Assembly (NCBI GenBank): GCA_947476925.1
Contig: CANJSF010000005.1
Span: 1-64,000, forward strand
DNA from: Rhodospirillaceae bacterium
GTDB taxonomy: Bacteria; Pseudomonadota; Alphaproteobacteria; Rhodospirillales; Rhodospirillaceae
Length of the DNA stretch: 64,000 nucleotides
Direction: 5' to 3'
Below the pieces are notes generated by a model. That model did not search any database and was not told where the DNA came from. It saw nothing but the letters and a program-made list of their open reading frames with translations. A program made the translations under genes and the position numbers. This document shows, piece after piece, positions 1 through 64,000 of this stretch; position 1 is the stretch's first letter; each line of letters opens with the position of its first letter.

Positions 1-781
1 CAATCCCAATATGCGCAACGCCTTTGTAAATGGTCAGCGTCACGGGCTTGCCGGCTTGGCGCAAGGCGGCCGCCATATCGATGGCGTTATAGGGGCCCAC
101 TGTTGTGTCGTCGTCGCCATGTAACAGCAGCATCGGCGCGCTGGCATTCCCGGCATACAAAACCGGGCGCGTCACTTGCGGGTCTTTGAGGTGTCCAAAC
201 ACCGCGCGAGTGACTTTAAATTCCAGCGGGTCAAACGAATATGGCCCGGCTAACCCGACAAAGCCCTTCACCGCAGTCGTCGGCAGATCCACATTCTTGA
301 GAAACTGCGGATCAAGGGCCGTGAGCGCGGCGATATGCGCGCCTGCCGAATGCCCCATCAAGACAACGCGGTCTTTATTGCCGCCGTAACGCGCTGCGTT
401 GTCGACAGCCCAACGCAGCGCATGGGCGGCGTCATCGACAAAAGCAGGATAAACGGCCTGCGGGAAAACTCGGTAATCGGGGATAATTGTCAGATAGCCT
501 TTCGACGTCAGCGCTTCAGCTACGAACTGATAGGTCTCGCGCTCGCCGCCGCGCCACGACCCGCCATAAAAAAACACGACCACCGTGCGCCCACCCGCTG
601 GCGCCGGAGCCTTCGGCTCGTAGACATCCAGGACTTGGCGAGCGTCGGTTCCGTACGGCAATGCCGAGTACTGGTTATACCCATCGCTGGGCACCAGCAT
701 GTTGAGGGCATCTGCGGCCGAACACCCGGCTAGCAATACGCCGAGTGCCAGGCCTGCTAAGATTTGTCGAAGGGTCGCCAT
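1..781 (-). CDS. Alpha/beta hydrolase lipoprotein (esterase/lipase-like), 3' end cut by window
   Basis: Reading leftwards from the ATG at 781 gives a protein that runs off the window edge. It opens with a lipoprotein signal peptide with lipobox LAGC (Cys20), so it is probably anchored in a membrane facing the periplasm. An oxyanion-type FYGGSW stretch follows, then the nucleophile elbow GHSAGAH (Ser145). Near the end are HGDDDTT, which holds the likely acid Asp, and AHIGI, which holds the likely catalytic His, so the triad appears complete. This pattern fits the hormone-sensitive-lipase/carboxylesterase group that hydrolyses small esters. The substrate is unknown. Only the last few residues are missing. 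Confidence 0.85.
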   Translation of the reverse strand, partial: MATLRQILAGLALGVLLAGCSAADALNMLVPSDGYNQYSALPYGTDARQVLDVYEPKAPAPAGGRTVVVFFYGGSWRGGERETYQFVAEALTSKGYLTIIPDYRVFPQAVYPAFVDDAAHALRWAVDNAARYGGNKDRVVLMGHSAGAHIAALTALDPQFLKNVDLPTTAVKGFVGLAGPYSFDPLEFKVTRAVFGHLKDPQVTRPVLYAGNASAPMLLLHGDDDTTVGPYNAIDMAAALRQAGKPVTLTIYKGVAHIGI

Positions 782-914
782 GTGTTTGTTGGGTCGAGAA
801 CCATAGTGAGTGAGGATCGTCACCCCTTGCGTTAAAGGCCCAGCGACTTAAGTTCAAGCATCACATTTTCGTGTTGGGACGCAACCGCAGTCCAGGACAC
901 AAAGGAGCTTGCCC

Positions 915-1334
915 ATGAAATATCTGCACACCATGGTTCGTGTCACGAACTTGGAACAATCCCTCGATTTTTATTGCAACAAACTGGGGCTGAAGGAACT
1001 GCGACGCACCGAAAACGAAAAAGGCCGTTTTACGCTGGTGTTTTTGGGGGCCGAAGGCAACCCAGATTCGCAAGTGGAACTGACCTATAACTGGGACCCT
1101 GAGGCCTATACAGGCGGGCGCAACTTTGGCCATTTGGCCTATGGCGTAGAGGATATTTACGCCACCTGCGCACGCTTGATGAAAGCCGGCGTGCTGATTA
1201 ACCGGCCACCGCGAGATGGGCGAATGGCGTTTATTCGCTCGCCCGACAATATTTCAATCGAACTGCTGCAAATGGGCCCAGCCCTACCCGCCCAGGAACC
1301 CTGGGCCTCGATGCCAAATACGGGATCGTGGTAG
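915..1334 (+). CDS. gloA: Lactoylglutathione lyase (glyoxalase I)
   Basis: The protein has 139 residues in the vicinal-oxygen-chelate fold. It converts the hemithioacetal of methylglyoxal and glutathione to S-lactoylglutathione in the cytoplasm. The four metal ligands expected for bacterial GloA are visible: His5, Glu55, His73 (FGHLAYGV) and Glu116 (SIELLQ). The ATG at 915 is preferred over a TTG six bases upstream because AAAGGAG lies at the right distance. The gene is transcribed towards a convergent DUF2336 gene and stops 8 bp before that gene's stop. The C-terminal tail is slightly longer than the minimal family and carries no motif. Confidence 0.93.
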
Positions 1335-1341
1335 CGGAAGC

Positions 1342-2535
1342 TTAATGAACAGCCGCGACCGCTGCCACCGGCGGCAATTTGCTGACACGGCCCAGCAGAT
1401 ATTCCAGATCGTCGTTATCGAAGCTCACCCCGAAACTATCATACTGCGTCAAGATCCGCTCAACGATGCGCCGCGAGTAACGCTCGGCGTCTAAATCACG
1501 GCCGTCAAATTCAGTTTGCGCAACAACATCCAGCGCCGCGCGAATAGCCGGAAACATCCCCTCGGGCATTTTGGTTTTCGCCCAAGCCGCCTTTAAGCCC
1601 GAACCACCGGGATCGTGGATCAGCATGCGGGCATTGGTGACAGGCAAGCCCGACAGCGACGACACAGCATGTTCAAAGAACCGCACATTGCCCATGCACA
1701 GCGCACGCAGCACCAACGAGCCGCTGAGGCGGTCGTTTTGCTTCAACTGATTGACCAGCGAAGCGACACTTTCATCGGTCACACCCATTGCCAGGCCAGC
1801 CGTCGCACGCTCACGGGTTTGGAGAACCAGATCGAGAGCCATTTCCGATGAAATGTTATGCTTGGTCAGCAAGAGGGTTCGCAAATGTTCCGCCACTTGC
1901 GTCAAAATCCGCTCGGTGACAGTCACCGGCAAATCAGAGCGATTGACCAATGGTTGTTGCACAGCCTCGCTGTCGCCAAATTTGTCGACAACCTTTTGCA
2001 ATGTTTTTTCGCCCAACACGGCGCCGGCGTTGCCAACCAAAGTGGCGACAACTTTTTCGTTACCCTTTTCAACCAACGCATCGGCGACTGATGAGGAGAC
2101 GGTTTTTCGCCCCGCAATGGCTTCCATTTTCCCCGCATTGTTTTGGCTGGAGATAATGGCAACCAAATCTTCGTTCGTCAGAACATCGGAAAACGACAAA
2201 ATCGGCAGTGAGACCGAGTCAACGTCCTGCGCCAGGGTCACGGCGACGTCGCGCGGCACATTTGGGTTGTGCTTCAAATTGGCCGACAATGCTTCGCGAA
2301 CGCGCACCTCGGCGTCTTTAACCATGATGCGAAAAATGTTTTCGGCCAGCTTGAGTTCAGAGTCGCTGAAACCCCCAGCAGAAAACTCTTTGGCCAGCTT
2401 TGCCGCCGTGCCAACCCGCGCGGTTGGCGAAGGATCACTCGCCAAGCGTTTTACATCATCAATCGTCAGACCAGCCACTGCATCGCCCTCAATTCGAGTT
2501 AATAAATAGTTTACACTCTGGCCAATTCGATTCAA
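1342..2535 (-). CDS. DUF2336 domain protein
   Basis: This is a soluble, almost wholly helical protein with repeated charged helices, for example SDPSPTARVGTAAKLAKEF near the start. That matches the DUF2336 family, common in alphaproteobacteria and of unknown biochemical role. The N-terminus is uncertain. No in-frame ATG exists before the reading frame runs into the divergent apt gene. A TTG at 2535 gives 397 residues and keeps the LLTRIEG lead-in. A GTG at 2478 has a better ribosome site (GAGGG seven bases upstream) and gives 378. I use the longer form but cannot decide. HEAT-like helical repeats suggest a protein-binding role, which is inference. Confidence 0.75.
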   Translation of the reverse strand: MNRIGQSVNYLLTRIEGDAVAGLTIDDVKRLASDPSPTARVGTAAKLAKEFSAGGFSDSELKLAENIFRIMVKDAEVRVREALSANLKHNPNVPRDVAVTLAQDVDSVSLPILSFSDVLTNEDLVAIISSQNNAGKMEAIAGRKTVSSSVADALVEKGNEKVVATLVGNAGAVLGEKTLQKVVDKFGDSEAVQQPLVNRSDLPVTVTERILTQVAEHLRTLLLTKHNISSEMALDLVLQTRERATAGLAMGVTDESVASLVNQLKQNDRLSGSLVLRALCMGNVRFFEHAVSSLSGLPVTNARMLIHDPGGSGLKAAWAKTKMPEGMFPAIRAALDVVAQTEFDGRDLDAERYSRRIVERILTQYDSFGVSFDNDDLEYLLGRVSKLPPVAAVAAVH

Positions 2536-2580
2536 CCTATTGATACTTTGGCGCTTAAAAAAGTTTCGACTCCCTAGAGC

Positions 2581-3105
2581 ATGTCCATGGACCTCAAAAC
2601 ACACATCCGGCAAATCCCTGATTTCCCCAAGGTGGGTATCAATTTCTTTGATATTTCGACGCTCATTAAGAGCCCTTTGGCCTGGAAAACGGCGGTTGAA
2701 CGCATGGCCCAGGCGGTTGGGCCATGGAAACCGGACCTCATCGCCGGGATCGATGCCCGTGGGTTTCTGGTGGCCTCGCCCCTGGCGCTTCAACTGGGGT
2801 GCGGCCAGGTGATGGTGCGCAAAAAGGGCAAATTGCCTGGCCGGGTCAATCGGGCCTCGTACGGGCTAGAATATGGCACTGATGAAGTGGAAATTCAGCA
2901 CGACGCGGTGACAACCGGACAACGAGTCGTGATCGTCGATGACCTGTTGGCCACGGGCGGCACAATTCTCGCAGCAACCAAACTGCTTCGGGAAGCAGGG
3001 GCAAACGTGGTCGGGGCCGCCTGCCTGATTGAGCTGTCGTTCATCCAGGCGCGCGGCAAGCTCGGCATGCCGTTTCACAGCTTGGTTCAATACGAGTCAG
3101 AGTAG
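2581..3105 (+). CDS. apt: Adenine phosphoribosyltransferase
   Basis: The protein has 174 residues, the usual length for Apt. It makes AMP from adenine and PRPP in purine salvage. The PRPP-binding loop VVIVDDLLATGGT is intact near residue 120, and the N-terminal IPDFPKVGINFFDIS matches the conserved Apt opening. A second ATG at 2587 would shorten the protein by two residues; neither has a clear ribosome site. The gene is divergent from the DUF2336 gene with less than 50 bp between them if the TTG start there is right, so the promoters must overlap. It converges on the symporter gene, with only 5 bp between the stops. Confidence 0.95.
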   Translation: MSMDLKTHIRQIPDFPKVGINFFDISTLIKSPLAWKTAVERMAQAVGPWKPDLIAGIDARGFLVASPLALQLGCGQVMVRKKGKLPGRVNRASYGLEYGTDEVEIQHDAVTTGQRVVIVDDLLATGGTILAATKLLREAGANVVGAACLIELSFIQARGKLGMPFHSLVQYESE

Positions 3106-3110
3106 CCCAG

Positions 3111-4325
3111 CTAGTTGGCGTTCCATTTGGCCACAACAGTGGTCGCCACGGCATTTCCAACAACATTCGTGGCGCTGCGGCCCATGTCGAGAAACTGATC
3201 GACGGCCAAGATCAGCAACAAACCTTGTTCGGGGATGCCAAAAAAATTGAGCGTCGCCGCAATAACGACCAGCGATGCCCGCGGCACACCCGCCATGCCC
3301 TTGCTTGTCAGCATCAGCAGCAACAACATGGTGAGCTGCTGCGCGATAGTTAGCTCAATGCCGTAAGCCTGCGCGATAAAGATGGTTGCAAAGGTGCAAT
3401 ACATCATTGAACCGTCGAGATTGAATGAGTAGCCCAAGGGCAGCACAAAACTAGCGATACGTTTAGGGACACCAAAGCTTTCAAGCCGCTCAAGCGTCTT
3501 GGGGTAAGCGGCTTCCGAACTGGCTGTTGAAAATGCCAACAACAAGGGTTCACGTATGGTTTGAGCCAGCTCGACAATCCGTCGCCCGATGACGAGCGAG
3601 CCTGCAGCCAGAAGCAGGCACCAAAGCATCCCTAACGACAAATAAAACCCGCCGACGAACTTCAGATACGTGGCGAGAATCCCCAGGCCTTGCGTTGTGA
3701 TGGTTGCAGCAATGGCGGCAAACACCGCAATGGGTGCGAATTTCATAACATAGCCGGTAATCAGCAGCATCACGGCAACCACTTGATCGAGGACTTCGGT
3801 AAGTTTTTTGCCGGCTTCGCCCAGTGATGAAATCGCCACCCCGACGAAGAGCGAAAACACCACGATTTGCAGAATCTCGTTGGTTGCCATGGCCTCGAAG
3901 AACGACTTCGGAAACACGTGGGTAATGAAATCTTTCAATGTCAGTGCGCTAGCCTTAATGGCAACCTCTGTGCCTGCCGTGGGCAAAGGCAAGCCCAAGC
4001 CAACGCCAGGCTGCAACCACTGCACCATTACAAGGCCCAGAGTGAGGGACACAATCGAGGCGCAAAGGAACCAGCCAACGGTTAAAAACCCAATGCGGCT
4101 CAGCGATGCGGTATCCCCCACGTGAACAATGCCAACGACAAGCGTGGAAAATACCAACGGCCCAATGATCATTTTAATCAGGCGCAGGAAAATATCAGTC
4201 AGGATGGAGAAATAGCCTGAGATCGTTTTGGCCGTGGCAGGGTCGGCGTTGACGTTACAGACGTAACCCACCGCAATGCCCAGAATCATTCCAATCAGAA
4301 TATATAGCGTAAAGCGCTTCGACAT
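3111..4325 (-). CDS. Dicarboxylate/amino acid:cation symporter (DAACS family)
   Basis: The protein has 404 residues with about eight membrane segments and the two family signatures: the serine-rich hairpin FSTASSEAAYPKT, and the substrate/Na+ motif GYSFNLDGS followed later by GVPRASLVV. Members import glutamate, aspartate or C4-dicarboxylates with Na+ or H+. The motifs do not let me choose among GltP, GltT and DctA substrates. ATG 4325 is chosen because GAGGGG lies seven bases upstream; a GTG five codons earlier overlaps that site. The gene follows phoB on the same strand with a GC-rich hairpin in the 80-bp gap, so read-through from the phosphate operon is possible. Confidence 0.9.
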   Translation of the reverse strand: MSKRFTLYILIGMILGIAVGYVCNVNADPATAKTISGYFSILTDIFLRLIKMIIGPLVFSTLVVGIVHVGDTASLSRIGFLTVGWFLCASIVSLTLGLVMVQWLQPGVGLGLPLPTAGTEVAIKASALTLKDFITHVFPKSFFEAMATNEILQIVVFSLFVGVAISSLGEAGKKLTEVLDQVVAVMLLITGYVMKFAPIAVFAAIAATITTQGLGILATYLKFVGGFYLSLGMLWCLLLAAGSLVIGRRIVELAQTIREPLLLAFSTASSEAAYPKTLERLESFGVPKRIASFVLPLGYSFNLDGSMMYCTFATIFIAQAYGIELTIAQQLTMLLLLMLTSKGMAGVPRASLVVIAATLNFFGIPEQGLLLILAVDQFLDMGRSATNVVGNAVATTVVAKWNAN

Positions 4326-4339
4326 TAACGTGCCCCTCA

Positions 4340-4366
4340 CCCGCCCGGAACCGAATCTCGGGCGGG
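4340..4366 (-). terminator. GC-rich hairpin between phoB and the symporter gene
   Basis: An 8-bp perfect stem (CCCGCCCG with CGGGCGGG) has an 11-base loop. It lies just after phoB and before the ribosome site of the symporter gene. There is no T-run, so it is either a weak terminator or an mRNA-stabilising hairpin. Confidence 0.4.
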
Positions 4367-4405
4367 GTAATTAAAGCACGTTCGGCAGGGGGCAGGCGAG
4401 GCGAA

Positions 4406-5122
4406 CTATTCGGCGGCGGCGACCTCTTCAACCGGCGCAGTCGCGTCGATGGAGTAGCCGGCCGCTCGGACCGTGCGAATCACATCCATCCCCCCTGTTT
4501 CGTTCAGTGCTTTGCGCAGGCGGCGGATGTGGACATCAACGGTGCGTGGTTCAACATAGATATCCGGACCCCACACTCCATTCAGCAGTTCTTCACGTGA
4601 GAAGACTGTGCCAGGGCGTTCCATGAAAAACTGCAATAGGCGGAATTCGGTCGGGCCCAAATGGATTTGTTTATTGGACCTGCTGACGCGATGAGAATCG
4701 AGGTCCATCACAATATCAACAAAATTGATCGCGCCTTTATTCTGCGATGGCTTGGCGCGACGTAACAGGGCGCGCACGCGCGCAATCAGCTCTGGCATCG
4801 AGAACGGTTTGGTCAGGTAGTCATCTGCGCCAACATTCAGCCCGCGAATTTTGTCGGCCTCTTCGTTGCGCGCTGTCAGCATGATGATGGGCACATTGCG
4901 CGTCTCGGATTTGCGGCGCAGCTGGCGGCACACTTCAATGCCCGACATGCGCGGCAGCATCCAATCGAGCAGCACGGCATCGGGTGGGGTTTCATCGGCA
5001 ATCACAAGCGCTTCTTCACCGTCACCAGCTTCGGTAACGTTAAACCCCTCTTTCTCAAGGTTATAGCGAAGCATGGTCACCAGCGAGGCTTCGTCTTCGA
5101 CGATCATTACAGTGGATTTCAT
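4406..5122 (-). CDS. phoB: Phosphate regulon response regulator PhoB
   Basis: The protein has 238 residues. The receiver domain (1-120) shows the acidic pair Glu9/Asp10, phospho-acceptor Asp53 (LLDWMLP), Thr83 and Lys105 (TKPF). The OmpR/PhoB winged helix follows (about 133-230), with GPTEFRLLQFFMERPG and the recognition-helix region VDVHIRRLRKAL. It is the last gene of the pstS-pstC-pstA-pstB run, 46 bp after pstB. It should activate this operon through the Pho boxes upstream of pstS. The expected partner kinase PhoR and the modulator PhoU are not in the window. The C-terminus has a short acidic/alanine tail. Confidence 0.93.
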   Translation of the reverse strand: MKSTVMIVEDEASLVTMLRYNLEKEGFNVTEAGDGEEALVIADETPPDAVLLDWMLPRMSGIEVCRQLRRKSETRNVPIIMLTARNEEADKIRGLNVGADDYLTKPFSMPELIARVRALLRRAKPSQNKGAINFVDIVMDLDSHRVSRSNKQIHLGPTEFRLLQFFMERPGTVFSREELLNGVWGPDIYVEPRTVDVHIRRLRKALNETGGMDVIRTVRAAGYSIDATAPVEEVAAAE

Positions 5123-5168
5123 ATCATTCTCCGTATCTTATCGAGCCGATCTGCCAATTGATGTCATA

Positions 5169-5987
5169 TCAACCGAACCGGCCCGTCACATAATCTTGCG
5201 TGCGGGGCGACTTTGGGTTCTGGAACATGGTTTCCGTGTCGCCGTACTCAATCAGTCGTCCGAGGTACATAAAGGCCGTATTGTCAGACACGCGGGCGGC
5301 TTGCTGCATGTTGTGGGTGACAATTGCGATGGTGTACTGACCAGCCAATTCGTTGATCAGGTCTTCAATTTTCGCGGTGGCGATGGGGTCCAACGCCGAG
5401 CAGGGCTCGTCCATCAGCAACACCTCGGGGTCACCGGCGATGGCACGAGCGATACAAAGTCTTTGCTGTTGGCCACCGGACATGCCCAAGGCGCTTTCTT
5501 GAAGGCGGTCTTTTACTTCGTTCCACAGGGCCGACCCTCTCAGGGCGCGCTCCACGGTTTCTTCGAGGATCGTTTTATCCGTCACACCGTCGACGCGCAG
5601 CGGATAGATCACATTCTCAAAAATCGACATTGGGAACGGATTGGGTTTTTGGAACACCATGCCCATCCGCTTTCGCAACGCAATAACATCAGCACCGCGG
5701 GCGTAAATATTTTCGCCGGCAAGCTTCATCTCGCCATTGATTTTGAGGCCATCAACCAAATCGTTCATACGATTGATGCAACGCAACAGTGTTGATTTGC
5801 CGCAACCCGACGGACCGATAAGAGCCGTCACCATGCCCTTCTCGATCGGCATGGTGACTTTATACAAAGCCTGCGCGGTTCCATACCAAAGGTTGAGATC
5901 ATTGATCTCCATAACGGCGCCTTCGCCACCTTTCTTGATGTGGTAAATCGTGTCGTCGAACGTCAGATTCTGAACATCCATATTCAT
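5169..5987 (-). CDS. pstB: Phosphate ABC transporter ATP-binding protein PstB
   Basis: The protein has 272 residues and is the ATPase that powers phosphate import through PstA/PstC. Walker [10 protein letters not shown] is at 58-66, the Q-loop Gln113 is in VFQKPNPFP, the signature SGGQQ is at 170-174, Walker B LLMDEP ends at Glu194-Pro195, and the switch His is 225. [12 protein letters not shown] is diagnostic of PstB. The N-terminus is about 20 residues longer than E. coli PstB; an internal ATG (MEINDLN) could be an alternative start. The gene starts 14 bp after pstA, so the two are co-transcribed. Confidence 0.95.
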
Positions 5988-6001
5988 TGACTTGCGCCTT
6001 A

Positions 6002-7744
6002 CTAAAACTGACTGCCCTTGAACTTCCGCTTGAGCCTGTTGCGTACCGTAATCGCGGTAACATTCATGGCAAAGATCAAGCCGATCAGAAGCATCGTTGT
6101 GACAAACACCATGGGCTTGCCGGCCTCGGAATTACGAGACTGAAAGCCCACGTCGAAAATATGAAAGCCCAGGTGCATGAAGCTGCGCTCAAGGTGCACA
6201 AAGGGGAAAAAGCCATCAACAGGTAGTTCGGGCGCCAATTTAACAACCCCGACCAACATCAACGGCGCCACTTCGCCCGCGCCTCGCGCCATTGCCAAAA
6301 TAACACCGGTCATGATGCCGGGCAGTGCGCGCGGCAAAACAATGTATTTTATGGTTTGCCACTTTGACGCACCGCAAGCGAGCGAGCCTTCACGCATCGA
6401 GCGAGGCACTGCCGACAGCGCCTCTTCGGTCGCAACAATCACCACGGGAACAGTTAAAAGCGCCAGCGTTAACGAGGCCCACAACAAACCGCCGGTGCCA
6501 AAAGTGGGGTTGGGCAAACGCTCGGGGTAAAATAACTGGTCGATGGATCCACCTAAAACATAGGCGAAGAAGCCCAGACCAAACACCCCGTACACAATCG
6601 AAGGCACGCCGGCCAAGTTATTGACGCTGATACGCACAAAGGCCACGAGCTTGCCTTGCTTGGCATACTCCCGAAGATAGAGCGCTGTGATCACGCCGAA
6701 GGGCGCAACGGCAATAACCATCATTAACGTCATAGCCGCGGTGCCAAAGATGGCTGGTAAGATACCGCCTTCGGTATTGGCTTCGCGTGGTTCGGACGAG
6801 ACAAATTCCCACCACCGTGAAAAATAAACCCCGACGGATTCGAAAAAGCTCATGTCATTGGGCTTGTAGACGCGAACAATAAGATCCAACGCCACCGATT
6901 TCTCGCGACCCGTAATATCAACAAACATGGCGCTATTTCGGCTGTTTAGTTCGCGCAACTTTCCGGCCTCTTCGGCCAGCGCTTTATACTGGGCTTCTAA
7001 CTGTGGCGTTTTTTCCTTGAGCGTTGTCTGGGCAACGGCGTGGTCTGTGCTATCGCGCCCCGAACGAAGCTCGGCTTTGCGCACGTCAATCCGCAATTCA
7101 TCAAGCTGGAAATTGATTTTACCGATATCGTCCTTTTCGATCTCGCGAATGCGTTTGCGGCGATCGCGCGACGTTTGATGGGCGGCCGCAAAACGCGGAT
7201 CATGAATGTCCGCGGTTTCAATTGTTTGGCCGTCGACCGTGATATTCTTCAATGTGGCGATCAGCGGGCCCCATTCCTCGCGCTCGGCAAATAAAATGTC
7301 TTTCGGGGCCTCGGTCTTGGTCACTTGAAATTCAGAAACCCAGCGGAAATCTTCATTGTAGAGATCGTAGTTGCCCACTCGGAACATGGTCCGAGAAGCA
7401 AACCCGTCGCTGTCGCTTATGCTCTTTTGAATTTGCGGGCTAAGGGCCGCGAGATCGGCTGATTGTGGCTTGTACAATTCAGTGCGCGTTGGCTCGCCAG
7501 CGGTGACTTGGTTATCCGTCGTCGTGACGGCAATGACCGGCTTGGGTACAAACGTCACCAAGCCGTTCCAAAACACCATGACCAAAAAGCCAATGATCAT
7601 CGCGCAACCAAGCGCCAATGCGCCGCCGAGCGCCCAGGTAAACGGCTCGCCGCGCGCACGTATGTCGGTGGCGCGCGTCGTGGGTTGCGACAATGGAATC
7701 GACTTATCCGGCGTAGCAGTTTGCATATTCACATGTGCGCTCAT
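6002..7744 (-). CDS. pstA: Phosphate ABC transporter permease PstA, extended form
   Basis: The protein has 580 residues, about twice the length of E. coli PstA. One membrane segment near residues 38-62 is followed by a large extracytoplasmic region. That region contains a charged coiled-coil stretch ([16 protein letters not shown] to [13 protein letters not shown], roughly 190-290). Then comes the normal permease domain of six segments (about 335-575), with the EAA-loop-like region [23 protein letters not shown] 7744 is chosen because GGGAG precedes it; an upstream start would invade pstC. Extended PstA proteins are known in other proteobacteria and usually pair with extended PstC, as here. 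Confidence 0.92.
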
Positions 7745-7754
7745 GCAACGCTCC

Positions 7755-10379
7755 CTAAAGTGCCGCAGTGCGTTTACGGAATTTCTGGCGAACCAGTTCG
7801 GCCAACGTGTTGACAACAAACGTCATGACAAACAGCGTCAACGCGGCCAAAAACAACATGCGATAGAGCGTGCTGTCGCGAACGGCTTCGGGCAATTCGA
7901 CTGCAATATTGGCCGACAGCGCACGCAATCCTGAAAAAATGTTCCATTCGATAAGCGGCGTGTTGCCAGCCGCCATCACGACAATCATGGTCTCGCCGAC
8001 GGCGCGGCCCATGCCCACCATAATGCCGGCAAACACACCGCTCATAGCGGCAGGCAGAATAACACTGGTCGCCGTTTGCCATGGAGTAGCGCCGCAACCA
8101 AGGCTGGCTGCGCGCAAATGCTCCGGCACGGTGTTCAAAGCATCCTCGGCAATTGTGTAAATAATGGGGATAACGGCAAAACCCATGGCAAACGCAACAA
8201 CCAATGTGTTTCGCTGAACGTAGGTATCAACAACGCCCCCACGCACATCCAAGCCCAAGAACGTCAACGCCGCTGCAATTGCCGTGCTGATCAGGGCTGC
8301 AATCACCAATGTGATTCCCCAGCGTCCTAAATCCGCCAAGCCAGCGCCGAAACGGTCTTTTGATCGCAAGAGGTTTGACAAGCGCGCTGAAGAGATGCGG
8401 CCGGTGATGACCCACACGGCAATAAAAACGATGGGCAATAACACCAGTGCCGTAAATGGCGTACCGCTGCCGATGCTGCCATTGGTCCACGCCTTAAAAT
8501 CGCCCGCGAAAAATATCACCTCAAGGCTGGGCCCAGCAACGTATGCCACAACACCGCAAAGCAATAGCGTAACGACCATTGCGACAAATTTCGGCAAGCC
8601 GTCGTACTTCAGCTGAAATTGGTAGGGCAGCAACTGCCAGAGATACGCGCCCAGAAAGAGCCCCAGCGGTATGATGAAGAAAGCCATCATCACGGCGGCA
8701 ATCCATGTTTCCACAATTGGCGCCAGCACCAGAGCCGCGATAAAGCCCAGGACCACGGATGGCAACGAGGCCATCAGTTCCATTGTCGGCTTTACGACTG
8801 CGCGGATTTTGGGATGGACGAATTCAGACGTAAAAATGGCTGCGCCCAGCGCAATGGGAATCGCAAACAGCAACGAATACACCGTGGCCTTAATCGTGCC
8901 GAAAATCAGCGGTATCAACGAGAGCTTTGGCTCGAAGGCATCCGTTCCGGCCGATGATTGCCACGTATAGGTCGGCTCAGGGTAACCTTCGTACCAGACC
9001 TTGCCGAAAATCGTTTTCAGGGTTGTTTCTGGGTGCGGAACTTCAAAGTCCCACGCATAGACTGTACCATCAGCACTGATCGCCAGAGCCGCGTTTTGGC
9101 GCGGCGCTAAGGCTAAAGTTTGATAAGTTGGTTTTGCGTCGCCTGGCTTCAAACGCAGCAAGACCTGCTCGCTCGTTAAGTGACGAGCCCACACATTGCC
9201 GTCGGCATCAGCCGTAATAAACGACTTGCCGCGCTGACCAGCATCCATAGCGATGACAGCGGCGGTGTGCGGTTCAAGTGTCTTTGCTTTGACCAACGTG
9301 AAGCCATCAGTCGACGTCGCAGACTCGCGTGGCAAGCGGTAGTAGATGTTCACTGAACCATCGGATCCACCGACGACAATCGACTGCTCGCCGATCAGAA
9401 ACCCTAAGACGTTGATATCGACGGCGCCCGGAGCGAGATCAATGGCCTCGGCCAACTCGGGTTTGTCGAAGTTGCGGGTATCGTAACGATAAACGGTGCC
9501 TGACTTTTCAGCGATGTAAACCTGATCGGCCTTCTCGGTCATCAACACGCCAGACACAACAACGCCTGGTTTGAGGCCCGGCAACTCTGACGTCGTCAGC
9601 GTGATGGTCTCTTTATTGGTCATAAAGTTCTTTTTGGTTTCAGCCAGCGTGATGCGGCCAACGCCATTGGCATCAATCGTAATGAACGAGCGCGCGGGGC
9701 GTTCGGCCGTACCGCCCACCCGATAATCCAGCGCCATGATGGCTTCGCCGCCCGGAGTGATCTGCTGAGGTTCGCCCAGTTCTAATTTCACAAGTGTGCG
9801 CCGATATTGTGTCGCAGAAATCGACGTATAAATGGCGTTGCCGTCAGTCAGATCGTCAGTCGCGCCTAATTTTTGGAGTCCCGCTGGGGCGGAATTTGAT
9901 TCGATGATGTTCACCACCAACAGCATGCGGCCCAACCGCAACGTGCCGTCGCCAAAGCCAAAACCGACATATCCGCCCGCCAGTGTGCGCGCGAAAGCAG
10001 TTGCGGTTTGCCCACCGAAATCAAAGCTTGGAACAGTAATGGCGCGGCCTGTCTTGATATGGAAGGCGGAGACAGCGCCTGCGTCATCAACCGCAACTGA
10101 AATGGTGCGATATTCGTCGATAAAATCAGTCAGCGTTTTGTGGCCACCGGCCTGAAGGGCGACTTTGGTTTGGCCCTCAAGATGACCGCCCGTGAACAAC
10201 GGCACGACAACCTGAGCTAAAAAAACCATGATTCCGAAAACAGCTAAGATGACAGCGAGGCCACCAACGCGGATGACTCCGTCAGCGACTTTGTCGGCGA
10301 TTAGAACCGAACGCGGCGTCTTCATAGACCGACGCTGGCGGGGCAGGACTGAGGTCGGGTTTGAAGTCTCGGTTGTCAC
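7755..10379 (-). CDS. pstC: Phosphate ABC transporter permease PstC, extended form with beta-propeller-like region
   Basis: The protein has 874 residues. A membrane segment near 38-60 is followed by about 400 residues of beta-rich, WD/propeller-like sequence (repeated blocks such as DADGNVWARHL and SADGTVYAWDF), presumably in the periplasm. The C-terminal permease domain (about 520-870) carries ASLPSVVLGFIAALVLAP and the EAA-type loop TVPEHLRAASLGCGATPWQT. GTG 10379 is preferred because AAGGGGAT lies just upstream; an ATG eleven codons earlier has no site. It ends 10 bp before pstA. Confidence 0.9.
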   Translation of the reverse strand: MTTETSNPTSVLPRQRRSMKTPRSVLIADKVADGVIRVGGLAVILAVFGIMVFLAQVVVPLFTGGHLEGQTKVALQAGGHKTLTDFIDEYRTISVAVDDAGAVSAFHIKTGRAITVPSFDFGGQTATAFARTLAGGYVGFGFGDGTLRLGRMLLVVNIIESNSAPAGLQKLGATDDLTDGNAIYTSISATQYRRTLVKLELGEPQQITPGGEAIMALDYRVGGTAERPARSFITIDANGVGRITLAETKKNFMTNKETITLTTSELPGLKPGVVVSGVLMTEKADQVYIAEKSGTVYRYDTRNFDKPELAEAIDLAPGAVDINVLGFLIGEQSIVVGGSDGSVNIYYRLPRESATSTDGFTLVKAKTLEPHTAAVIAMDAGQRGKSFITADADGNVWARHLTSEQVLLRLKPGDAKPTYQTLALAPRQNAALAISADGTVYAWDFEVPHPETTLKTIFGKVWYEGYPEPTYTWQSSAGTDAFEPKLSLIPLIFGTIKATVYSLLFAIPIALGAAIFTSEFVHPKIRAVVKPTMELMASLPSVVLGFIAALVLAPIVETWIAAVMMAFFIIPLGLFLGAYLWQLLPYQFQLKYDGLPKFVAMVVTLLLCGVVAYVAGPSLEVIFFAGDFKAWTNGSIGSGTPFTALVLLPIVFIAVWVITGRISSARLSNLLRSKDRFGAGLADLGRWGITLVIAALISTAIAAALTFLGLDVRGGVVDTYVQRNTLVVAFAMGFAVIPIIYTIAEDALNTVPEHLRAASLGCGATPWQTATSVILPAAMSGVFAGIMVGMGRAVGETMIVVMAAGNTPLIEWNIFSGLRALSANIAVELPEAVRDSTLYRMLFLAALTLFVMTFVVNTLAELVRQKFRKRTAAL

Positions 10380-10416
10380 GCCAAATCCCCTTTTTGGAAC
10401 CTGCGGCATCTTAGTC

Positions 10417-10455
10417 GAAAAAAGAACGGCACCGGAGCCAATTTGCGCCGGTGCC
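10417..10455 (-). terminator. Terminator/attenuator between pstS and pstC
   Basis: On the minus strand an 8-bp perfect stem (GGCACCGG with CCGGTGCC, 12-base loop) is followed after three bases by a run of six T. It stands immediately downstream of pstS inside the operon. This arrangement would let most transcripts end after pstS and a fraction continue into pstCAB, giving an excess of binding protein. Confidence 0.75.
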
Positions 10456-10481
10456 ATTCCATATAAATCAGTGACTTAGCC

Positions 10482-11465
10482 CTATTTCAGGCCAAGCGCG
10501 GCCATGTCTTCTGCAGCGACTGCTGCGGGAAGCGGATAGTAGCCGTCCTTCACCGTGCCTTGCTGACCTTGCTTGGAGAGCACGAAGCGCAAGTACTCGG
10601 CGCGCAGCGGCTCAAGATCGCGACCAGGATTCTTGTTCACATAGACATAGAGGAAGCGCGTAATCGGGTAAGAACCCGCAGAGGCTTCTTCTTGCGATGG
10701 GTGATGGCAGGTATCGCCGTCTTTGGACGAAACATCGATGGCGCGCACATCAGCAGTCTTATAGCCAATGCCCGAGTAGCCAATGGCAGCTTTGTCCGAG
10801 GCAACGCTTTGTACCACGGCCGATGAGCCGGGTTGCTCTTTCACGCTGTCCTTATAATCGCCGTCGGCCATGGCAACTTCTTTGAAGTAGCCATAGGTGC
10901 CCGAAGCAGAGTTACGGCCGTACATAGAGATCGGTTTATTGGCCAGTTCACCGGTGACGCCCAATTGGCCCCACGTGGTGATGTCGTTTTTCAAGCCGCG
11001 CTTGCGGGTTTTGGAGAAGATCGCATCGATTTGCGGCAGGCTGAGGCAGGTCACTGGGCTATCTTTGTTCACAAACACAGCCAAGGCATCAACTGCAACG
11101 CGAACTGCGGTCGGCTTATAGCCGTACTTTTTCTCGAAGTCGTCGTTCTCACCCGCGCGCATCACGCGCGACATGGGACCGAACTGGGCCGTACCGGCGA
11201 TCAAAGCCGGCGGCGCGGTGCCCGAACCTTTGCCTTCGATCTCGATTTTCACGTTGGGGTATTCTTTGCTGTAACCTTCGGCCCACAGGGTCATGAGGTT
11301 ATTCAGCGTGTCAGACCCAATGGACTTGATGCTGCCCTCAACACCCGACACCTTCTTGTACTCTTTCAAGCCAGGGTCGATGTCGGCCGCGCTCGCTGTG
11401 CCGATCAAAGCGCTGCTCGCAAGCAAGGCGGATACGAAAAGTTTGCCGGTCGTTGTCCTCAACAT
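10482..11465 (-). CDS. pstS: Periplasmic phosphate-binding protein PstS
   Basis: The protein has 327 residues. A Sec signal peptide occupies residues 1-26, with cleavage expected after TASA. The mature protein shows phosphate-binder features: IKSIGSDTLNNLM near the start, EGKGSGTAPPAL, and the YGRNSASGTYGYFKE loop that in PstS proteins contacts phosphate. It delivers phosphate to PstC/PstA. ATG 11465 has CGGGAG upstream. The gene heads the pst operon, lies about 90 bp downstream of three Pho-box half-sites and is followed by a terminator-like hairpin. Confidence 0.94.
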   Translation of the reverse strand: MLRTTTGKLFVSALLASSALIGTASAADIDPGLKEYKKVSGVEGSIKSIGSDTLNNLMTLWAEGYSKEYPNVKIEIEGKGSGTAPPALIAGTAQFGPMSRVMRAGENDDFEKKYGYKPTAVRVAVDALAVFVNKDSPVTCLSLPQIDAIFSKTRKRGLKNDITTWGQLGVTGELANKPISMYGRNSASGTYGYFKEVAMADGDYKDSVKEQPGSSAVVQSVASDKAAIGYSGIGYKTADVRAIDVSSKDGDTCHHPSQEEASAGSYPITRFLYVYVNKNPGRDLEPLRAEYLRFVLSKQGQQGTVKDGYYPLPAAVAAEDMAALGLK

Positions 11466-11554
11466 CTTAGATCTCCCGATCAAGAAACGGTTTATGAGCC
11501 CCGGAATAGCCCGGTACGCTCCATGCACGATACTCCTATCGGCGGGTGCCAAAC

Positions 11555-11588
11555 CTTTTGTGACAGAAATATGAAGCTTTTGTGTCAG
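11555..11588 (-). promoter_or_regulatory. Pho box (PhoB operator) upstream of pstS
   Basis: Read on the minus strand, three 11-bp repeats follow one another: CTGACACAAAA, then GCTTCATATTT, then CTGTCACAAAA. The TCA cores are spaced exactly 11 bp apart, each followed by an A/T-rich patch. This is the tandem PhoB-box architecture (consensus CTGTCAT plus A/T). It sits about 90 bp before the pstS start, as expected for an activator site. Confidence 0.75.
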
Positions 11589-11646
11589 CGGCTGGGGATA
11601 AGTCGGCAGTCAGATAAATTTGTTATATAAATCAAAGACTTATAAA

Positions 11647-12288
11647 TTAGCCGCGAAGACCTTTAATGTTTCCAGCGTAATCTTTGGTGCCAAAAACGGC
11701 CGTTCCGGCCACCAAAACATTGGCCCCGGCTTTGATACATTCCGCTGCGGTTTGCGGGTTAATGCCACCATCGACTTCCAGTTCGATGGGCCGTGCGCCG
11801 ATCATGGCTTTAAGTTGCACAATTTTGTCGAGTTGGCTGCGGATGAACGACTGGCCCCCGAAGCCCGGGTTCACAGTCATAACCAAAATCAAATCCAATT
11901 TGTCGAGCACGTATTCCAAAACCGATGCAGGTGTCGAAGGGTTCAGCGACACACCCGCTTTTTTGCCCAGGGACTTAATGACTTGCAGTGAGCGGTCGAG
12001 ATGGGGCCCCGCTTCGGCGTGGACGGTAATGATATCTGAGCCCGCGTCGGCAAAGGCCGCGATGTAGGGATCAACCGGCGCAATCATCAAATGCACATCA
12101 AAAACCTTTTTCGAATGCGGCCGCAGCGCCTTCACAATCGACGGGCCGATTGTGATGTTGGGCACAAAGTGACCGTCCATGACATCGACGTGGATGTAGT
12201 CGGCCCCGGCTACATCGATGGCGCGGACTTCCTCGCCAAGACGAGCAAAGTCGGCAGATAAAATGCTGGGGGCGATTTTGACGGCCAT
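11647..12288 (-). CDS. rpe: Ribulose-phosphate 3-epimerase
   Basis: The protein has 213 residues folded as a TIM barrel. It interconverts ribulose 5-phosphate and xylulose 5-phosphate in the pentose phosphate pathway. Metal and catalytic residues are visible: His33 and Asp35 (YIHVDVMDG), His66 (FDVHLMI) and Asp173 (EVDGGIN). The phosphate-binding end [10 protein letters not shown] is also present. Transketolase, which uses its product, lies about 1.3 kb away on the same strand, but an opposite-strand small gene intervenes, so they are not one operon. Confidence 0.95.
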
Positions 12289-12446
12289 CGGCGTAAACCT
12301 TCAGATGCCTTGATCAGGATGGTGTCATACACCGCCAGGGGCACCAGCCCAAGCCCTGCCCTACATACAAATCTGTATCCGTGTGGCCTTGGGTCCAATC
12401 AGAGGGCACCTATATATCTTGAGGACCAATCACGGAGGGTGGAACG

Positions 12447-12587
12447 ATGACTGAGTATGATTATCTGCGCGAGCATGCGATGTGGGACTTCCAGTCAGAG
12501 CCAATCATACCGCCAACCCCTGCCATCGTGGGCATTGTGGCTTGCGTTGGCGCTTTCTTGGGCCTGGCCTTGGCCCTGGAAATCTAG
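12447..12587 (+). CDS. Small single-pass membrane protein (46 aa)
   Basis: The frame encodes 46 residues. A charged, aromatic N-terminal half (MTEYDYLREHAMWDFQSE) is followed by a PPTP turn and one hydrophobic segment (residues 25-44) ending in LEI. A strong ribosome site, GGAGGG, lies six bases before the ATG. The upstream gap contains an AT-rich stretch suitable for a promoter. The stop lies two bases before the stop of the convergent SUMF1-like gene. The ribosome site and clean topology support a real gene. No family is recognised; a small membrane regulator is only a guess. Confidence 0.6.
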   Translation: MTEYDYLREHAMWDFQSEPIIPPTPAIVGIVACVGAFLGLALALEI

Positions 12588-12588
12588 A

Positions 12589-13542
12589 TCAGCCGCCCAA
12601 ATCGCGGGCGAGCCGCAAGCCTAAAGTGCTGCTGCGATAGTCCGGCGTCTCGCGGCTGCGACCGGGCGCGCGTGCAAACCACGACCGGCTGTACCAACCC
12701 CCGCCGCGCACAATGACTTTCTCGCAACCCTCGACACGCCGCGCGCTGCCATCGGTGGGCGCGCCCTCGTAGGACGGCGGCGTAAAACAATCCTCGGTCC
12801 ACTCCCAGATGTTGCCGATCACGTCATGCAGACCAAACGCATTGGCTGGGAACGAGCCCACGGGGGCGGAAAATACAAAACCATCGCGGCACGGAAAGAA
12901 CCGTGAGGCATCGGCCACATCGCCGCCATGAGCCTCGGCTCGGCCCAGGTCAGACACGTTGGCATGGGCGCAAATCTTGTTATCGATCTTTTCAGTTTTA
13001 GCTCCGGCGCGGGCGACGTATTCCCATTCAGCTTCGCTGGGCACGCGGTAGCTCTGCCCGGTTTTGGCCGAGAGCCAGATTGAATAAGCGCGTGCGTCAT
13101 CAAGGGTAATGCAGCCGACCGGAAATCTGTCGGTTTGGCCATAGCCGGGCTCGCGCCACGTGGCAGTTGCGACCGGCCCCCATTTCTTTTGGGCGGAATC
13201 CCATGTGGTGCAATTGGCACTGCTGGCGCGCGCCGTTTCTGTTGCAAACACGGCGTATTCGCCCACGGTTAGTTCATAGCGCCCCATGGCAAAAGGTTTT
13301 GCAATGGTAACGGTGTGGGCGGGCCATTCACGCGCGCCCTGCTCGTCGGGCAAACCTGCTTTTGCGGTTTGCTCGGGCGTCGAGCCCATGGTGAAACGAC
13401 CGGCAGGCACAACAACCATTTCGGGGCACGTCGGGCAGTCACGAAAGACCGTGCCAACTTTTGGAACGGGCGCTGCATCTGCCGCGCACGCCAACAGGGC
13501 AATGGCGATCGACACACCAGCGATGTGCCCCCAAGCGCGCAT
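12589..13542 (-). CDS. SUMF1/formylglycine-generating-enzyme-like protein without catalytic cysteines
   Basis: The protein has 317 residues: a Sec signal peptide (about 1-23), then a SUMF1/FGE-sulfatase domain. Recognisable blocks are MVVVPAGRFTMGS, YRVPSEAEWEYVARAG, GNIWEWTEDC and VIVRGGGWYSRSW to STLGLRLAR. The two active-site cysteines of true FGE would fall in the stretch after RGGGWY, but serine and alanine occupy those positions. Sulfatase activation is therefore unlikely, and no sulfatase is nearby. Its ATG overlaps the tkt stop (TGATG), so it is translationally coupled to transketolase. It probably acts in the periplasm; its role is unknown. Confidence 0.85.
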   Translation of the reverse strand: MRAWGHIAGVSIAIALLACAADAAPVPKVGTVFRDCPTCPEMVVVPAGRFTMGSTPEQTAKAGLPDEQGAREWPAHTVTIAKPFAMGRYELTVGEYAVFATETARASSANCTTWDSAQKKWGPVATATWREPGYGQTDRFPVGCITLDDARAYSIWLSAKTGQSYRVPSEAEWEYVARAGAKTEKIDNKICAHANVSDLGRAEAHGGDVADASRFFPCRDGFVFSAPVGSFPANAFGLHDVIGNIWEWTEDCFTPPSYEGAPTDGSARRVEGCEKVIVRGGGWYSRSWFARAPGRSRETPDYRSSTLGLRLARDLGG

Positions 13543-15530
13543 CAGATGCGATTTTTGATAGCAGCGACGACGGCTTCAGCTGTGACGCCAAAGTGTTTGT
13601 ACAACGCTGGGGCCGGAGCCGAGGCGCCGAAGCTATCGATGCCGATGCTGGCGCCCTTGGCGCCTACATACTTCGCCCAGCCATAGGTGGATGCTGCTTC
13701 GACCGACACGCGCACATCGCCGCCCAACACTTGGGCCCGATAGCTTTCAGACTGTTGGTCAAACAATTCGGTACACACCATCGACACCACGGCCGTCCCG
13801 ATGCCATCGGCTTGCAGTTTGGCGCGCGCTTCGACCGCGAGGCTAACTTCGGAACCCGTCGCGATGATCGTGGCTTTGCGTGGGCCCTCGGCTTCCATCA
13901 GCACATAGCCGCCTTTGCCCGACAGGTTGGCCTCGGTATGGGTGGTGCGTAGCGTCGGCAAGTTCTGGCGGGTCAAGGCCAAGATCGACGGCCCCGTTTT
14001 GTGATGCAACGCCAGCGCCCAGCACTCGGCCGTTTCAACCGTATCGCATGGACGCATCACCAACACATTGTGCATCGCGCGCAACGAGGCCAGGTGCTCG
14101 ATGGGTTGATGAGTGGGGCCGTCTTCACCCAAACCAATTGAATCATGCGTCATGACGTAAATCACGCGTTGACCCATGAGCGCCGAAAGCCGGATCGATG
14201 GACGGCAATAATCAGTGAACACCAAGAAGGTTCCGCCGTACGGAATAATGCCGCCGTGGAGCGCCAAGCCGTTCATGGCCGCGGCCATCCCATGCTCACG
14301 CACCCCGTAATAGATGTAGCGACCAGCGTAGTCGGGCGCGGCGATGGGCTTCATAGGGCCGGTTTTGGTGTTATTGGACCCCGTCAGGTCAGCCGAACCG
14401 CCGATCATTTCCGGCACAACGGGCACAATGGCTTCTAAGACTGTTTGCGACGAAATCCGCGTGGCCACTTTTGGCTTTTCGTCCGAGGTTTTCTTTTTCA
14501 GTGCAGCGATGGCGCCATCGAAGCTGGCAGGCAAATCGCCGGCCATTGCGGTTTCAAACGCAGACCGCTGTACGCTATCTGCTTTTGCCAACCGCGCCTT
14601 CCATGCCTGATGCGCCGTTGCGCCTTTGGCACCTGCCGCGCGCCACACAGCCAGAATGTCGTCGGGCACAATAAACGGCGCATAGGCCCAGCCCAACTTC
14701 GCGCGTGCGCCCGCAATTTCCTCATCCCCCAAGGGCGAGCCGTGGGTTTTAGACGTGCCCGCCAACTTCGGAGCGCCAAAACCAATCACGGTGCGGCAGG
14801 CAATCATGGCTGGCTTGTCACTGGCCCGTGCCGCCTCAATCGCTTTCGCAATTGCTTCAGCGTCGTGGCCGTCCACCGCCCATGTGTTCCAGCCACAAGC
14901 TTCGAACCGTTTGCGCTGATCGTCCGACACCGTGAGATCGGTCGGGCCGTCGATGCTGATGTGGTTGTCGTCAAACAAGACGATCAGCTTGTTGAGCTTC
15001 AAATGCCCCGCCAGCGAAATCGCTTCGTGGCTAATGCCTTCCATGAGGCAGCCGTCACCGGCAATGACATAAGTATAATGATCGACAAGATCAGCGCCAA
15101 ACCGTGCTGCCAAAATGCGTTCGGCCAGCGCAAACCCAACGGCATTCGCGAGGCCCTGACCCAAAGGCCCGGTGGTTGTTTCAGCACCAGAGACATGGCC
15201 GAATTCTGGGTGGCCCGCTGTAATGCTGCCGAGCTGGCGGAAATTTTTGATCTGATCGAGGGTCATGTCCGGGTAACCGGCCAGGTACATCAGGCTATAA
15301 AGCAGCATGGACCCATGGCCCGCCGAGAGCACGAATCGGTCGCGGTCGGCCCAACGTGGTTGGGCAGCGTCGTATTTCAAAAAGCGCGTAAAAAGCACCG
15401 TCGCCACATCGGCCATACCCATGGGCATGCCGGGATGGCCGCTGTTTGCCTTTTGGACGGCATCAACCGACAAGAACCGGATTGCGTTGGCAAGCTGGTG
15501 ATCGGTCACTTTTTGAGATGATTCAGTCAT
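13542..15530 (-). CDS. tkt: Transketolase
   Basis: The protein has 662 residues, full length. It transfers two-carbon units between sugar phosphates in the pentose phosphate and Calvin-type pathways and uses thiamine diphosphate and Mg2+. The cofactor motif starts at GDG (158-160) and runs through the NHISIDGPT end. His residues of the substrate pocket appear in [11 protein letters not shown] and TTTGPLGQG. The pyrimidine-domain YGVREHGM is present, as is the phosphate-binding [17 protein letters not shown]. The stop overlaps the next start by one base. The 241-bp gap upstream holds an 18-bp perfect palindrome and a divergent ligase gene. Confidence 0.96.
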
Positions 15531-15670
15531 GAAAATCAGTGGCTTATAATGTTTCTACTGTAACGAAAAACAGACCGTCAGCGCCGACGCTCGAATAGTT
15601 GTTTGCCCTTTTTGCTGACCCCTCCGGCGATTGCAAGGGCTGAATCGGCCGTGCGGCAAAAAGCCCCCGC

Positions 15671-15688
15671 CCTGTCAGGCCTGACAGG
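15671..15688. promoter_or_regulatory. 18-bp perfect palindrome in the tkt/ligase divergent region
   Basis: CCTGTCAGGCCTGACAGG reads the same on both strands. It lies about 140 bp from the tkt start and about 85 bp from the ligase start, so it could be an operator for either gene. As RNA it could fold into a 7-bp stem with a 4-base loop. On the minus strand a GC patch and TTTTT follow about ten bases later, so an RNA terminator is also possible. Confidence 0.4.
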
Positions 15689-15772
15689 TTCGCTCAATGC
15701 GGCAAATGCCCATGATAACGCCACACCGACCGAAGACCGGGAACAGGTCACGGCAACAAATTGGAGCAAACA

Positions 15773-17293
15773 GTGGCAGCCATATCAATTCTCAAAGCCC
15801 TCGCGCTGTTAGCCGAGCGAGACCCCACGCGACCCATTTTGATCGAAGACGAGCGCGTGGTCACGCGCGCTGAATTTGATGCCAGCACCAACCGCTTGGC
15901 GCGCGCCTATGCGGCTATGGGCGTGGAACACGGCGATTTTGTATCGGTGATATTGCCCAACTCAATTGCGTTCTTAGAGGCCATTGCCGCGATTTGGAAA
16001 TTAGGCGCCGTTCCACAACCGCTACCGCCAAAGTTGGCCGCCAAGGAACTTGGCGAGATAATCGCGCTGGCCAAACCAAAACTGATTGTCGGCGACCCGC
16101 CCGTGCGGACAGAAACGTGCGCCATGCTGCCACAGGGTTTCACGCCCGACCCTGCTCTGTCTGATGCAGCGCTGCCCGATGCAATATCCCCGCACTTCAA
16201 AGCTATGGTGTCAGGCGGCAGTACCGGCCGGCCCAAAATCATCGTGGCGGGCAACCCGGGAGAGATTGATCTCGATGCGCCATGCCCGACGATTCAACCC
16301 AACGAGCGCATTTTAGTCACCGGGCCGTTATATCATAACGCGCCGTTTTTTGCGGCGACAACATGTCTATTGTCTGGAGGCTGCGCCGTTTTAACTCAAC
16401 ACTTCGACCCGGAACAAACTCTGCGCCTTATTCAGCGACACAAAATTAATTTTATGACACTCGTGCCGACGATGATGCATCGCATGTGGCGCTTGAGTCA
16501 CGGAGTTAAAAGCAATTACGACTTATCGTCGCTACGCGCAGTCGTGCATAGCGCTGCGCCTTGCCCCATATGGCTTAAAGAGGCTTGGATTGATTGGATT
16601 GGCGCAGAGAAATTGATCGAGGCTTACAGCAATACCGAAGCGCCGGGCTATACGATTATCGGTGGCAAGGAATGGCTAAAGAAGAAAGGTTCAGTTGGCA
16701 AAGTTGATCCGCGGGCGTGCGAAATCAAAATTGTTGGGCCCAACGGCAATACATTGCCGCACAATCAAGTCGGTGAGATTTATATGCGCCCTGCCGTCGG
16801 ACCTGACAGCAGCTACTATTATGGCGAACGCTACTACTACATAGGCGCCGAGCCTAAACAGCTTAAAGGCGGCTGGGACTCCATGGGCGACCTTGGCTAC
16901 TTAGATAGCGACGGATACCTCTTCCTCTGTGATCGCCGCGCCGATGTTATTCTTCGTGGTGGAGCAAACATTTTCCCAGCAGAAGTTGAAGCGGCACTTG
17001 ATGCTCACCCAGCCGTTAAATCGAGTGCAGTGATTGGTTTGCCTGACGAGGACCTAGGCGAGAAAGTCATGGCCATTGTTGAGGTTGAAGAAGATGTGAC
17101 GATTGACGAACTAAAGTCATATCTCCGCAGCCTGTTATCGCCAAACAAGATTCCTGCTTTATTCGAATTTGTGTCCAGCCCCATACGTAATGGCGCGGGC
17201 AAAGTTTGTCGTCGCGATCTTAGGTTGTCATGGCTATCTCGCATGGCCGCTGAAACAAAAATGAATACACTTCACCGCGCACAACTAGGCTAG
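15773..17293 (+). CDS. Adenylate-forming acyl-CoA synthetase/ligase family protein
   Basis: The protein has 506 residues. The AMP-forming signatures are in order: P-loop SGGSTGRPK (147-155), YSNTE (285-289), MGDLG (371-375), DRRADVILRGG (387-397) and the C-terminal lysine in NGAGKVCRR (Lys477), so it looks active. It should adenylate a carboxylate and pass it to CoA, a carrier or an amine; the substrate is unknown. GTG 15773 is chosen because GGAG lies six bases upstream. It sits 45 bp before a condensation-domain gene, and the pair looks co-transcribed. The later codons look more AT-rich than tkt or the downstream genes, hinting at transfer. No carrier-protein domain is present. Confidence 0.88.
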   Translation: MAAISILKALALLAERDPTRPILIEDERVVTRAEFDASTNRLARAYAAMGVEHGDFVSVILPNSIAFLEAIAAIWKLGAVPQPLPPKLAAKELGEIIALAKPKLIVGDPPVRTETCAMLPQGFTPDPALSDAALPDAISPHFKAMVSGGSTGRPKIIVAGNPGEIDLDAPCPTIQPNERILVTGPLYHNAPFFAATTCLLSGGCAVLTQHFDPEQTLRLIQRHKINFMTLVPTMMHRMWRLSHGVKSNYDLSSLRAVVHSAAPCPIWLKEAWIDWIGAEKLIEAYSNTEAPGYTIIGGKEWLKKKGSVGKVDPRACEIKIVGPNGNTLPHNQVGEIYMRPAVGPDSSYYYGERYYYIGAEPKQLKGGWDSMGDLGYLDSDGYLFLCDRRADVILRGGANIFPAEVEAALDAHPAVKSSAVIGLPDEDLGEKVMAIVEVEEDVTIDELKSYLRSLLSPNKIPALFEFVSSPIRNGAGKVCRRDLRLSWLSRMAAETKMNTLHRAQLG

Positions 17294-17338
17294 AATCTAT
17301 TTCTTATTTTATGCACGCGCGATTGGAGTTATCTAATA

Positions 17339-18685
17339 ATGTCTACCGGCACTGTCGCCCTTGCGGCGACCGAAAAAGGCACCGTCGCCAAGCATACCCA
17401 ACACTATCTTGATGTAGTCGATAAGTACCGAAGCGATCCACTTCGGAGCTACCATCAACATCACTTGACGATAAATTTTGCAATTGAAGGACCCACCGAC
17501 GCGGCGAAACTTAAAGCGGCCGTCACCAAACTTGCTACAGCCAATCCCGCGTTGCGATCTTATTTTCAGGGGCGGCAGAACGACTGGACTCAGTGTTTTG
17601 CGAAACCGGAAGAAACGGGAGCCTTTTCACATCAAAAATTCACGGATCCGTCTATCGATTGGAAGAAAATATCGCGCGAAGCCGTCGACTGCCTGAACGA
17701 CGAGTCATTCGACGTCACTCGCCCCCCTCTCTTCAACGTCATTTTGCTCGAGTTCCAAACGATCTCGATTATTTTGACGAAGTGGCACCATATCGTATGT
17801 GATGGATGGGGCATTCTCGTCGCGTTGAACCATCTGTTGAGCTTCTACGAGGCCGAATTTAATGACCAACCAGCAGCGATACCCCAATTACTGCTGGATG
17901 ATTACCTTTCGATAGCTCGGCAGCAGAACAGTTGGCTGGAATCATCCGACGGCAAGAAAAAGTTAAACTGGTGGCAGAGTTATCTCCGCGACCATCCCTT
18001 CATGCAATCCCCTCTCGCGGAACGCCCTCAAGGCTTTTTGGGCGTATGCTCAGATCAACTTTCGGTGCAGCATTCGGCGGCACTTTTCCAAACGGCTGAA
18101 GCTGGCGGCATTCACGCGAGCTATATTGTGCTTGCCGCATTTCTGAGAGGCCTCCAAAAGCTCCTGGCATTAGACGACATTCTAGTCACTTTCGTGAAAG
18201 CAAACCGTGACCAGAGTACCGGTGGGATTATCGCCAATTTTGCCGATTGGGTGATGGTACGTCATCGACTGGAAGCATCGAACTCGCTTCAAACGATTGC
18301 GGCGCGCACGCAAAAAGATGTCAACGAAGCTAAGGCGCAGTATTTACCCTATTGGCATATCGTTCAGGAGTTATGTCCGTCCCAGTATTTTAAAGATTTT
18401 GGCATTACCCCGTATTCCTTCGATTTCGTTCCGCCGCTGCAGCCGAAAGTTGATGTCGGCGGTAAGATAAAATTTTCCTTCCTCCATGAACTCGACGCAA
18501 TTCCTTACCGCCTCGTCGCAACTGACATTTTTTGCAGAATGAGCATGCACACCTATGAGGGCGATAGCGGACCGCGGATCAATATTGATCTCATTCACCA
18601 CTCGGGGTTTGTCCCTAAAGAGCAAGTTCAAATTGTTCTAGATGCGATGAAGGGTGAATTGGCGAAAACTCTCAGCACTCAGTAA
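17339..18685 (+). CDS. Free-standing NRPS-type condensation domain protein
   Basis: The protein has 448 residues and no other domain. The catalytic HHxxxDG motif is complete as HHIVCDGWG (150-158), and a later GGIIANFADWVMVRHRL block corresponds to the conserved GxFxNxxxxR region of condensation/CoA-acyltransferase folds. Such enzymes join an activated acyl group to an amine or alcohol. It lies between an adenylating ligase and a glutathione S-transferase, and no carrier protein is visible. Base use is visibly more AT-rich than in the genes further right. The pair could make a small acyl conjugate; the substrates cannot be read from sequence. Confidence 0.8.
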   Translation: MSTGTVALAATEKGTVAKHTQHYLDVVDKYRSDPLRSYHQHHLTINFAIEGPTDAAKLKAAVTKLATANPALRSYFQGRQNDWTQCFAKPEETGAFSHQKFTDPSIDWKKISREAVDCLNDESFDVTRPPLFNVILLEFQTISIILTKWHHIVCDGWGILVALNHLLSFYEAEFNDQPAAIPQLLLDDYLSIARQQNSWLESSDGKKKLNWWQSYLRDHPFMQSPLAERPQGFLGVCSDQLSVQHSAALFQTAEAGGIHASYIVLAAFLRGLQKLLALDDILVTFVKANRDQSTGGIIANFADWVMVRHRLEASNSLQTIAARTQKDVNEAKAQYLPYWHIVQELCPSQYFKDFGITPYSFDFVPPLQPKVDVGGKIKFSFLHELDAIPYRLVATDIFCRMSMHTYEGDSGPRINIDLIHHSGFVPKEQVQIVLDAMKGELAKTLSTQ

Positions 18686-18706
18686 CATCAGCACAAGAGC
18701 TAACCC

Positions 18707-19345
18707 ATGCTCAAAATCTACGGTCGGGCGACGTCGTACAACGTTCAAAAAGTCATGTGGTTGGTGGCCGAGTTGGGATTGCCTCATCAACGCATCGATG
18801 TGGGCGGGAAATTTGGCGGGTTAGACACGCCAGAGTTTTTGGCCATGAACCCCAATGGTAAGATTCCCGTGATCGATGACGGCGGTGTGATTGTTTGGGA
18901 ATCAAACGCCATCGTTCGCTATCTTGCCGCCAAGTATAGCCTGGGCCAATGGTGCCCGGCCGACGCTGGCCAGCGCGCACAGGCCGACCAATGGATGACG
19001 TGGGCCTCGGGTGAGTTGCATGCCGGAGTAATTGGTGTGTTCTGGAACTTCTTCCGAACCAAAGAGGCCAATCGCGATTGGGCTTTGATTCGCACGTGTG
19101 AACAAAAGTGTGTCACCGAGTATGCATTGTTAGAACGTCGGCTGACATCCCAACCTCACTTATCAGGCGATCACCTCACCATGGGTGACATTCCAGCGGC
19201 CGGCACGCTGTATCGCTATTTTACGATGGATATACAGCGGCCGAACCTGCCCAATGTGGAAGCGTGGTACCAACGCTTGTCCCAACGGCCCGCTTATCGC
19301 GAGCACGTGATGGTCCCCTATGCGGAACTCAAAGACACGCTCTGA
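18707..19345 (+). CDS. Glutathione S-transferase family protein
   Basis: The protein has 212 residues. The N-terminal thioredoxin-fold domain has the glutathione-binding NPNGKIPVI with its cis-proline and the WESNAIVRYL block; the C-terminal half is helical. Ser/Tyr candidates near TSYNVQKV occupy the usual catalytic region. It starts 21 bp after the condensation-domain gene on the same strand and may be part of that transcript, although its base use is more like the chromosome average. The electrophilic substrate is unknown. It converges on a DUF1772 gene with 13 bp between. Confidence 0.9.
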   Translation: MLKIYGRATSYNVQKVMWLVAELGLPHQRIDVGGKFGGLDTPEFLAMNPNGKIPVIDDGGVIVWESNAIVRYLAAKYSLGQWCPADAGQRAQADQWMTWASGELHAGVIGVFWNFFRTKEANRDWALIRTCEQKCVTEYALLERRLTSQPHLSGDHLTMGDIPAAGTLYRYFTMDIQRPNLPNVEAWYQRLSQRPAYREHVMVPYAELKDTL

Positions 19346-19358
19346 ACATCGCTCTTTT

Positions 19359-19793
19359 TCAAGCGGCCATGAATGCGATCGCAAAAGCGACAACAGCCAA
19401 AGCTCCTAGGCCGCTGCGAATTGCGTGGAGCCCGCCCCATTTCAGAATCAAGGCGCGCGAGCTAGGGCCCGCCTGATCTGGCGCCATCGCGTTGAGCTGA
19501 TGGTTGACGGGCATGATGATCAACAGAGTATATGGCCAGTTGGCCAACATAAGCGCCGCACCTAAAATCCACAGCCACTGGCCGTTTGCGAAATAAGCGG
19601 CGCCCCCCGCCACGCCGCCCAGCACCGCCAGCGTCGCCTGCAGTGCAAAGCCCCTGGCGTAGCTTGGCTTCCATTGTGCCAGCAGCGCGCGATCATCAAG
19701 GCCAAGGCGTGCAGGCTGTTCGGCAATATTGATATAAATGGCCGCGCCAGTGAACAGTGCCGCGATGATAAGTGCGAGAACACCTAGAAGCAT
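19359..19793 (-). CDS. DUF1772 family membrane protein (anthrone-oxygenase-like)
   Basis: The protein has 144 residues with four predicted membrane helices. PVNHQLNAM and the hydrophobic start with [14 protein letters not shown] fit the DUF1772/anthrone oxygenase-like family. Most bacterial members have no tested function. AAGGAG precedes the ATG. It lies 23 bp after the large diguanylate cyclase gene on the same strand, so the two are probably co-transcribed. Confidence 0.8.
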
Positions 19794-19816
19794 TCGTAAC
19801 TCCTTACATTTGGAAT

Positions 19817-22318
19817 TTAAAACCGTGCTTCCGCCTCAGCCTCAAGTTCAGGTCGCCAGATTTGGTAGTTGGCTTTGCCGTGACGTTTGGCGTGATACAT
19901 CGCCACATCGGCATTGTGTAACAACTGCTGAGCATCGCCGGCTTGAGATGGGAAAAGCGAAATGCCGATAGATGCCGAGACGTGGCCTTCTCTGCCCGCC
20001 AAGTCAAAGGGCTGCGTAAGTGATGTTAGAATGCGCGACGCCACAAGCTTGGCGCCATCCAAGCTGTCGAGCAGCGGCATAATGACGGTAAACTCGTCGC
20101 CACCCAAGCGCGCCACCGTATCTGATTCGCGAACTGATTTATTCAGCCGTTCGGCGGTGGCCTTCAGCAACAAATCCCCGGCGTCGTGGCCCAGCGTATC
20201 GTTAATGGCTTTGAAGCCATCAAGGTCGATGAACATCAGGCCAACAATTGACTTACCGCGTCGGCCTTCCAGCACCACGCGCTGCAAGCGATCGTTAAAC
20301 AGCGTGCGGTTGGGCAACCCGGTCAACTGATCGTAATTGGCCTTGAACAGAATTTTCTCATCTTCAAGCTTACGTGACGTGATGTCCGACACAATCGCTG
20401 CATACTGCTGCGTGCGGCCTTGATCATCACGAATGACCGACAATCCCACGCGCCAGGCTTGGCGCTTGCCTGCTTTGTCGGTGATCCATTGTTCCCATTC
20501 TGTCTGACGTTCTCTTTGCAGAGCGTCCATAGCATCGCGGTACACTTTGGCGTCGACCATCAGCAAATCACTGAGTTGCTGACCAATGAACTCGCCTGTG
20601 GGCACACTTGCAAGGCGTGAAAACGCCGGGTTTGATTTCATGACGCGCCCGCGCGCATCGGCAACACAGAGGCCTTCAGACGACTGTTCAAATACCGCTG
20701 CCGCCACGCGCTGCTCGGCGGCGATGCGTTTGCGCTCGGTGACATCGCGCACCGTTAACACATAACCCAACACCTTGCGGGCCTCGGTGATGGGCGAGAT
20801 AACATATGCCGCATCGAACGATGCGCCATCGGTGCGCGCCAAATTGACTTCGATATCGGTATGAAACGGGCCGCTGGCCAGCTGCGCTTTCAATGGCACT
20901 GGCTGGCCTGCGCGCACATGGCCTGCACCGTACAAAAACACGCGCTCAAGCGACAGGCCCGTCATGGCGCTGGCGGCACGGTCAAACAATTCACCTGCGG
21001 CTGGGTTTGCGGTTTTAATTCGGCCGTCCAAATCGACCGCAATCATGCCATCAGACGTCGATTCTAAAATTTGCTGGCTTTGCCGCGACAGGTCCTGAAT
21101 TTCGCGGGTTTGTGTGGCCACTTCCTTGGCCAATTTTTCTGCATACGTACGCTGGGCAACTTCAGCCGCCTTACGCGCGCTGGCATCGCGCACCACAACC
21201 GTGAACAAGGATCCCAAGCCATGCTGCATGGTGGTGACAGTAATCTCGGCTGGGAATTTTGAATTGTCGTTGCGCACACCATCGACGTCGCGGGTTTTAC
21301 CCAGCATCGTTGCGGGGAACTCGATAGACTCGCGGCCCAGCACCGACACGGTTACAACCACACCCTTTTCGTCGGTCCATTGCGGCAGGATCTTGGTCAA
21401 TGGTTTGTCGGTGAGTTGCTTAGCGGTGTATCCAAATAAGATATGAACCGCAGCGTTGACCGATTGAATGAGCCCGCGCTCGTCGACCGAAATCACGCCA
21501 TCAGCCACGGCATCGACAATGGCTTGCAGTCGCTGTCCGCCCGACCGTAACGTCTCGACGGCAATCACACGCTGAGTGATATCGCGCAGCAGCACCGCAT
21601 GCGGTCCTTTTGGGCCTAACGCGCGCACCCAAAGCTCGGCATCAAACACTTGGCCATGCACGTCCTTCAGTTTGATGATCTCAGCATTGGACTGCCCGGA
21701 GAGTTTCACCAATTCTTTGTGCCCGCGTTTAAACTGCGGCGCATAGTCAGAGTGAACAAAATCGATAAATGAGCGTCCCAGCACATCGCGCGGGTCATCC
21801 ATCGACAGCAATCCACGCGCGGCGGCATTGACGTGCAAAATTGAAGCGGCGTCGATAAGGCACATGGCTTCCGCCGCAGTTTCAGCGAGGTGTTGAAACT
21901 TCGCGTCATCGGCTAGAAGACGTTGAGCGCGCGCCGACGCTTTGGTGCTCGGCGTCGCCACGATCAGAATTTTGGCCTGCGATCCGCTGCCCCCCAGCGC
22001 ATGCGCGCTGACATCAAATGCACTGGCTCGGCCGTCGAACGAGAGCAACGTGATGGCCTTGGGCTGAGAGCCCTTGGCGAGCGCGACCAAACTGCGTGCG
22101 ATCTTTTTGACCCAGGGGCCTGCCACGTGCTGACGAAACGCGCGACCAACCGGCGTGCCCAGGCCGCGATAGCCCAGCAAGTGGCGCCCGGCCTCGTTGA
22201 TGGCGATGATATTTTGGCCCCGGCACTCGCACACGAGGCCGCCGACTAAAGCCGCGAGCGGGCCTTCAGCCAATGAGGTGGCGGACGATGCGCGTTTTTT
22301 TCGTGACGCTGGGGGCAT
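19817..22318 (-). CDS. Multi-PAS diguanylate cyclase
   Basis: The protein has 833 residues and no membrane segment. Several PAS-type sensor blocks (for example [46 protein letters not shown] and [21 protein letters not shown]) occupy roughly residues 20-640. A short coiled coil and a GGDEF domain (about 660-820) follow. The GGDEF signature is intact at 739-743, the metal-binding [12 protein letters not shown] is intact, and a product-inhibition RxxD (RESD) stands just before it, so it should make c-di-GMP. There is no EAL domain. The PAS arrangement suggests sensing of a cytoplasmic redox state or ligand, which is inference. Confidence 0.92.
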
Positions 22319-22432
22319 TCATACAACACAAACAACTGCCTCGTGTTTTAGCAGTTATCGCACTGTTGAACATGAGGAATTCGACCCCAAACATCCCATT
22401 CATAGCTTCGAGTCTGGACGATTGAACGAGGT

Positions 22433-23059
22433 TTAGGGCCATTTCTTAACGGCGCGAATGGCCAACAGAACGGCCAAAATTGCCCCGTAAAGTGCCGGTT
22501 CTTGGTACCCGGCTTTTAGCATCATGATGTAGTGAATGATGGCCGCAATGGTGGTGAAGTAAATGACCCGGTGCATTCGCCGCCAGTTCTTCGCCCCCAT
22601 GCGCTTGACCATGCCAGCCGTCGAAGTGATCGCCAGAGGAATAAGTGTGAGAAACGCCCCCATCCCCACGGTGATGTAAACCCGCTTTAAGATGTCGGCC
22701 CAAATCGCGCGCCAATCGAAAAAGCGATCGAGACCCACATACGCGCTGAGGTGCAGACACACATAAAAGAACGCAAACAGCCCCAGCATGCGGCGAACAC
22801 GAGCAATTTCTGTCCAGCCCGTGACCAACCGGATGGGCGTCACGGCCAGCCCAATCAGCAAAAACCGCAGCGCCCAATCGCCGTTGTAACGAATCAATTT
22901 CTCGATGGGGTTAGCCCCCAAGCCATTATTCAGCGCCAGCCACCCCAGCCACAGCACGGGCAAACAACTGATCGTAAAGACGACAGGCTTTAACAATCGG
23001 CGAACAATCGTGGACCAATCAATGGGGGCTTTGGGGGCGGCGGTAATGGCGTCGGTCAT
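22433..23059 (-). CDS. msrQ: Heme-binding membrane subunit of methionine sulfoxide reductase (MsrQ)
   Basis: The protein has 208 residues with six predicted membrane helices in the ferric-reductase-like fold. Diagnostic blocks are YNGDWALRFLLIGLAVTPIR, RRMLGLFAFFYVCLHLSAYVGLD (with a probable heme His), KRVYITVGM and WRRMHRVIYFTT (another heme His). MsrQ passes electrons from the quinone pool to periplasmic MsrP, which repairs methionine sulfoxide. MsrP is encoded about 8 kb away on the same strand rather than next door. The ribosome site is weak. Confidence 0.92.
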   Translation of the reverse strand: MTDAITAAPKAPIDWSTIVRRLLKPVVFTISCLPVLWLGWLALNNGLGANPIEKLIRYNGDWALRFLLIGLAVTPIRLVTGWTEIARVRRMLGLFAFFYVCLHLSAYVGLDRFFDWRAIWADILKRVYITVGMGAFLTLIPLAITSTAGMVKRMGAKNWRRMHRVIYFTTIAAIIHYIMMLKAGYQEPALYGAILAVLLAIRAVKKWP

Positions 23060-23249
23060 AAGTTCACTTCATGATATTGGGCGGGCCAGAGCACTAATCG
23101 ATTGCAGGGGTGACTTTCACCTCACCGATGCGTGATCTCACGCGCACGTGTGATCGTATCAGGAAGCAATCACATCTGCGATTAGGCTTGTGGCAAGGGG
23201 TCAGGTCCATGCACAGTAGGCCTAGCGAGCGCCTGGGGGGATGAATCGG

Positions 23250-24578
23250 ATGACAACAATCGACACGACGGCCAAAAAATTTGGGCCTGTTTGGCTGTCC
23301 CCCGGCATTAGCGTCGGCAACATGTGGACGCTGCTCTATGCGGCATTCTTCACCATCGGCCTGCTGACATTCGTCGGCGTGGGCACGCCCTATGTGCTCA
23401 ATGTCGTTTTGAAAATCCCGCAAGACCAACAAGGTGTCGTCAGCGGCAACTTGGTGCTGTGGACCGAGATCACCTCGATCTTGATGTTTGGGCCTATTGG
23501 CCTGTTAGTCGACCGGTTTGGCCGAAGGGCTTTATTCTCGGGCGGCTTCCTGCTCATGGGGCTCGGGTATGCCCTTTATCCGCATGCGGCATCCATTGGC
23601 GAATTGACAATCTTCCGCATCATCTATGCGCTGGGGGTGGCCACCGCCACCGGCGCGCTGGCGACTGTCGTCACCGATTATCCACAAGAAGCCACGCGCG
23701 GTAAGGCCGTGGCGATTGTCGGGCTGATGAACGGCTTGGGTGTAGCGATCTTGAACATTGTATTGGGCGGCGTGCCAAAGCGCTTTTCTGCTGCCGGTTT
23801 TGACGATGCCACCGCCGGCGAATACACACACTTCATCGTGGCAGGCCTGTGCTTTTTAGCGGCAATCGTCGTTGCCATTGGCCTGAAAGGCGGCACACCC
23901 ATTAAAGTCGAAGACCGCCAGCCGCCCTTGGACCTTGCTCGCAGCGCGTTACGCGCGGCCCTTAATCCGCGCATCGCATTGTCATACAGCGCTGCATTCA
24001 TCGCGCGCGGCGATTTGGTGATTCTGGGTACGTTTCTGACGTTGTGGGCCACTCAAGCGGGTGTGGCCAGCGGCATGGACTTCCCCGACGCGAGCAAAGC
24101 CGGAACTCGCATTTTCGTCATCGCACAATCGGCGGCTTTGCTGTGGATTGGAGCAGTTGTGTTCTTGCTCGACCGTGCCAATCGCGTGACAGCATTGGCC
24201 GTCTGCATGGGCCTGGCGGCAGCCGGATACTTAGGCATGGGCTTTGTCGATAATCCTCTCGCAAAAATCGATCTGCCGCTTATCGCGCTATTAGGCATTG
24301 GCCAAATTAGCGCCTTCCTTGGGTCTCAGGCCCTCCTCGGGCAAGAAGCGCCGGTGGCGCAACGTGGTGCAGTGACGGGGGGGTTCAACACCGCTGGTGC
24401 GTTGGGGATTTTGTTTTGCTCCAGCGTCGGGGGCTATTTGTATGACGCGGTCAGTCCTAAAGCCCCATTCCTATTAATCGGCGCATTGAATGGCGTGGTG
24501 TTCGTGTTTGCAGTCATTGTACGACGCCTGTCCCCTGGCCGCATGCCGGGCGAAGGGCCTGCACCGTCGCTCCACTAA
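23250..24578 (+). CDS. Major facilitator superfamily transporter
   Basis: The protein has 442 residues and twelve hydrophobic segments. The loop 2-3 MFS motif appears as GPIGLLVDRFGRRALFSGG, and a related LLDRANRVTALAV falls at the start of the second half. The substrate cannot be inferred. ATG 23250 is preferred because GGGGGA lies eight bases upstream; an ATG nine bases earlier sits directly against that site. It is the first gene of the block that separates msrQ from msrP, divergent from msrQ. Confidence 0.88.
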   Translation: MTTIDTTAKKFGPVWLSPGISVGNMWTLLYAAFFTIGLLTFVGVGTPYVLNVVLKIPQDQQGVVSGNLVLWTEITSILMFGPIGLLVDRFGRRALFSGGFLLMGLGYALYPHAASIGELTIFRIIYALGVATATGALATVVTDYPQEATRGKAVAIVGLMNGLGVAILNIVLGGVPKRFSAAGFDDATAGEYTHFIVAGLCFLAAIVVAIGLKGGTPIKVEDRQPPLDLARSALRAALNPRIALSYSAAFIARGDLVILGTFLTLWATQAGVASGMDFPDASKAGTRIFVIAQSAALLWIGAVVFLLDRANRVTALAVCMGLAAAGYLGMGFVDNPLAKIDLPLIALLGIGQISAFLGSQALLGQEAPVAQRGAVTGGFNTAGALGILFCSSVGGYLYDAVSPKAPFLLIGALNGVVFVFAVIVRRLSPGRMPGEGPAPSLH

Positions 24579-24667
24579 GCGGACGGCGCCGCTGAGCCCC
24601 CATTGGCCCTGGCGACAGTGGTGTGAAACACTCCTTCCTCAATCACGCGCTAGGGGGAGAGACCGTT

Positions 24668-25642
24668 ATGATCAACCGTCCGCCAATGTTGTCTGACTTC
24701 GTGCCGGCGCGCCGCGAGGCCCTGAAAGCGGGTGTGGCCACTGCCGCCGCGTTTGGTGCCAGTGCTTGGGCGATGCCCTCGCCCGCAGCGGCAAAAACGG
24801 CCGTCGACTTCATGGATCCAAAAACCAATTTACTCACGCTGTTGAAGTTGCAGGCCGACTTGTCGGGGAAAGACAGCATCAGCGGTTTTCCCGGCGAAGC
24901 CTGGGTGTGGATGAACGGCCAAGGCAACACCAAGGTGTTCAAAACATACGGCATTGGTGCCAGCCGTCTCGAAGACATGGGCGATGGCACATGGCGGTTT
25001 TATCACCGTGAGGTCTTGTATTATTGCGACCCCAAAACCGGCGAGATCATCAACGAGTGGACCAACCCCTTCACCAAAAAGCGCGTCGAGGTGCTACACA
25101 TCCTCAACGACCCTGTGAACCGCATTTATAAGCTCAAAGGTGGACTGATCGATCCGCCTTTCCCGCACCAAATCGTCGGCGACCGCATCGTGTTCCAGCT
25201 CGACGTCCTGCGCTCGACCGAGAAAAACCCGATCACGCGCGCCGAGTACCCGCTGCAATCCCAACAAGACCTCTATCAGTCGGGCGAGTTGTGGGCGATC
25301 TCGGGCAGCGTGAAAGAAGTGAGCAACCCTAAAGTCGCATCGGCCGAGAACCACACCGCGTGGGCCCGCGTTGGCATGTGGCTGCCATTCATGGAAATGG
25401 CCGACCGCCAGGGCGTGATGATTTATCACTCGCAGTCGTTCAAGTTCAAAGAGGGCGTTTCGCAAATACCGAAAGCCATTCGCGAATACACCGAGAAAAA
25501 CTACCCGCAGTACTTGGAAGCACCCAAAGTTTGGAAAGACCTGCGCGAGAACGAGAACACTTGGACTTACGCGATGAAAGTGATGAAGGAAAAAGAAGCC
25601 GCCGGGAAACGCAAACCCGACGGCTCGATTTTCGGCCTCTGA
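24668..25642 (+). CDS. Tat-exported DUF1838 family protein
   Basis: The protein has 324 residues. A twin-arginine signal (RREALKAGVATAAAFG, cleavage near PAAA) precedes a DUF1838-type body with YCDPKTGEIINEWTNPFT and GMWLPFMEMADRQGVMIYHSQSFK. The biochemical function is unknown; the family is common in proteobacteria that degrade aromatics or steroids. GGGGGAGA lies before ATG 24668. A strong bidirectional terminator follows 17 bp after the stop. It comes about 90 bp after the MFS gene on the same strand and may share its transcript. Confidence 0.85.
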   Translation: MINRPPMLSDFVPARREALKAGVATAAAFGASAWAMPSPAAAKTAVDFMDPKTNLLTLLKLQADLSGKDSISGFPGEAWVWMNGQGNTKVFKTYGIGASRLEDMGDGTWRFYHREVLYYCDPKTGEIINEWTNPFTKKRVEVLHILNDPVNRIYKLKGGLIDPPFPHQIVGDRIVFQLDVLRSTEKNPITRAEYPLQSQQDLYQSGELWAISGSVKEVSNPKVASAENHTAWARVGMWLPFMEMADRQGVMIYHSQSFKFKEGVSQIPKAIREYTEKNYPQYLEAPKVWKDLRENENTWTYAMKVMKEKEAAGKRKPDGSIFGL

Positions 25643-25659
25643 CGCTGTAGCCTGCGACG

Positions 25660-25690
25660 AAAAAAGGGCCCGCTCTCTGGGCCCTTTTTT
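25660..25690 (+). terminator. Rho-independent terminator (bidirectional)
   Basis: A perfect GGGCCC stem with a 7-base loop is flanked by six A on the left and six T on the right. It works in either direction: it ends the DUF1838 transcript and could also stop leftward transcripts arriving from the DUF2189 gene. Confidence 0.92.
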
Positions 25691-25724
25691 GTTGCGATGG
25701 TGCGGGGTTTGCAAGATGGCCTGA

Positions 25725-25749
25725 CCAGTAAATATCGGTTTTTTACTGG
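25725..25749. repeat. Small inverted repeat downstream of terminator
   Basis: CCAGTAAA and TTTACTGG form an 8-bp stem with a 9-base loop rich in T. It lies in the convergent gap after the main terminator and may be a second terminator for leftward transcripts. Confidence 0.4.
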
Positions 25750-25856
25750 GCGACTTTTCCCCAAATCCTTTGCGATCAAGGCCTTCGCCGCCCTTGTTCA
25801 ACGAGGGAACTGGTTACTGGTCTGTAACCTCTTGAACTCGGCTGGTTATACCGACA

Positions 25857-26663
25857 TCACACCACAGATTTTCGATAGAGGTGCCAGGTCGCGTGGCCGA
25901 GCACCGGCACGACGACGGCCAAGCCCGCCAGGAACGGAATCGCCCCGGCAATAAGCAGCACCACCACGATAAGCCCCCAAACACCCATGTTGACGGGGTT
26001 AGCTTTGACGCACGCAATCGATGTGCGCACCGCCACACCGACGCCGACATTGCGGTCCAGCAACATCGGAAACGAAACGGTTCCGATACACAGCGAGATA
26101 ACGGCAAAGAAAAGCCCGAGCAGGTTACCCAGTATGATCAGCGTCCACCCGGCGCTGGTGGAGAAGATCGTACGGGCAAATTCCATCAATGACTCGGGGG
26201 CCTGAGGTACGCTGCGCCATTCATCACCCACCGTCATGCCGTACAACGTCATGGCGGTGGTCAGCCAAAAGAAAAATAGGCCGATCATCATCAGCCCTAA
26301 AATCATGATGGAGACAATGGAAGGTGAGCTGAGAAAATTGTAGCCCTGCAGCTCAGCGTAATCGAGCCCGCGTTCGCGACGGCGGCTAACCTCGCACAAC
26401 GCAATAGTGACAAACGGGCCGATGAGCACTGTCCCCGACACGACTGGAAACAGCAGCGGCAGGTAGTCGTAGTTAAACAACACCATAATGGCCAGAACCG
26501 AGACCAGCGGGTAAATGCCAATCACAAACGGTACAAACGACGGCTTGGCTTTGGCATCTTCGATGCCTTTGCTCAGCGAGTCGAACAAATCGTGGATGGT
26601 GATATTGCGGATTGCGGGAAGCGGCACAAACTCGGCCGCATCGAGAGAAATCGTGGTTGCCAT
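25857..26663 (-). CDS. DUF2189 family integral membrane protein
   Basis: The protein has 268 residues with six predicted membrane helices. ITIHDLFDSLSKGIEDAKAKPSF near the N-terminus and a helix-rich body ending HATWHLYRKSVV are typical of DUF2189 proteins, which have no assigned function. CAAGGAGG precedes the ATG. The gene is divergent from an aldo/keto reductase gene, with a large hairpin-forming sequence in the 283-bp gap. Confidence 0.85.
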   Translation of the reverse strand: MATTISLDAAEFVPLPAIRNITIHDLFDSLSKGIEDAKAKPSFVPFVIGIYPLVSVLAIMVLFNYDYLPLLFPVVSGTVLIGPFVTIALCEVSRRRERGLDYAELQGYNFLSSPSIVSIMILGLMMIGLFFFWLTTAMTLYGMTVGDEWRSVPQAPESLMEFARTIFSTSAGWTLIILGNLLGLFFAVISLCIGTVSFPMLLDRNVGVGVAVRTSIACVKANPVNMGVWGLIVVVLLIAGAIPFLAGLAVVVPVLGHATWHLYRKSVV

Positions 26664-26692
26664 GCTCGGGCCTCCTTGAGCTGTTGACGAAC

Positions 26693-26756
26693 TTTAGGTT
26701 TGCACATTTTCCGCGCGGCGAACTGGAAGAGCACTTCGCCTGAAAATGTGCCTAAA
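26693..26756. repeat. Long imperfect hairpin in a divergent intergenic region
   Basis: Outer arms with TTTAGG/CCTAAA and GCACATTTTC/GAAAATGTGC pair with a small offset. After an unpaired CGCGC stretch, an inner stem GGCGAA/TTCGCC closes a 12-base loop. It lies 30 bp upstream of the DUF2189 start and about 190 bp before the aldo/keto reductase start. Coverage of both arms makes a structured leader, small RNA or protein-binding site possible. Confidence 0.45.
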
Positions 26757-26946
26757 CGCGTAACAAACAAGAAACCGATTTGAAGCAGCTTAACGATAGT
26801 AGGTGCAGTATACGCCCGCAGCCGGGCCCCTCGCTACACTCGAATTAGGTTTTGTTGCGGAGAAATTACATTATGCTGCGCAGCGCCCTCGCAGCAGGCA
26901 TGCCCCGCGTTGATCATCAATTAAACAGTCATTGGAGCGCCTAAAC

Positions 26947-27933
26947 ATGTTGAAACGCAAACTCGGCCGCCAAGGCCTTGAGGTGAATTCCATTGGCCTG
27001 GGTTGCATGGGCATGAGCTGGGCCTATGGCGGGGGTGGCGCGGAGCCTGAGAATATCGCTGTCCTGCATCGCGCGCTCGAGCTCGGCGTTGACTTCTTTG
27101 ACACCGCCGAAATGTATGGCCCCTTCACCAATGAGCAACTGCTGGGCAAGGCGCTGAAGGGCAAGCGCGATGGCGTGATCATCGCCACCAAATTCGGCTT
27201 CAAGATCGAGAACAATGCGATGGTAGGCCTTGATAGCCGCCCGGCGCACGTGGCCGAGGTGGCCGATGCATCGTTGAAGCGCCTGGGCGTGGATGTGATC
27301 GACCTGTTCTACCAGCATCGCGTCGACAAAACGGTACCCATTGAGGATACCGTGGGCGCCATGGCCGATTTGGTTAAAGCCGGAAAGGTGCGCTATCTGG
27401 GCCTGTCAGAAGCGGGTGTCGATACCATCACGCGCGCGCACAAGGTGCACCCCATCAGCGTGTTGCAAAGCGAGTACTCGATGTGGGAGCGAAATCTCGA
27501 TGCCGAGATAATCCCACTACTGCGCAAATTAGGCATCGGACTTGTGCCTTACGCGCCGCTGGGACGTGGCTTCCTGACCGGTACGGCCACACGCGGCGAC
27601 GAGTACCGCAAGGACGATTTCCGTTTCACCGATCCACGCTATCAGGGTGAGAATTTCGACCGCAACCAGGCCATTGTCGCCGCCGCACGCGACATTGCCC
27701 AACGCCACAATGCAACACCCGGACAAATTGCCTTGGCCTGGGTGTTGGCGCAAGGCGATGACATTGTGCCCATCCCCGGAACAAAGCGTCGCGCATACTT
27801 AGAAGAAAACGTCAAAGCAGCCGACGTGAAGCTATCAGCCGCGGAGCTTGCCACGCTTAACGCGGTTGCGGCACCCGATAAGGTCGCAGGTCCGCGCTAC
27901 ACGCCGCGCGGCATGGCCAGCATTGATCGGTAG
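26947..27933 (+). CDS. Aldo/keto reductase
   Basis: The protein has 328 residues in the AKR TIM-barrel fold. The catalytic tetrad is complete: Asp52, Tyr57, Lys82 and His124 (FYQHRVD). NADPH contacts are expected in the VPIPGTKRRAYLEENVKAADV block. The sequence resembles the group that includes pyridoxal/auxin-type and YajO-like reductases; the physiological carbonyl substrate is unknown. ATG 26947 follows GGAG by nine bases. It converges on a zinc-less alcohol dehydrogenase-like gene. Confidence 0.92.
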   Translation: MLKRKLGRQGLEVNSIGLGCMGMSWAYGGGGAEPENIAVLHRALELGVDFFDTAEMYGPFTNEQLLGKALKGKRDGVIIATKFGFKIENNAMVGLDSRPAHVAEVADASLKRLGVDVIDLFYQHRVDKTVPIEDTVGAMADLVKAGKVRYLGLSEAGVDTITRAHKVHPISVLQSEYSMWERNLDAEIIPLLRKLGIGLVPYAPLGRGFLTGTATRGDEYRKDDFRFTDPRYQGENFDRNQAIVAAARDIAQRHNATPGQIALAWVLAQGDDIVPIPGTKRRAYLEENVKAADVKLSAAELATLNAVAAPDKVAGPRYTPRGMASIDR

Positions 27934-27940
27934 GCTGCGT

Positions 27941-29095
27941 TCACTGAACCCGGATCACAATCTTTCCAATCTTGTCGCCGCTTTCCATGTAGGCAATAGC
28001 TTCGCGGACTTGGTCAAAAGCGTAAACACGGTCGATAATCGGTTTTATTTTGTTGGCCGCCATAGCGGCTAACAAATCCTCGAACATCCGACGGCTGCCG
28101 ACGATGATACCCTTGATCGTCAGATCTTTGATGATCAGGTTGGGAAAGCGCGTGAGTGAGGTGGGCGGCGCATCTTTGCGGTCAGGTGTGACGGCATTGG
28201 CTCCAATGTACATCACCTTGCCGCCCGAAGCGCAGGCCGTGAGACATTGCTCCATCTCGCCCATACCGACGTTGTTCAGCACCACATCGGCACCACGGCC
28301 ATCGGTTTTGTCGAGTACTTGCTGCGCCCAATTGGGATGCGTGCGGTAGTTGATCGTGATATCGGCACCGAGACTGCGCATTTTTTCCAGCTTGGCGTCG
28401 CTCGACGACGTCATGATCACGCGAGCGCCCATCATCTTGGCCCACTGCAAACCGAACACCGACACCCCGCCTGTGCCAATCGTGAGCACCGTGTAGCCGG
28501 GCTTTGTACGACCCGCTTCTATCACAGCATTCCATGCCGTCAGTCCTGCGCTGGGAATGGTGCTGGCGTCTTCGTACGTCACGGCGTCGGGAATTTTTAC
28601 CAACGGGTCGGCCTGCACCAAAGCTTGTTCGGCCAAAAATCCATCGAGCGTGTTCGAGTAATCCTCCTCACGCATCGACACATCCCACGCACCATCCAGC
28701 CACTTCCAATAGTGCGTCATCGTCACGCGGTCGCCGACCTTCACACGCGTCACGCCGGGGCCTACAAGCAACACGTCGCCTGCCACATCCATCAGCGGCA
28801 CACGCGTCGGCGGTACCGATTTTCCCATCAATCCGCCCTTGAGGATCGAGAGGTCACGCGCGTTCAAGCCGGTGCAACGAACTTTCATGACCACTTGGCC
28901 AAAGCCCGGCTTCAGCGCCGGCCGCTCGACCAGCCGCAAGCCGATCCCATTCGATGTGTCGCCGATTTCATAGGCTTTCATTGTGGACGCACTCCTGTTG
29001 GATTTGGATGTCGCCGCGTGCGCGGTCGAAAGGCTGGCTGCAGCCAATGCTGTTCCCAGCGCCGTGCGGCGATTGATGGATGAATCGATGCTCAC
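27941..29095 (-). CDS. Medium-chain dehydrogenase/quinone-oxidoreductase-like protein with optional Tat signal
   Basis: From a GTG overlapping the dsbA-like stop, the protein has 384 residues and begins with a Tat-like leader (NRRTALGTALAAASLS to AHA). The MDR body follows, with NAD(P)-binding TIGTGGVSVFGLQWAKMMGA and a substrate domain at the N-terminus. The zinc-binding Cys/His set is incomplete, so it resembles quinone oxidoreductases more than zinc alcohol dehydrogenases. An internal ATG at 28981 (MKAYEIG) has AGGAG ten bases upstream and would give a normal cytosolic MDR of 346 residues. Both forms may be made. Confidence 0.87.
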   Translation of the reverse strand: MSIDSSINRRTALGTALAAASLSTAHAATSKSNRSASTMKAYEIGDTSNGIGLRLVERPALKPGFGQVVMKVRCTGLNARDLSILKGGLMGKSVPPTRVPLMDVAGDVLLVGPGVTRVKVGDRVTMTHYWKWLDGAWDVSMREEDYSNTLDGFLAEQALVQADPLVKIPDAVTYEDASTIPSAGLTAWNAVIEAGRTKPGYTVLTIGTGGVSVFGLQWAKMMGARVIMTSSSDAKLEKMRSLGADITINYRTHPNWAQQVLDKTDGRGADVVLNNVGMGEMEQCLTACASGGKVMYIGANAVTPDRKDAPPTSLTRFPNLIIKDLTIKGIIVGSRRMFEDLLAAMAANKIKPIIDRVYAFDQVREAIAYMESGDKIGKIVIRVQ

Positions 29096-29778
29096 TCGCG
29101 GTTCGCACGTGCCGTTGCAATTTCAGCGGCGAAATCAATTTTTGATGTTTGCGTGCGCGAACTCACGCCCGACAAAACGCGTGTGTTCACAAAATACCCC
29201 GGCACAACCGACACCTTGAGGGCGCGTGCGAGATTCATGTTCGCCAACAGTTGATCAGCAATCTCGGGCGAGAGGATGTCTTTCTTCAGTCGTTCGACGT
29301 CCAAGCCCACAGACTTCGCCGTGGCAAAAATAATTTCGTCTTGCAACTGACCTTTGAAGGCCATCAGAGCCACATGGAACTCGTGGTGTTTACCCTGCTT
29401 GGCCGCAGCCAGCGCTGCCTTGGCGGCAACAACAGATGCGGGCCCCAGAATGGGAAAATCTTTGACGACAAAGCGCACCTTGCGGTCGTCTTTGAGCAAC
29501 TGAAGAATGCGAGGCTCGGCAGCTTTGCAGTAAGGACATTGGTAGTCGGTAAAGGCAACGATAGTGACATCACCCTGCGCGTTGCCCATCACCTGAGATT
29601 GCGCATCTTGCAATAGATCCTTGGCGCGATTTTTGGCCGTAACATTGGCGGCTTTTTCCATCTCGGACTGCACTAAGGCTGCCGTCGCCTCAACCGCCGG
29701 GTCGACAGCACTTTGGCCAAATGCGCCGCTACACAGCGTCAGCGCAAGAAAGATGCTCGCGAGATTGGTGATATTCAT
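29092..29778 (-). CDS. DsbA-family thiol:disulfide interchange protein
   Basis: The protein has 228 residues. A signal peptide (about 1-21) precedes a thioredoxin fold with the active site CPYC (Cys81, Cys84) in FTDYQCPYC, the FPILG cis-proline region and a helical insertion. This fits the periplasmic DsbA/DsbG-like group with the thioredoxin_4 pattern. The stop overlaps the GTG of the dehydrogenase gene by four bases (GTGA), so the two are translationally coupled. Whether it oxidises, isomerises or reduces partner proteins is not clear. Confidence 0.9.
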   Translation of the reverse strand: MNITNLASIFLALTLCSGAFGQSAVDPAVEATAALVQSEMEKAANVTAKNRAKDLLQDAQSQVMGNAQGDVTIVAFTDYQCPYCKAAEPRILQLLKDDRKVRFVVKDFPILGPASVVAAKAALAAAKQGKHHEFHVALMAFKGQLQDEIIFATAKSVGLDVERLKKDILSPEIADQLLANMNLARALKVSVVPGYFVNTRVLSGVSSRTQTSKIDFAAEIATARANRE

Positions 29779-29867
29779 CTGCGCCCCTCCGTGGGTTGAC
29801 CAAGCCTACAGCGGAAGGGGCCGCAGAGTCGCGGGTTTCAATTCAAACTCAAGTCTTCGTGAAGCGC

Positions 29868-31076
29868 TTATTTACGGCCGCCAAAAATGAACCACCCGCC
29901 GCGTCCGTGGGGTGGTGAGGCCATCTCGCCCTTCAAAAACTTCTCGTAATTCTCGGGCTTAAAGGTCGCGGGCACGGGCACTTCCAGTTCGAAGCACTTT
30001 TTACGATCAAAGCCAGCCGCCGTGCACAAGCCCGTGGGGTCTTGGGCGCGGTAGTGCGCGTAGTTCGGCTCGTTGTTGTAGCGCGCATCCCAATTGAAAC
30101 TGAAATCCAGTAACGGCTCGCAGCTTTTGCTGGGCGGCAACTCCATGTGCGCCAAGATGCCGCCGGGCGCGAGCAACCGATAGCACTCGGCGATGACGCG
30201 CTTGGTGGCGGGCACAGAAATTTCGTGCAAGAAGAAACTCGAGACGATCAAATCAAAATGGCCGTCAGGGTAGTCGGTGCTCTCGGCATTTTGTTGGCTG
30301 AAGTGAATCGGCACGCCCTTGTATGCGGCCATGGCATGCCCATAACGCAAACTAGGAGCAGCGATATCCAGCCCATGCAACTCGATGCCCGGGAAAATAT
30401 CGCGGTAAGCATACAGCTGCTTGCCCTCTTGCGTTGCCAGATCAAGAATCCGTCTGGGTTTGAAGTCGGGGTATTTGCGCGCCAGCCACGTACCAACCGC
30501 GGCGCCCACACTTCCGAAATCACGGCTGGAATTGACGACGGGCCCGGCTATGCGACGGCCCTGCAACATCAACGCCTGCGAAATGTCGCCCTCGCCGGCG
30601 TGTTCCGACCAATACCCGCCGGGTGTCAGGTGCGCATCCATGCTGGTGAGATAGTGCGGATACTCGATGTCGCGATTTAGCCGCAACGTTCCGCCCACAT
30701 GGTCATTGTCGGGAACGCGCGCGACCGCAGCATTCAATTGTGGAATCACACGTTCGACGGGGGCCTGCACACTTTGTGGGCCCATCTCTTGGGCGTTGTA
30801 GCGAAACGAACTGTAGGTGCGGTAAAAGGTGTTGTCGGCCAAGGCGTGATGAATTTCCTTGCCCGTCTTAGCCGCCCGACCGTGCTTTTTTTTGAATGCG
30901 GGCTCTGCGCTGGCTTTGTATTCGTCCCACACAGCGTAGCGCAAATTCACCATGGCGTGATTAAGCAGCACGCCAATGTAGCGGGTGCGTACATACTCAT
31001 CGTGCGTTGGTCGAAAGAACGCATCGAGGTTGGGTGTATCGGCAGCTTCAGCTCTGGTCAGGGGTGCTTCGGGCAT
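29868..31076 (-). CDS. SAM-dependent methyltransferase-like protein with altered motif I
   Basis: The protein has 402 residues. An N-terminal helical region of about 190 residues is followed by a Rossmann methyltransferase domain: RRILDLATQEGKQL in place of motif I, GIELHGLDIA for motif II, and DYPDGHFDLIVSSFFLHEI further on. The glycine-rich GxGxG of motif I is replaced by ATQEG, so SAM binding is unproven. The C-terminal tail is basic and glycine-rich (GRGGWFIFGGRK). It lies upstream of the dsbA-like gene on the same strand. The substrate is unknown. Confidence 0.75.
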   Translation of the reverse strand: MPEAPLTRAEAADTPNLDAFFRPTHDEYVRTRYIGVLLNHAMVNLRYAVWDEYKASAEPAFKKKHGRAAKTGKEIHHALADNTFYRTYSSFRYNAQEMGPQSVQAPVERVIPQLNAAVARVPDNDHVGGTLRLNRDIEYPHYLTSMDAHLTPGGYWSEHAGEGDISQALMLQGRRIAGPVVNSSRDFGSVGAAVGTWLARKYPDFKPRRILDLATQEGKQLYAYRDIFPGIELHGLDIAAPSLRYGHAMAAYKGVPIHFSQQNAESTDYPDGHFDLIVSSFFLHEISVPATKRVIAECYRLLAPGGILAHMELPPSKSCEPLLDFSFNWDARYNNEPNYAHYRAQDPTGLCTAAGFDRKKCFELEVPVPATFKPENYEKFLKGEMASPPHGRGGWFIFGGRK

Positions 31077-31189
31077 TGCTCAGTCCATTCGTCGAGGGAT
31101 CATACCTCTATATGAGGTAAAGCCCCGATGAAGCGCAAGGGTGCGTCACAGTTTGCCCGCCAGCAGATCGCGCCAACACCTTGATTAAC

Positions 31190-32164
31190 TTAATAATTTC
31201 GCTTCAGGTCCATACCGGCATAGAGGCTGGCCACTTCTTCTTCGTAGCCATTGAACATCAGCGTGTCGCGGCGCAGGAAATCGCCTATGCGGCGTTCACT
31301 CGCTTGGGTCCAACGCGGGTGATCAACCTTGGGGTTAACGTTGGCATAAAAGCCGTACTCACCCGGATTAGTCACCTTCCAAGTGTTTTCGGGCTGCTTT
31401 TCGACAAAGCTGATGCGGACAATAGATTTGATATTCTTGAAGCCGTATTTCCACGGCGCCATCAATCGCAGCGGCGCGCCATTTTGATTGGGCACCGCTT
31501 CGCCGTACATGCCCGTCACTAAAATGGCGAGCGGGTTCATCGCCTCGTCCATGCGTAAGCCTTCGACATAGGGCCAGGGCAAAATGAACTTCGAGCGTTG
31601 GCCCGACATTTCCTCGGGCCGCACAACGGTTTCAAACTGAAGATACTTGGCACTGCCTTGCGGGTCGGAGCGCTTGACGACATCGGCCAACGAGACGCCA
31701 ATCCAGGGAATAACCATCGACCACGCTTCAACGCAGCGCAGACGATAGATCCGTTCTTCGAGCTGATGGGGTTTGATGAAATCTTCAAGCGCGAAGGTGC
31801 CACCATTGTTGCACAGTCCATCGACTTTCACCGACCACGGCAACGGCTTAAACTTGCCCGAGTTTGCCGCGGGGTCATCTTTGCCGGTGCCGAATTCGTA
31901 GAAATTATTATAGCTGCTCGCCGCGTCGTAAGGCGTGATCGCGTCCTTCTCGCCCAGTTTGCGATAGCCCTCTTTCACATTAGCCAGCGGCGTGTTCACA
32001 CCCGGCCCTTTTTGCAAGGCCGCATGAGCGCGCGGCGCGGCCAATAAGGCAGACCCGGCGATCAAGCCTGTGCCCGCAATCATCGCGCGCCGATTGAGAT
32101 ACACCGACTGAGGCGTGATCTCGTGAGAGGCAACGTCGGACTTCTGTTTAACGCGGATCAACAT
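31190..32164 (-). CDS. msrP: Periplasmic methionine sulfoxide reductase, molybdopterin subunit MsrP
   Basis: The protein has 324 residues. A Tat signal ([18 protein letters not shown], cleavage near AHA) fits export of a folded, cofactor-loaded protein. The molybdenum-ligating cysteine is Cys144 in [36 protein letters not shown] and [15 protein letters not shown] are MsrP hallmarks. It reduces methionine sulfoxide in periplasmic proteins, with electrons from MsrQ. MsrQ is on the same strand but about 8 kb downstream, with seven unrelated genes between. Confidence 0.94.
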
Positions 32165-32246
32165 GGGCAGCGCCTTTCATCACAATAAGACACCCTCTTA
32201 CTACGACGGACCCGGCCCACGTGATCACATCTGCTTTAGTAAGGGC

Positions 32247-32918
32247 CTAAAACGGCTTGGTGACGCCCAAAAAGCCCATAATCGCGACCAGCGCCCAAAT
32301 GGTAAGCACGGGCGGTTCAACTCGGCGGCGATTAACTTTCATCTGCAGCTCGCCCGTGACGCGTTGTTCGCCGCCGGCGCGGATCATGTCAAACGCCGTT
32401 TGCCAGTTCCCCGCGATTTTGCGCAACACGATGCCGTTGTAAATGATCAAGCCATACAGCGTGATCTTGGCCGCCAGCCATTTTTCCGTCACCGGACCAC
32501 CACCAACGAGATTGTACAAACCATAACCCAAAATCGCCGTTCCAATGACATAGCGAAGTTTCAGGTCGATGGACCCGAGCGTTTTGCCGATAGGCTCATT
32601 CTTTTTCCAGTGCACTTCCCACACCAGCCATAGCCACGCCAAACCAAAAGCCCAAAGCAGCAGCAACACCGGACCTTGTAGCTGTGAACCCCAATTGGAC
32701 GCCAATGTGAAACCAACCGGAACCATCAGCACCAGGCACACGCGTGGGGCCATATCAATGAGCGCGCCGACTTGGCGAATGCGGAGGCGTTCGTCCAGCG
32801 ACAGATCGTCGCGAATCATTTGTTTGCCCGTCAGCCACACGCCCAGGTCTCCACCCAGCCAATAGACAAACAGTATGACGTGAAGATATTTCACCAACGA
32901 ATAGGCAAATGGATCCAT
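32247..32918 (-). CDS. Integral membrane protein, paralogue of the one at 45963-46637
   Basis: The protein has 223 residues with about six hydrophobic segments. It starts VKYLHVILFVYWLGGDLGVW and carries DMAPRVCLVL and GGGPVTEKWLAAK; the same blocks recur in the protein at 45963-46637. Conserved His in the first helix may bind heme or metal, as in CopD/DUF2269-like membrane proteins, but that assignment is tentative. It lies 82 bp upstream of msrP on the same strand and could share its transcript. Confidence 0.75.
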   Translation of the reverse strand: MDPFAYSLVKYLHVILFVYWLGGDLGVWLTGKQMIRDDLSLDERLRIRQVGALIDMAPRVCLVLMVPVGFTLASNWGSQLQGPVLLLLWAFGLAWLWLVWEVHWKKNEPIGKTLGSIDLKLRYVIGTAILGYGLYNLVGGGPVTEKWLAAKITLYGLIIYNGIVLRKIAGNWQTAFDMIRAGGEQRVTGELQMKVNRRRVEPPVLTIWALVAIMGFLGVTKPF

Positions 32919-33005
32919 CGATAGCTCCCCCGCAATTGATATAGAGGCGTGATCCTATCAATCTCGCCGAACCGTTCCAGTGCCATTACAACATTTAGAC
33001 CAAAT

Positions 33006-33557
33006 TCAGCACCAGACCGCCGAAGGTCCCGTTGAGTAGCCACTGATAAACAACTGCGCCGCGCCGGTGGATACGTCGTATTTGTGGCGTTCGATGCGAC
33101 CGATATCGCCACCGTAAATGTGAATGCTGACCGATACGGCATCGCTGCCATTGCGCACCTGATGAATGTCGCCTTGGTCGGGCGAAAAAGCGATGATCTC
33201 ACCCGGCATGAGGGTATGCACGCCTGTCACCTTCAACATGCCATCAGCGCCGCGCGTGTAGTTGGTCGACACTTCGTTGCCTCGCAATTGCCCCACGACA
33301 CCCCAGGTCATGTGATCATGAACCGGCGTGGCTTGCCCCGGCCCCCACACAAAACTGACAATGCTGAAGCGGCTGCGAGGGTCGAGATAAAGCAAATATT
33401 GCTGATAATGATCGGGGTGCGGCGCTGCCAGCGCAGATGGCAGCCACGTTTCATCCAACAACAATGACTTGAGGGCCTGAGACACCTCGCGCCGGAATGT
33501 CGGCTCATCGGCATTGCCGTCCGCCAATTCGGTGAGGCGACTGATCAGCGCTCTCAT
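33006..33557 (-). CDS. Thiol dioxygenase (cysteine / 3-mercaptopropionate dioxygenase family)
   Basis: The protein has 183 residues in a cupin fold. The iron ligands are His80 and His82 (TPVHDHMTWGVVG) and His132 (GDIHQV). The Ser144-His146-Tyr148 triad (SIHIYGG) typical of cysteine and 3-mercaptopropionate dioxygenases is also complete. Such enzymes add O2 to a thiolate, giving a sulfinate. Substrate preference cannot be settled by eye. Its ATG overlaps the stop of the CoA-transferase gene (ATGA), so the two should be coupled. No sulfinate-handling gene is in the window. Confidence 0.9.
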   Translation of the reverse strand: MRALISRLTELADGNADEPTFRREVSQALKSLLLDETWLPSALAAPHPDHYQQYLLYLDPRSRFSIVSFVWGPGQATPVHDHMTWGVVGQLRGNEVSTNYTRGADGMLKVTGVHTLMPGEIIAFSPDQGDIHQVRNGSDAVSVSIHIYGGDIGRIERHKYDVSTGAAQLFISGYSTGPSAVWC

Positions 33558-34711
33558 TTTTTGACCCGTGCCAATTCGGCTATGATATCGGCGCGATCAC
33601 CGTTCAATGCCGGTGGCGCGCGGTAGATCGCGCCGCCCGCGCCATCCATTTTCACGACCGGGCCCACAGTTTTGGTGCGCCCACCCGACGGCAGCGCAAT
33701 ATCGACCACCCAATTCATCTGCGCCACATGCGGGTCCGCCAAAACGTCGGCATAGGTCATGATTGGTTCGCACGGCACACCTACCGCTCGAAATGCGGCC
33801 ACCCAATGCGGCGCATCGTGGGCTGCAAAGAGCGTTTCTAGAATGAGCTTGAGTTCCGCCTGATTTTTGGCGCGGTCGGTGGTGGTGAGAAAGCGTGGGT
33901 CTTTCACCAAATCAGCGCGGTCGATGACATCACACACCGACGCCCACAGCTTATTGTTGCCCGCCGCCAGAACGAAGTAACTGTCGCGCGCTTGAAATGC
34001 GCGGTACGGCGCATTGCGCGGATGAGCCGAGCCCAGCGGTTTCGGGTTTTGGCCGGTGCCAAAGTACTCGCTGGTTTGCAGCGCCGAAACGCCCAAATTT
34101 GCACCCAACATCGACACATCGATGAAAGACCCTGCCTCGCCGCGCGCCACGCGGTTGAGCACCGAGACGATCGAAAACGCCGCATAAAGCCCAGCGCCAA
34201 AATCAGACACCGGCACACCGGCCTTGACCGGTGGCGCACCTACGTCGCCGGTGACACTCATGATGCCCGAGGCGGCTTGCACCGTGACGTCAAAGCCACC
34301 ATCCTGCGCGCGCGGGCCGGTTTGGCCAAAGGCTGAGATGGCGCAGTACACAAGCTTAGGGTGCGCGCCTTTCAAGGCCGCGTAACCTAAGCCCAGCTTG
34401 TCCATCACGCCCGGGCGATTGTTTTCAATCACCACATCAGCGCTAGCAATGAGATTGCGCGCGATGGCCAAGTCGGCTGGCGATTTCAAATCAAGCGCTA
34501 TGGAGCGCTTGTTGCGATTGAGCGATGCGAAATTCTCGCTGTAACCAGCGTTCAGCGGAGGCCAGGTCCGCATACTGTCGCCCACGGGCGGCTCGACCTT
34601 GATCACATCCGCACCCATGTCGGCCAGAAGCATGCCGCAATAGGGCCCTGCGGCGACCTGGCAGAATTCGATGACGCGGATGAGGGCGAGCGGACCGGAG
34701 CGGGAGGACAT
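33554..34711 (-). CDS. CaiB/BaiF family CoA-transferase
   Basis: The protein has 385 residues. Family blocks are IRVIEFCQVAAGPYCGMLLADMGADVIKVEPP, NRNKRSIALDLKSP, the SGIMSVTGDVGAPP region followed by the catalytic-type Asp in VSDFGAGLYA, and the C-terminal GVPCEPIMTYADV. These enzymes move CoA between organic acids. Acids used by members include oxalate/formate, carnitine, bile acids and succinate/mesaconate; this one is unassigned. ATG 34711 fits the family start although no good ribosome site is seen. It overlaps the thiol dioxygenase gene by four bases. It is divergent from a Tat-type SnoaL-like gene. Confidence 0.9.
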   Translation of the reverse strand: MSSRSGPLALIRVIEFCQVAAGPYCGMLLADMGADVIKVEPPVGDSMRTWPPLNAGYSENFASLNRNKRSIALDLKSPADLAIARNLIASADVVIENNRPGVMDKLGLGYAALKGAHPKLVYCAISAFGQTGPRAQDGGFDVTVQAASGIMSVTGDVGAPPVKAGVPVSDFGAGLYAAFSIVSVLNRVARGEAGSFIDVSMLGANLGVSALQTSEYFGTGQNPKPLGSAHPRNAPYRAFQARDSYFVLAAGNNKLWASVCDVIDRADLVKDPRFLTTTDRAKNQAELKLILETLFAAHDAPHWVAAFRAVGVPCEPIMTYADVLADPHVAQMNWVVDIALPSGGRTKTVGPVVKMDGAGGAIYRAPPALNGDRADIIAELARVKK

Positions 34712-34818
34712 CGTGATCAAACTAATTATTGGACAAGAGCCGAGCGCGGCATTGAGCACCACGCCGATCTCGGCCATGGTTTAGCATGATAAGTTAACAT
34801 CCCCCAAGGAGATCGATC

Positions 34819-35322
34819 ATGTTTGAAGAGACAACCAACCTCGGCCGGCGCGTCATGGTTTCGACATTGGGCCTGTCGGCCCTTGGCTCATTGATCAGCA
34901 CGTCAGCGGCGGCCACAGATGCCGATAAATCCAAGAAAGACAACGCCGCAAACGAAAAGCAGATCATCGAATTGGTCACGAATTTCTGTTTAGCCTGGAG
35001 CAGCAAGGATGTCGAAAAGCTCATCCCGTTCGTGTCACCCGAGATCGAGTACCACATGTTCGAGGGCGCGCCGCCAATAAAGGGCGTCGATCAATTCCGC
35101 CAACGCCTCAGCGGCTTCATGTCGGCGATGAAAGAGATCAAGTGGGAGATTTTTCGCAGCCATGCGGTGGGCGACATCGTGCTGAACGAGCGTATCGACC
35201 ACTTCATTCAGGCGCCGGGGTCGGGCAAGCCCGACAACCACTTTCACATCGCCGGCGTGTTCCTGGTGCGCGACAGCAAAATTACGTATTGGGCTGACTA
35301 CAATATGCCCGCGAAGGCCTAA
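34819..35322 (+). CDS. Tat-type limonene-epoxide-hydrolase/SnoaL-fold protein
   Basis: The protein has 167 residues. A twin-arginine-like start (GRRVMVSTLGLSALGSL, cleavage near SAAA) is followed by a domain of the LEH/NTF2 fold, with IIELVTNFCLAWSSKDVEKLIPFVSPEIEYHMFEGAPPIKG and a YWADYNMP end. In limonene-1,2-epoxide hydrolase these positions form a small-molecule pocket; activity here is unproven. AAGGAG precedes the ATG. The gene is followed 14 bp later by a four-helix membrane protein on the same strand. Confidence 0.82.
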   Translation: MFEETTNLGRRVMVSTLGLSALGSLISTSAAATDADKSKKDNAANEKQIIELVTNFCLAWSSKDVEKLIPFVSPEIEYHMFEGAPPIKGVDQFRQRLSGFMSAMKEIKWEIFRSHAVGDIVLNERIDHFIQAPGSGKPDNHFHIAGVFLVRDSKITYWADYNMPAKA

Positions 35323-35336
35323 AAATTGAACTGATC

Positions 35337-35750
35337 ATGAACAGCTCACTCGCGCTATCGATCAGGCGTTGGCTCGTGCGAGCGATTTTATTGTTTGCGA
35401 CTTTGTTGTACGCGGAAATCGGGCGGAGGTTTTTGTTTGATCCAGTCGCCACGATTGCGCGCTTCAGTATTGAGCTGCCGCAGCCCGCATCCGTTACAAC
35501 CGTTCGCGCCATCATGGGCGCATTTTTCTTCGGCTTATCGGTCACCGCTGGCTATGGGCTGTTGTTTGCCAAACGAACAGTTGCGTGCCTGTGGGTGATG
35601 GTAACGTTCATCTTCTTCGTTCTGATTGGGCGGATTCTCGGCCTTCAACTCGACGGCGCGGACGCCATCAACCTGAGTGAACTTCGCAACGAAGCCATGG
35701 GAATGACACTCTACGTCTTGGCGCTAATCCTCACACCTCGCCAACGTTAA
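35337..35750 (+). CDS. Small four-helix membrane protein (DUF4345-like)
   Basis: The protein has 137 residues with four predicted membrane helices and a conserved-looking RAIMGAFFFGLSVTAGYGLLF followed by GRILGLQLDG. This pattern fits the DUF4345-type group of small membrane proteins; function unknown. It ends in basic residues (TPRQR). It is probably co-transcribed with the preceding LEH-fold gene. A hairpin lies about 20 bp after the stop. Confidence 0.75.
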   Translation: MNSSLALSIRRWLVRAILLFATLLYAEIGRRFLFDPVATIARFSIELPQPASVTTVRAIMGAFFFGLSVTAGYGLLFAKRTVACLWVMVTFIFFVLIGRILGLQLDGADAINLSELRNEAMGMTLYVLALILTPRQR

Positions 35751-35770
35751 AATTGTTTCGCGAGCAACAC

Positions 35771-35798
35771 GAACGCCAGCGTTTGATCGCTGGCGTTC
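35771..35798. terminator. Hairpin between convergent genes
   Basis: A perfect 11-bp stem (GAACGCCAGCG with CGCTGGCGTTC) has a 6-base loop. No T-run follows on either side. It sits between the convergent membrane-protein and collagen-like genes, so it is probably a shared 3' end or a Rho-dependent stop. Confidence 0.65.
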
Positions 35799-35867
35799 AG
35801 TGTCTGAAGGGGTTCAGCCGTGGACCGTCGATCAACTGGGCCGAAACCTGCATGTGTAGCTTTCGGG

Positions 35868-36260
35868 TTACCGCGGCGGGACGACCACAACCGTGCTCCC
35901 ACCGGTGCCTGTTGTTCCTTGGGCACCAGCTGTTCCTCTGTTTCCGGTAGCGCCCTGTTTGCCAGTGGCTCCCGTATCACCCGTGTTACCTTGATTGCCG
36001 GTGGCACCCTGGGCGCCTGTATATCCCGTGTTGCCCTGGTTTCCTGTTTCACCCTGAGCACCGGTGTACCCTGTATTTCCGGTATTCCCGGTAGCACCTT
36101 GGGCGCCGGTGTAACCCGTGTTTCCGGTGGCGCCTTGCATACCTTGGGCACCGGTGTAGCCTGTGTTACCGGTGTTTCCCTGCTCTCCTCGTGGGCCCGT
36201 GCACGCGCCCAGCAATAGCGCAGCGACGATCATTAGTGCTTTTGGTGTAGAATTATCCAT
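35868..36260 (-). CDS. Collagen-like lipoprotein
   Basis: The protein has 130 residues. The signal peptide ends at lipobox LGAC (Cys20), so the mature protein is lipid-anchored. Then follow 33 uninterrupted Gly-X-Y triplets, from GPRGEQ to GTTGTG, and a short tail ending TVVVVPPR. Only one triplet contains proline; threonine dominates the Y position, as in some bacterial and viral collagens. It would form a triple helix projecting from the membrane. A strong AGGAGG supports the ATG at 36260 rather than the GTG just before it. No neighbouring adhesin or spore gene explains it. Confidence 0.85.
35895..36190 (-). repeat. Tandem DNA repeats encoding Gly-X-Y triplets
   Basis: Imperfect repeats encode a recurring [13 protein letters not shown] unit inside the collagen-like gene. 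Copies differ mostly at third positions, so the repeat is an old duplication with continued selection on protein. Length change by recombination is possible. Confidence 0.8.
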
Positions 36261-36350
36261 CACGTTCCCTCCTGGGAAAGATCCAACTAAAAAAGTCGAA
36301 TCGGAAATCTCAGGATAAGAGCGATGCGCGTGCGGTAGTAGAATCGGATA

Positions 36351-38288
36351 CTACCTAGAGGCCCCAACCGGCAAAGCGAAGGCTAACAATTGATCGCTGA
36401 GTTCTGTGCCGGCCAAAATACTCCCGCCTGCCGCAATCAGCACGTACTGCCGCCCTTCATATTCGTACGTCATGGGCACGGCCATGGCGGGCACCGGCAA
36501 CGGCGTTGACCACAGCTCTTTTCCAGTGTCGGTGTCGTAAGCACGCAAAACGGGGTCGAAGGTTGCAGCCATAAAAATCAGTCCGCCGCCGGTGAGCATC
36601 GGGCCGCCAACAATCGGCGAGCCCCACGCGGCTGGGCTTTTAAGCAGTTTGAACGGACCAAAGGGCACTTGGCCCACGGGCCTGCGCCACGCTTGGTCGC
36701 CGGTATCGAGATCAATGGCCACCAGCTCACCCCAGGGCGGCGGATTGCACGGCACGCCGAAGGGCGATAACCAGCGTCCGAGCAGCAAGTAATAAGTTGT
36801 GCCCTCCATCACGCGCGACCCTGCGGTTTCGGGCACGTTGGGGATATTCGGATCGCCAATCGGAAACAGCTGCGAGGTAAAGGCTAAGTTCTGCGCTTTG
36901 ACAATTAGCCGATTGCGCACGGGATCATACGCCGCGCCGCCCCAATTGCCGCCGCCGGTTGACGCAGGAAATGTGAGCGAGCCTTTCAGGCTGGGCGGCG
37001 TAAACGGGCCGTCATAGCGCATAGACTTAAAGCTCTCACGGCATTTGCCCCGATCCCAAAACGTCAGACCAAAAATTTCGTCTTCTTTGATGAGTTGGCT
37101 CGAGAATGGTTCGGGCTTCACTGGGCGCGGCTGAGTGGGCGACGCGACTTCGCCGGGAATATCCGAGGCCGGTGCCGCGCGTTCCTCAATTGGGAATAGC
37201 GATTCGCCGGTTTCGCGATTGAACACAAATACCGTGCCCATCTTGGTAATTTGAATCACGGCGGGCACCTTGCGGCCTTCGCGCGTGATATCAGCAACAA
37301 TGGGTTGGGCGGGCGTGTCGTAGTCCAATATATCGTGATGCACGAACTGAAAGTGCCACTTCACTTGGCCCGAGCTTGCGTCGATAGCCAGCAGCGCGTT
37401 GGCATAGGGAATAGGGTCGTTGCGCAGCGCGCCATAAAAGTCGGGGCTGGGGCTGCCGGTGGGGATGAACACCAAATTCCGCTCGGCATCAATCGCATAG
37501 GGCGGCCACACATCAGCATTACCGGTTTTGTCACTCATGGCCTCGGGGATGGTCACCAAGCGCCATTGCATCATGCCGGTACGGGCATCAAACGCGCGGA
37601 TCACACCGTCGGGTTGATTGGCACGAATGTTATCGCCCACCGAACCAGCGACAATGACAGTGTCTTTCAAAATTGAAGGGGGTGATGTGAATCGAATATG
37701 CCCCGTGCCGCCGTGGTCGGGCGAAGCCATATCCAAGAATCCACCGGTGCCGAAATCTGTGCAGGGCTGGCCGGTCTTGGCATCAAGCACAATCAGCCGA
37801 CCGCCATATTGTTGCAGGAAAATGCGGCTCTGGCAGGCGCGCGGCGCTGCGTCGCTTTGCACCAATTCATCGCGCCAATAAGCCACGCCACGGCAGGTGC
37901 CGGGAACGGCCGGCGCTTTGATAAGTGATGCAAAAGGATCAAACGCCCATTTCTCGTTGCCGGTTTTGGGATCGAGCGAAATAACACGCCCATACTGCGT
38001 ACAAATGAACAGCGAACCTTCCGCCAAAATGGGCGTGACTTCGTAGTTGGCGGTTTTGCCTCCGGCGGTGAATTTTGCGGCGTCGCCGTTTTTGTGCGTC
38101 CAGGCGATCTTGAGCCCCGCAACATTAGCGCGATTTATCTGATCGAGCGCGGAATACTGCCCACCGCCGGGCGTGCCGCCGATCGAGTTCCAGGTGCGGT
38201 TAGCGGCCAAATCATCAGCCGATACACTCCACGCCCACAACGACACAAACCCAGCGCAGAGCACCCGAAACAGATTCACCCACTTCAT
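36351..38288 (-). CDS. PQQ-dependent dehydrogenase (quinoprotein, soluble glucose-dehydrogenase-like)
   Basis: The protein has 645 residues. A Sec signal peptide (about 1-24) precedes an eight-bladed propeller with W-motif repeats such as GNEKWAFDP, GMMQWRLVTI and GKELWSTPLP. WHFQFVHHDILDYDTPAQP carries the catalytic Asp of the membrane glucose-dehydrogenase family, and GGNWGGAAYDP matches the cofactor region. It lacks the N-terminal membrane helices of mGDH, so it should be a soluble periplasmic alcohol/sugar dehydrogenase. No PQQ synthesis gene is in the window. GGGGAGA precedes the ATG. Confidence 0.9.
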   Translation of the reverse strand: MKWVNLFRVLCAGFVSLWAWSVSADDLAANRTWNSIGGTPGGGQYSALDQINRANVAGLKIAWTHKNGDAAKFTAGGKTANYEVTPILAEGSLFICTQYGRVISLDPKTGNEKWAFDPFASLIKAPAVPGTCRGVAYWRDELVQSDAAPRACQSRIFLQQYGGRLIVLDAKTGQPCTDFGTGGFLDMASPDHGGTGHIRFTSPPSILKDTVIVAGSVGDNIRANQPDGVIRAFDARTGMMQWRLVTIPEAMSDKTGNADVWPPYAIDAERNLVFIPTGSPSPDFYGALRNDPIPYANALLAIDASSGQVKWHFQFVHHDILDYDTPAQPIVADITREGRKVPAVIQITKMGTVFVFNRETGESLFPIEERAAPASDIPGEVASPTQPRPVKPEPFSSQLIKEDEIFGLTFWDRGKCRESFKSMRYDGPFTPPSLKGSLTFPASTGGGNWGGAAYDPVRNRLIVKAQNLAFTSQLFPIGDPNIPNVPETAGSRVMEGTTYYLLLGRWLSPFGVPCNPPPWGELVAIDLDTGDQAWRRPVGQVPFGPFKLLKSPAAWGSPIVGGPMLTGGGLIFMAATFDPVLRAYDTDTGKELWSTPLPVPAMAVPMTYEYEGRQYVLIAAGGSILAGTELSDQLLAFALPVGASR

Positions 38289-38358
38289 TGTCGTTCTCCC
38301 CTCGCCGCAACCGGAAGTCAGATTATAGTAGTGCCAATGCTCTGCCCATGGAGAGATC

Positions 38359-39456
38359 GTGACCTCACGCCCCGCTCGCCTTGAAAGCCCGCTGTTTCAA
38401 AACGCTCCCCACGACAAGCTAAAAGGCTTGGTGTTGGGTCCGGGCCCGGCGGGGCGGTGTGATGACGCGAAGGTGGGTATCGGAGTGCCGCACTGGGACG
38501 CCACCGCGCAGCATTGGAAACTTTGGTACTATTGCCGCGACCAGGCCTTTAGCGCACAAGCCCCGCCATCGCTTGGCAGCGGCTCGATTGCCATGGCCAC
38601 GTCAACAGATGGAATTACCTGGCAGCGTACGACCGGCTTGATGCGCGGCGGCGCCATTCTTGAGCCGAGCCTTGATGCAGATGACTTTGACTCGCTGCAC
38701 GTCGGTCTTACCGATGTGAAGCTCCATAACGACCGCTATCATATGTGGACATTCGGCGGCAACTTCGGCACCGCTGAGACAAAAATTGGCAATCTCCCGG
38801 GCCTGCGGCTGCGATCAGGTCTTGTGGTCAGCGACGATGGCCTGGCTTGGACGCGCGTGCGCGGACCCGCCGAGGGCGGTGCTATGGCCAACATCCCTGA
38901 CGGCTCTCTGTATTGCTCGTGGCCCAATGCGTTGCACACGGATGGTAAAATTTATCTCTACACGTCGCGAACAGACGTCAATTTTAGCCGTTGGGATACC
39001 TTGATCTTCACCTCATGCGATGGCGCTAAAACCTGGAGCGCGGGCCAGCCCATTCAGTGGCTGGATCAATCGCCTGGCTACGACGGCGCGGGCGAGCTCA
39101 CGCGCAGCATCATGCCTAATCCATTGCCGACCGGTCACCGCTGGCTGATGGCCTATACCGCACTCGATGGTTCGGCCCAACGCTTACACCGCCGATCCAT
39201 TGCTTTGGCGGTATCGGACGATGCGTTGTCGTGGCGCCGGCTTTACGACAAACCCGTATTTGAGATCGAAGATGAGACGGCCTGGGATGGCGGCGGAGTC
39301 GCCGCGCCTCACTTACGCCGCGTCGGAGATGAGTGGCGGTTGTATTACTATGGCTTTCCCAAAGCACAATTTGATAACGCCTTACCCAAAGGCGTGGGGC
39401 TTGCCGTTACAAAATCAGCAGACCTGCGCGGATTTGTGCGTTTTTCCGAGGGCTAG
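38359..39456 (+). CDS. Five-bladed propeller glycosidase-like protein (GH43/GH32-type fold)
   Basis: The protein has 365 residues with no signal peptide. Repeats such as SIAMATSTDGITWQRTTGL, GLVVSDDGLAWTRVRGP and IALAVSDDALSWRRLYDKP match the arabinanase/invertase-type beta-propeller. Candidate acidic residues occur in VGLTDVKLHNDRYHMW and YDGAGELTRS. The substrate is unknown, and it may be a non-catalytic sugar-binding relative. GTG 38359 is preceded by GGAGA. It is divergent from the PQQ dehydrogenase gene, with a 70-bp gap that must hold both promoters. Confidence 0.75.
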   Translation: MTSRPARLESPLFQNAPHDKLKGLVLGPGPAGRCDDAKVGIGVPHWDATAQHWKLWYYCRDQAFSAQAPPSLGSGSIAMATSTDGITWQRTTGLMRGGAILEPSLDADDFDSLHVGLTDVKLHNDRYHMWTFGGNFGTAETKIGNLPGLRLRSGLVVSDDGLAWTRVRGPAEGGAMANIPDGSLYCSWPNALHTDGKIYLYTSRTDVNFSRWDTLIFTSCDGAKTWSAGQPIQWLDQSPGYDGAGELTRSIMPNPLPTGHRWLMAYTALDGSAQRLHRRSIALAVSDDALSWRRLYDKPVFEIEDETAWDGGGVAAPHLRRVGDEWRLYYYGFPKAQFDNALPKGVGLAVTKSADLRGFVRFSEG

Positions 39457-39490
39457 TGCTCCTGATTTTGGGATGAAATTTCAACCTTGC

Positions 39491-39507
39491 GTTCACCTCT
39501 TGTGAAC
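39491..39507. repeat. Inverted repeat before the REC-GGDEF gene
   Basis: GTTCAC and GTGAAC are separated by five bases. About 45 bp on there is a second palindrome, TTGCCA-TT-TGGCAA (39553-39566). Either could be an operator for the REC-GGDEF gene. Confidence 0.35.
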
Positions 39508-39589
39508 CATTTTACGGCATAAAATCTCACCACCCGCGAGAAGGCTGTGCGATTGCCATTTGGCAACGACGGGGCCCCACGGAGAGAGA

Positions 39590-40591
39590 ATGACCGCGAC
39601 GACCGCCCCCATTGCGCCCAGCGCCCCCAAAACATTTGCGCCCGAATCCTTGCGCGTGCTGCTGTTTGAAGACAGCGCCATGGATGCGGCCCTGATCAAA
39701 AAGTTTTTGCAGACAGCCGGCGTGCGCTCGGCCAACATTTTTCACACCGACACCATCCCCTCGGCACTCCAGGTGCTGACGCGCGAGAACGTCGATCTGT
39801 GCCTGACCGATTACTACCTGCGCCCCCATACTGGCTTTGATCTGATGGACGAAGCGCGGCGCTTCGATGTGGATGTGCCGTTTATTGTGCTGACCAGCAT
39901 GGACGACCGCAGCATCGATCATGGCGCATTGTCGCGCGGTGCGTTCGACTTTCTGATTAAGGGCGATCTAACCGTCGAAGGCTTGGAGCGTTCGATGCGC
40001 TACGCGCTGAACCGTCATCGCCGCGAAACCGCCCTGACCAAAGCTGCTGTCTTCGATAGCCTGACAGGGCTGTTGAACCGTAGCGCGTTCATGGACCGCT
40101 TCACCCAAGCCATCGACGACAACCGCCAGCGTAGCGGAACCGTCGGCTTGCTTCATATCAACCTGAACGGCACCAAATTTTTAAACGAAGCCTTTGGCAA
40201 TAAGGTCGGTGACGACGTGTTGAAGGCCGTGGCCAAGAAACTCAGCTCGGTGCGCCGTTCGGCCGACGTGCTGGCCCGCTTTGGCGGCGACGAGTTTACC
40301 TTCGTAATCACCGAGCTCGTACTGCCCAAGCAAAGCATCGCCATTGCCCGACACATGATCGACGCCATAACCGGCGACATCGAAGCGCGTGACGGATCGC
40401 ACCCCGTCACCTGCGCGGCTGGCTTAGTGGCCGAAACCTTATCGCGCTACAACAGCCCGCCGACGGCGGAGTTAGCCGAACGCATGATTCAACTTTCTGG
40501 CCGCGCGATGTTTGAAGCCAAGCAGCGCACACGCATGAGCATGACCTCTGAGCTGATTATGGGCCGCTTGGGTCAAGACCGCGTTCATTAA
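39590..40591 (+). CDS. Response regulator with GGDEF domain (PleD-like)
   Basis: The protein has 333 residues. The N-terminal receiver (about 20-140) has acceptor Asp74 (CLTDYYLRP) and Lys124 (LIKGDL). The GGDEF domain (about 155-320) has the intact signature FGGDEF (231-236) with an RSAD inhibition-type motif before it. However, the first metal-binding aspartate of the cyclase (the D in IDID of PleD) is asparagine here (INLNGTK, Asn191), which may weaken or abolish activity. GGAGAGAGA precedes the ATG. The receiver suggests control by an unlinked histidine kinase. Confidence 0.9.
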   Translation: MTATTAPIAPSAPKTFAPESLRVLLFEDSAMDAALIKKFLQTAGVRSANIFHTDTIPSALQVLTRENVDLCLTDYYLRPHTGFDLMDEARRFDVDVPFIVLTSMDDRSIDHGALSRGAFDFLIKGDLTVEGLERSMRYALNRHRRETALTKAAVFDSLTGLLNRSAFMDRFTQAIDDNRQRSGTVGLLHINLNGTKFLNEAFGNKVGDDVLKAVAKKLSSVRRSADVLARFGGDEFTFVITELVLPKQSIAIARHMIDAITGDIEARDGSHPVTCAAGLVAETLSRYNSPPTAELAERMIQLSGRAMFEAKQRTRMSMTSELIMGRLGQDRVH

Positions 40592-40732
40592 GCCGCCGTC
40601 CGTGTAGCGCGCAGCGACCGTTTCCACCGGCTATTGAAAGCTGTTTACCGGCTATACCAACCACCTGCCGGACGATTCTTCCGACTTAGCGTCTTTTCAT
40701 TTGGTGCCGCACAAAAGGAAATAGATGCGCTT

Positions 40733-40762
40733 GCAACCATACCAACTAGTTGGTATGGTTGC
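40733..40762. promoter_or_regulatory. 30-bp perfect palindrome, probable TetR operator
   Basis: Fifteen bases starting GCAACCATACCAACT are followed by their exact reverse complement. The centre is ACCAACTAGTTGGT. It ends two bases before the TetR start codon, where binding of a TetR dimer would block transcription, so it is a strong candidate for autoregulation. Confidence 0.85.
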
Positions 40763-40764
40763 TG

Positions 40765-41400
40765 ATGCCAAAGAGTACACATCACGAATCCAAAGCCAAG
40801 CTCCTCAACGCAGCGCTGAGTGTCATCCGCGCCAAGGGCTACGCCGCGACGACCGTTGACGACATCTGCCATATGGCGGGCGTGACCAAGGGTAGCTTTT
40901 TCCATCACTTCAAAAGCAAAGACGATTTGGCCCTATCGGCTGCCGCATTTTGGGGCGAGATGACCGAAGGGTTTTTTGCGTCCGCGCCCTACCATGATTC
41001 AATAGACCCGTTGGAACGGTTGCTCGGCTACATCGATTTCAGGGCAGACATTTTGCGGGGCGACTTGCCCGATTACACGTGCCTGCTGGGAACGCTGGTC
41101 CAGGAAACCTACGCAACCCACCCTGACATTCGGGCGGCCTGCGACAAGGGCATGTCCACCCACATTGCGATCCTGACGCGCGACATTGAAGCCGCCAAAC
41201 AGCTTTATGCGCCCGATGCAACATGGAGCGCCGAGAGTATCGGCTACTTGATTCAATCGGTTCTGCAGGGTGCATTTATTTTCGCCAAGGCAAAGCAAGG
41301 CCCCGATGTCGTGCGCGAAAGCCTTGCGCACTTGCGGCGATACTTGCAGCTGATCTTCGCCCAATCCCCCACAACCAAACGAGAGGAACAGCAAACATGA
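40765..41400 (+). CDS. TetR family transcriptional regulator
   Basis: The protein has 211 residues. The N-terminal helix-turn-helix is clear: AALSVIRAKGYAATTVDDICHMAGVTKGSFFHHFKSKDDL, with the family-typical FHHFKSK. The C-terminal ligand domain resembles the group with YTCLLGTLVQETYATHPDIR. The start at 40765 is chosen over one five codons earlier that falls inside the operator palindrome. The gene overlaps the YciI-like gene by four bases and should control it and the AHSA1-type gene behind it. The inducer is unknown. Confidence 0.93.
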   Translation: MPKSTHHESKAKLLNAALSVIRAKGYAATTVDDICHMAGVTKGSFFHHFKSKDDLALSAAAFWGEMTEGFFASAPYHDSIDPLERLLGYIDFRADILRGDLPDYTCLLGTLVQETYATHPDIRAACDKGMSTHIAILTRDIEAAKQLYAPDATWSAESIGYLIQSVLQGAFIFAKAKQGPDVVRESLAHLRRYLQLIFAQSPTTKREEQQT

Positions 41401-41756
41401 CCGCGCCACAGATGAAAAAATTCCTTGTCCTATTCCTCACCCAGCCCGCCGTGCTGGCGGATTGGGCAAAGACCGATCCCGCGTTCAGGCAGGCCGAGGA
41501 GCAAAAAATGCGGGCCGCCTGGGGAAAATGGATGGGCGAGCACAGCAAAATGGTGATCAGCATGGAAGTTGGCGGCAAGACGAAGCGTGCCACAGCCAGC
41601 GGCATTGCCGACACCAAGAACGATATCCACCTGTTCGCGTTCGTCGAGGCTGAGTCTCATGACGCGGCCGCTCAGGCGTTCGAGAATCACCCGCATCTTC
41701 AAATTCCGCAGTCAGCCATCGAAATCATGGAAGTCAAACAGATGGGTGGAATGTGA
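41397..41756 (+). CDS. YciI-like (DGPF) small protein
   Basis: The protein has 119 residues. MKKFLVLFLTQ start, GKWMGEH, VISMEVG, LFAFVEAESHDAAAQAFENHPHL and IEIMEV match the YciI/DGPF ferredoxin-like fold, whose members are mostly uncharacterised. Its ATG overlaps the TetR stop (ATGA), so it is translated with the regulator. It is followed 71 bp later by an AHSA1-type gene. Together they look like a TetR-controlled stress or detoxification unit, which is inference. Confidence 0.75.
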   Translation: MTAPQMKKFLVLFLTQPAVLADWAKTDPAFRQAEEQKMRAAWGKWMGEHSKMVISMEVGGKTKRATASGIADTKNDIHLFAFVEAESHDAAAQAFENHPHLQIPQSAIEIMEVKQMGGM

Positions 41757-41827
41757 CGCGAATGGTGAAAACCAACACTCCGAAATGTGTGGCGAACAAC
41801 TAGTAAAACCAGCCGAAAGGAAAAATT

Positions 41828-42277
41828 ATGACCTCGAATAACACCGTTCGCCTTCACCGCGTACTGACGACGACGCCCGAGAAGGTCTATCGCGCGTTCC
41901 TCGACCCCGATGCGATGGCACGGTGGGTGCCGCCCAATGGCTTTACCGGCAAAGTGCATCACACCGATGCTAAGGTCGGCGGCACTTTCAAAATGTCATT
42001 CACCAATTTCTCCACGGGCTCGGTCGTTTCCTTTGGCGGTGAATACCTCGAACTCGTGCCGCACGAGCGCTTGCGCTACACCGACGTTTTCGATGATCCG
42101 AATTTGCCGGGCACCATGACGGTGACGGTGACGTTGAAAAAAGTATCGGTCGGCACCGAGGTGACCATCGTGCAAGAGGGCGTGCCCGATGTCATTCCGC
42201 TGGAAGCGTGTTATCTCGGCTGGCAGGAATCGATGCTGAACTTGGCGCGGCTGGTCGAGCCTGAGATTCCGAATTAG
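41828..42277 (+). CDS. SRPBCC/AHSA1-family protein
   Basis: The protein has 149 residues in the START-like fold: VRLHRVLTTTPEKVYRAFLDPDAMARWVPPNGF at the front, then GGTFKMSF, GEYLELVPHERLRYTDVF, and a C-terminal GWQESMLNLARLVE. Members bind hydrophobic ligands in a cavity; no catalysis can be claimed. AAAGGAAAAA precedes the ATG. It is the likely last gene of the TetR unit and converges on a GFA-family gene. Confidence 0.9.
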   Translation: MTSNNTVRLHRVLTTTPEKVYRAFLDPDAMARWVPPNGFTGKVHHTDAKVGGTFKMSFTNFSTGSVVSFGGEYLELVPHERLRYTDVFDDPNLPGTMTVTVTLKKVSVGTEVTIVQEGVPDVIPLEACYLGWQESMLNLARLVEPEIPN

Positions 42278-42294
42278 TAAAATCTAACTTTGGC

Positions 42295-42648
42295 TTAAAA
42301 CGCTTTGCCGTTCACATGGTTTGGAGTTAGCGCACGCGGGTCGACGTCCTCCAGCGCGTTGACGTTGATCCCTGCGGCTTCGGTGCAGTCGGGGCTGATA
42401 CCATAGGCAAAACTTTGAATGCCGCACGTCTTGCAAAACATGTGTGCGATTTTCTTAGAGTTGAAACGATACTCGGTCAGGTTGTCGGCACCCGAGAGGA
42501 GAGCGAATTTGTCGCGGGTGGTAAAAGCGAGGATCTGACCCAATCGCTGACAGCGCGAACAATTGCACGTCATGGTTTTGTCGAGATCGACATCAACCTC
42601 GTACGACACTGCGCCGCACTGGCACCCGCCCCTGTAGTGTTTTTCCAT
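42295..42648 (-). CDS. GFA/CENP-V family zinc protein
   Basis: The protein has 117 residues. Zinc-binding cysteines appear as GGCQCGAVSY and CNCSRC near the N-terminus and FCKTCGIQSF later. This is the glutathione-dependent formaldehyde-activating/Mss4-like fold. Despite the family name, few members act on formaldehyde. The ribosome site is weak. Confidence 0.9.
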   Translation of the reverse strand: MEKHYRGGCQCGAVSYEVDVDLDKTMTCNCSRCQRLGQILAFTTRDKFALLSGADNLTEYRFNSKKIAHMFCKTCGIQSFAYGISPDCTEAAGINVNALEDVDPRALTPNHVNGKAF

Positions 42649-42917
42649 GGCTCAACGATCCTTTTCTGACCTGACGCATGAGACTATTGAGAGTGCGCCG
42701 CAAGCGATAGCGGTGGGGCGGCTCACGTCGTTTAACCCCCGGTACTGCCCGCCCGCGGCGAACACAACCGCGACAGGAAAATCGCAGATATTGGTGTTCG
42801 GTATACGGATAACCCCTTGTAGTTTCGAGTGAAAATTGGCGCTTTAGGACTCTTATCCACAACCGTTTGAGGGTATCGTCCCTTCCATAAAAATAAATGC
42901 CGGGGGAGAGCCTTTTC

Positions 42918-44120
42918 GTGTTTCGTATGGTGCGGTTTCGCCGCGACAAAGAAGCAGCCTATCAAGCCGAGCAGACCAAGCGCTTAGCCCCGTCGCAGCG
43001 TTGGATGGTGCTGGCCGCTGGCGCCAGCTACGGCCTGGCAGACTTGTGGCTTGGCGTCGCGGCCGGCGACACAACCGGCATGTTGATGGGCTCGTCGTTA
43101 GCGTTGTTGGTGGCCACATTGGCCCTTTGGGGCCTAATGCGAACCGAGTTCGTACGCGAGCGCATCGAGATTGTTCCCATCATCATCGCGCTGACGTTTG
43201 GCGCACATCAAGTTTATAGCTTGGCCCTTGCCCCCGATGGCGGTCCGCTACGCGCGGCGTTTGTGTTTGGCGCATTGGCGGCCTTCACAACTCTGATTTC
43301 GCCCACGATTCAAACCGCGTTCGCGTCGATCATCACCGCAGCGGTGGTTGCCGCCATTGGGTTTGGCGTGGTCCTGCCCAACCAAGGCGTGAGCGTTGAT
43401 TTAGTCGACACACTCACGTTTGCTGTTCCGGTGATCAGTATTGTGCTTGGCCTCGCGATGACGCTGGATTATGCGCGGCGCGAAGCATTTTCCTACAGGC
43501 ACGAGTTGGGCCGCCGGGCCACCACCGATGACATCTCAGGCGTATCGAACCGCGCACATATTCATCAATTGGCGCAAAACGAATTTGGGCGCGCGCGCCG
43601 CTACAAAGAACCGCTGTCGATTGTGATGATTGAAATCGATGGCTTTGAGTCAGTGATGGAAAATGCTGGGCCCATTGCGCTTGATACGCTAATCCAAGTG
43701 TTCTCGGGCTATTGCGTGATTGTGATGCGCCACTGCGACAGCTTCGGCCGCCTAGGTCCAAAGCGCTTCCTTGCGTTACTGCCCGAAACACCGGCCAAGG
43801 GAGCCATGGTGTTGGCCACCCGCATGGTTCGCGAGTTGGCCGCCTTGGACGTGATGGTCGACGACGACAAACTGAATTTCACCGTCAGCATTGGCGTAGC
43901 TGAGGCGCACCCCAATGACAAATGGGCGGGCGACCTCATGCGCCGCTGCACGCAAGCCTTAGACGACGCAATCGAAAGCGGCCGCAACACCGCCGTGCTG
44001 GCACATGCCAACGCGCAAGCAAACGCAAATGACGCCAGCGCCTCACCAATGATGAGCGGCAGTGCCGCAAACGTCATGATGCCCGAAGCGTCATCAGGTG
44101 GTATGCGCAAAACGGCGTAA
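42918..44120 (+). CDS. Membrane protein with degenerate GGDEF domain
   Basis: The protein has 400 residues. Six predicted membrane segments (about 30-185) precede a GGDEF-like domain (about 200-365). The signature is GPKRF (280-284) instead of GGDEF, and the metal-binding aspartate of the IDID region is glutamate (MIEIDGF), so cyclase activity is very unlikely. Such domains can bind GTP or c-di-GMP or scaffold other proteins. GTG 42918 is preferred because GGGGGAGAG lies at the right distance; an ATG 21 bases upstream precedes that site. The C-terminus is an alanine/methionine-rich low-complexity tail. Confidence 0.88.
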   Translation: MFRMVRFRRDKEAAYQAEQTKRLAPSQRWMVLAAGASYGLADLWLGVAAGDTTGMLMGSSLALLVATLALWGLMRTEFVRERIEIVPIIIALTFGAHQVYSLALAPDGGPLRAAFVFGALAAFTTLISPTIQTAFASIITAAVVAAIGFGVVLPNQGVSVDLVDTLTFAVPVISIVLGLAMTLDYARREAFSYRHELGRRATTDDISGVSNRAHIHQLAQNEFGRARRYKEPLSIVMIEIDGFESVMENAGPIALDTLIQVFSGYCVIVMRHCDSFGRLGPKRFLALLPETPAKGAMVLATRMVRELAALDVMVDDDKLNFTVSIGVAEAHPNDKWAGDLMRRCTQALDDAIESGRNTAVLAHANAQANANDASASPMMSGSAANVMMPEASSGGMRKTA

Positions 44121-44124
44121 GTTG

Positions 44125-45321
44125 TCAGCGGCGCTCCAGCACCAGATATAGCCCATCCTCGAACTGTTGACCGTCGCGGCGTAAAGGTGCGGCGTGTTCA
44201 GCAATCAAGCGAAAGCCATTCTGCATGGCCAAGGCTTTGAGGTGTTCCGGGTTGTGCGCATAGCGCCCACTGGTTTCCAAGACAAACCCCGCTTGCGACG
44301 TTGGTTCAATGGTAAAGGCCAGTACACCGCCCGACATTAAACAGCGCGCAGAGTGCGTAAAAATACCTGCGACATCGCCGACATAAATGAACACATCGGT
44401 GGCGGCGATGAGGTCGAAGCGCAGCTGAGTTTGACCGAGATAAAGTTCTGCCTCGGACTTTGCGACATCAGAATAAAGCGCTCGCGCGCGGGTGGCGTCG
44501 ACCATGCGTTGCGAGAGATCAACGCCGACCAAAACGTCGCCCGCGTAAACATTGCGAATGGCGGCGCCAAATAATCCTGTGCCACAACCCAGATCAAGCA
44601 CGCGTGCAAATCGCGCACGGTCGGGATAGTGAAGATAGATCAGATCCACGAGAGTTTCGGGCGCGCGGTAATCCAGCCGCGCAACCAAGTGCGTTTCGAA
44701 CCGTGCTGCATAACCGTCGAAAAATTCTTCAACATAGGCCCAATCAGGGTGCGACGGTGTTTGCCCACGCGCTGCGATCAACAGATGCCGCGTGGCGACG
44801 TTGTCCGGGTTAATAGCGACCGCGCGTTCCAATGCATTGATCATCGCTGGCGTATCGCCCAACGCACGATGCACGTTGGCCAAGCCCGCCCAGGCGAGTT
44901 CAAAATCGGGTCGCTCGGCGACGAGCGCGTCGAAGTATGGTTTGGCTTGCGCATGGAAGCCCTGATCGACCAACGTAGCCGCCAGGTTTTGCTGCGCGTC
45001 GATATTGCGAGGGTCCAGTTCGACAACTCGGCGAAACGCAGCTTCAGCTTCCGCAGCTAGCCCGCGCTGGTAGAGCACAATACCCAACCTGAAAAAGATA
45101 TTGGCCCCTTGGGGTTCCAGCTCGGTGGCGCGTTGCAAGGCGTCGGTCGCCGCGACGAGGTCGCCTGTTTGGGTCAGGCATAACCCCAGCAGCGCCCAGG
45201 CGCGCATCTCGCTAGGCACGTCGGCGACGATGCGGCGATAGAGCGCAATCGCATCGAGCCAGCGGTTAGCTTGATAATGCGCCTGAGCTTCGGCGTAGGC
45301 CGCCTTCAACGACGCAGGCAC
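44125..45321 (-). CDS. TPR repeat protein with C-terminal methyltransferase domain
   Basis: The protein has 398 residues. Several tetratricopeptide repeats (roughly 5-175; AYAEAQAHYQANRWLDAIALYRRI, AWALLGLCLTQTGDLVAATDAL, AIFRLG-type helices) precede a class I methyltransferase with motif I VLDLGCGTGLFG, post-I VGVDLSQRM and FDLIAATDVFIYVGD. The GTG start lies four bases after the stop of the upstream NTF2-like gene and fits the first TPR helix. It faces the three-gene methyltransferase run across two other genes. The methyl acceptor is unknown. Confidence 0.88.
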   Translation of the reverse strand: MPASLKAAYAEAQAHYQANRWLDAIALYRRIVADVPSEMRAWALLGLCLTQTGDLVAATDALQRATELEPQGANIFFRLGIVLYQRGLAAEAEAAFRRVVELDPRNIDAQQNLAATLVDQGFHAQAKPYFDALVAERPDFELAWAGLANVHRALGDTPAMINALERAVAINPDNVATRHLLIAARGQTPSHPDWAYVEEFFDGYAARFETHLVARLDYRAPETLVDLIYLHYPDRARFARVLDLGCGTGLFGAAIRNVYAGDVLVGVDLSQRMVDATRARALYSDVAKSEAELYLGQTQLRFDLIAATDVFIYVGDVAGIFTHSARCLMSGGVLAFTIEPTSQAGFVLETSGRYAHNPEHLKALAMQNGFRLIAEHAAPLRRDGQQFEDGLYLVLERR

Positions 45322-45325
45322 GCCG

Positions 45326-45793
45326 TTAGCGCTGCGGCTGCGCCCGCGCCATGGCACCCACGAGCTTCCATTCCGCGCCCTCTTTGTTCCAAACGTGGAC
45401 GACCTCAAACGTCTCGTCCACCGGTTTGCCGTCGGGCTTCATGCTGCGTTTGGTCGTGTAGTAAATAACTCCCGTCGTGCCCGACATCGCAAAGTCGGTT
45501 AACTCCATGGTCAGCTTTTCTTTGGTGAGCCCCACCATGCGCTTGGCATCTTCCTTCAATCCGGTCAGGGGCAATGGCTTGGCCGCACCGGGGGGCCAGC
45601 CGACATAATGGTCCGACGTGTTATCGACGTAGAATTGCAAATTTCCTTTGGCGCGGTTTTCATAAATGCCTTTCTCTTTGGCCCAAATCACATCGCGCGC
45701 CTTGGCTTTTTCATCAGGCGTTTGGGCCAGTGCAGATGCGCACAGGCTGAGAGTCAAAACGCTAGCAACAAAACAACGAGACAAAGACATCAT
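45326..45793 (-). CDS. Secreted NTF2/SnoaL-like protein
   Basis: The protein has 155 residues. A signal peptide (about 1-23, ending ALA) precedes an NTF2-like domain of DUF4440 type, with DVIWAKEKGIYENRAKGNLQFYVD and EVVHVWNKEGAEWKLVGAMARA. The function is unknown; this fold hosts ketosteroid isomerases as well as binding proteins. AAAGGA lies seven bases before ATG 45793. It ends just before the TPR-methyltransferase start, so both share a transcript. Confidence 0.82.
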   Translation of the reverse strand: MMSLSRCFVASVLTLSLCASALAQTPDEKAKARDVIWAKEKGIYENRAKGNLQFYVDNTSDHYVGWPPGAAKPLPLTGLKEDAKRMVGLTKEKLTMELTDFAMSGTTGVIYYTTKRSMKPDGKPVDETFEVVHVWNKEGAEWKLVGAMARAQPQR

Positions 45794-45962
45794 GACCAAA
45801 TCCTTTCGGTGAGTGGGACCAGACCGCATACTGAACGCGACAGGACGGGGCTGTAAACAGGCGACATCGCCCCCCGAATAAGCATTGATTTCAGCCGCTG
45901 TCCCTGGCCTAAGATGGACACCATCACATTGCGAACTTGATCGCCTATTCGGGGGAGCCACC

Positions 45963-46637
45963 ATGTCGATCGATCCATATCTGGTACTCGTCTACGTCCA
46001 TATAGTTTTGTTTGTGTATTGGCTCGGGGGCGACTTGGGGGTCTATGTGACATCGAAGTTCGTTGCCAACCGCAATTTGAGCCTGGAAGAGCGCTTCCGC
46101 TTTATGGATGCTTTATTTGTGTGCGACATGGGCCCACGCACGGCGTTGATTTTGTTGTTGCCTGTGGGCCTGGAAATGGCGCGCATTATCGGTGTGATAA
46201 GCATCAGCCCCGCCATCGGCGGCATCGTGTGGCTGTTCTCGTTCATTTGGCTCGGAGTGAATTGGTGGATGTTCTACAACCAACGTCATGCCCTCACCGC
46301 TACCTTGCGCACCTATGATTTGTACGTTCGCTACGCGCTGATTGCCCTTCTGATCGGCGGGGCGATGTACTCAATTGTGAGCGGTGGGCCGGTGACGGCA
46401 TTGTGGTTGCAGGTCAAATTGCTCGTTTATGCTGTCGTCATTTCATTGGGCGTGTATCTGCGCACTGAAATCACCAAATGGATCATCGGCTTTGGCATGG
46501 TCCGCCAGGGCGGCGAAGCTGCCGACAAAGGCAACACGATCATTGAGGAAGCCTTGCTGCGTTCGCAGCGCGCCGCTTTAGTATTGTGGTCGGGCGTGGC
46601 CTTGGCGGCGTTCTTGGGAAAAGTGAAGCCGTTTTGA
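45963..46637 (+). CDS. Integral membrane protein, paralogue of the one at 32247-32918
   Basis: The protein has 224 residues with about six hydrophobic segments. YVHIVLFVYWLGGDLGVY, NLSLEERFRFMDALFVCDMGPRTAL and a C-terminal GVALAAFLGKVKPF repeat the plan of the copy beside msrP. GGGGGAG precedes the ATG. It is followed 19 bp later by a methyltransferase gene, so it heads a probable operon of three methyltransferases. The conserved His of helix 1 may bind a cofactor; no tested function is known to me. Confidence 0.78.
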   Translation: MSIDPYLVLVYVHIVLFVYWLGGDLGVYVTSKFVANRNLSLEERFRFMDALFVCDMGPRTALILLLPVGLEMARIIGVISISPAIGGIVWLFSFIWLGVNWWMFYNQRHALTATLRTYDLYVRYALIALLIGGAMYSIVSGGPVTALWLQVKLLVYAVVISLGVYLRTEITKWIIGFGMVRQGGEAADKGNTIIEEALLRSQRAALVLWSGVALAAFLGKVKPF

Positions 46638-46656
46638 AAGACTGCGACCGATCCTG

Positions 46657-48177
46657 ATGGCGCACAGCGATGTCAATCGCACGCTGAAAGATAACATCAA
46701 GGCGTTGCTGGCAGACCCTCAGAATGCGGCCTACGCCAGGACGGTCTTCGAAGCGCTGGCGCTGCTTGACGGTTACAAGCTGCCAGCATCTGTCATAGCA
46801 GTGTTGTCGGCTTGGGCCGATCATCCGACGATTGATCCGGCCCCCCTGCCCCGCATCGCGCGCAATGTGCTGATGGCCGACGCACGGTTTGCGGCGTTCG
46901 CGCAAAATCTGACGGACGGTGATTGGTTATTCAATTCACCACTTTTATTGGCAGGCCTTGAGCGCGCTACGGTGAATGACGAAGCGCTGGAACACCTGCT
47001 GACACGCATTCGCCGTCACGTTGTGGTCTCGCAAGATTTTCTCTCTCATTATCCTCGCTTCGTGACGGCCTTGGCACGCCAATGCATCGCCACACGCCAT
47101 ATTTGGGCGGAACAGCCGGGAGAACGTGACGCCTGCGCAGGACACACGGTTTTGCGGTGTCTATACGAGCCGCTTGAGAATTTAACGCACGATGAGCAAG
47201 CACGTCTGCCGCCGCTGTTAGCTTCGATTCATCACGATCGCACGCAAGAAAAAGAGTTAGCGCAAGCGCTGCCGCAACTCACGGCCATTGATCCAGGCGT
47301 GTCGACCGCCGTGAAAGCCCAGTACGAAAATTTTCCCTATCCCTTGTGGCGCGACACGGCATCCAACACCGCGATGGCATGGCCTGAGATGATTGCGCAA
47401 TTTGTCGGGGCAACGCCGACGTCCGTACCTCGGCCCGCGACGCCTGAGGTATTGATCGCGGGCTGCGGCACAGGGCGCTCGACGGCGATGATGGCGAGTT
47501 TATTGCCGGCCGCAAATATTCTGGCAGTCGACCTTAGCCGCACCAGCTTAGGTTATGCGGCACGGCAAGCGCGCGGCATGAACATCACGAACGTTAAATT
47601 TGGTGTGGCCGATATTTTACGTTTGGGCGACCTTGGTCGGCGGTTTCACCTGATCGAATGCGGCGGTGTGCTGCACCATATGGCCGAGCATGTGCGCGGG
47701 CTTCAGATACTGAGCAACTTGCTCGAGCCCGGCGGATTGCTGAATTTGGCGCTGTATAGCGAACGGGCGCGGGCACCCATAGTCGCTGCACGATACTTCG
47801 TGGCCGAGCACAAATTCAGCGACGACATCGTTGGCATGCGCGCGGCACGCACAGCAATATTCGCCCTGCCTGCCGATCATCCCGCGCGACGAATCACGCG
47901 GCGTTCTGATTTCTACTCGGCCGACGGGCTGCATGACCTGGTGTTTAATACTTACGAGGCGCGATTTACGCCTGCGACGTTGAAGCCATTGATCGCAAGC
48001 TCAGGGTTAGACTTTTTGGGGTTCACTGTCGCAAGGGCTGATCGTTTAGCTGAATACCGCGCCGTCAACCCTCACGACCTTCAAGCGCGTGACCTCGCCG
48101 CCTGGGACGAATTCGACAAAACTTATCCCGATACATTTCAAGGCATGTTCCAGATGTGGTTACAAAGGCCAGCGTGA
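46657..48177 (+). CDS. Large methyltransferase with helical N-terminal region (copy 1)
   Basis: The protein has 506 residues. The first 200 residues are helical and alanine-rich and of unknown fold; a QYENFPYPLWRD element follows, then a class I methyltransferase domain with motif I LIAGCGTGRSTAMMA, VDLSRTSLGYA and GVLHHMAEH. The C-terminal third has LHDLVFNTYEARFTP and GLDFLGF. The same plan recurs in the next gene, so the two arose by duplication. The substrate is unknown. Confidence 0.87.
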   Translation: MAHSDVNRTLKDNIKALLADPQNAAYARTVFEALALLDGYKLPASVIAVLSAWADHPTIDPAPLPRIARNVLMADARFAAFAQNLTDGDWLFNSPLLLAGLERATVNDEALEHLLTRIRRHVVVSQDFLSHYPRFVTALARQCIATRHIWAEQPGERDACAGHTVLRCLYEPLENLTHDEQARLPPLLASIHHDRTQEKELAQALPQLTAIDPGVSTAVKAQYENFPYPLWRDTASNTAMAWPEMIAQFVGATPTSVPRPATPEVLIAGCGTGRSTAMMASLLPAANILAVDLSRTSLGYAARQARGMNITNVKFGVADILRLGDLGRRFHLIECGGVLHHMAEHVRGLQILSNLLEPGGLLNLALYSERARAPIVAARYFVAEHKFSDDIVGMRAARTAIFALPADHPARRITRRSDFYSADGLHDLVFNTYEARFTPATLKPLIASSGLDFLGFTVARADRLAEYRAVNPHDLQARDLAAWDEFDKTYPDTFQGMFQMWLQRPA

Positions 48178-48190
48178 TAGACTAGTTGGT

Positions 48191-49801
48191 ATGACCTCAA
48201 TCGCTGAAGCCGCCGACGCTTATCACGATGCCCAAGCCGCAGTCCGCGTTGGCAACCGTAAAGCAGCGCTGTCGGGCGCGTTGATGGCGCTGGCGCTGGA
48301 CCCGCACACACCCGCCCATCGCCGCATAGCGCTCGACATTCTGGGCGTCACCAGCGGATACAAAACATTGCCGGCGCCGGTGATGGATGCGCTGCGCATT
48401 TGCGCGGCAGACGCGGCACTTGATGTGCAACCCTTGAGCCTGGTGATTAAAACCATCTTTGAGGCCGACCCGCGCTTTGCCGCGATGGAGCGCACGCTGC
48501 AAGGGCCCGCGACAGAGATTGAATCGGCCATCGTCGCTGGGCAGTGGAATTGGTTCTTCGATGAGCCGATTTTTCTAGCGGTCCTGGCGCGCGCGACACT
48601 GATTAGTCTTCGAATCGAACGGGTGTTGAGGGCTGTGCGGAGGCATGTGCTGTTGCACCAGACCAACGTCGTCCCGGTGACAAGTTTTATGACGGCGCTG
48701 GCCCTGCAGTTAAACAATGCGCGCTTTGCCTGGCCAACCCCCAGCGATGAACGCGCGGCGGCGGCCACATCATCGACACCGCTGATCGCGTCGCTGTATC
48801 AACCGTTGCAAAGTTTTGATGACCGCGTCGCAGCATCGCTTCCCGACATTTTGCGGGCCGCACGCCACGCCACGCGCGCGCGTATTGAGCGCGCGCGCGC
48901 CCTGCCAACTCTGACCGAGATCGACGATCAAACCTCACGCCTCGTGCGCGAGCAATACGAGGGCTATCCCTATCCGCCGTGGGATGCCTTGGGGGATGTT
49001 CAGCCAACAACACTTGATCAATTTTTGAAAATGCGATTGGGCGACGCCCATCAGCATCCGCTACGGCCCTCTATTTTGTCGGCTGGGTGCGGCACGGGGC
49101 GCGGAGCAGTTTTGCTGGCCAAAACTTTCCCCAGCGCGATGATCACAGCAGTTGATCTCAGCCGCACCAGCCTGGCCTACGCCGCCATGAAAGCAGAACA
49201 ACATGAAGCTGAGAACATCACATTTGGTGTCGGCGACATTTTGAAATTGCCTGCACTGAACACGCACTATGATTTAATCGAAAGTTCCGGTGTGCTGCAT
49301 CACATGGCCAACCCGGCCGCAGGCTTGGCAGCGCTGGCAAGCGTGCTCAAACCCAACGGCGTCATGCGCATCGCTCTGTATAGCCAACGGGGGCGTTCGG
49401 CAGTAATTGCGGCCCGCGCTGTCTTGGCCGATCAGAGTGTTCCCGACACCGACGATGGCGTGCGGCTCGCCCGGGAGGTTTTGTTGGCATTGCCGGCGAC
49501 ACATCCGGCACGGGGCGTTGTCGACACGCCCGAATTTTTCACGCTGGATGGGCTGCATGACCTGATATTCAATGTGCAGGAATCGCGCTTCACGCCGTTA
49601 GGCTTGAGAAGTTTATTGGCCAGCGCAGGGTTGGATTTTCTCGGCTTTGACATTGCCGACCCCTCCATCAGGCATCGCTACACCGAGATGTTTCCAAACG
49701 AGCCGACGCTACGTGACCTCGACAAATGGGATGCGTTCGAGCAAAACCACACCAGCACCTTCGCTGAAATGTATCAATTCTGGTGCCGCCGGAGCCCTTA
49801 A
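48191..49801 (+). CDS. Large methyltransferase with helical N-terminal region (copy 2)
   Basis: The protein has 536 residues with the same order as the preceding gene: helical N-terminal part, QYEGYPYPPWDA, motif I LSAGCGTGRGAVLLA, VDLSRTSLAYAAMK, GVLHHMANP, LHDLIFNVQESRFTP and GLDFLGF. It starts 13 bp after copy 1, and no clear ribosome site is seen. The 13 bases ACTAGTTGGTATG spanning its start match one arm of the TetR palindrome at 40733. The tandem copies have diverged most in the N-terminal part. Confidence 0.87.
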   Translation: MTSIAEAADAYHDAQAAVRVGNRKAALSGALMALALDPHTPAHRRIALDILGVTSGYKTLPAPVMDALRICAADAALDVQPLSLVIKTIFEADPRFAAMERTLQGPATEIESAIVAGQWNWFFDEPIFLAVLARATLISLRIERVLRAVRRHVLLHQTNVVPVTSFMTALALQLNNARFAWPTPSDERAAAATSSTPLIASLYQPLQSFDDRVAASLPDILRAARHATRARIERARALPTLTEIDDQTSRLVREQYEGYPYPPWDALGDVQPTTLDQFLKMRLGDAHQHPLRPSILSAGCGTGRGAVLLAKTFPSAMITAVDLSRTSLAYAAMKAEQHEAENITFGVGDILKLPALNTHYDLIESSGVLHHMANPAAGLAALASVLKPNGVMRIALYSQRGRSAVIAARAVLADQSVPDTDDGVRLAREVLLALPATHPARGVVDTPEFFTLDGLHDLIFNVQESRFTPLGLRSLLASAGLDFLGFDIADPSIRHRYTEMFPNEPTLRDLDKWDAFEQNHTSTFAEMYQFWCRRSP

Positions 49802-49806
49802 CGTAC

Positions 49807-50586
49807 ATGACCACGACCTGGAACCCCGATTTGTATTTGCGCTATGCAGCTTATCGCGCACGACCAGCCGACGATTTGCTGCCGCGCCTGACGTTGTCAG
49901 TTGCGGGCGATGTTTATGATTTGGGCTGCGGTCCCGGCACTCTGACCAAACGCCTGAAAGAAAAGTGGCCTGCTCGGCGTGTCGTCGGTATTGATTCATC
50001 CGCAGCGATGCTTGGTTCAGCGCGCGACAAGTTCCCCACGGACATCGAATGGCAGCAGGCTGATATCTCGCAGTGGACGGCACAGAAGCCGGCAGCATTG
50101 GTCTTCGCCAATGCGTCGCTGCAATGGGTGCCCCACCACACCACCTTGTTTCCTCATCTTATGTCGCAAGTCGTGCCCGGCGGCGTGATGGCTGTGCAGG
50201 TGCCGGAATCAGGCGCGCAGCCCTACCATAAGTGCATCGAGGCCTTGGCCGAATCGGACAAGTGGCGGTCAAAATTCCACGGTGTGCACCCGCACGAAGA
50301 CCCGCTGCCAGTGCGCACCTACTACGATTTGCTGACGCCCCTGGCCGCCAACATCGACATTTGGGAAAGCGAATACCATCACGTGTTGGAGGGTGAAGAC
50401 CCGGTGACCGAGTGGATTTCGAGTACCGGGCTGGTGCCGTTTCTTTCGGTGCTGTCGGATTCTGAAAAGCTCGATTACTTGGCCGATTACAAGGCCTGCG
50501 CCGCCAAGGCCTACCCGCGCCAAACCGACGGCACAGTGCTGTTTACGATGCGACGGCTGTTTATCGTGGCAACCCGGAAAGCTTGA
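49807..50586 (+). CDS. tam: Trans-aconitate 2-methyltransferase
   Basis: The protein has 259 residues and is close in layout to E. coli Tam: WNPDLYLRYAAYRARPADDLL at the start, motif I VYDLGCGPGTLTKRL, VVGIDSSAAML, LVFANASLQWVPHHTTLFPHL and a C-terminal FTMRRLFIVATRK. It methylates trans-aconitate, a spontaneous and inhibitory isomer of cis-aconitate. The gene starts five bases after copy 2 of the large methyltransferase, so it shares that transcript. Confidence 0.92.
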   Translation: MTTTWNPDLYLRYAAYRARPADDLLPRLTLSVAGDVYDLGCGPGTLTKRLKEKWPARRVVGIDSSAAMLGSARDKFPTDIEWQQADISQWTAQKPAALVFANASLQWVPHHTTLFPHLMSQVVPGGVMAVQVPESGAQPYHKCIEALAESDKWRSKFHGVHPHEDPLPVRTYYDLLTPLAANIDIWESEYHHVLEGEDPVTEWISSTGLVPFLSVLSDSEKLDYLADYKACAAKAYPRQTDGTVLFTMRRLFIVATRKA

Positions 50587-50660
50587 TAGCTTGGGCACCG
50601 TATCGTTTTGGCGCCGTATCCGGGCAAGGAACTGAAAGCCCAAGTCGCCAAAAAAAAGCG

Positions 50661-50930
50661 CTAAATAGCCCCCGAAGCCTGAAGGCGCTCAATGCCGTTC
50701 ATGGCCTGCGACAAGGTTAAGTCTGGCCGCACAGCCATAATGGCCTGGGCTGCCACGCGGGTTTGGGTCAGGTCATCACGCCCTAACGAGCGAGCCTGAC
50801 TAAGGCTGCGGGTTATAATTCCGCGAACGTCGGCCAAGTCGGGCAACCCAGGGCGGATCGGCGCATTTGACGCAAGGCTTATCGCCGGTGCCGCTGGCAG
50901 CCAGCGATCTGGTGTGACCATGGTGGTCAT
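50661..50930 (-). CDS. Small hypothetical protein (89 aa)
   Basis: The protein has 89 residues with no membrane segment. The N-terminal third is proline-rich and probably disordered; the rest is a helix pair (LADVRGIITRSLSQARSL and ALSLSQAMNGIERL-like). GAAAGG stands before the ATG at moderate distance. No family is recognised. Codon use is like that of the neighbours, which favours a real gene. Confidence 0.5.
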   Translation of the reverse strand: MTTMVTPDRWLPAAPAISLASNAPIRPGLPDLADVRGIITRSLSQARSLGRDDLTQTRVAAQAIMAVRPDLTLSQAMNGIERLQASGAI

Positions 50931-51079
50931 GGGTGTTGGCCTTTCGGTCGTTCTCTCGAGGCCCCAGTCTTAATGCCGGGGATACCACTAATTGTACCCC
51001 TGGCAGTTTAAAGATCAATGAATTGTGGCAATGGGCCCCACCCCCCATGCCACTGACCGCGCGGCGGAACACCACCTAA

Positions 51080-51364
51080 CTAGCTGATTTTATTACGAAA
51101 CCTGCGCAATTTCGGGTGATCGGCCGCGAATGGCTGACCGCTCGCATTACGCCGAGGAATGGCCTTGGCGCGCTCCTCGGTGGCCTCAACCACGGCTTTT
51201 TTCTCCTCGGGCGTCATCGTCCGCCAAGCGCCTATTTCCTGCAATGTGCGCAAACAGCCGATGCACATTTTGGTGGCGGCATCGACACTGCACACACTGA
51301 TGCAGGGCGAGGCCACGTAGTCATCATCGCCGCGTTGCGGCTCTGGCGGAAGTTGGTCGGACAT
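51080..51364 (-). CDS. DUF1289 family protein
   Basis: The protein has 94 residues. The diagnostic SPCISVCSVDAATKMCIGCLRTLQEI holds four cysteines (a probable zinc or iron-sulfur site), followed by WRTMTPEEKKAVVEATEERAKAI. DUF1289 is a small Fe-S-like family widespread in proteobacteria, with unknown function. ATG 51364 is chosen because the frame upstream is poor in coding signal; no ribosome site is evident. It is divergent from queF. Confidence 0.85.
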   Translation of the reverse strand: MSDQLPPEPQRGDDDYVASPCISVCSVDAATKMCIGCLRTLQEIGAWRTMTPEEKKAVVEATEERAKAIPRRNASGQPFAADHPKLRRFRNKIS

Positions 51365-51462
51365 GGGAGTTGAGAGGTAATGGGGACGAAGCCCGCTTTC
51401 AAGGTCGTTGAGTGCCGGCCCGGCCTGCCTGACAATGGCGCACGACACCAAAAGGACACCAC

Positions 51463-51924
51463 ATGACCGACCGTTACGAGACCTTAAAAAGCCTGGGTGG
51501 GGAATCGACGATCCCAGCCAATCCCGATGCTGCGGTGCTGGAAACCGTGCCCAACCCGCACCAGGAAACCGATTACCTGATCCGCTTCACCTGCCCCGAG
51601 TTTACGTCCATATGCCCGGTGACGGGCCAGCCCGACTTCGCGCATATCATGATTGACTACGCGCCCGACGAAACCATTGTTGAGTCCAAGTCGCTCAAAC
51701 TTTTTCTCACGTCGTTTCGCAATCACGGCGCGTTTCACGAGGACTGCACACTGATGATCGGCAAACGGTTCGTCGAAGCTATGGAACCCAAGTGGCTGCG
51801 TATCGGTGGATATTGGTATCCGCGCGGCGGCATTCCTATCGATGTGTTTTGGCAAACCGGAACCGTGCCGGACGGGTTATGGATCCCCGACCAAGGCGTG
51901 CCGCCCTATCGCGGTCGCGGCTAA
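51463..51924 (+). CDS. queF: NADPH-dependent 7-cyano-7-deazaguanine reductase
   Basis: The protein has 153 residues, the short unimodular form. It reduces preQ0 to preQ1 in queuosine synthesis. The thioimide-forming cysteine is Cys51 ([11 protein letters not shown]), with Asp58 as acid and the NADPH-side ESKSLKL motif (Glu74). [11 protein letters not shown] matches the family. AAAAGGA precedes the ATG. No queC, queD or queE gene is in the window. Confidence 0.95.
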
Positions 51925-51928
51925 GGGC

Positions 51929-52360
51929 GTGACCGACGTCGCGAAAGCTTTTTTCATCGCGGGCACTTTGCCGTTCATTGTGCTGGGCTTAGCGCATTGG
52001 CTTTACACGTTCATGGACATGGCCCGGCCGCGCAAACTGACACCGCGCGATGATGCCGTTCGTATCGCTATGGAAGGCACATCGCTGAGGCTTACGACGC
52101 GCACCACGATGTGGAACGCTTGGATCGGCTTTAACCACAGCCACAGCTTAGGCGCGGTTGTTTTTGGCTTAGTGTTTCTAATTCTAGCAGCGCAGGATTT
52201 TGCGGCGCTGGCACACAACATGCCGCTCATGGGCATCGCAGTGATCGTGCCATTGATCTATTTGTGGTTTGGAATCCGGTTTTGGTTCCGCACACCGATT
52301 ATCGGAATCGCGATTGGCGAAGGGTGTATGTTGGTGGCCGCGGCTTTGCTGTCGCTCTAA
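51929..52360 (+). CDS. Small four-helix membrane protein
   Basis: The protein has 143 residues with four hydrophobic segments. GLAHWLYTFMDM in helix 1 and MEGTSLRLTTRTTMWNAWIGFNHSHSLG in the first loop are the clearest features; the pattern resembles LIC_13387-type membrane proteins. The function is unknown. The GTG start lies four bases after the queF stop, so the two are co-translated; alternative starts cannot be excluded. Confidence 0.75.
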   Translation: MTDVAKAFFIAGTLPFIVLGLAHWLYTFMDMARPRKLTPRDDAVRIAMEGTSLRLTTRTTMWNAWIGFNHSHSLGAVVFGLVFLILAAQDFAALAHNMPLMGIAVIVPLIYLWFGIRFWFRTPIIGIAIGEGCMLVAAALLSL

Positions 52361-52364
52361 TTCA

Positions 52365-52541
52365 TCAAAACACAGGACCGGGCGCCCACAGTTCAATCTT
52401 GCGGCCATCGCGGTCGAGCAAGCTACATTTGATGACAACCCCCGACTTCGATGGCTCGACATCATTGATCGCTTGTTTAATCGACGGCCAGCCGGCGTTG
52501 CCCCTTTCAAAACAACGTTTGTGCTGCAATGCATTGCGGCA
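52365..52541 (-). pseudogene. Possible remnant or short gene with VOC-like C-terminus
   Basis: On the minus strand, the frame reading AGWPSIKQAIND to VVIKCSLLDRDGRKIELWAPGP looks coding and ends like glyoxalase/VOC proteins (DxDGxxIELW). The usual preceding part is absent, and no ATG with a ribosome site opens the frame. It could be a broken gene or chance. It fills most of the gap between the membrane-protein and SDR genes. Confidence 0.25.
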
Positions 52542-52604
52542 TACTGAGTGATCGGCAATACTTTTGAAGTATTGTGCTAAGAAAATGTCCGCGCGGAGAC
52601 TCAC

Positions 52605-53345
52605 ATGAAACGTTTCGAAGGCAAGGTGGCTTTGGTCAGCAACGGCGGCTCGGCCATTGGGCAAACCGTGGTTCGCACCCTGGCGGCTGAAGGCGCGTTG
52701 GTGATGGTCGCCGATGCCGACCTGGCACAAGCGCAAACTGTGGCACAATCGGCAGGCCCCAGTCACAAAGCTATCGCGCACGATGTTACCACCGTCGCCA
52801 GTTGGGAAAGCGTGTTGGCCGACACTGTGGCCGCCTTCAAACGCCTCGACGTTCTCATCACCATTGCCACGGCAAAGTACGATGCGCCGACATCGATTGC
52901 TGAGACATCGCTGGCGCAGTTCCAGGGCGTGAATGCGCAAAACTTAGAAGGCGCTTTTTTAGGACTGCGGTACGGCGTGGTGAAAATGCGCGAATTAGGC
53001 AACGGCGGGGCAGTGATCAACATCGCCTCGGCCTATGGCACCATCGGACTTGCGGGGCAGGCCGCATATAATGCCAGCGCCAACGGCATACGCATGATGA
53101 CCAAAGCGGCCGCGCTGAGCTGCGCTGAAAGCAAAGACAATATTCGCATCAACGCCGTGCAAGTGGGCCACATTGCCGGAGCACCGGAAAGCGAGATGAG
53201 GCCCGTACTGCCTGCGCACGTGCCTTTGGCGCGTCACGGTTCGCTTGATGACATTGCTGCTGCCGTGGCGTTCTTGGCCAGCAACGACGCGGCCTACATC
53301 ACTGGTTACATTTTACCAGTCGATGGCGGCCTGTTGGCGGCTTAA
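52605..53345 (+). CDS. SDR-like protein lacking the catalytic lysine
   Basis: The protein has 246 residues in the short-chain dehydrogenase fold. The nucleotide motif is SNGGSAIG where TGxxxGxG is expected. The NNAG motif is replaced by TIATA (86-90). Ser142 and Tyr155 of the active site remain, but the lysine four residues after the tyrosine is alanine (YNASA, Ala159). It is therefore probably non-catalytic or has changed chemistry. It heads a run of four SDR genes with gaps of at most about five bases, so it is made together with active relatives and may pair with one of them. Confidence 0.85.
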   Translation: MKRFEGKVALVSNGGSAIGQTVVRTLAAEGALVMVADADLAQAQTVAQSAGPSHKAIAHDVTTVASWESVLADTVAAFKRLDVLITIATAKYDAPTSIAETSLAQFQGVNAQNLEGAFLGLRYGVVKMRELGNGGAVINIASAYGTIGLAGQAAYNASANGIRMMTKAAALSCAESKDNIRINAVQVGHIAGAPESEMRPVLPAHVPLARHGSLDDIAAAVAFLASNDAAYITGYILPVDGGLLAA

Positions 53346-53348
53346 GCC

Positions 53349-54107
53349 ATGGGTGTGTTGTCAGGGAAAGTTGCCATCGTCACCGGCGCCACATCGGGCA
53401 TCGGCAAAGGCTGCGCCATCGAGTTGGCCAAAGCTGGGGCGAAAGTGGTGGTCACGGGCCGCAACGAGGAACGCGGCGCCAACACCGTGCGCTTAGTCCA
53501 TGAGGTTGGCGGCGACGTCACTTTCGTGCGCCAAGATGTCACGGTCGAGAGTGACTGGCAGAAGCTGATGGAAATCACGCTTTCCACTTATGGCCGATTG
53601 GATTGTTTACTAAACAACGCCGGCGAGGCTGTGATTAAGCCGCTTGAGAAGCTGACGCTCGATGACTTGCAGTTTTTACTGCGTGTTGATTTGGATGGGC
53701 CGTTCCTCGGCATCAAACACGCATGGCCTCATTTGAAAAAAGCGGGCGGCGGCACCATTATGAACATGAGTTCCATCACCGGCCAAAAAGGCGGCCACTT
53801 GGGCAGTGCGTATTGCGCGGCCAAAGGTGCGCAGGTCGCCTTAACCAAAGCTGCGGCAGTGGAAGGCGCTGGGCATAACATTCGCGTCAATGCAATTCTG
53901 CCCGGCCTGATATGGACCGAAGGCGTACCCGATGTGATGGGGCCAAACGTTGATGAATATATGCCCAAACTGCGTGCAAGCGTGCCCACGGGCGAAGTGG
54001 GCGAAACCTGGCACGTCGGGAAAACAGTGGTGTACCTGGCCTCGGACGCGGCAGCGTATGTGACGGGCGCGGAAATCAACATCGACGGCGGCAAGAGCGC
54101 CACTTAA
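53349..54107 (+). CDS. Short-chain dehydrogenase/reductase
   Basis: The protein has 252 residues. Complete SDR signatures are visible: VTGATSGIGKG for cofactor binding, LLNNAGEAV, the active-site Ser in MNMSSITGQ and YCAAK. It should be an NAD(P)-dependent oxidoreductase; the substrate is unknown. It begins 3 bases after the degenerate SDR gene. Its stop overlaps the next start (TAATG), so translation is coupled. Confidence 0.92.
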   Translation: MGVLSGKVAIVTGATSGIGKGCAIELAKAGAKVVVTGRNEERGANTVRLVHEVGGDVTFVRQDVTVESDWQKLMEITLSTYGRLDCLLNNAGEAVIKPLEKLTLDDLQFLLRVDLDGPFLGIKHAWPHLKKAGGGTIMNMSSITGQKGGHLGSAYCAAKGAQVALTKAAAVEGAGHNIRVNAILPGLIWTEGVPDVMGPNVDEYMPKLRASVPTGEVGETWHVGKTVVYLASDAAAYVTGAEINIDGGKSAT

Positions 54108-54859
54108 TGAATCGTCTCTCCAAAAAAGTGGCCATCATCACCGGCGGAACAGCAGGCATTGGCCGGGCCACGGCCGAACTGATGGTCGCTAATGGGGCTC
54201 AGGTGGTGATCACAGGCCGGGATTTGGAGCGTTCCAAAAACCTCCAGCCGCTGGTCGATCAGGGCCAGGCCATTTTTGTGCAGCAAGATACATCCGATGA
54301 AAAAACCTGGAGCGTTGTGACTGACGCGGCGATGAAAGCCTTCGGGCGCATCGACATTTTGGTGAACAACGCTGGTCGTATTATCGTCAAGCCGCTCGAT
54401 AAACTGACGCACGATGACATGCACCTCATGGTGGCTGCAAATTTAGATTCTACATTTTTAGGTATGCGCGCCGTTTGGCCGCATATGGTGGCTCAAGGCG
54501 GTGGCGTGATTGTGAATGTCTCGGCCCTCATGGGCGAGCGCACCGTGTCGATTGGCTTAGCCTACAGTGCGGCAAAGGGCGCGCAGCAAGCCTTAAGCAA
54601 ATCAGCGGCTTTGGAAGGCGCAGCGCACAACATCCGCGTCAATTCTGTTTTACCCGGCTTAATTTGGTCCGATGGCTGGAAACGCATGGCCGGGCCCGAG
54701 CCCGACAAAACCAAAGCCAACCTAGGGCCTACCATCCCAATGGGCCGCGTCGGCGAGCCCAACGAAATCGCGCATGCCATTTTGTTCCTGGCCTCCGACA
54801 ACGCGCGCTACATCACCGGCGTCGAGATGGCGATCGATGGCGGCAAGTCGGCGGGGTGA
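54107..54859 (+). CDS. Short-chain dehydrogenase/reductase
   Basis: The protein has 250 residues. TGGTAGIGRA, LVNNAGRI, the Ser in VNVSALMGE and YSAAK are all present. It is the closest relative in the run to the SDR before it: the two share KPLDKLT-type and LPGLIWS/T blocks, so they probably duplicated from each other. The ribosome site is provided by the preceding gene. Confidence 0.92.
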   Translation: MNRLSKKVAIITGGTAGIGRATAELMVANGAQVVITGRDLERSKNLQPLVDQGQAIFVQQDTSDEKTWSVVTDAAMKAFGRIDILVNNAGRIIVKPLDKLTHDDMHLMVAANLDSTFLGMRAVWPHMVAQGGGVIVNVSALMGERTVSIGLAYSAAKGAQQALSKSAALEGAAHNIRVNSVLPGLIWSDGWKRMAGPEPDKTKANLGPTIPMGRVGEPNEIAHAILFLASDNARYITGVEMAIDGGKSAG

Positions 54860-54863
54860 CAGA

Positions 54864-55622
54864 ATGACAAAGCGGCTCTCGGGCAAAGTTGCGATTGTGA
54901 CTGGTGGCGCGGGCGGCCTGGGCCAGGCGATGTGCCAACATTTGGCAGCCGAAGGCGCACGGGTGGCCGTCGCCGATATCGATTTGAACAAAGCGCGCAC
55001 GGTGGCTGAACGCATTGGTGCCGCGGCCTTGGCTCTACATCTGGACGTCACCAGCGAGCCATCGTGGCAGGCGGCCATCAGCGTCGTGAGCGCGGCCTGG
55101 GGTAAGCTTGATATTCTGGTGAATAATGCCGCCATCCTCAAGCCCGCTACGATCGAAGAGGCGACGTTGGATGACTGGCGCAAGATCATGGCCATCAATG
55201 GTGATGGTGTGTTTTTGGGCTGCAAGTTTGGCATCGCGGCCCTGAAGGCCAAGGGGGGCGTGATCATCAACTTGTCATCGACCTTAGGGTTGCGCGGAGC
55301 GGCCAAACACCCTGCTTACGGCGCATCAAAAGCAGCCGTGCGCTTGCTGACACAATCAGTCGCCAAGCATTGCGGCGAGCAAGGTTACAACATTCGCGCG
55401 ATCGCACTGCTGCCAGGCGCGGTGGCCACCGACATGCTGCGCCAAAACATTCCCAACGGCATGAGCGAGGCTGAGTACTTCGAGAAAATTCGCGCGCACT
55501 ACCCAGTAGGCCGCATCGGCACACCGCAAGACATCGCCGATGCAGTGGTATTTTTAGCCAGCGACCAAGCCAGCTTTATCACCGGCACCGATTTTATTGT
55601 CGACGGCGGCAGCGGCGGCTGA
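54864..55622 (+). CDS. Short-chain dehydrogenase/reductase
   Basis: The protein has 252 residues. VTGGAGGLGQA, LVNNAAILK, the Ser of INLSSTLG and YGASK give a complete active site. The C-terminal block AVATDMLRQNIPNGMSE resembles cyclohexanol/3-hydroxyacyl-type dehydrogenases, but the substrate is not determined. It starts four bases after the previous gene and closes the SDR run, converging on DUF427. Confidence 0.92.
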   Translation: MTKRLSGKVAIVTGGAGGLGQAMCQHLAAEGARVAVADIDLNKARTVAERIGAAALALHLDVTSEPSWQAAISVVSAAWGKLDILVNNAAILKPATIEEATLDDWRKIMAINGDGVFLGCKFGIAALKAKGGVIINLSSTLGLRGAAKHPAYGASKAAVRLLTQSVAKHCGEQGYNIRAIALLPGAVATDMLRQNIPNGMSEAEYFEKIRAHYPVGRIGTPQDIADAVVFLASDQASFITGTDFIVDGGSGG

Positions 55623-55630
55623 TCGCCCGC

Positions 55631-56098
55631 TCACCACCCCGAAGTGCCAGCCGCACCCTTGAATGGGCCTTTGATATCTGAGGTGATCCAACCGCCATAA
55701 AAATTGCCAGCTTGCGGCGTCACGCGCTCGTCATCCGCGTAACAGGCATGCACGCGACCGGGATAAAACGACAAGTGATTGCCAATGGCGGCATAGCGCG
55801 CGACGGGCTTGGGGTAACTCCACGCCACATTTTCAGCAATTTGTCCGGCGATGCCCAGCGTCCAGTAGTCAGCTTGGCCCTTCCACTCGCAAAACGAATG
55901 GTGCTCTTCGCGTGTCAGCAAATCCATGCGCACATCAGCAGGCGGAATGTAAAAACTGGGCGGATGGCTGGTTTCTAAAATACGAATGGCGCGCGTGCTG
56001 TCGGCCACGATTACGCCGGCGAATTCCACACGGACACGGCGCGTATCAGGCTTGATTGCCGGTGGGCGCGGGTAATCCCAAACGGACTCCGAGACCAC
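55631..56098 (-). CDS. DUF427 family protein
   Basis: The protein has 155 residues. RVRVEFAGVIVADSTRAIRILETSHPPSFYIP, CEWKGQADYWTL and AWSYPKPV give the DUF427 beta-barrel pattern. The function is unknown. The frame opens with GTG, six bases after the msrB stop, so it is probably made with msrB. Confidence 0.88.
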   Translation of the reverse strand: MVSESVWDYPRPPAIKPDTRRVRVEFAGVIVADSTRAIRILETSHPPSFYIPPADVRMDLLTREEHHSFCEWKGQADYWTLGIAGQIAENVAWSYPKPVARYAAIGNHLSFYPGRVHACYADDERVTPQAGNFYGGWITSDIKGPFKGAAGTSGW

Positions 56099-56104
56099 AG
56101 CGGC

Positions 56105-56503
56105 TTAGCCTTTTTTGGGATCAAGCTTGAGACTAACAGAGTTGATGCAATAACGCAGCCCTGTCGGGCGAGGCCCATCGGGGAACACGTGGCCTAAATG
56201 CCCGCCGCAGTTCGAGCACGTGACTTCCACGCGCGTCATGCCGAGGCTTTGATCGGAATGCTCGTCGACGGCTGTGCTTTCGATAGGTTGATAGAAACTT
56301 GGCCAGCCGGAGCCGGAGTTGTATTTCGTGGCCGCATCGAACAGTTGATGACCGCATCCCGCGCAGGTGAACACACCCTCGCCTTTGTATTTTTCGTATT
56401 CGCCTGTAAAGGCGCGCTCGGTCCCCTTGCGCCGTAAAATTTGATACTGCTCGGCCGACAATTCAGCACGCCATTGCTCTTCGCTTTTGATAATTTTGGC
56501 CAT
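56105..56503 (-). CDS. msrB: Peptide methionine (R)-S-oxide reductase
   Basis: The protein has 132 residues. The zinc site has Cys47/Cys50 (CAGC) and Cys96/Cys99 (CSNC); the catalytic cysteine is Cys119 in RYCINS. The block [11 protein letters not shown] is diagnostic. It reduces the R form of methionine sulfoxide in the cytoplasm. Together with msrP and msrQ the window covers both compartments. It lies between DUF2333 and DUF427 genes with short gaps. Confidence 0.95.
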
Positions 56504-56524
56504 CGGTCGACCTGTATAGTTGGA

Positions 56525-57559
56525 TTATTTCTGAAGTGCGTCGGTTGCTTCGCGTATCTGCGTGCGCGCCCGCAGCAAATCAAAGCCCAACTGCGACAGG
56601 TGTGACGGCACAAACAAGCTGCCCTGCGGGCCATTGGCAATGATCAGCGGGTCCATCACCGAGGCCTTACGCAAACTTTGCAACATATTAGTCCAAATGC
56701 CGGCCGCCTGCTTTTGGGCAATGACCGATTCGAAGTCCACGCCGATCTCGCGCAAAATCATGTGGTAGGCATACAGCTTGCCTTTCACTTCATAAAACAC
56801 GTCGTCGGCTTTGCTGTCGAAGAACCCGGCATCGGACTCGCTAACACGATTATCAAGCGCCGAACTGGCCGAGCCCAAATCAGCGGCCACGCGATCCAGG
56901 AATGAGATGAGATTGTCAGCGCGGCGGTCGTAGTTGGCTTTGCCTTCAGCGACTTGGCGATTGTAAATCATCAACGCTTGGGCCGCTTCGCGGTAGCGCG
57001 ATTCTGCGGTGGGCATCGGCAAAATATTGCCTTGGCCCCAATACCACGTTGTCGGATCGGTTTTCAGCAAGCCCGCTGCTAAGTCGAGGTTGGGGTCCAT
57101 CCCGCTGGAACCGCGCACACGGCCCAAGTAGTCGCCCAACTCGATGGCAAACCGCGACATGGCGTAGATCATGCCTGTTTGATAGTTGGGCATGTTGTCG
57201 AGCGCTGAGGCCGGCATCCAAAACGGTTTGTTCGGCGACCAGTACTCGGTTTGCTGACTGATCATGGTCACCACAATCGAGACGGCGCGGCTACCACCTT
57301 CGACGGTGTACAATGGCGCTGACTTCATATCGACGTCGTCGTCGATGGTTTGGTACAAAAACATACCGAGCGGGTAATAGGCGAGCATAAAAGTCGCCAG
57401 CAAACTGACCAACCACCACACGCGGCGGGAACGACCTTCCGAAGACGGCGCGGCATCGCCCGTGGCATCAACGTGCTTGAACGGTTCGGTCAGGCGCTCA
57501 AGGGCCCTGGCCCAAGCTGAATTGATGTTGTCGATGGCATCGCGAAGAAAGTCAGGCAT
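56525..57559 (-). CDS. DUF2333 family membrane-anchored protein
   Basis: The protein has 344 residues. One membrane segment (about 47-70) follows a soluble N-terminal stretch; the rest is predicted to be outside the cytoplasm. WSPNKPFWMPASALDNMPNYQTG and TTWYWGQGNILPMPTAESRYREA are hallmarks of DUF2333, whose role is unknown. It is the first gene of a unit with msrB and DUF427, with a 21-bp gap to msrB. Confidence 0.9.
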   Translation of the reverse strand: MPDFLRDAIDNINSAWARALERLTEPFKHVDATGDAAPSSEGRSRRVWWLVSLLATFMLAYYPLGMFLYQTIDDDVDMKSAPLYTVEGGSRAVSIVVTMISQQTEYWSPNKPFWMPASALDNMPNYQTGMIYAMSRFAIELGDYLGRVRGSSGMDPNLDLAAGLLKTDPTTWYWGQGNILPMPTAESRYREAAQALMIYNRQVAEGKANYDRRADNLISFLDRVAADLGSASSALDNRVSESDAGFFDSKADDVFYEVKGKLYAYHMILREIGVDFESVIAQKQAAGIWTNMLQSLRKASVMDPLIIANGPQGSLFVPSHLSQLGFDLLRARTQIREATDALQK

Positions 57560-57724
57560 GTTGAACCATCACCGTTAAGACACGCCTCCAAGATGGTGGC
57601 GGAATCAAACCAGGTCAATGGGCGTTGGCGCGGCGCGGCGCGTCAAATATGCAACTGGTACGACGCCCCTTGACCGCTATTTCTAGCCGTGGGAGGCACA
57701 TGTCCTATTGCATTGTATTTGAAT

Positions 57725-58612
57725 ATGTTGACCGTCTCACTCACCGCCATATTGCTCAGCCTGGGTTGCGGCGTTGGCTTCGCAGGCGCGGATTATTTTC
57801 GCAAAGCGGTGCCGGCGGCATGCGCCAACGCACTGGTGCTGTTTTATTTCATGTTGGGACAAGTGCCCATTCTTGGAGCGGTGCTTCTTTACACGGGCGA
57901 TGGACGTTTCACGACAGGGTACTGGCTTCCGGGCCTGGTTGATGTGGCCTTGGGCGTGGGGGCAAATCTGATGTTCGTGGCCGCCGTCCGTCGCTCGCCC
58001 CTCAGCCTGATGATCCCGTTGCTGGCACTCGTGCCGGTGCTCACAACGCTGGCAGCGGCGATTGTGCTGGGCGAGATTCCAAGCCTGAACCAGATGAGCG
58101 GCACTGTGCTTATCGTGATTGGGCTTTTCGCGCTGTATAGCCCGTCCGGCCAAGGTGTGCGCTTGAGCGCCACATTGCGCGCCCTGCGTCATGAACCCGG
58201 CGTGCCGCCAATGTTGATCACGATTATCGGGTGGTCGTTAACCCCCGTGTTCGACAAACTTTGCATCGCTGCGTCATCAGTTTCGGTTCACGGGTTAGCA
58301 CAAGTAATCGCTATTTTACTTGTCAGCGGTTCTTGGGTGTTACTGACAAATGGCATTCGGGGATTTGTTCCGCCAACCGGGAGCGCCGTACCCCTCGTGG
58401 GCGCAGCCATCTCAGCGGGTGTCGGATACGGCCTTCAATTAGCCGCCTACCAAGCGACAATGGTCGCGGTAGTCGAGGGGTTGAAGCGCGTCACCGGGCT
58501 CTTGGCCTCATTGGTCGTGGGCCGTATTATGTTTGCCGAGCCACTGACGACGCCAAAGCTGATTGGCATAGCTATTCTGGCCGTCGGTGTGCCGCTTATT
58601 TTGTTCGGCTAA
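57725..58612 (+). CDS. DMT-superfamily (EamA-like) permease
   Basis: The protein has 295 residues with ten hydrophobic segments in two EamA-type halves. VALGVGANLMFVAAVRRSPLSLMIPLLALVPVLTTLAA and the second-half GLKRVTGLLASLVVGRIMFAEPLT are typical. Substrate unknown. The start is uncertain: ATG 57725 fits the first membrane segment but lacks a ribosome site, and a GTG 36 bases earlier is possible. The cfa gene starts 20 bp after it. Confidence 0.85.
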   Translation: MLTVSLTAILLSLGCGVGFAGADYFRKAVPAACANALVLFYFMLGQVPILGAVLLYTGDGRFTTGYWLPGLVDVALGVGANLMFVAAVRRSPLSLMIPLLALVPVLTTLAAAIVLGEIPSLNQMSGTVLIVIGLFALYSPSGQGVRLSATLRALRHEPGVPPMLITIIGWSLTPVFDKLCIAASSVSVHGLAQVIAILLVSGSWVLLTNGIRGFVPPTGSAVPLVGAAISAGVGYGLQLAAYQATMVAVVEGLKRVTGLLASLVVGRIMFAEPLTTPKLIGIAILAVGVPLILFG

Positions 58613-58632
58613 CATGTCCAGGGTCTGTTCAA

Positions 58633-59829
58633 ATGCAGCCGTTTGATTTGGTTTTCCGCAATCTCATTCGCAAAGGCACGCTTCGCGTTACCGATGCTTT
58701 GGGCGCCCGTCATGTATACGCGGGGCGAACGCCGGGGGCCGATGTGGGCATGACGCTGCACGACCCCAAGCTGCACAGCCAACTGTTGCTGGACGCGGAA
58801 ATGGCCGTGGGAGAAGGCTACATGAACGGCAGCCTCACCATCGACGGCGACACATCGCTGAAAGATTTTTTAGACGTTGTGTACGGAAACTACATCAACG
58901 CGCCACGCCAAGGGCTGTTTGCGCTGGTTCTGGAAACCCAGCGCACGATTAGGCGGTTGCTTAGTCGCAACCCATTGGCCAACTCCAAGCGCAACGTCGC
59001 GCATCATTACGACCTCAAAGACGAGTTGTTTGACTTATTTTTGGATGCCGACAAACAATATTCCTGCGCTTATTTTGCCTCGCCCAGCGACACGCTAGAG
59101 CAAGCGCAAATTAACAAGAAGCGCCACATCGCCAAGAAACTGCTGATTAAACCCGGGATGAAAGTGCTGGATATTGGCAGCGGTTGGGGCGGCATGGGCC
59201 TGACCTTAGCCAAAGATTTCGGCGCTGATGTAACGGGAATTACCTTGTCGGAACACCAATTGGCCGTGAGCCAACGCCGCGCCGTTGATGAAGGTGTCGC
59301 CGATCGTTGCCGTTTTGTGCTGCGCGATTACCGCAACGAGCAAGGACGCTATGATCGCGTTGTTTCCGTGGGCATGTACGAGCATGTGGGCTTGCGTCAT
59401 GGAAAAGCGTTTTTTGCCCAAGTGGCAAAGTTACTGAACGACGACGGCGTGGCCTTGATTCACACCATCGCCAAATTTCGCGACCCCGGCCCAGTGCCCA
59501 CCTGGACATCGAAGTATGTCTTCCCTGGTGCATACGTTCCGACGCTATCGGAAATGACGCCTGCCATTGAAAAGTCGGGACTCTTCTTTAGCGACATTGA
59601 AACCTTACGCATTCATTACGCTGAAACACTGCGCCATTGGCGAGAGCGGCTATATGCCAATCGCACGGCGGTAGAAAAAATGTACGACGCGCGGTTTTTC
59701 AGGATGTGGGATTTTTATCTAACCGGCAGCGAAGTTGCTTTTCGCCAGGGCGAGTTAATGATCGCGCAAGTGCAACTGGAAAAGAAATTAGGTACTGTGC
59801 CGCTGACACGCACGTACCTGACTCCATAG
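58633..59829 (+). CDS. cfa: Cyclopropane-fatty-acyl-phospholipid synthase
   Basis: The protein has 398 residues. It adds a methylene from SAM to the double bond of unsaturated fatty acids in membrane lipids. SAM motif I VLDIGSGWGGMG is intact, and the family blocks HHYDLKDELFDLFLDADKQYSCAYF, GITLSEHQ, SVGMYEHVG and a KYVFPGAYVPTLSE-type region follow. AGGG precedes the ATG. It follows the DMT permease on the same strand. Confidence 0.94.
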   Translation: MQPFDLVFRNLIRKGTLRVTDALGARHVYAGRTPGADVGMTLHDPKLHSQLLLDAEMAVGEGYMNGSLTIDGDTSLKDFLDVVYGNYINAPRQGLFALVLETQRTIRRLLSRNPLANSKRNVAHHYDLKDELFDLFLDADKQYSCAYFASPSDTLEQAQINKKRHIAKKLLIKPGMKVLDIGSGWGGMGLTLAKDFGADVTGITLSEHQLAVSQRRAVDEGVADRCRFVLRDYRNEQGRYDRVVSVGMYEHVGLRHGKAFFAQVAKLLNDDGVALIHTIAKFRDPGPVPTWTSKYVFPGAYVPTLSEMTPAIEKSGLFFSDIETLRIHYAETLRHWRERLYANRTAVEKMYDARFFRMWDFYLTGSEVAFRQGELMIAQVQLEKKLGTVPLTRTYLTP

Positions 59830-59858
59830 AATTTTTTGCGTCTTGAAAGGCCTTACTT

Positions 59859-60710
59859 ATGACCCCGCTGCATCACCCATCGCTGAAAGATCGCGTTGTC
59901 ATTGTCACCGGCGGCGGGCGAGGTTTTGGGTGGTATATCGCCGAGGAGTTGCTGAAAGCAGGTGCAAAGGTCGTTGCCACCGGCAGCCGTAAACCTGAGG
60001 AGTTGGTGGATGTTCAAAAGAAAGCCGACGCCCTTGCCGGACCAGGCCGGTTCGTCACGCTGAAAGCCGACGTGCGCGAGTGGGCCGATTGCGAGACCAC
60101 TGTTGCACTGACGCTGAAAACCTTTGGCCGTATTGATGTGCTGGTCAATAATGCCGGACGCGGCACCGGCGAATATCGCATCGGGCTGGCTGGACAAACT
60201 GGGCCGCGCTTTTGGGACGTGCCGCTGGACGGCTGGAAGGCCATTATCGACACCAATGTCACGGGCGTATACCAAATGACGCGAGCCGTCGTCCCGCACA
60301 TGCTCGAACGCAAATTCGGTAAAATCTTTTCTATATCCACGAGCCTGAACACCATGAGTTCGGCTGGGCTATCGCCTTACGGCGCGTCAAAAGCAGCGCT
60401 CGAAATGAGCCATGTGATTTGGGCCAAGGAATTGGCAGACAGCGGCATAGACGTAAACATTTTGCTGCCCGGCGGCGCCTCCGACACGCCGTTTATCACG
60501 CAAGCCATGGTGCCCGGCGAAATCGGAACACGTTCGCGGTTGTTGCCGGGTGATGTCATCGTACCGCCAGCGGTTTGGCTGTGCGGCGACGCCACCAATG
60601 GCGTCACCGGGCGGCGTATCATCGCCAAATACTGGGACAAAACGCTACATCCGCAACTAGCCTTCGAAGCCTGCCTGCAAACCAAAAACGTTTTGCCGCA
60701 GATTATGTGA
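59859..60710 (+). CDS. Short-chain dehydrogenase/reductase
   Basis: The protein has 283 residues. VTGGGRGFGWY, LVNNAGRG, the Ser in IFSISTSLN and YGASK make a complete active site. The C-terminus is longer than usual (FEACLQTKNVLPQIM). AAAGG precedes the ATG. It lies 29 bp after the fatty-acid synthase and may share its transcript; the substrate is unknown. It is not close to the four SDRs at 52605-55622. Confidence 0.9.
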   Translation: MTPLHHPSLKDRVVIVTGGGRGFGWYIAEELLKAGAKVVATGSRKPEELVDVQKKADALAGPGRFVTLKADVREWADCETTVALTLKTFGRIDVLVNNAGRGTGEYRIGLAGQTGPRFWDVPLDGWKAIIDTNVTGVYQMTRAVVPHMLERKFGKIFSISTSLNTMSSAGLSPYGASKAALEMSHVIWAKELADSGIDVNILLPGGASDTPFITQAMVPGEIGTRSRLLPGDVIVPPAVWLCGDATNGVTGRRIIAKYWDKTLHPQLAFEACLQTKNVLPQIM

Positions 60711-60711
60711 G

Positions 60712-61134
60712 CTACAACAAACCGAGCCGTCGCAATTCGACGCGCAAGGCCGTTGGCATTTGGGGGTCAATGTAAGCCGTGCCCGAGCGCACATCGGGCG
60801 GTGCGGCATCGGGCTTTAGGTACCGCCAGCCCTGAAAGGGGCGAAAGGGAAAAGGGTCAGTCTCGACCAATTTCGGATCAAGTTCGACGATGCATTGCGG
60901 TTTGCCGTTCTCGTCGCGGTCTTCGCGGATCAGACGAATGGTTTGCCGAACTTGAATAGCGCGCTTGATTACCCAAAACAAAGACCCCCCATCAAGCAGC
61001 TCATCGACGCGCTTGGGCATCATGCGGGTGCGCATGCGCGCATTGCCATTGGCCAAGCGATACGCTTTCTGCCACCGCGCCACGCTTTCAATGTCGTCGG
61101 CGCCAACCGCCAATTTAATGAGATGAAGCGGCAC
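60712..61134 (-). CDS. DUF1489 family protein
   Basis: The protein has 140 residues, beginning with the family opening MPLHLIKLAVG from a GTG codon. GSLFWVIKRAIQVRQTI and PFRPFQGWRYL are typical of DUF1489, found mostly in alphaproteobacteria, function unknown. It lies seven bases after the PP2C phosphatase gene on the same strand and is probably co-transcribed. Confidence 0.92.
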   Translation of the reverse strand: MPLHLIKLAVGADDIESVARWQKAYRLANGNARMRTRMMPKRVDELLDGGSLFWVIKRAIQVRQTIRLIREDRDENGKPQCIVELDPKLVETDPFPFRPFQGWRYLKPDAAPPDVRSGTAYIDPQMPTALRVELRRLGLL

Positions 61135-61141
61135 GCGACAT

Positions 61142-63319
61142 TTACGCCTGAGGTTCAGCCAGGAACTTGACCACCACCAGCGTCACGTCGTCAGTTTGCG
61201 GCGCTGGCCCGCGAAACTCGGCCAACCGATCGACAATCGCTTGGCTGATTTCAGCCGCAGGTAAGTGCGCGGTAGCGCGCACGGCGCCGAGCAAATTTTC
61301 TTTGCCGAACATGCGGCCACTGGCATTCTGGGTTTCCCAAATACCGTCAGTGCCAATCACCAGTACGCCATGCGTTGGCCATTGGTCTCGGCTAAGCTCG
61401 TGGTAATCCCACTCGCTTTTGACCCCCAACGGAATATCGCGAACTTCGAGCTCTTCGAAGCCAAACGTGTCGCCGTTATAGAAGAGAATAGGCCCGTGCC
61501 CCGCGCTGATCCAACGCAGCGATCGTGTATCGGGCTCAATCACCATATAGACAAGCGTGACAAAATTTCCACGCGCAGAGTCTGCGGCCAAGTAGCGATT
61601 CACCGCCCGCATCACCGGGGCAAGCGCAAGACCGTCGCCCGCATGGCTCCGAATCAGTGCGCGCACCGATGTCATTGTTAACGCCGAGGGAATGCCATGC
61701 CCCGTCACATCACCAATAACAACACCCAGGCGCTGCTCGCCCACTTCATCTGTGAGGCACAGGAAATCGTAGTAGTCGCCTCCCACTGCTTCGCTGTAAA
61801 CGCTCACGCCCGAGACATCGAAACCAGGCATATTCGGCGCTGACGTGGGCAACAACTTTTGCTGCACCTCACGCGCGACCGTGATCGATTCTTTGGTTTG
61901 AATATGGCTGCGTAAATCTGGAACCATAGCGTTGAACGTCCTGGCCAAGTCGCCGACTTCGTCGTGGCTCTCCACCGACACGCGCGCGTCAAGATTACCG
62001 CTCGCCAAGTCGCGTGCGGCCGCAGCTAAACTGCGCAAAGGGCTGGTGATCGAACGCGCCGTCAACATTGCCGCCAATGCCACCAACGCCATCAACCCAA
62101 CTGAGGCCACGCCCGCCACACGAATTTGTTCCATGGTCGCGGCGCGCACAGATTCTTGAGCTGAGTCGGCCAGCGCCTCGACGTCGCCCACGGGCACAAC
62201 GTAAAGCAAGCCGGCGCCAAGCGATTGCAGCTTGCGATAGACCCAGATCGAATCTGTTCCGTTATGCGGCATACGCCGCAAGCCGCCGCGCCCGGCGGCA
62301 AAATCACGGGTGATCTCGGCCAGAATATCAGGCGTGCCCGAATCCAGAATCGGCTCAGCGACGACCGCCTCCCAATCATTCTCTGCCGTTACATGATCGG
62401 CCGGAACGCGGCTTGAGGCCACAATTCGCAGTAATGGCTCACCGTCTGATTTGCCGGGCACATAAACTCCGCCCTGATCATTGGACAATCGCACAATAAA
62501 GCTTTCAGCATTGGCGCTCAGTTTGAGCTTCTCGTGAATGGCGTTGAGTAGTGATAGGATCTCAACGTCGATGCCCGTCACACCAACAAACTTGCCGTCG
62601 GCATCCTTCACCGGCATTGCCGCTGTGAGCAGCAGCCGTCGTGTGGCAGCATCCAAGAGCGGCGGCGTCCAAATCACATCGTTCTCGGTCTGCGCCAACT
62701 GATACCAAGCTCGCTGGCGCGGATCGTAATTCGCGGGATAGCCGCCATGCCCTGGGAACGATGAATGCAGGCCGTTGGCCAACGCGGTGTATTGCCAATA
62801 AAACAAACCCGGATTTGCGACATTCAGTTGGGCGTAAACGCTGTCCATGGCTGCCAGCCTGCGCATATCATCGGTCGTTTCGGCGGCACCGCGAGGCACG
62901 AAGAATGATTGATGCTGCGTTGAGATGGCTAACGCCTGCACAGTGCGATTTCCCGTCACGGCACTCCGATCAAGCGAGAGCGTTGTTCCGGGCGGCCAAG
63001 TTTCGGCCTTTTCGAATGCCGTATGGAGATAGACCTTGGCCGTTTCGGGAATTGGTCCAGCAAGGTGCCGCTCAGCCTCAAGCGCCTGCACACGCAGCGC
63101 CAACTCGACCAGTCGTTGTTGGCCGGACATCACGTCCGAACTATAATCGACAATGCGGCTAAGCTGCAGTTCGATGTCCTCGACGGCCGAGCTGCGCCCC
63201 TGGGCGACAATAGCCAAACCGAGCGACTCTGTGGCGCGTTGCCCGCGCCACGTTAGGGCGATGAGCGGCAGTACCGCGATCACGATCAACAGCAGAAAGA
63301 GCTTGCTTTGAATACGCAT
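61142..63319 (-). CDS. Membrane sensor with dCache, HAMP and SpoIIE-type PP2C phosphatase
   Basis: The protein has 725 residues. A first membrane helix (about 7-25) is followed by a dCache-type sensor facing outside (SFPGHGGYPANYDPRQRAWYQLAQ and GVTGIDVEI), a second helix near 395-415, a HAMP linker and a C-terminal PP2C/RsbU-like domain (about 490-720) with GGDYYDFL, VVIGDVTGHGIPSAL, ISAGHGPILF and GTDGIWE. It should be a serine/threonine phosphatase controlled by an extracellular small ligand, usually acting on an anti-sigma/STAS partner. Those partners are not nearby. The ATG at the first helix lacks a ribosome site. Confidence 0.9.
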   Translation of the reverse strand: MRIQSKLFLLLIVIAVLPLIALTWRGQRATESLGLAIVAQGRSSAVEDIELQLSRIVDYSSDVMSGQQRLVELALRVQALEAERHLAGPIPETAKVYLHTAFEKAETWPPGTTLSLDRSAVTGNRTVQALAISTQHQSFFVPRGAAETTDDMRRLAAMDSVYAQLNVANPGLFYWQYTALANGLHSSFPGHGGYPANYDPRQRAWYQLAQTENDVIWTPPLLDAATRRLLLTAAMPVKDADGKFVGVTGIDVEILSLLNAIHEKLKLSANAESFIVRLSNDQGGVYVPGKSDGEPLLRIVASSRVPADHVTAENDWEAVVAEPILDSGTPDILAEITRDFAAGRGGLRRMPHNGTDSIWVYRKLQSLGAGLLYVVPVGDVEALADSAQESVRAATMEQIRVAGVASVGLMALVALAAMLTARSITSPLRSLAAAARDLASGNLDARVSVESHDEVGDLARTFNAMVPDLRSHIQTKESITVAREVQQKLLPTSAPNMPGFDVSGVSVYSEAVGGDYYDFLCLTDEVGEQRLGVVIGDVTGHGIPSALTMTSVRALIRSHAGDGLALAPVMRAVNRYLAADSARGNFVTLVYMVIEPDTRSLRWISAGHGPILFYNGDTFGFEELEVRDIPLGVKSEWDYHELSRDQWPTHGVLVIGTDGIWETQNASGRMFGKENLLGAVRATAHLPAAEISQAIVDRLAEFRGPAPQTDDVTLVVVKFLAEPQA

Positions 63320-63401
63320 AAGCTGAGTTAGAGCGCGCTTTGCGGCAAAAATAAAGGCGGCATCTTCTGCCGCCTCGCCGAAGGTGAGATCCTGGGGCCG
63401 C

Positions 63402-64000
63402 TTAAGCCTTGGGCCTCGTAAGCTCGTCGATGTGGAAACCTTGATAGATGTTAATCCCCATGGCCTCGCCAACTGCGAAAGCTCGTTCGGTATCAACACG
63501 GATCATGATCGGCGTCACATTACATTCCATCATATACTTGATGGCTTTGGCGCGCTCGCGCAGCATTTCTTCGGCACCCGTGCGCCAATGAATCTTGGCC
63601 AAACTGGCACCGATGTACTCGAGATCGACCAAGCCCACGGTTTGCGGGAAGATTTGGTCGACGGCGATAGTTGCGCCCTTCGATTTGATCAGACCGCGCG
63701 CCACCTGGAATTCGTCGAAGTTTTCAACAATGTTAGCCTGACGGAATTCAAAAACGATGTTGGCAAGCTTGTTGCCCGGCGTTTCTTCGATGAAGTTCTC
63801 GAAGGCTTCGGTAAACACGCTCTCGACGTTTAGATTGATCGAGCAACGCCCCACTGACGTGGGCATTTTATTAAACGACTGCAGCATGATCTGGTCGAGA
63901 ACCAGGGTGAATTCCTGGAAGATGCGACCCGAACCGCGCATTTCAACGTCAACGAATAGCGGCTTACGGATCAAGTCCATGCTGATGTAGTACTCGGTCA
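63402..64000 (-). CDS. Degenerate EAL-domain protein, 5' end cut by window
   Basis: The visible C-terminal 199 residues follow the EAL barrel order: INLNVESVF in place of the VNLS block, FEFRQANI in place of EITE, IAVDQIF in place of DDFGTG, SLAKIHW (lysine kept) and NIYQGFHID near the end (glutamine kept). The DDFGTG metal site and the EITE-type glutamate pattern are lost, so phosphodiesterase activity is unlikely. It may bind c-di-GMP or proteins. The frame continues past the window edge. It lies upstream of the PP2C sensor gene on the same strand. Confidence 0.8.
   Translation of the reverse strand, partial: TEYYISMDLIRKPLFVDVEMRGSGRIFQEFTLVLDQIMLQSFNKMPTSVGRCSINLNVESVFTEAFENFIEETPGNKLANIVFEFRQANIVENFDEFQVARGLIKSKGATIAVDQIFPQTVGLVDLEYIGASLAKIHWRTGAEEMLRERAKAIKYMMECNVTPIMIRVDTERAFAVGEAMGINIYQGFHIDELTRPKA

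Follow-up and report, generated by a model that had tools for sequence, protein, structure and literature searches.

Genes and gene neighbours at the locus

The window, i.e., the whole stretch of 64,000 nucleotides that was analysed, contains two adjacent genes on the + strand, encoding an acid:thiol ligase of the adenylate-forming kind that resembles acyl-CoA ligases (15761..17293, 510 aa, PF00501 and PF13193) and a free-standing condensation (C) enzyme of the NRPS type (17339..18685, 448 aa, PF00668), in which the HHxxxDG motif reads HHIVCDG. A glutathione S-transferase (GST) gene follows in the same direction (18707..19345, + strand, 212 aa, PF02798; GST_N match 7e-14 in Pfam). The preliminary description of this DNA had reported an intact ligase, then, after 45 bp, a lone C enzyme with a complete HHxxxDG, and then a GST; the open reading frames and the Pfam matches agree with this arrangement and with the 45 bp spacing. 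The ligase starts with a TTG at 15761, with an alternative in-frame GTG at 15773, and a perfect palindrome of 18 bp (15671..15688, no strand assigned) lies 72 bp 5′ of the TTG. The start previously given for the locus, 15671, is the first base of this palindrome and not that of the ligase. Two further genes, both on the − strand, were used as synteny markers, namely a transketolase (13542..15530, PF00456) and a PAS-GGDEF diguanylate-cyclase-like protein (19817..22318, PF00990 and PAS models). Promoter and terminator scans gave a yield about equal to that of shuffled sequence.

The GST had been noted as the gene next to the pair. It is found at E ≤ 1e-40 in 15 of the 73 genomes of the family, 11 of which have no orthologue of the C enzyme, and these counts rule it out as a constant third enzyme. 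In G036, the GST is located on a different contig from the pair. Because the GST often occurs where the pair does not, the unit consists of the ligase and the C enzyme, and the GST is probably a neighbour rather than an essential part.

The ligase matches both Pfam models over their cut-offs (PF00501, 8.3e-53; PF13193, 2.9e-11) and contains the sequences SGGSTGRPK and GAGKVCR, of which SGGSTGRPK and GAGK are presumably the P-loop and the C-terminal lysine motif. Its best PDB match, and the closest solved structure, is the bile acid-CoA ligase BaiB (4LGC, 9.4e-80), followed by fatty acyl-CoA and feruloyl-CoA synthetases. The genome also encodes a FAAL of its own, with 18 PDB matches, none of which is among the best 60 of the 128 PDB matches of the ligase. 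Judged by these matches, the ligase appears closer to acyl-CoA ligases than to the carrier-loading acyl-AMP ligases of the FAAL type. The two best NCBIfam models are the BaiB bile acid-CoA ligase and the PRK12406 acyl-CoA synthetases, whose substrates are not transferable to the ligase because the scores are far below the cut-offs (336.5 against 701 and 328.8 against 650).

The C enzyme matches PF00668 at 5.2e-26, with 91.8 bits against a curated cut-off of 30.6. The HHIVCDG motif occupies residues 150-156, and H150, H151, D155 and G156 are invariant in 4/4 orthologues, while NFADWV is found where the aligned NRPS C domains have FFVNT. The predicted structure, built from four sequences, is weak (mean pLDDT 59.4) and good for the fold class only. 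By title, each of the 50 fold matches listed is a C, epimerisation or X domain or contains one, with Z scores of 15.8-18.8 and rmsd values of 7.6-10.8 for this low-confidence model. They include CmnI (Z 18.8), the starter C domain of RzmA (18.4), SgcC5 (16.8) and VibH (15.8). VibH, SgcC5 and CmnI are free-standing C enzymes, and VibH and SgcC5 draw their donors from carrier proteins in siderophore or enediyne pathways. The three share their fold with the window enzyme, as far as the low-confidence model can tell; however, VibH and SgcC5 belong to NRPS-type pathways, whereas the window genome has none.

Of 44 domains extracted for a tree, nine were removed (eight duplicate copies and the partial domain L033), and the tree comprises 36 rows, 35 of them different, as L073 is present twice. 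All four C enzymes group together in a single clade that excludes the remaining 32 rows and whose stem is very long (3.12 changes per column), and a long branch (0.64) leads to the enzymes of G001 and G004. No subtype is claimed for the C domain, because the backbone is largely unresolved, the bootstrap is unsettled, the four rows deviate in composition and the tree has no labelled subtypes.

Conservation and history of the pair

Orthologues of the C enzyme were found in 4/73 genomes of the family, namely the window genome, G001, G004 and G036, the last three being 49-60% identical to the window enzyme. Any match at E ≤ 1e-3 extends to 17 genomes, the 13 beyond the orthologues being far weaker. 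Close orthologues of the ligase (E ≤ 1e-190) are found in the same four genomes and no other among the best candidates of each genome (up to 20); they are 70-72% identical and restricted to genomes bearing the C enzyme. The two genes are adjacent in all four genomes and in the same setting, so that the pair occurs together in three genomes besides that of the window. The window and G004 carry both genes at full length. Of the four ligase copies, these two are whole, whereas the G036 ligase lacks its first third and has a beta-lactamase-like front instead, and the G001 ligase is divided between two contigs.

The surroundings are similarly shared. The transketolase adjoins the ligase in G004 and G001, and, with a threshold of E ≤ 1e-200, the PAS-GGDEF protein is found in these four of the 73 genomes (up to 13 best candidates per genome). 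In G011, a relative of the latter, 59% identical over 422 aa, adjoins the transketolase without ligase or C enzyme. In the congener G002, a stump of the ligase, 82% identical, is present alone at the same place, adjoining the transketolase, and G008 has a frame-broken stretch resembling the N-terminus of the C enzyme.

This conservation is shallow, because all four genomes bearing the pair are close relatives. Searches of the order, class and phylum, with scoring limited to the top 4 or 5 candidates of each genome, gave no further orthologue. A scan of genome contigs by short exact patterns found nothing with the C protein alone and, with the C alignment, three loci, on contigs that match those of G036, G001 and G004 in length. 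Two scans of viral contigs gave no match. In plasmids, 54 records matched; the 20 listed are all ≤27% identical, and 16 of these carry an NRPS or adenylation-protein annotation while 4 have none.

The pair had been described as more AT-rich than its flanks, and transfer had been proposed on this basis. The shift itself is real, with a GC3 of 0.556 for the ligase and 0.550 for the C gene against 0.63-0.70 in eight neighbouring genes including the GST, while the transfer deduced from it is unsupported. The ligase and C genes have GC3 values of 0.73 and 0.73 in G004 (flanks 0.68-0.75), 0.85 and 0.82 in G001 (flanks 0.75-0.84, with the 5′ part of the ligase) and 0.77 and 0.69 in G036 (flanks 0.69-0.76, with the 3′ part of the ligase). 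Relatives share the gene order, and their copies are near their own flanks in GC3, so the shift is a poor sign of recent transfer. A recent lateral origin of the pair in the window was rejected as the principal explanation, since only the window genome shows the low GC3, the locus is syntenic and the G002 stump occupies the same place. The ancestor of the two genera may have gained the pair long ago, or the pair may have been replaced in place later. A simple history is disfavoured, because the window C enzyme is closer to that of G036, from another genus (60%), than to those of G001 and G004 from its own (49%). Between G001 and G004, the one well measurable genome pair, dN is 0.098 and dS 1.05, and the C enzyme is under purifying selection.

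Carriers, proposed reaction and alternatives

The preliminary description had found neither a carrier protein nor a multidomain NRPS near the pair, and this absence extends to the whole genome. PF00668 has one match across the genome, the C gene of the window, and PF00550 has two, both on other contigs and none in the window. One of the carriers is the fatty-acid ACP (AcpP), among open reading frames read as fabD, fabG and fabF; the other ACP has a PF00155 enzyme and the FAAL-type ligase as neighbours, in a probable sphingolipid operon. A tblastn search at E ≤ 0.1 with three queries, the genome's two carriers and a third carrier domain, found no relative in the window or at the three orthologous loci. 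The genome-wide scans revealed no NRPS assembly line, i.e., no carrier with a multidomain synthetase, at the locus or close to it.

On this basis, the ligase and the C enzyme are proposed to form a two-enzyme synthase of an acyl amide (or ester) that works without a dedicated carrier and with CoA as the presumed donor, a reading to which we assign a probability of about 0.5. It is supported by the integrity of both genes in the window, their occurrence together in four genomes, the purifying selection on the C enzyme between G001 and G004, the invariant motif residues, the likeness of the ligase to CoA ligases and the lack of an NRPS carrier in the genome. As its family suggests, the ligase would adenylate a carboxylic acid with ATP and then transfer it to CoA. 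The acyl-CoA would enter the donor channel of the C enzyme, as in the RzmA starter C domain, where the second His of HHxxxDG would aid attack on the thioester by a free small-molecule amine (or hydroxyl), releasing the conjugate. This mechanism leaves out the GST and the genes on either side, which are neighbours and not constant parts. The idea of a CoA-type ligase feeding a carrier-free C enzyme thus still offers the best reading, although its CoA donor is deduced, and AcpP could carry the acyl group instead, which counts against CoA.

The RzmA starter C domain (7C1H series) is reported to bind and use acyl-CoA (PMC7804268), which favours the CoA reading. It shares the C fold and HHxxxDG with the window enzyme but acts within an NRPS, its natural acceptor being an amino acid bound to a carrier, and its chain-length gate R148 corresponds to I159 of the window enzyme when counted from the motif. 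In gut bacteria, OaaA/OaaACP/OaaC, the closest known system, form a fatty acid amide pathway with a cognate ACP; OaaC works from its ACP and gave no product with oleoyl-CoA, and C enzymes of its class frequently have DHxxxDS (PMC13142362). As OaaC is the nearest functional analogue, its failure with oleoyl-CoA counts against CoA as the donor here. This pathway likewise pairs a separate adenylating enzyme with a free-standing C enzyme that serves a free amine and lacks an NRPS assembly line, an organisation that the genes suggest here. In contrast, the window locus has no linked ACP gene, and HHxxxDG is found in 4/4 genomes bearing the pair. No carrier-free ligase and C pair was seen among the listings from an open-licence library, and one may still be in print. 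If the pair works from CoA, it would be a compact amide-forming system pointing to an undescribed metabolite, and it would provide a means to ask what lets a C domain take CoA with a free acceptor. Because only two genes are involved, the claim is testable by one reconstitution.

A bolder version, which we advance tentatively, is a self-contained system of two genes limited to this small group, perhaps with its own lux-box-like operator, in which the C enzyme would be a CoA-dependent N-acyltransferase and would yield, independently of any carrier protein, a small amide that may act as a signal. It is rather unlikely, by comparison with the proposed CoA route, that a housekeeping carrier serves the pair in the manner of OaaC or VibH, the acid being placed on one of the two ACPs (AcpP or that of the sphingolipid operon), via the ligase or fatty-acid synthesis, and passed by the C enzyme to a free amine. 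The donor preference of OaaC and the two ACPs of the genome favour this route, as does genus g2 of the same family, which has another AMP-ligase beside a protein containing both a carrier and a C domain. However, the g2 C domains are just 23-25% identical and fall in a separate clade, the ligase sides with CoA ligases in its sequence matches rather than with the ACP-loading FAALs, and the four loci lack any tblastn relative of the genome's carriers.

The C enzyme could also have drifted to another reaction of its fold on the product of the ligase (hydrolysis, dehydration, epimerisation or regulation), which we consider improbable. The very long stem, the NFADWV sequence in place of FFVNT, by which the usual motifs partly differ, and the epimerisation and X domains among the matches of the low-confidence model are consistent with drift, whereas the invariant HHxxxDG argues for condensation and the free-standing CmnI, SgcC5 and VibH are likewise among those fold matches. 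Least probable by far is a stranded or decaying remnant of an ordinary NRPS cluster, to which the truncated ligase of G002, the broken stretch of G008 and the low GC3 of both window genes might point. Conservation in separate genomes largely refutes it: the genes are full length and syntenic in the window and G004, the C enzyme is under purifying selection between G001 and G004, the genome has no other C domain and the four enzymes form a clade of their own in the tree.

The palindrome upstream of the ligase

The palindrome occurs once per genome in the congeners G000, G001, G004 and G002, each time 5′ of the ligase or its stump, with one centre base changed in G002. It is absent from G003, G036, G020, G011 and G008, the G036 contig being without the 5′ end of the ligase. 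A tblastn search with E. coli SdiA, covering 186,002 bases of the 3.8 Mb genome (the window, another 100 kb of its contig and two further stretches), gave no match at E ≤ 1. The palindrome is a conserved block inside a diverged spacer, and its sequence, CCTGT-N8-ACAGG, has the arms and spacing of a lux box, matching that of V. fischeri at 13/20 positions. The single copy per genome, upstream of the ligase, hints at a candidate operator of a dedicated regulator.

Conservation of the ligase and condensation genes

On the forward strand, an adenylate-forming ligase gene (15761-17293) is followed after 45 bp by a gene encoding a free-standing NRPS-type condensation (C) enzyme (17339-18685) and, after a further 21 bp, by a glutathione S-transferase (GST) gene (18707-19345). 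The three genes match the preliminary description, and Pfam confirms the family of each. The ligase contains both domains of the adenylate-forming (ANL) family with the expected motifs, while the C enzyme has the length of one single C domain and carries HHIVCDG at residues 150-156. Translation of the ligase could begin at TTG 15761 or GTG 15773, and a start codon is found at both positions in the four copies with a known 5′ end (G000, the window's own genome, the congeners G001 and G004, and a ligase stump in the congener G002).

The pair is real, conserved and lineage-restricted, and has no dedicated carrier. Orthologues of the C enzyme (863-879 bits) were found in 4 of 73 family genomes and 4 of 317 genomes of the order, namely G000, G001 and G004, which belong to one genus, and G036 from another; any C-enzyme match at E≤1e-3 was obtained in 17 of the 73. 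Evenly drawn samples of the class (n=385) and the phylum (n=398) contained no orthologue besides that of the own genome, the best non-orthologues being C domains within long frames (102 and 107 bits, respectively), and 31 of the 385 class genomes had any C-enzyme match at E≤1e-3. Ligase orthologues at E≤1e-190 occur in precisely G000, G001, G004 and G036, and G041 encodes two relatives with 43-45% identity. The two genes are also conserved side by side: the ligase lies immediately upstream of the C gene in all four genomes with orthologues, a whole ligase being seen only in G000 and G004. In G001, the ligase gene is split by contig ends and its 3′ part directly precedes the C gene. In G036, a beta-lactamase-like front (PF00144) stands in place of the first third of the ligase and runs in frame into the remaining two thirds (L003, 26-1420); this is perhaps an assembly chimera or else a real rearrangement.

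The order transketolase, ligase, C enzyme, GST, PAS-GGDEF, MsrQ-like and MFS is shared by G000, G004 and, assembled from two contigs, G001; the G036 locus has no GST. Extra genes separate GST from PAS-GGDEF in G004 (SCO1 and PCuAC) and in G000, where the gene is a small anthrone-oxygenase-like one (PF08592; 19359-19793) that no ORF at the other three loci matches.

Traces of loss were also found. In G002, a 200-aa ORF between transketolase and MsrQ (L085, 4347-4949) corresponds to the first 171 ligase residues with 82% identity, and C, GST and PAS-GGDEF are absent from the 18-kb stretch around it. In G008, from another genus, a frame-broken stretch at a different chromosomal place (L063, about 7870-8050) resembles the C N-terminus (32 aa at 44%, E 5e-4). 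In G011, transketolase adjoins a PAS-GGDEF gene with no ligase/C pair in between. Leaving aside the stump in G002 and the remnant in G008, an orthologue of one gene was never found in a family genome without an orthologue of the other, which supports a two-gene unit.

Between G001 and G004, the C enzyme shows dN 0.098 and dS 1.05, dS being computable in two of the six C pairs. The AT-rich shift noted previously is real, with GC3 values of 0.556 (ligase) and 0.550 (C) against 0.63-0.70 in eight neighbours. However, its reading as transfer fared less well, since the shift is confined to the window genome and copies in other genomes are close to their flanks in GC3; recent transfer is one of several causes that could account for it.

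Carrier proteins and the acyl donor

When the own genome (3.80 Mb, 99.25% complete) was searched in six frames, PF00668 matched once, at this C enzyme, and PF00550 twice, the latter profile matching in 11 of 14 control genomes. The first PF00550 match is an ACP that lies between putative fabG and fabF ORFs, a fabD-like ORF being further out. The second adjoins a PF00155 protein, presumably serine palmitoyltransferase, and a ligase that is closest, among solved structures, to fatty acyl-adenylate ligases; the neighbourhood (PF00155 gene, ACP, reductase-reading ORF and fatty acyl-AMP ligase; L017, 5653-10045, on contig C7 of G000) is a probable sphingolipid operon. A tblastn search with both ACPs and a carrier domain from a sister genus of the same family, g2 (E≤0.1), which recovered its source sequences themselves, found no carrier either in the window or at the orthologous loci of the other three genomes. 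Hence the genome offers two general carriers and no dedicated one, and the earlier view that neither carrier nor NRPS accompanies the pair is upheld.

The four C enzymes group together in a 36-row tree, as a single clade (100/100) that a stem of 3.12 changes per column sets apart from the 32 remaining rows. Fold prediction gave a low-confidence model (pLDDT 59.4, pTM 0.46) that matches C, E and X domains, among them CmnI (Z 18.8, rmsd 8.2, 325 aligned), RzmA's starter C domain, which uses acyl-CoA (Z 18.4, rmsd 8.2, 318 aligned), SgcC5 (Z 16.8, rmsd 10.8, 320 aligned) and VibH (Z 15.8, rmsd 10.3, 312 aligned), ranks differing by less than 1 Z counting as tied. The nearest solved relatives of the ligase are BaiB and fatty acyl/feruloyl-CoA synthetases; fatty acyl-AMP ligases (FAALs) are not among them. 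According to PMC11837247, FAALs load ACPs and acyl-CoA ligases (FACLs) load CoA. This suggests that the ligase would make an acyl-CoA intermediate, from which the C enzyme would transfer the acyl group to a free amine. Acyl-amide (or ester) formation is the chemistry proposed for the pair, with moderate confidence.

The strongest rival donor is the housekeeping ACP, which would supply the acyl group to the C enzyme. It has a precedent in OaaC, the free-standing C enzyme of a fatty acid amide pathway of gut bacteria and the closest known system, which acylates a free amine from acyl-ACP and gave no product with oleoyl-CoA (PMC13142362). In contrast, the C enzyme described here would be fed by acyl-CoA, and such an enzyme acting on a free amine would, if true, be a real departure. 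A natural control is provided by g2, in which a different AMP-ligase precedes a carrier + C domain protein and a CoA-transferase-III-like gene. Gene order is alike in all three stretches (L071 of G005, L072 of G052 and L073 of G040), with Pfam domains assigned for all three L071 genes and for the L072 ligase, and the carrier detected by tblastn in all three. This arrangement is a carrier-bearing form of the same ligase and C logic.

A palindrome upstream of the ligase

The interval of the preliminary description begins at the first base of a perfect palindrome, CCTGTCAGGCCTGACAGG (15671-15688). With the centre base free, the pattern occurs once in each of G000, G001, G004 and G002, always upstream of the ligase (in G002, of its stump). 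These are four of five congeners, including one that has lost the C gene; none was found in G003 (86% complete), G036 (66% complete, its contig lacking the ligase 5′ end), G020, G011 or G008. It is one of few conserved blocks in an otherwise diverged spacer and the only site in the window at up to 3 mismatches, where its symmetry makes it count as two matches (shuffles averaged 0.19, and 6 of 100 gave at least two). Arms and spacing are the same as in the V. fischeri lux box (PMC4444344), and 13 of 20 positions are equal. A search of 186 kb of the own genome returned no SdiA-like gene. The palindrome, with its lux-box-like arms, may hint at regulation.

Elsewhere in the window, four consecutive ORFs lie on one strand (52605-55622), and the three of them that were scanned with Pfam are short-chain dehydrogenases.
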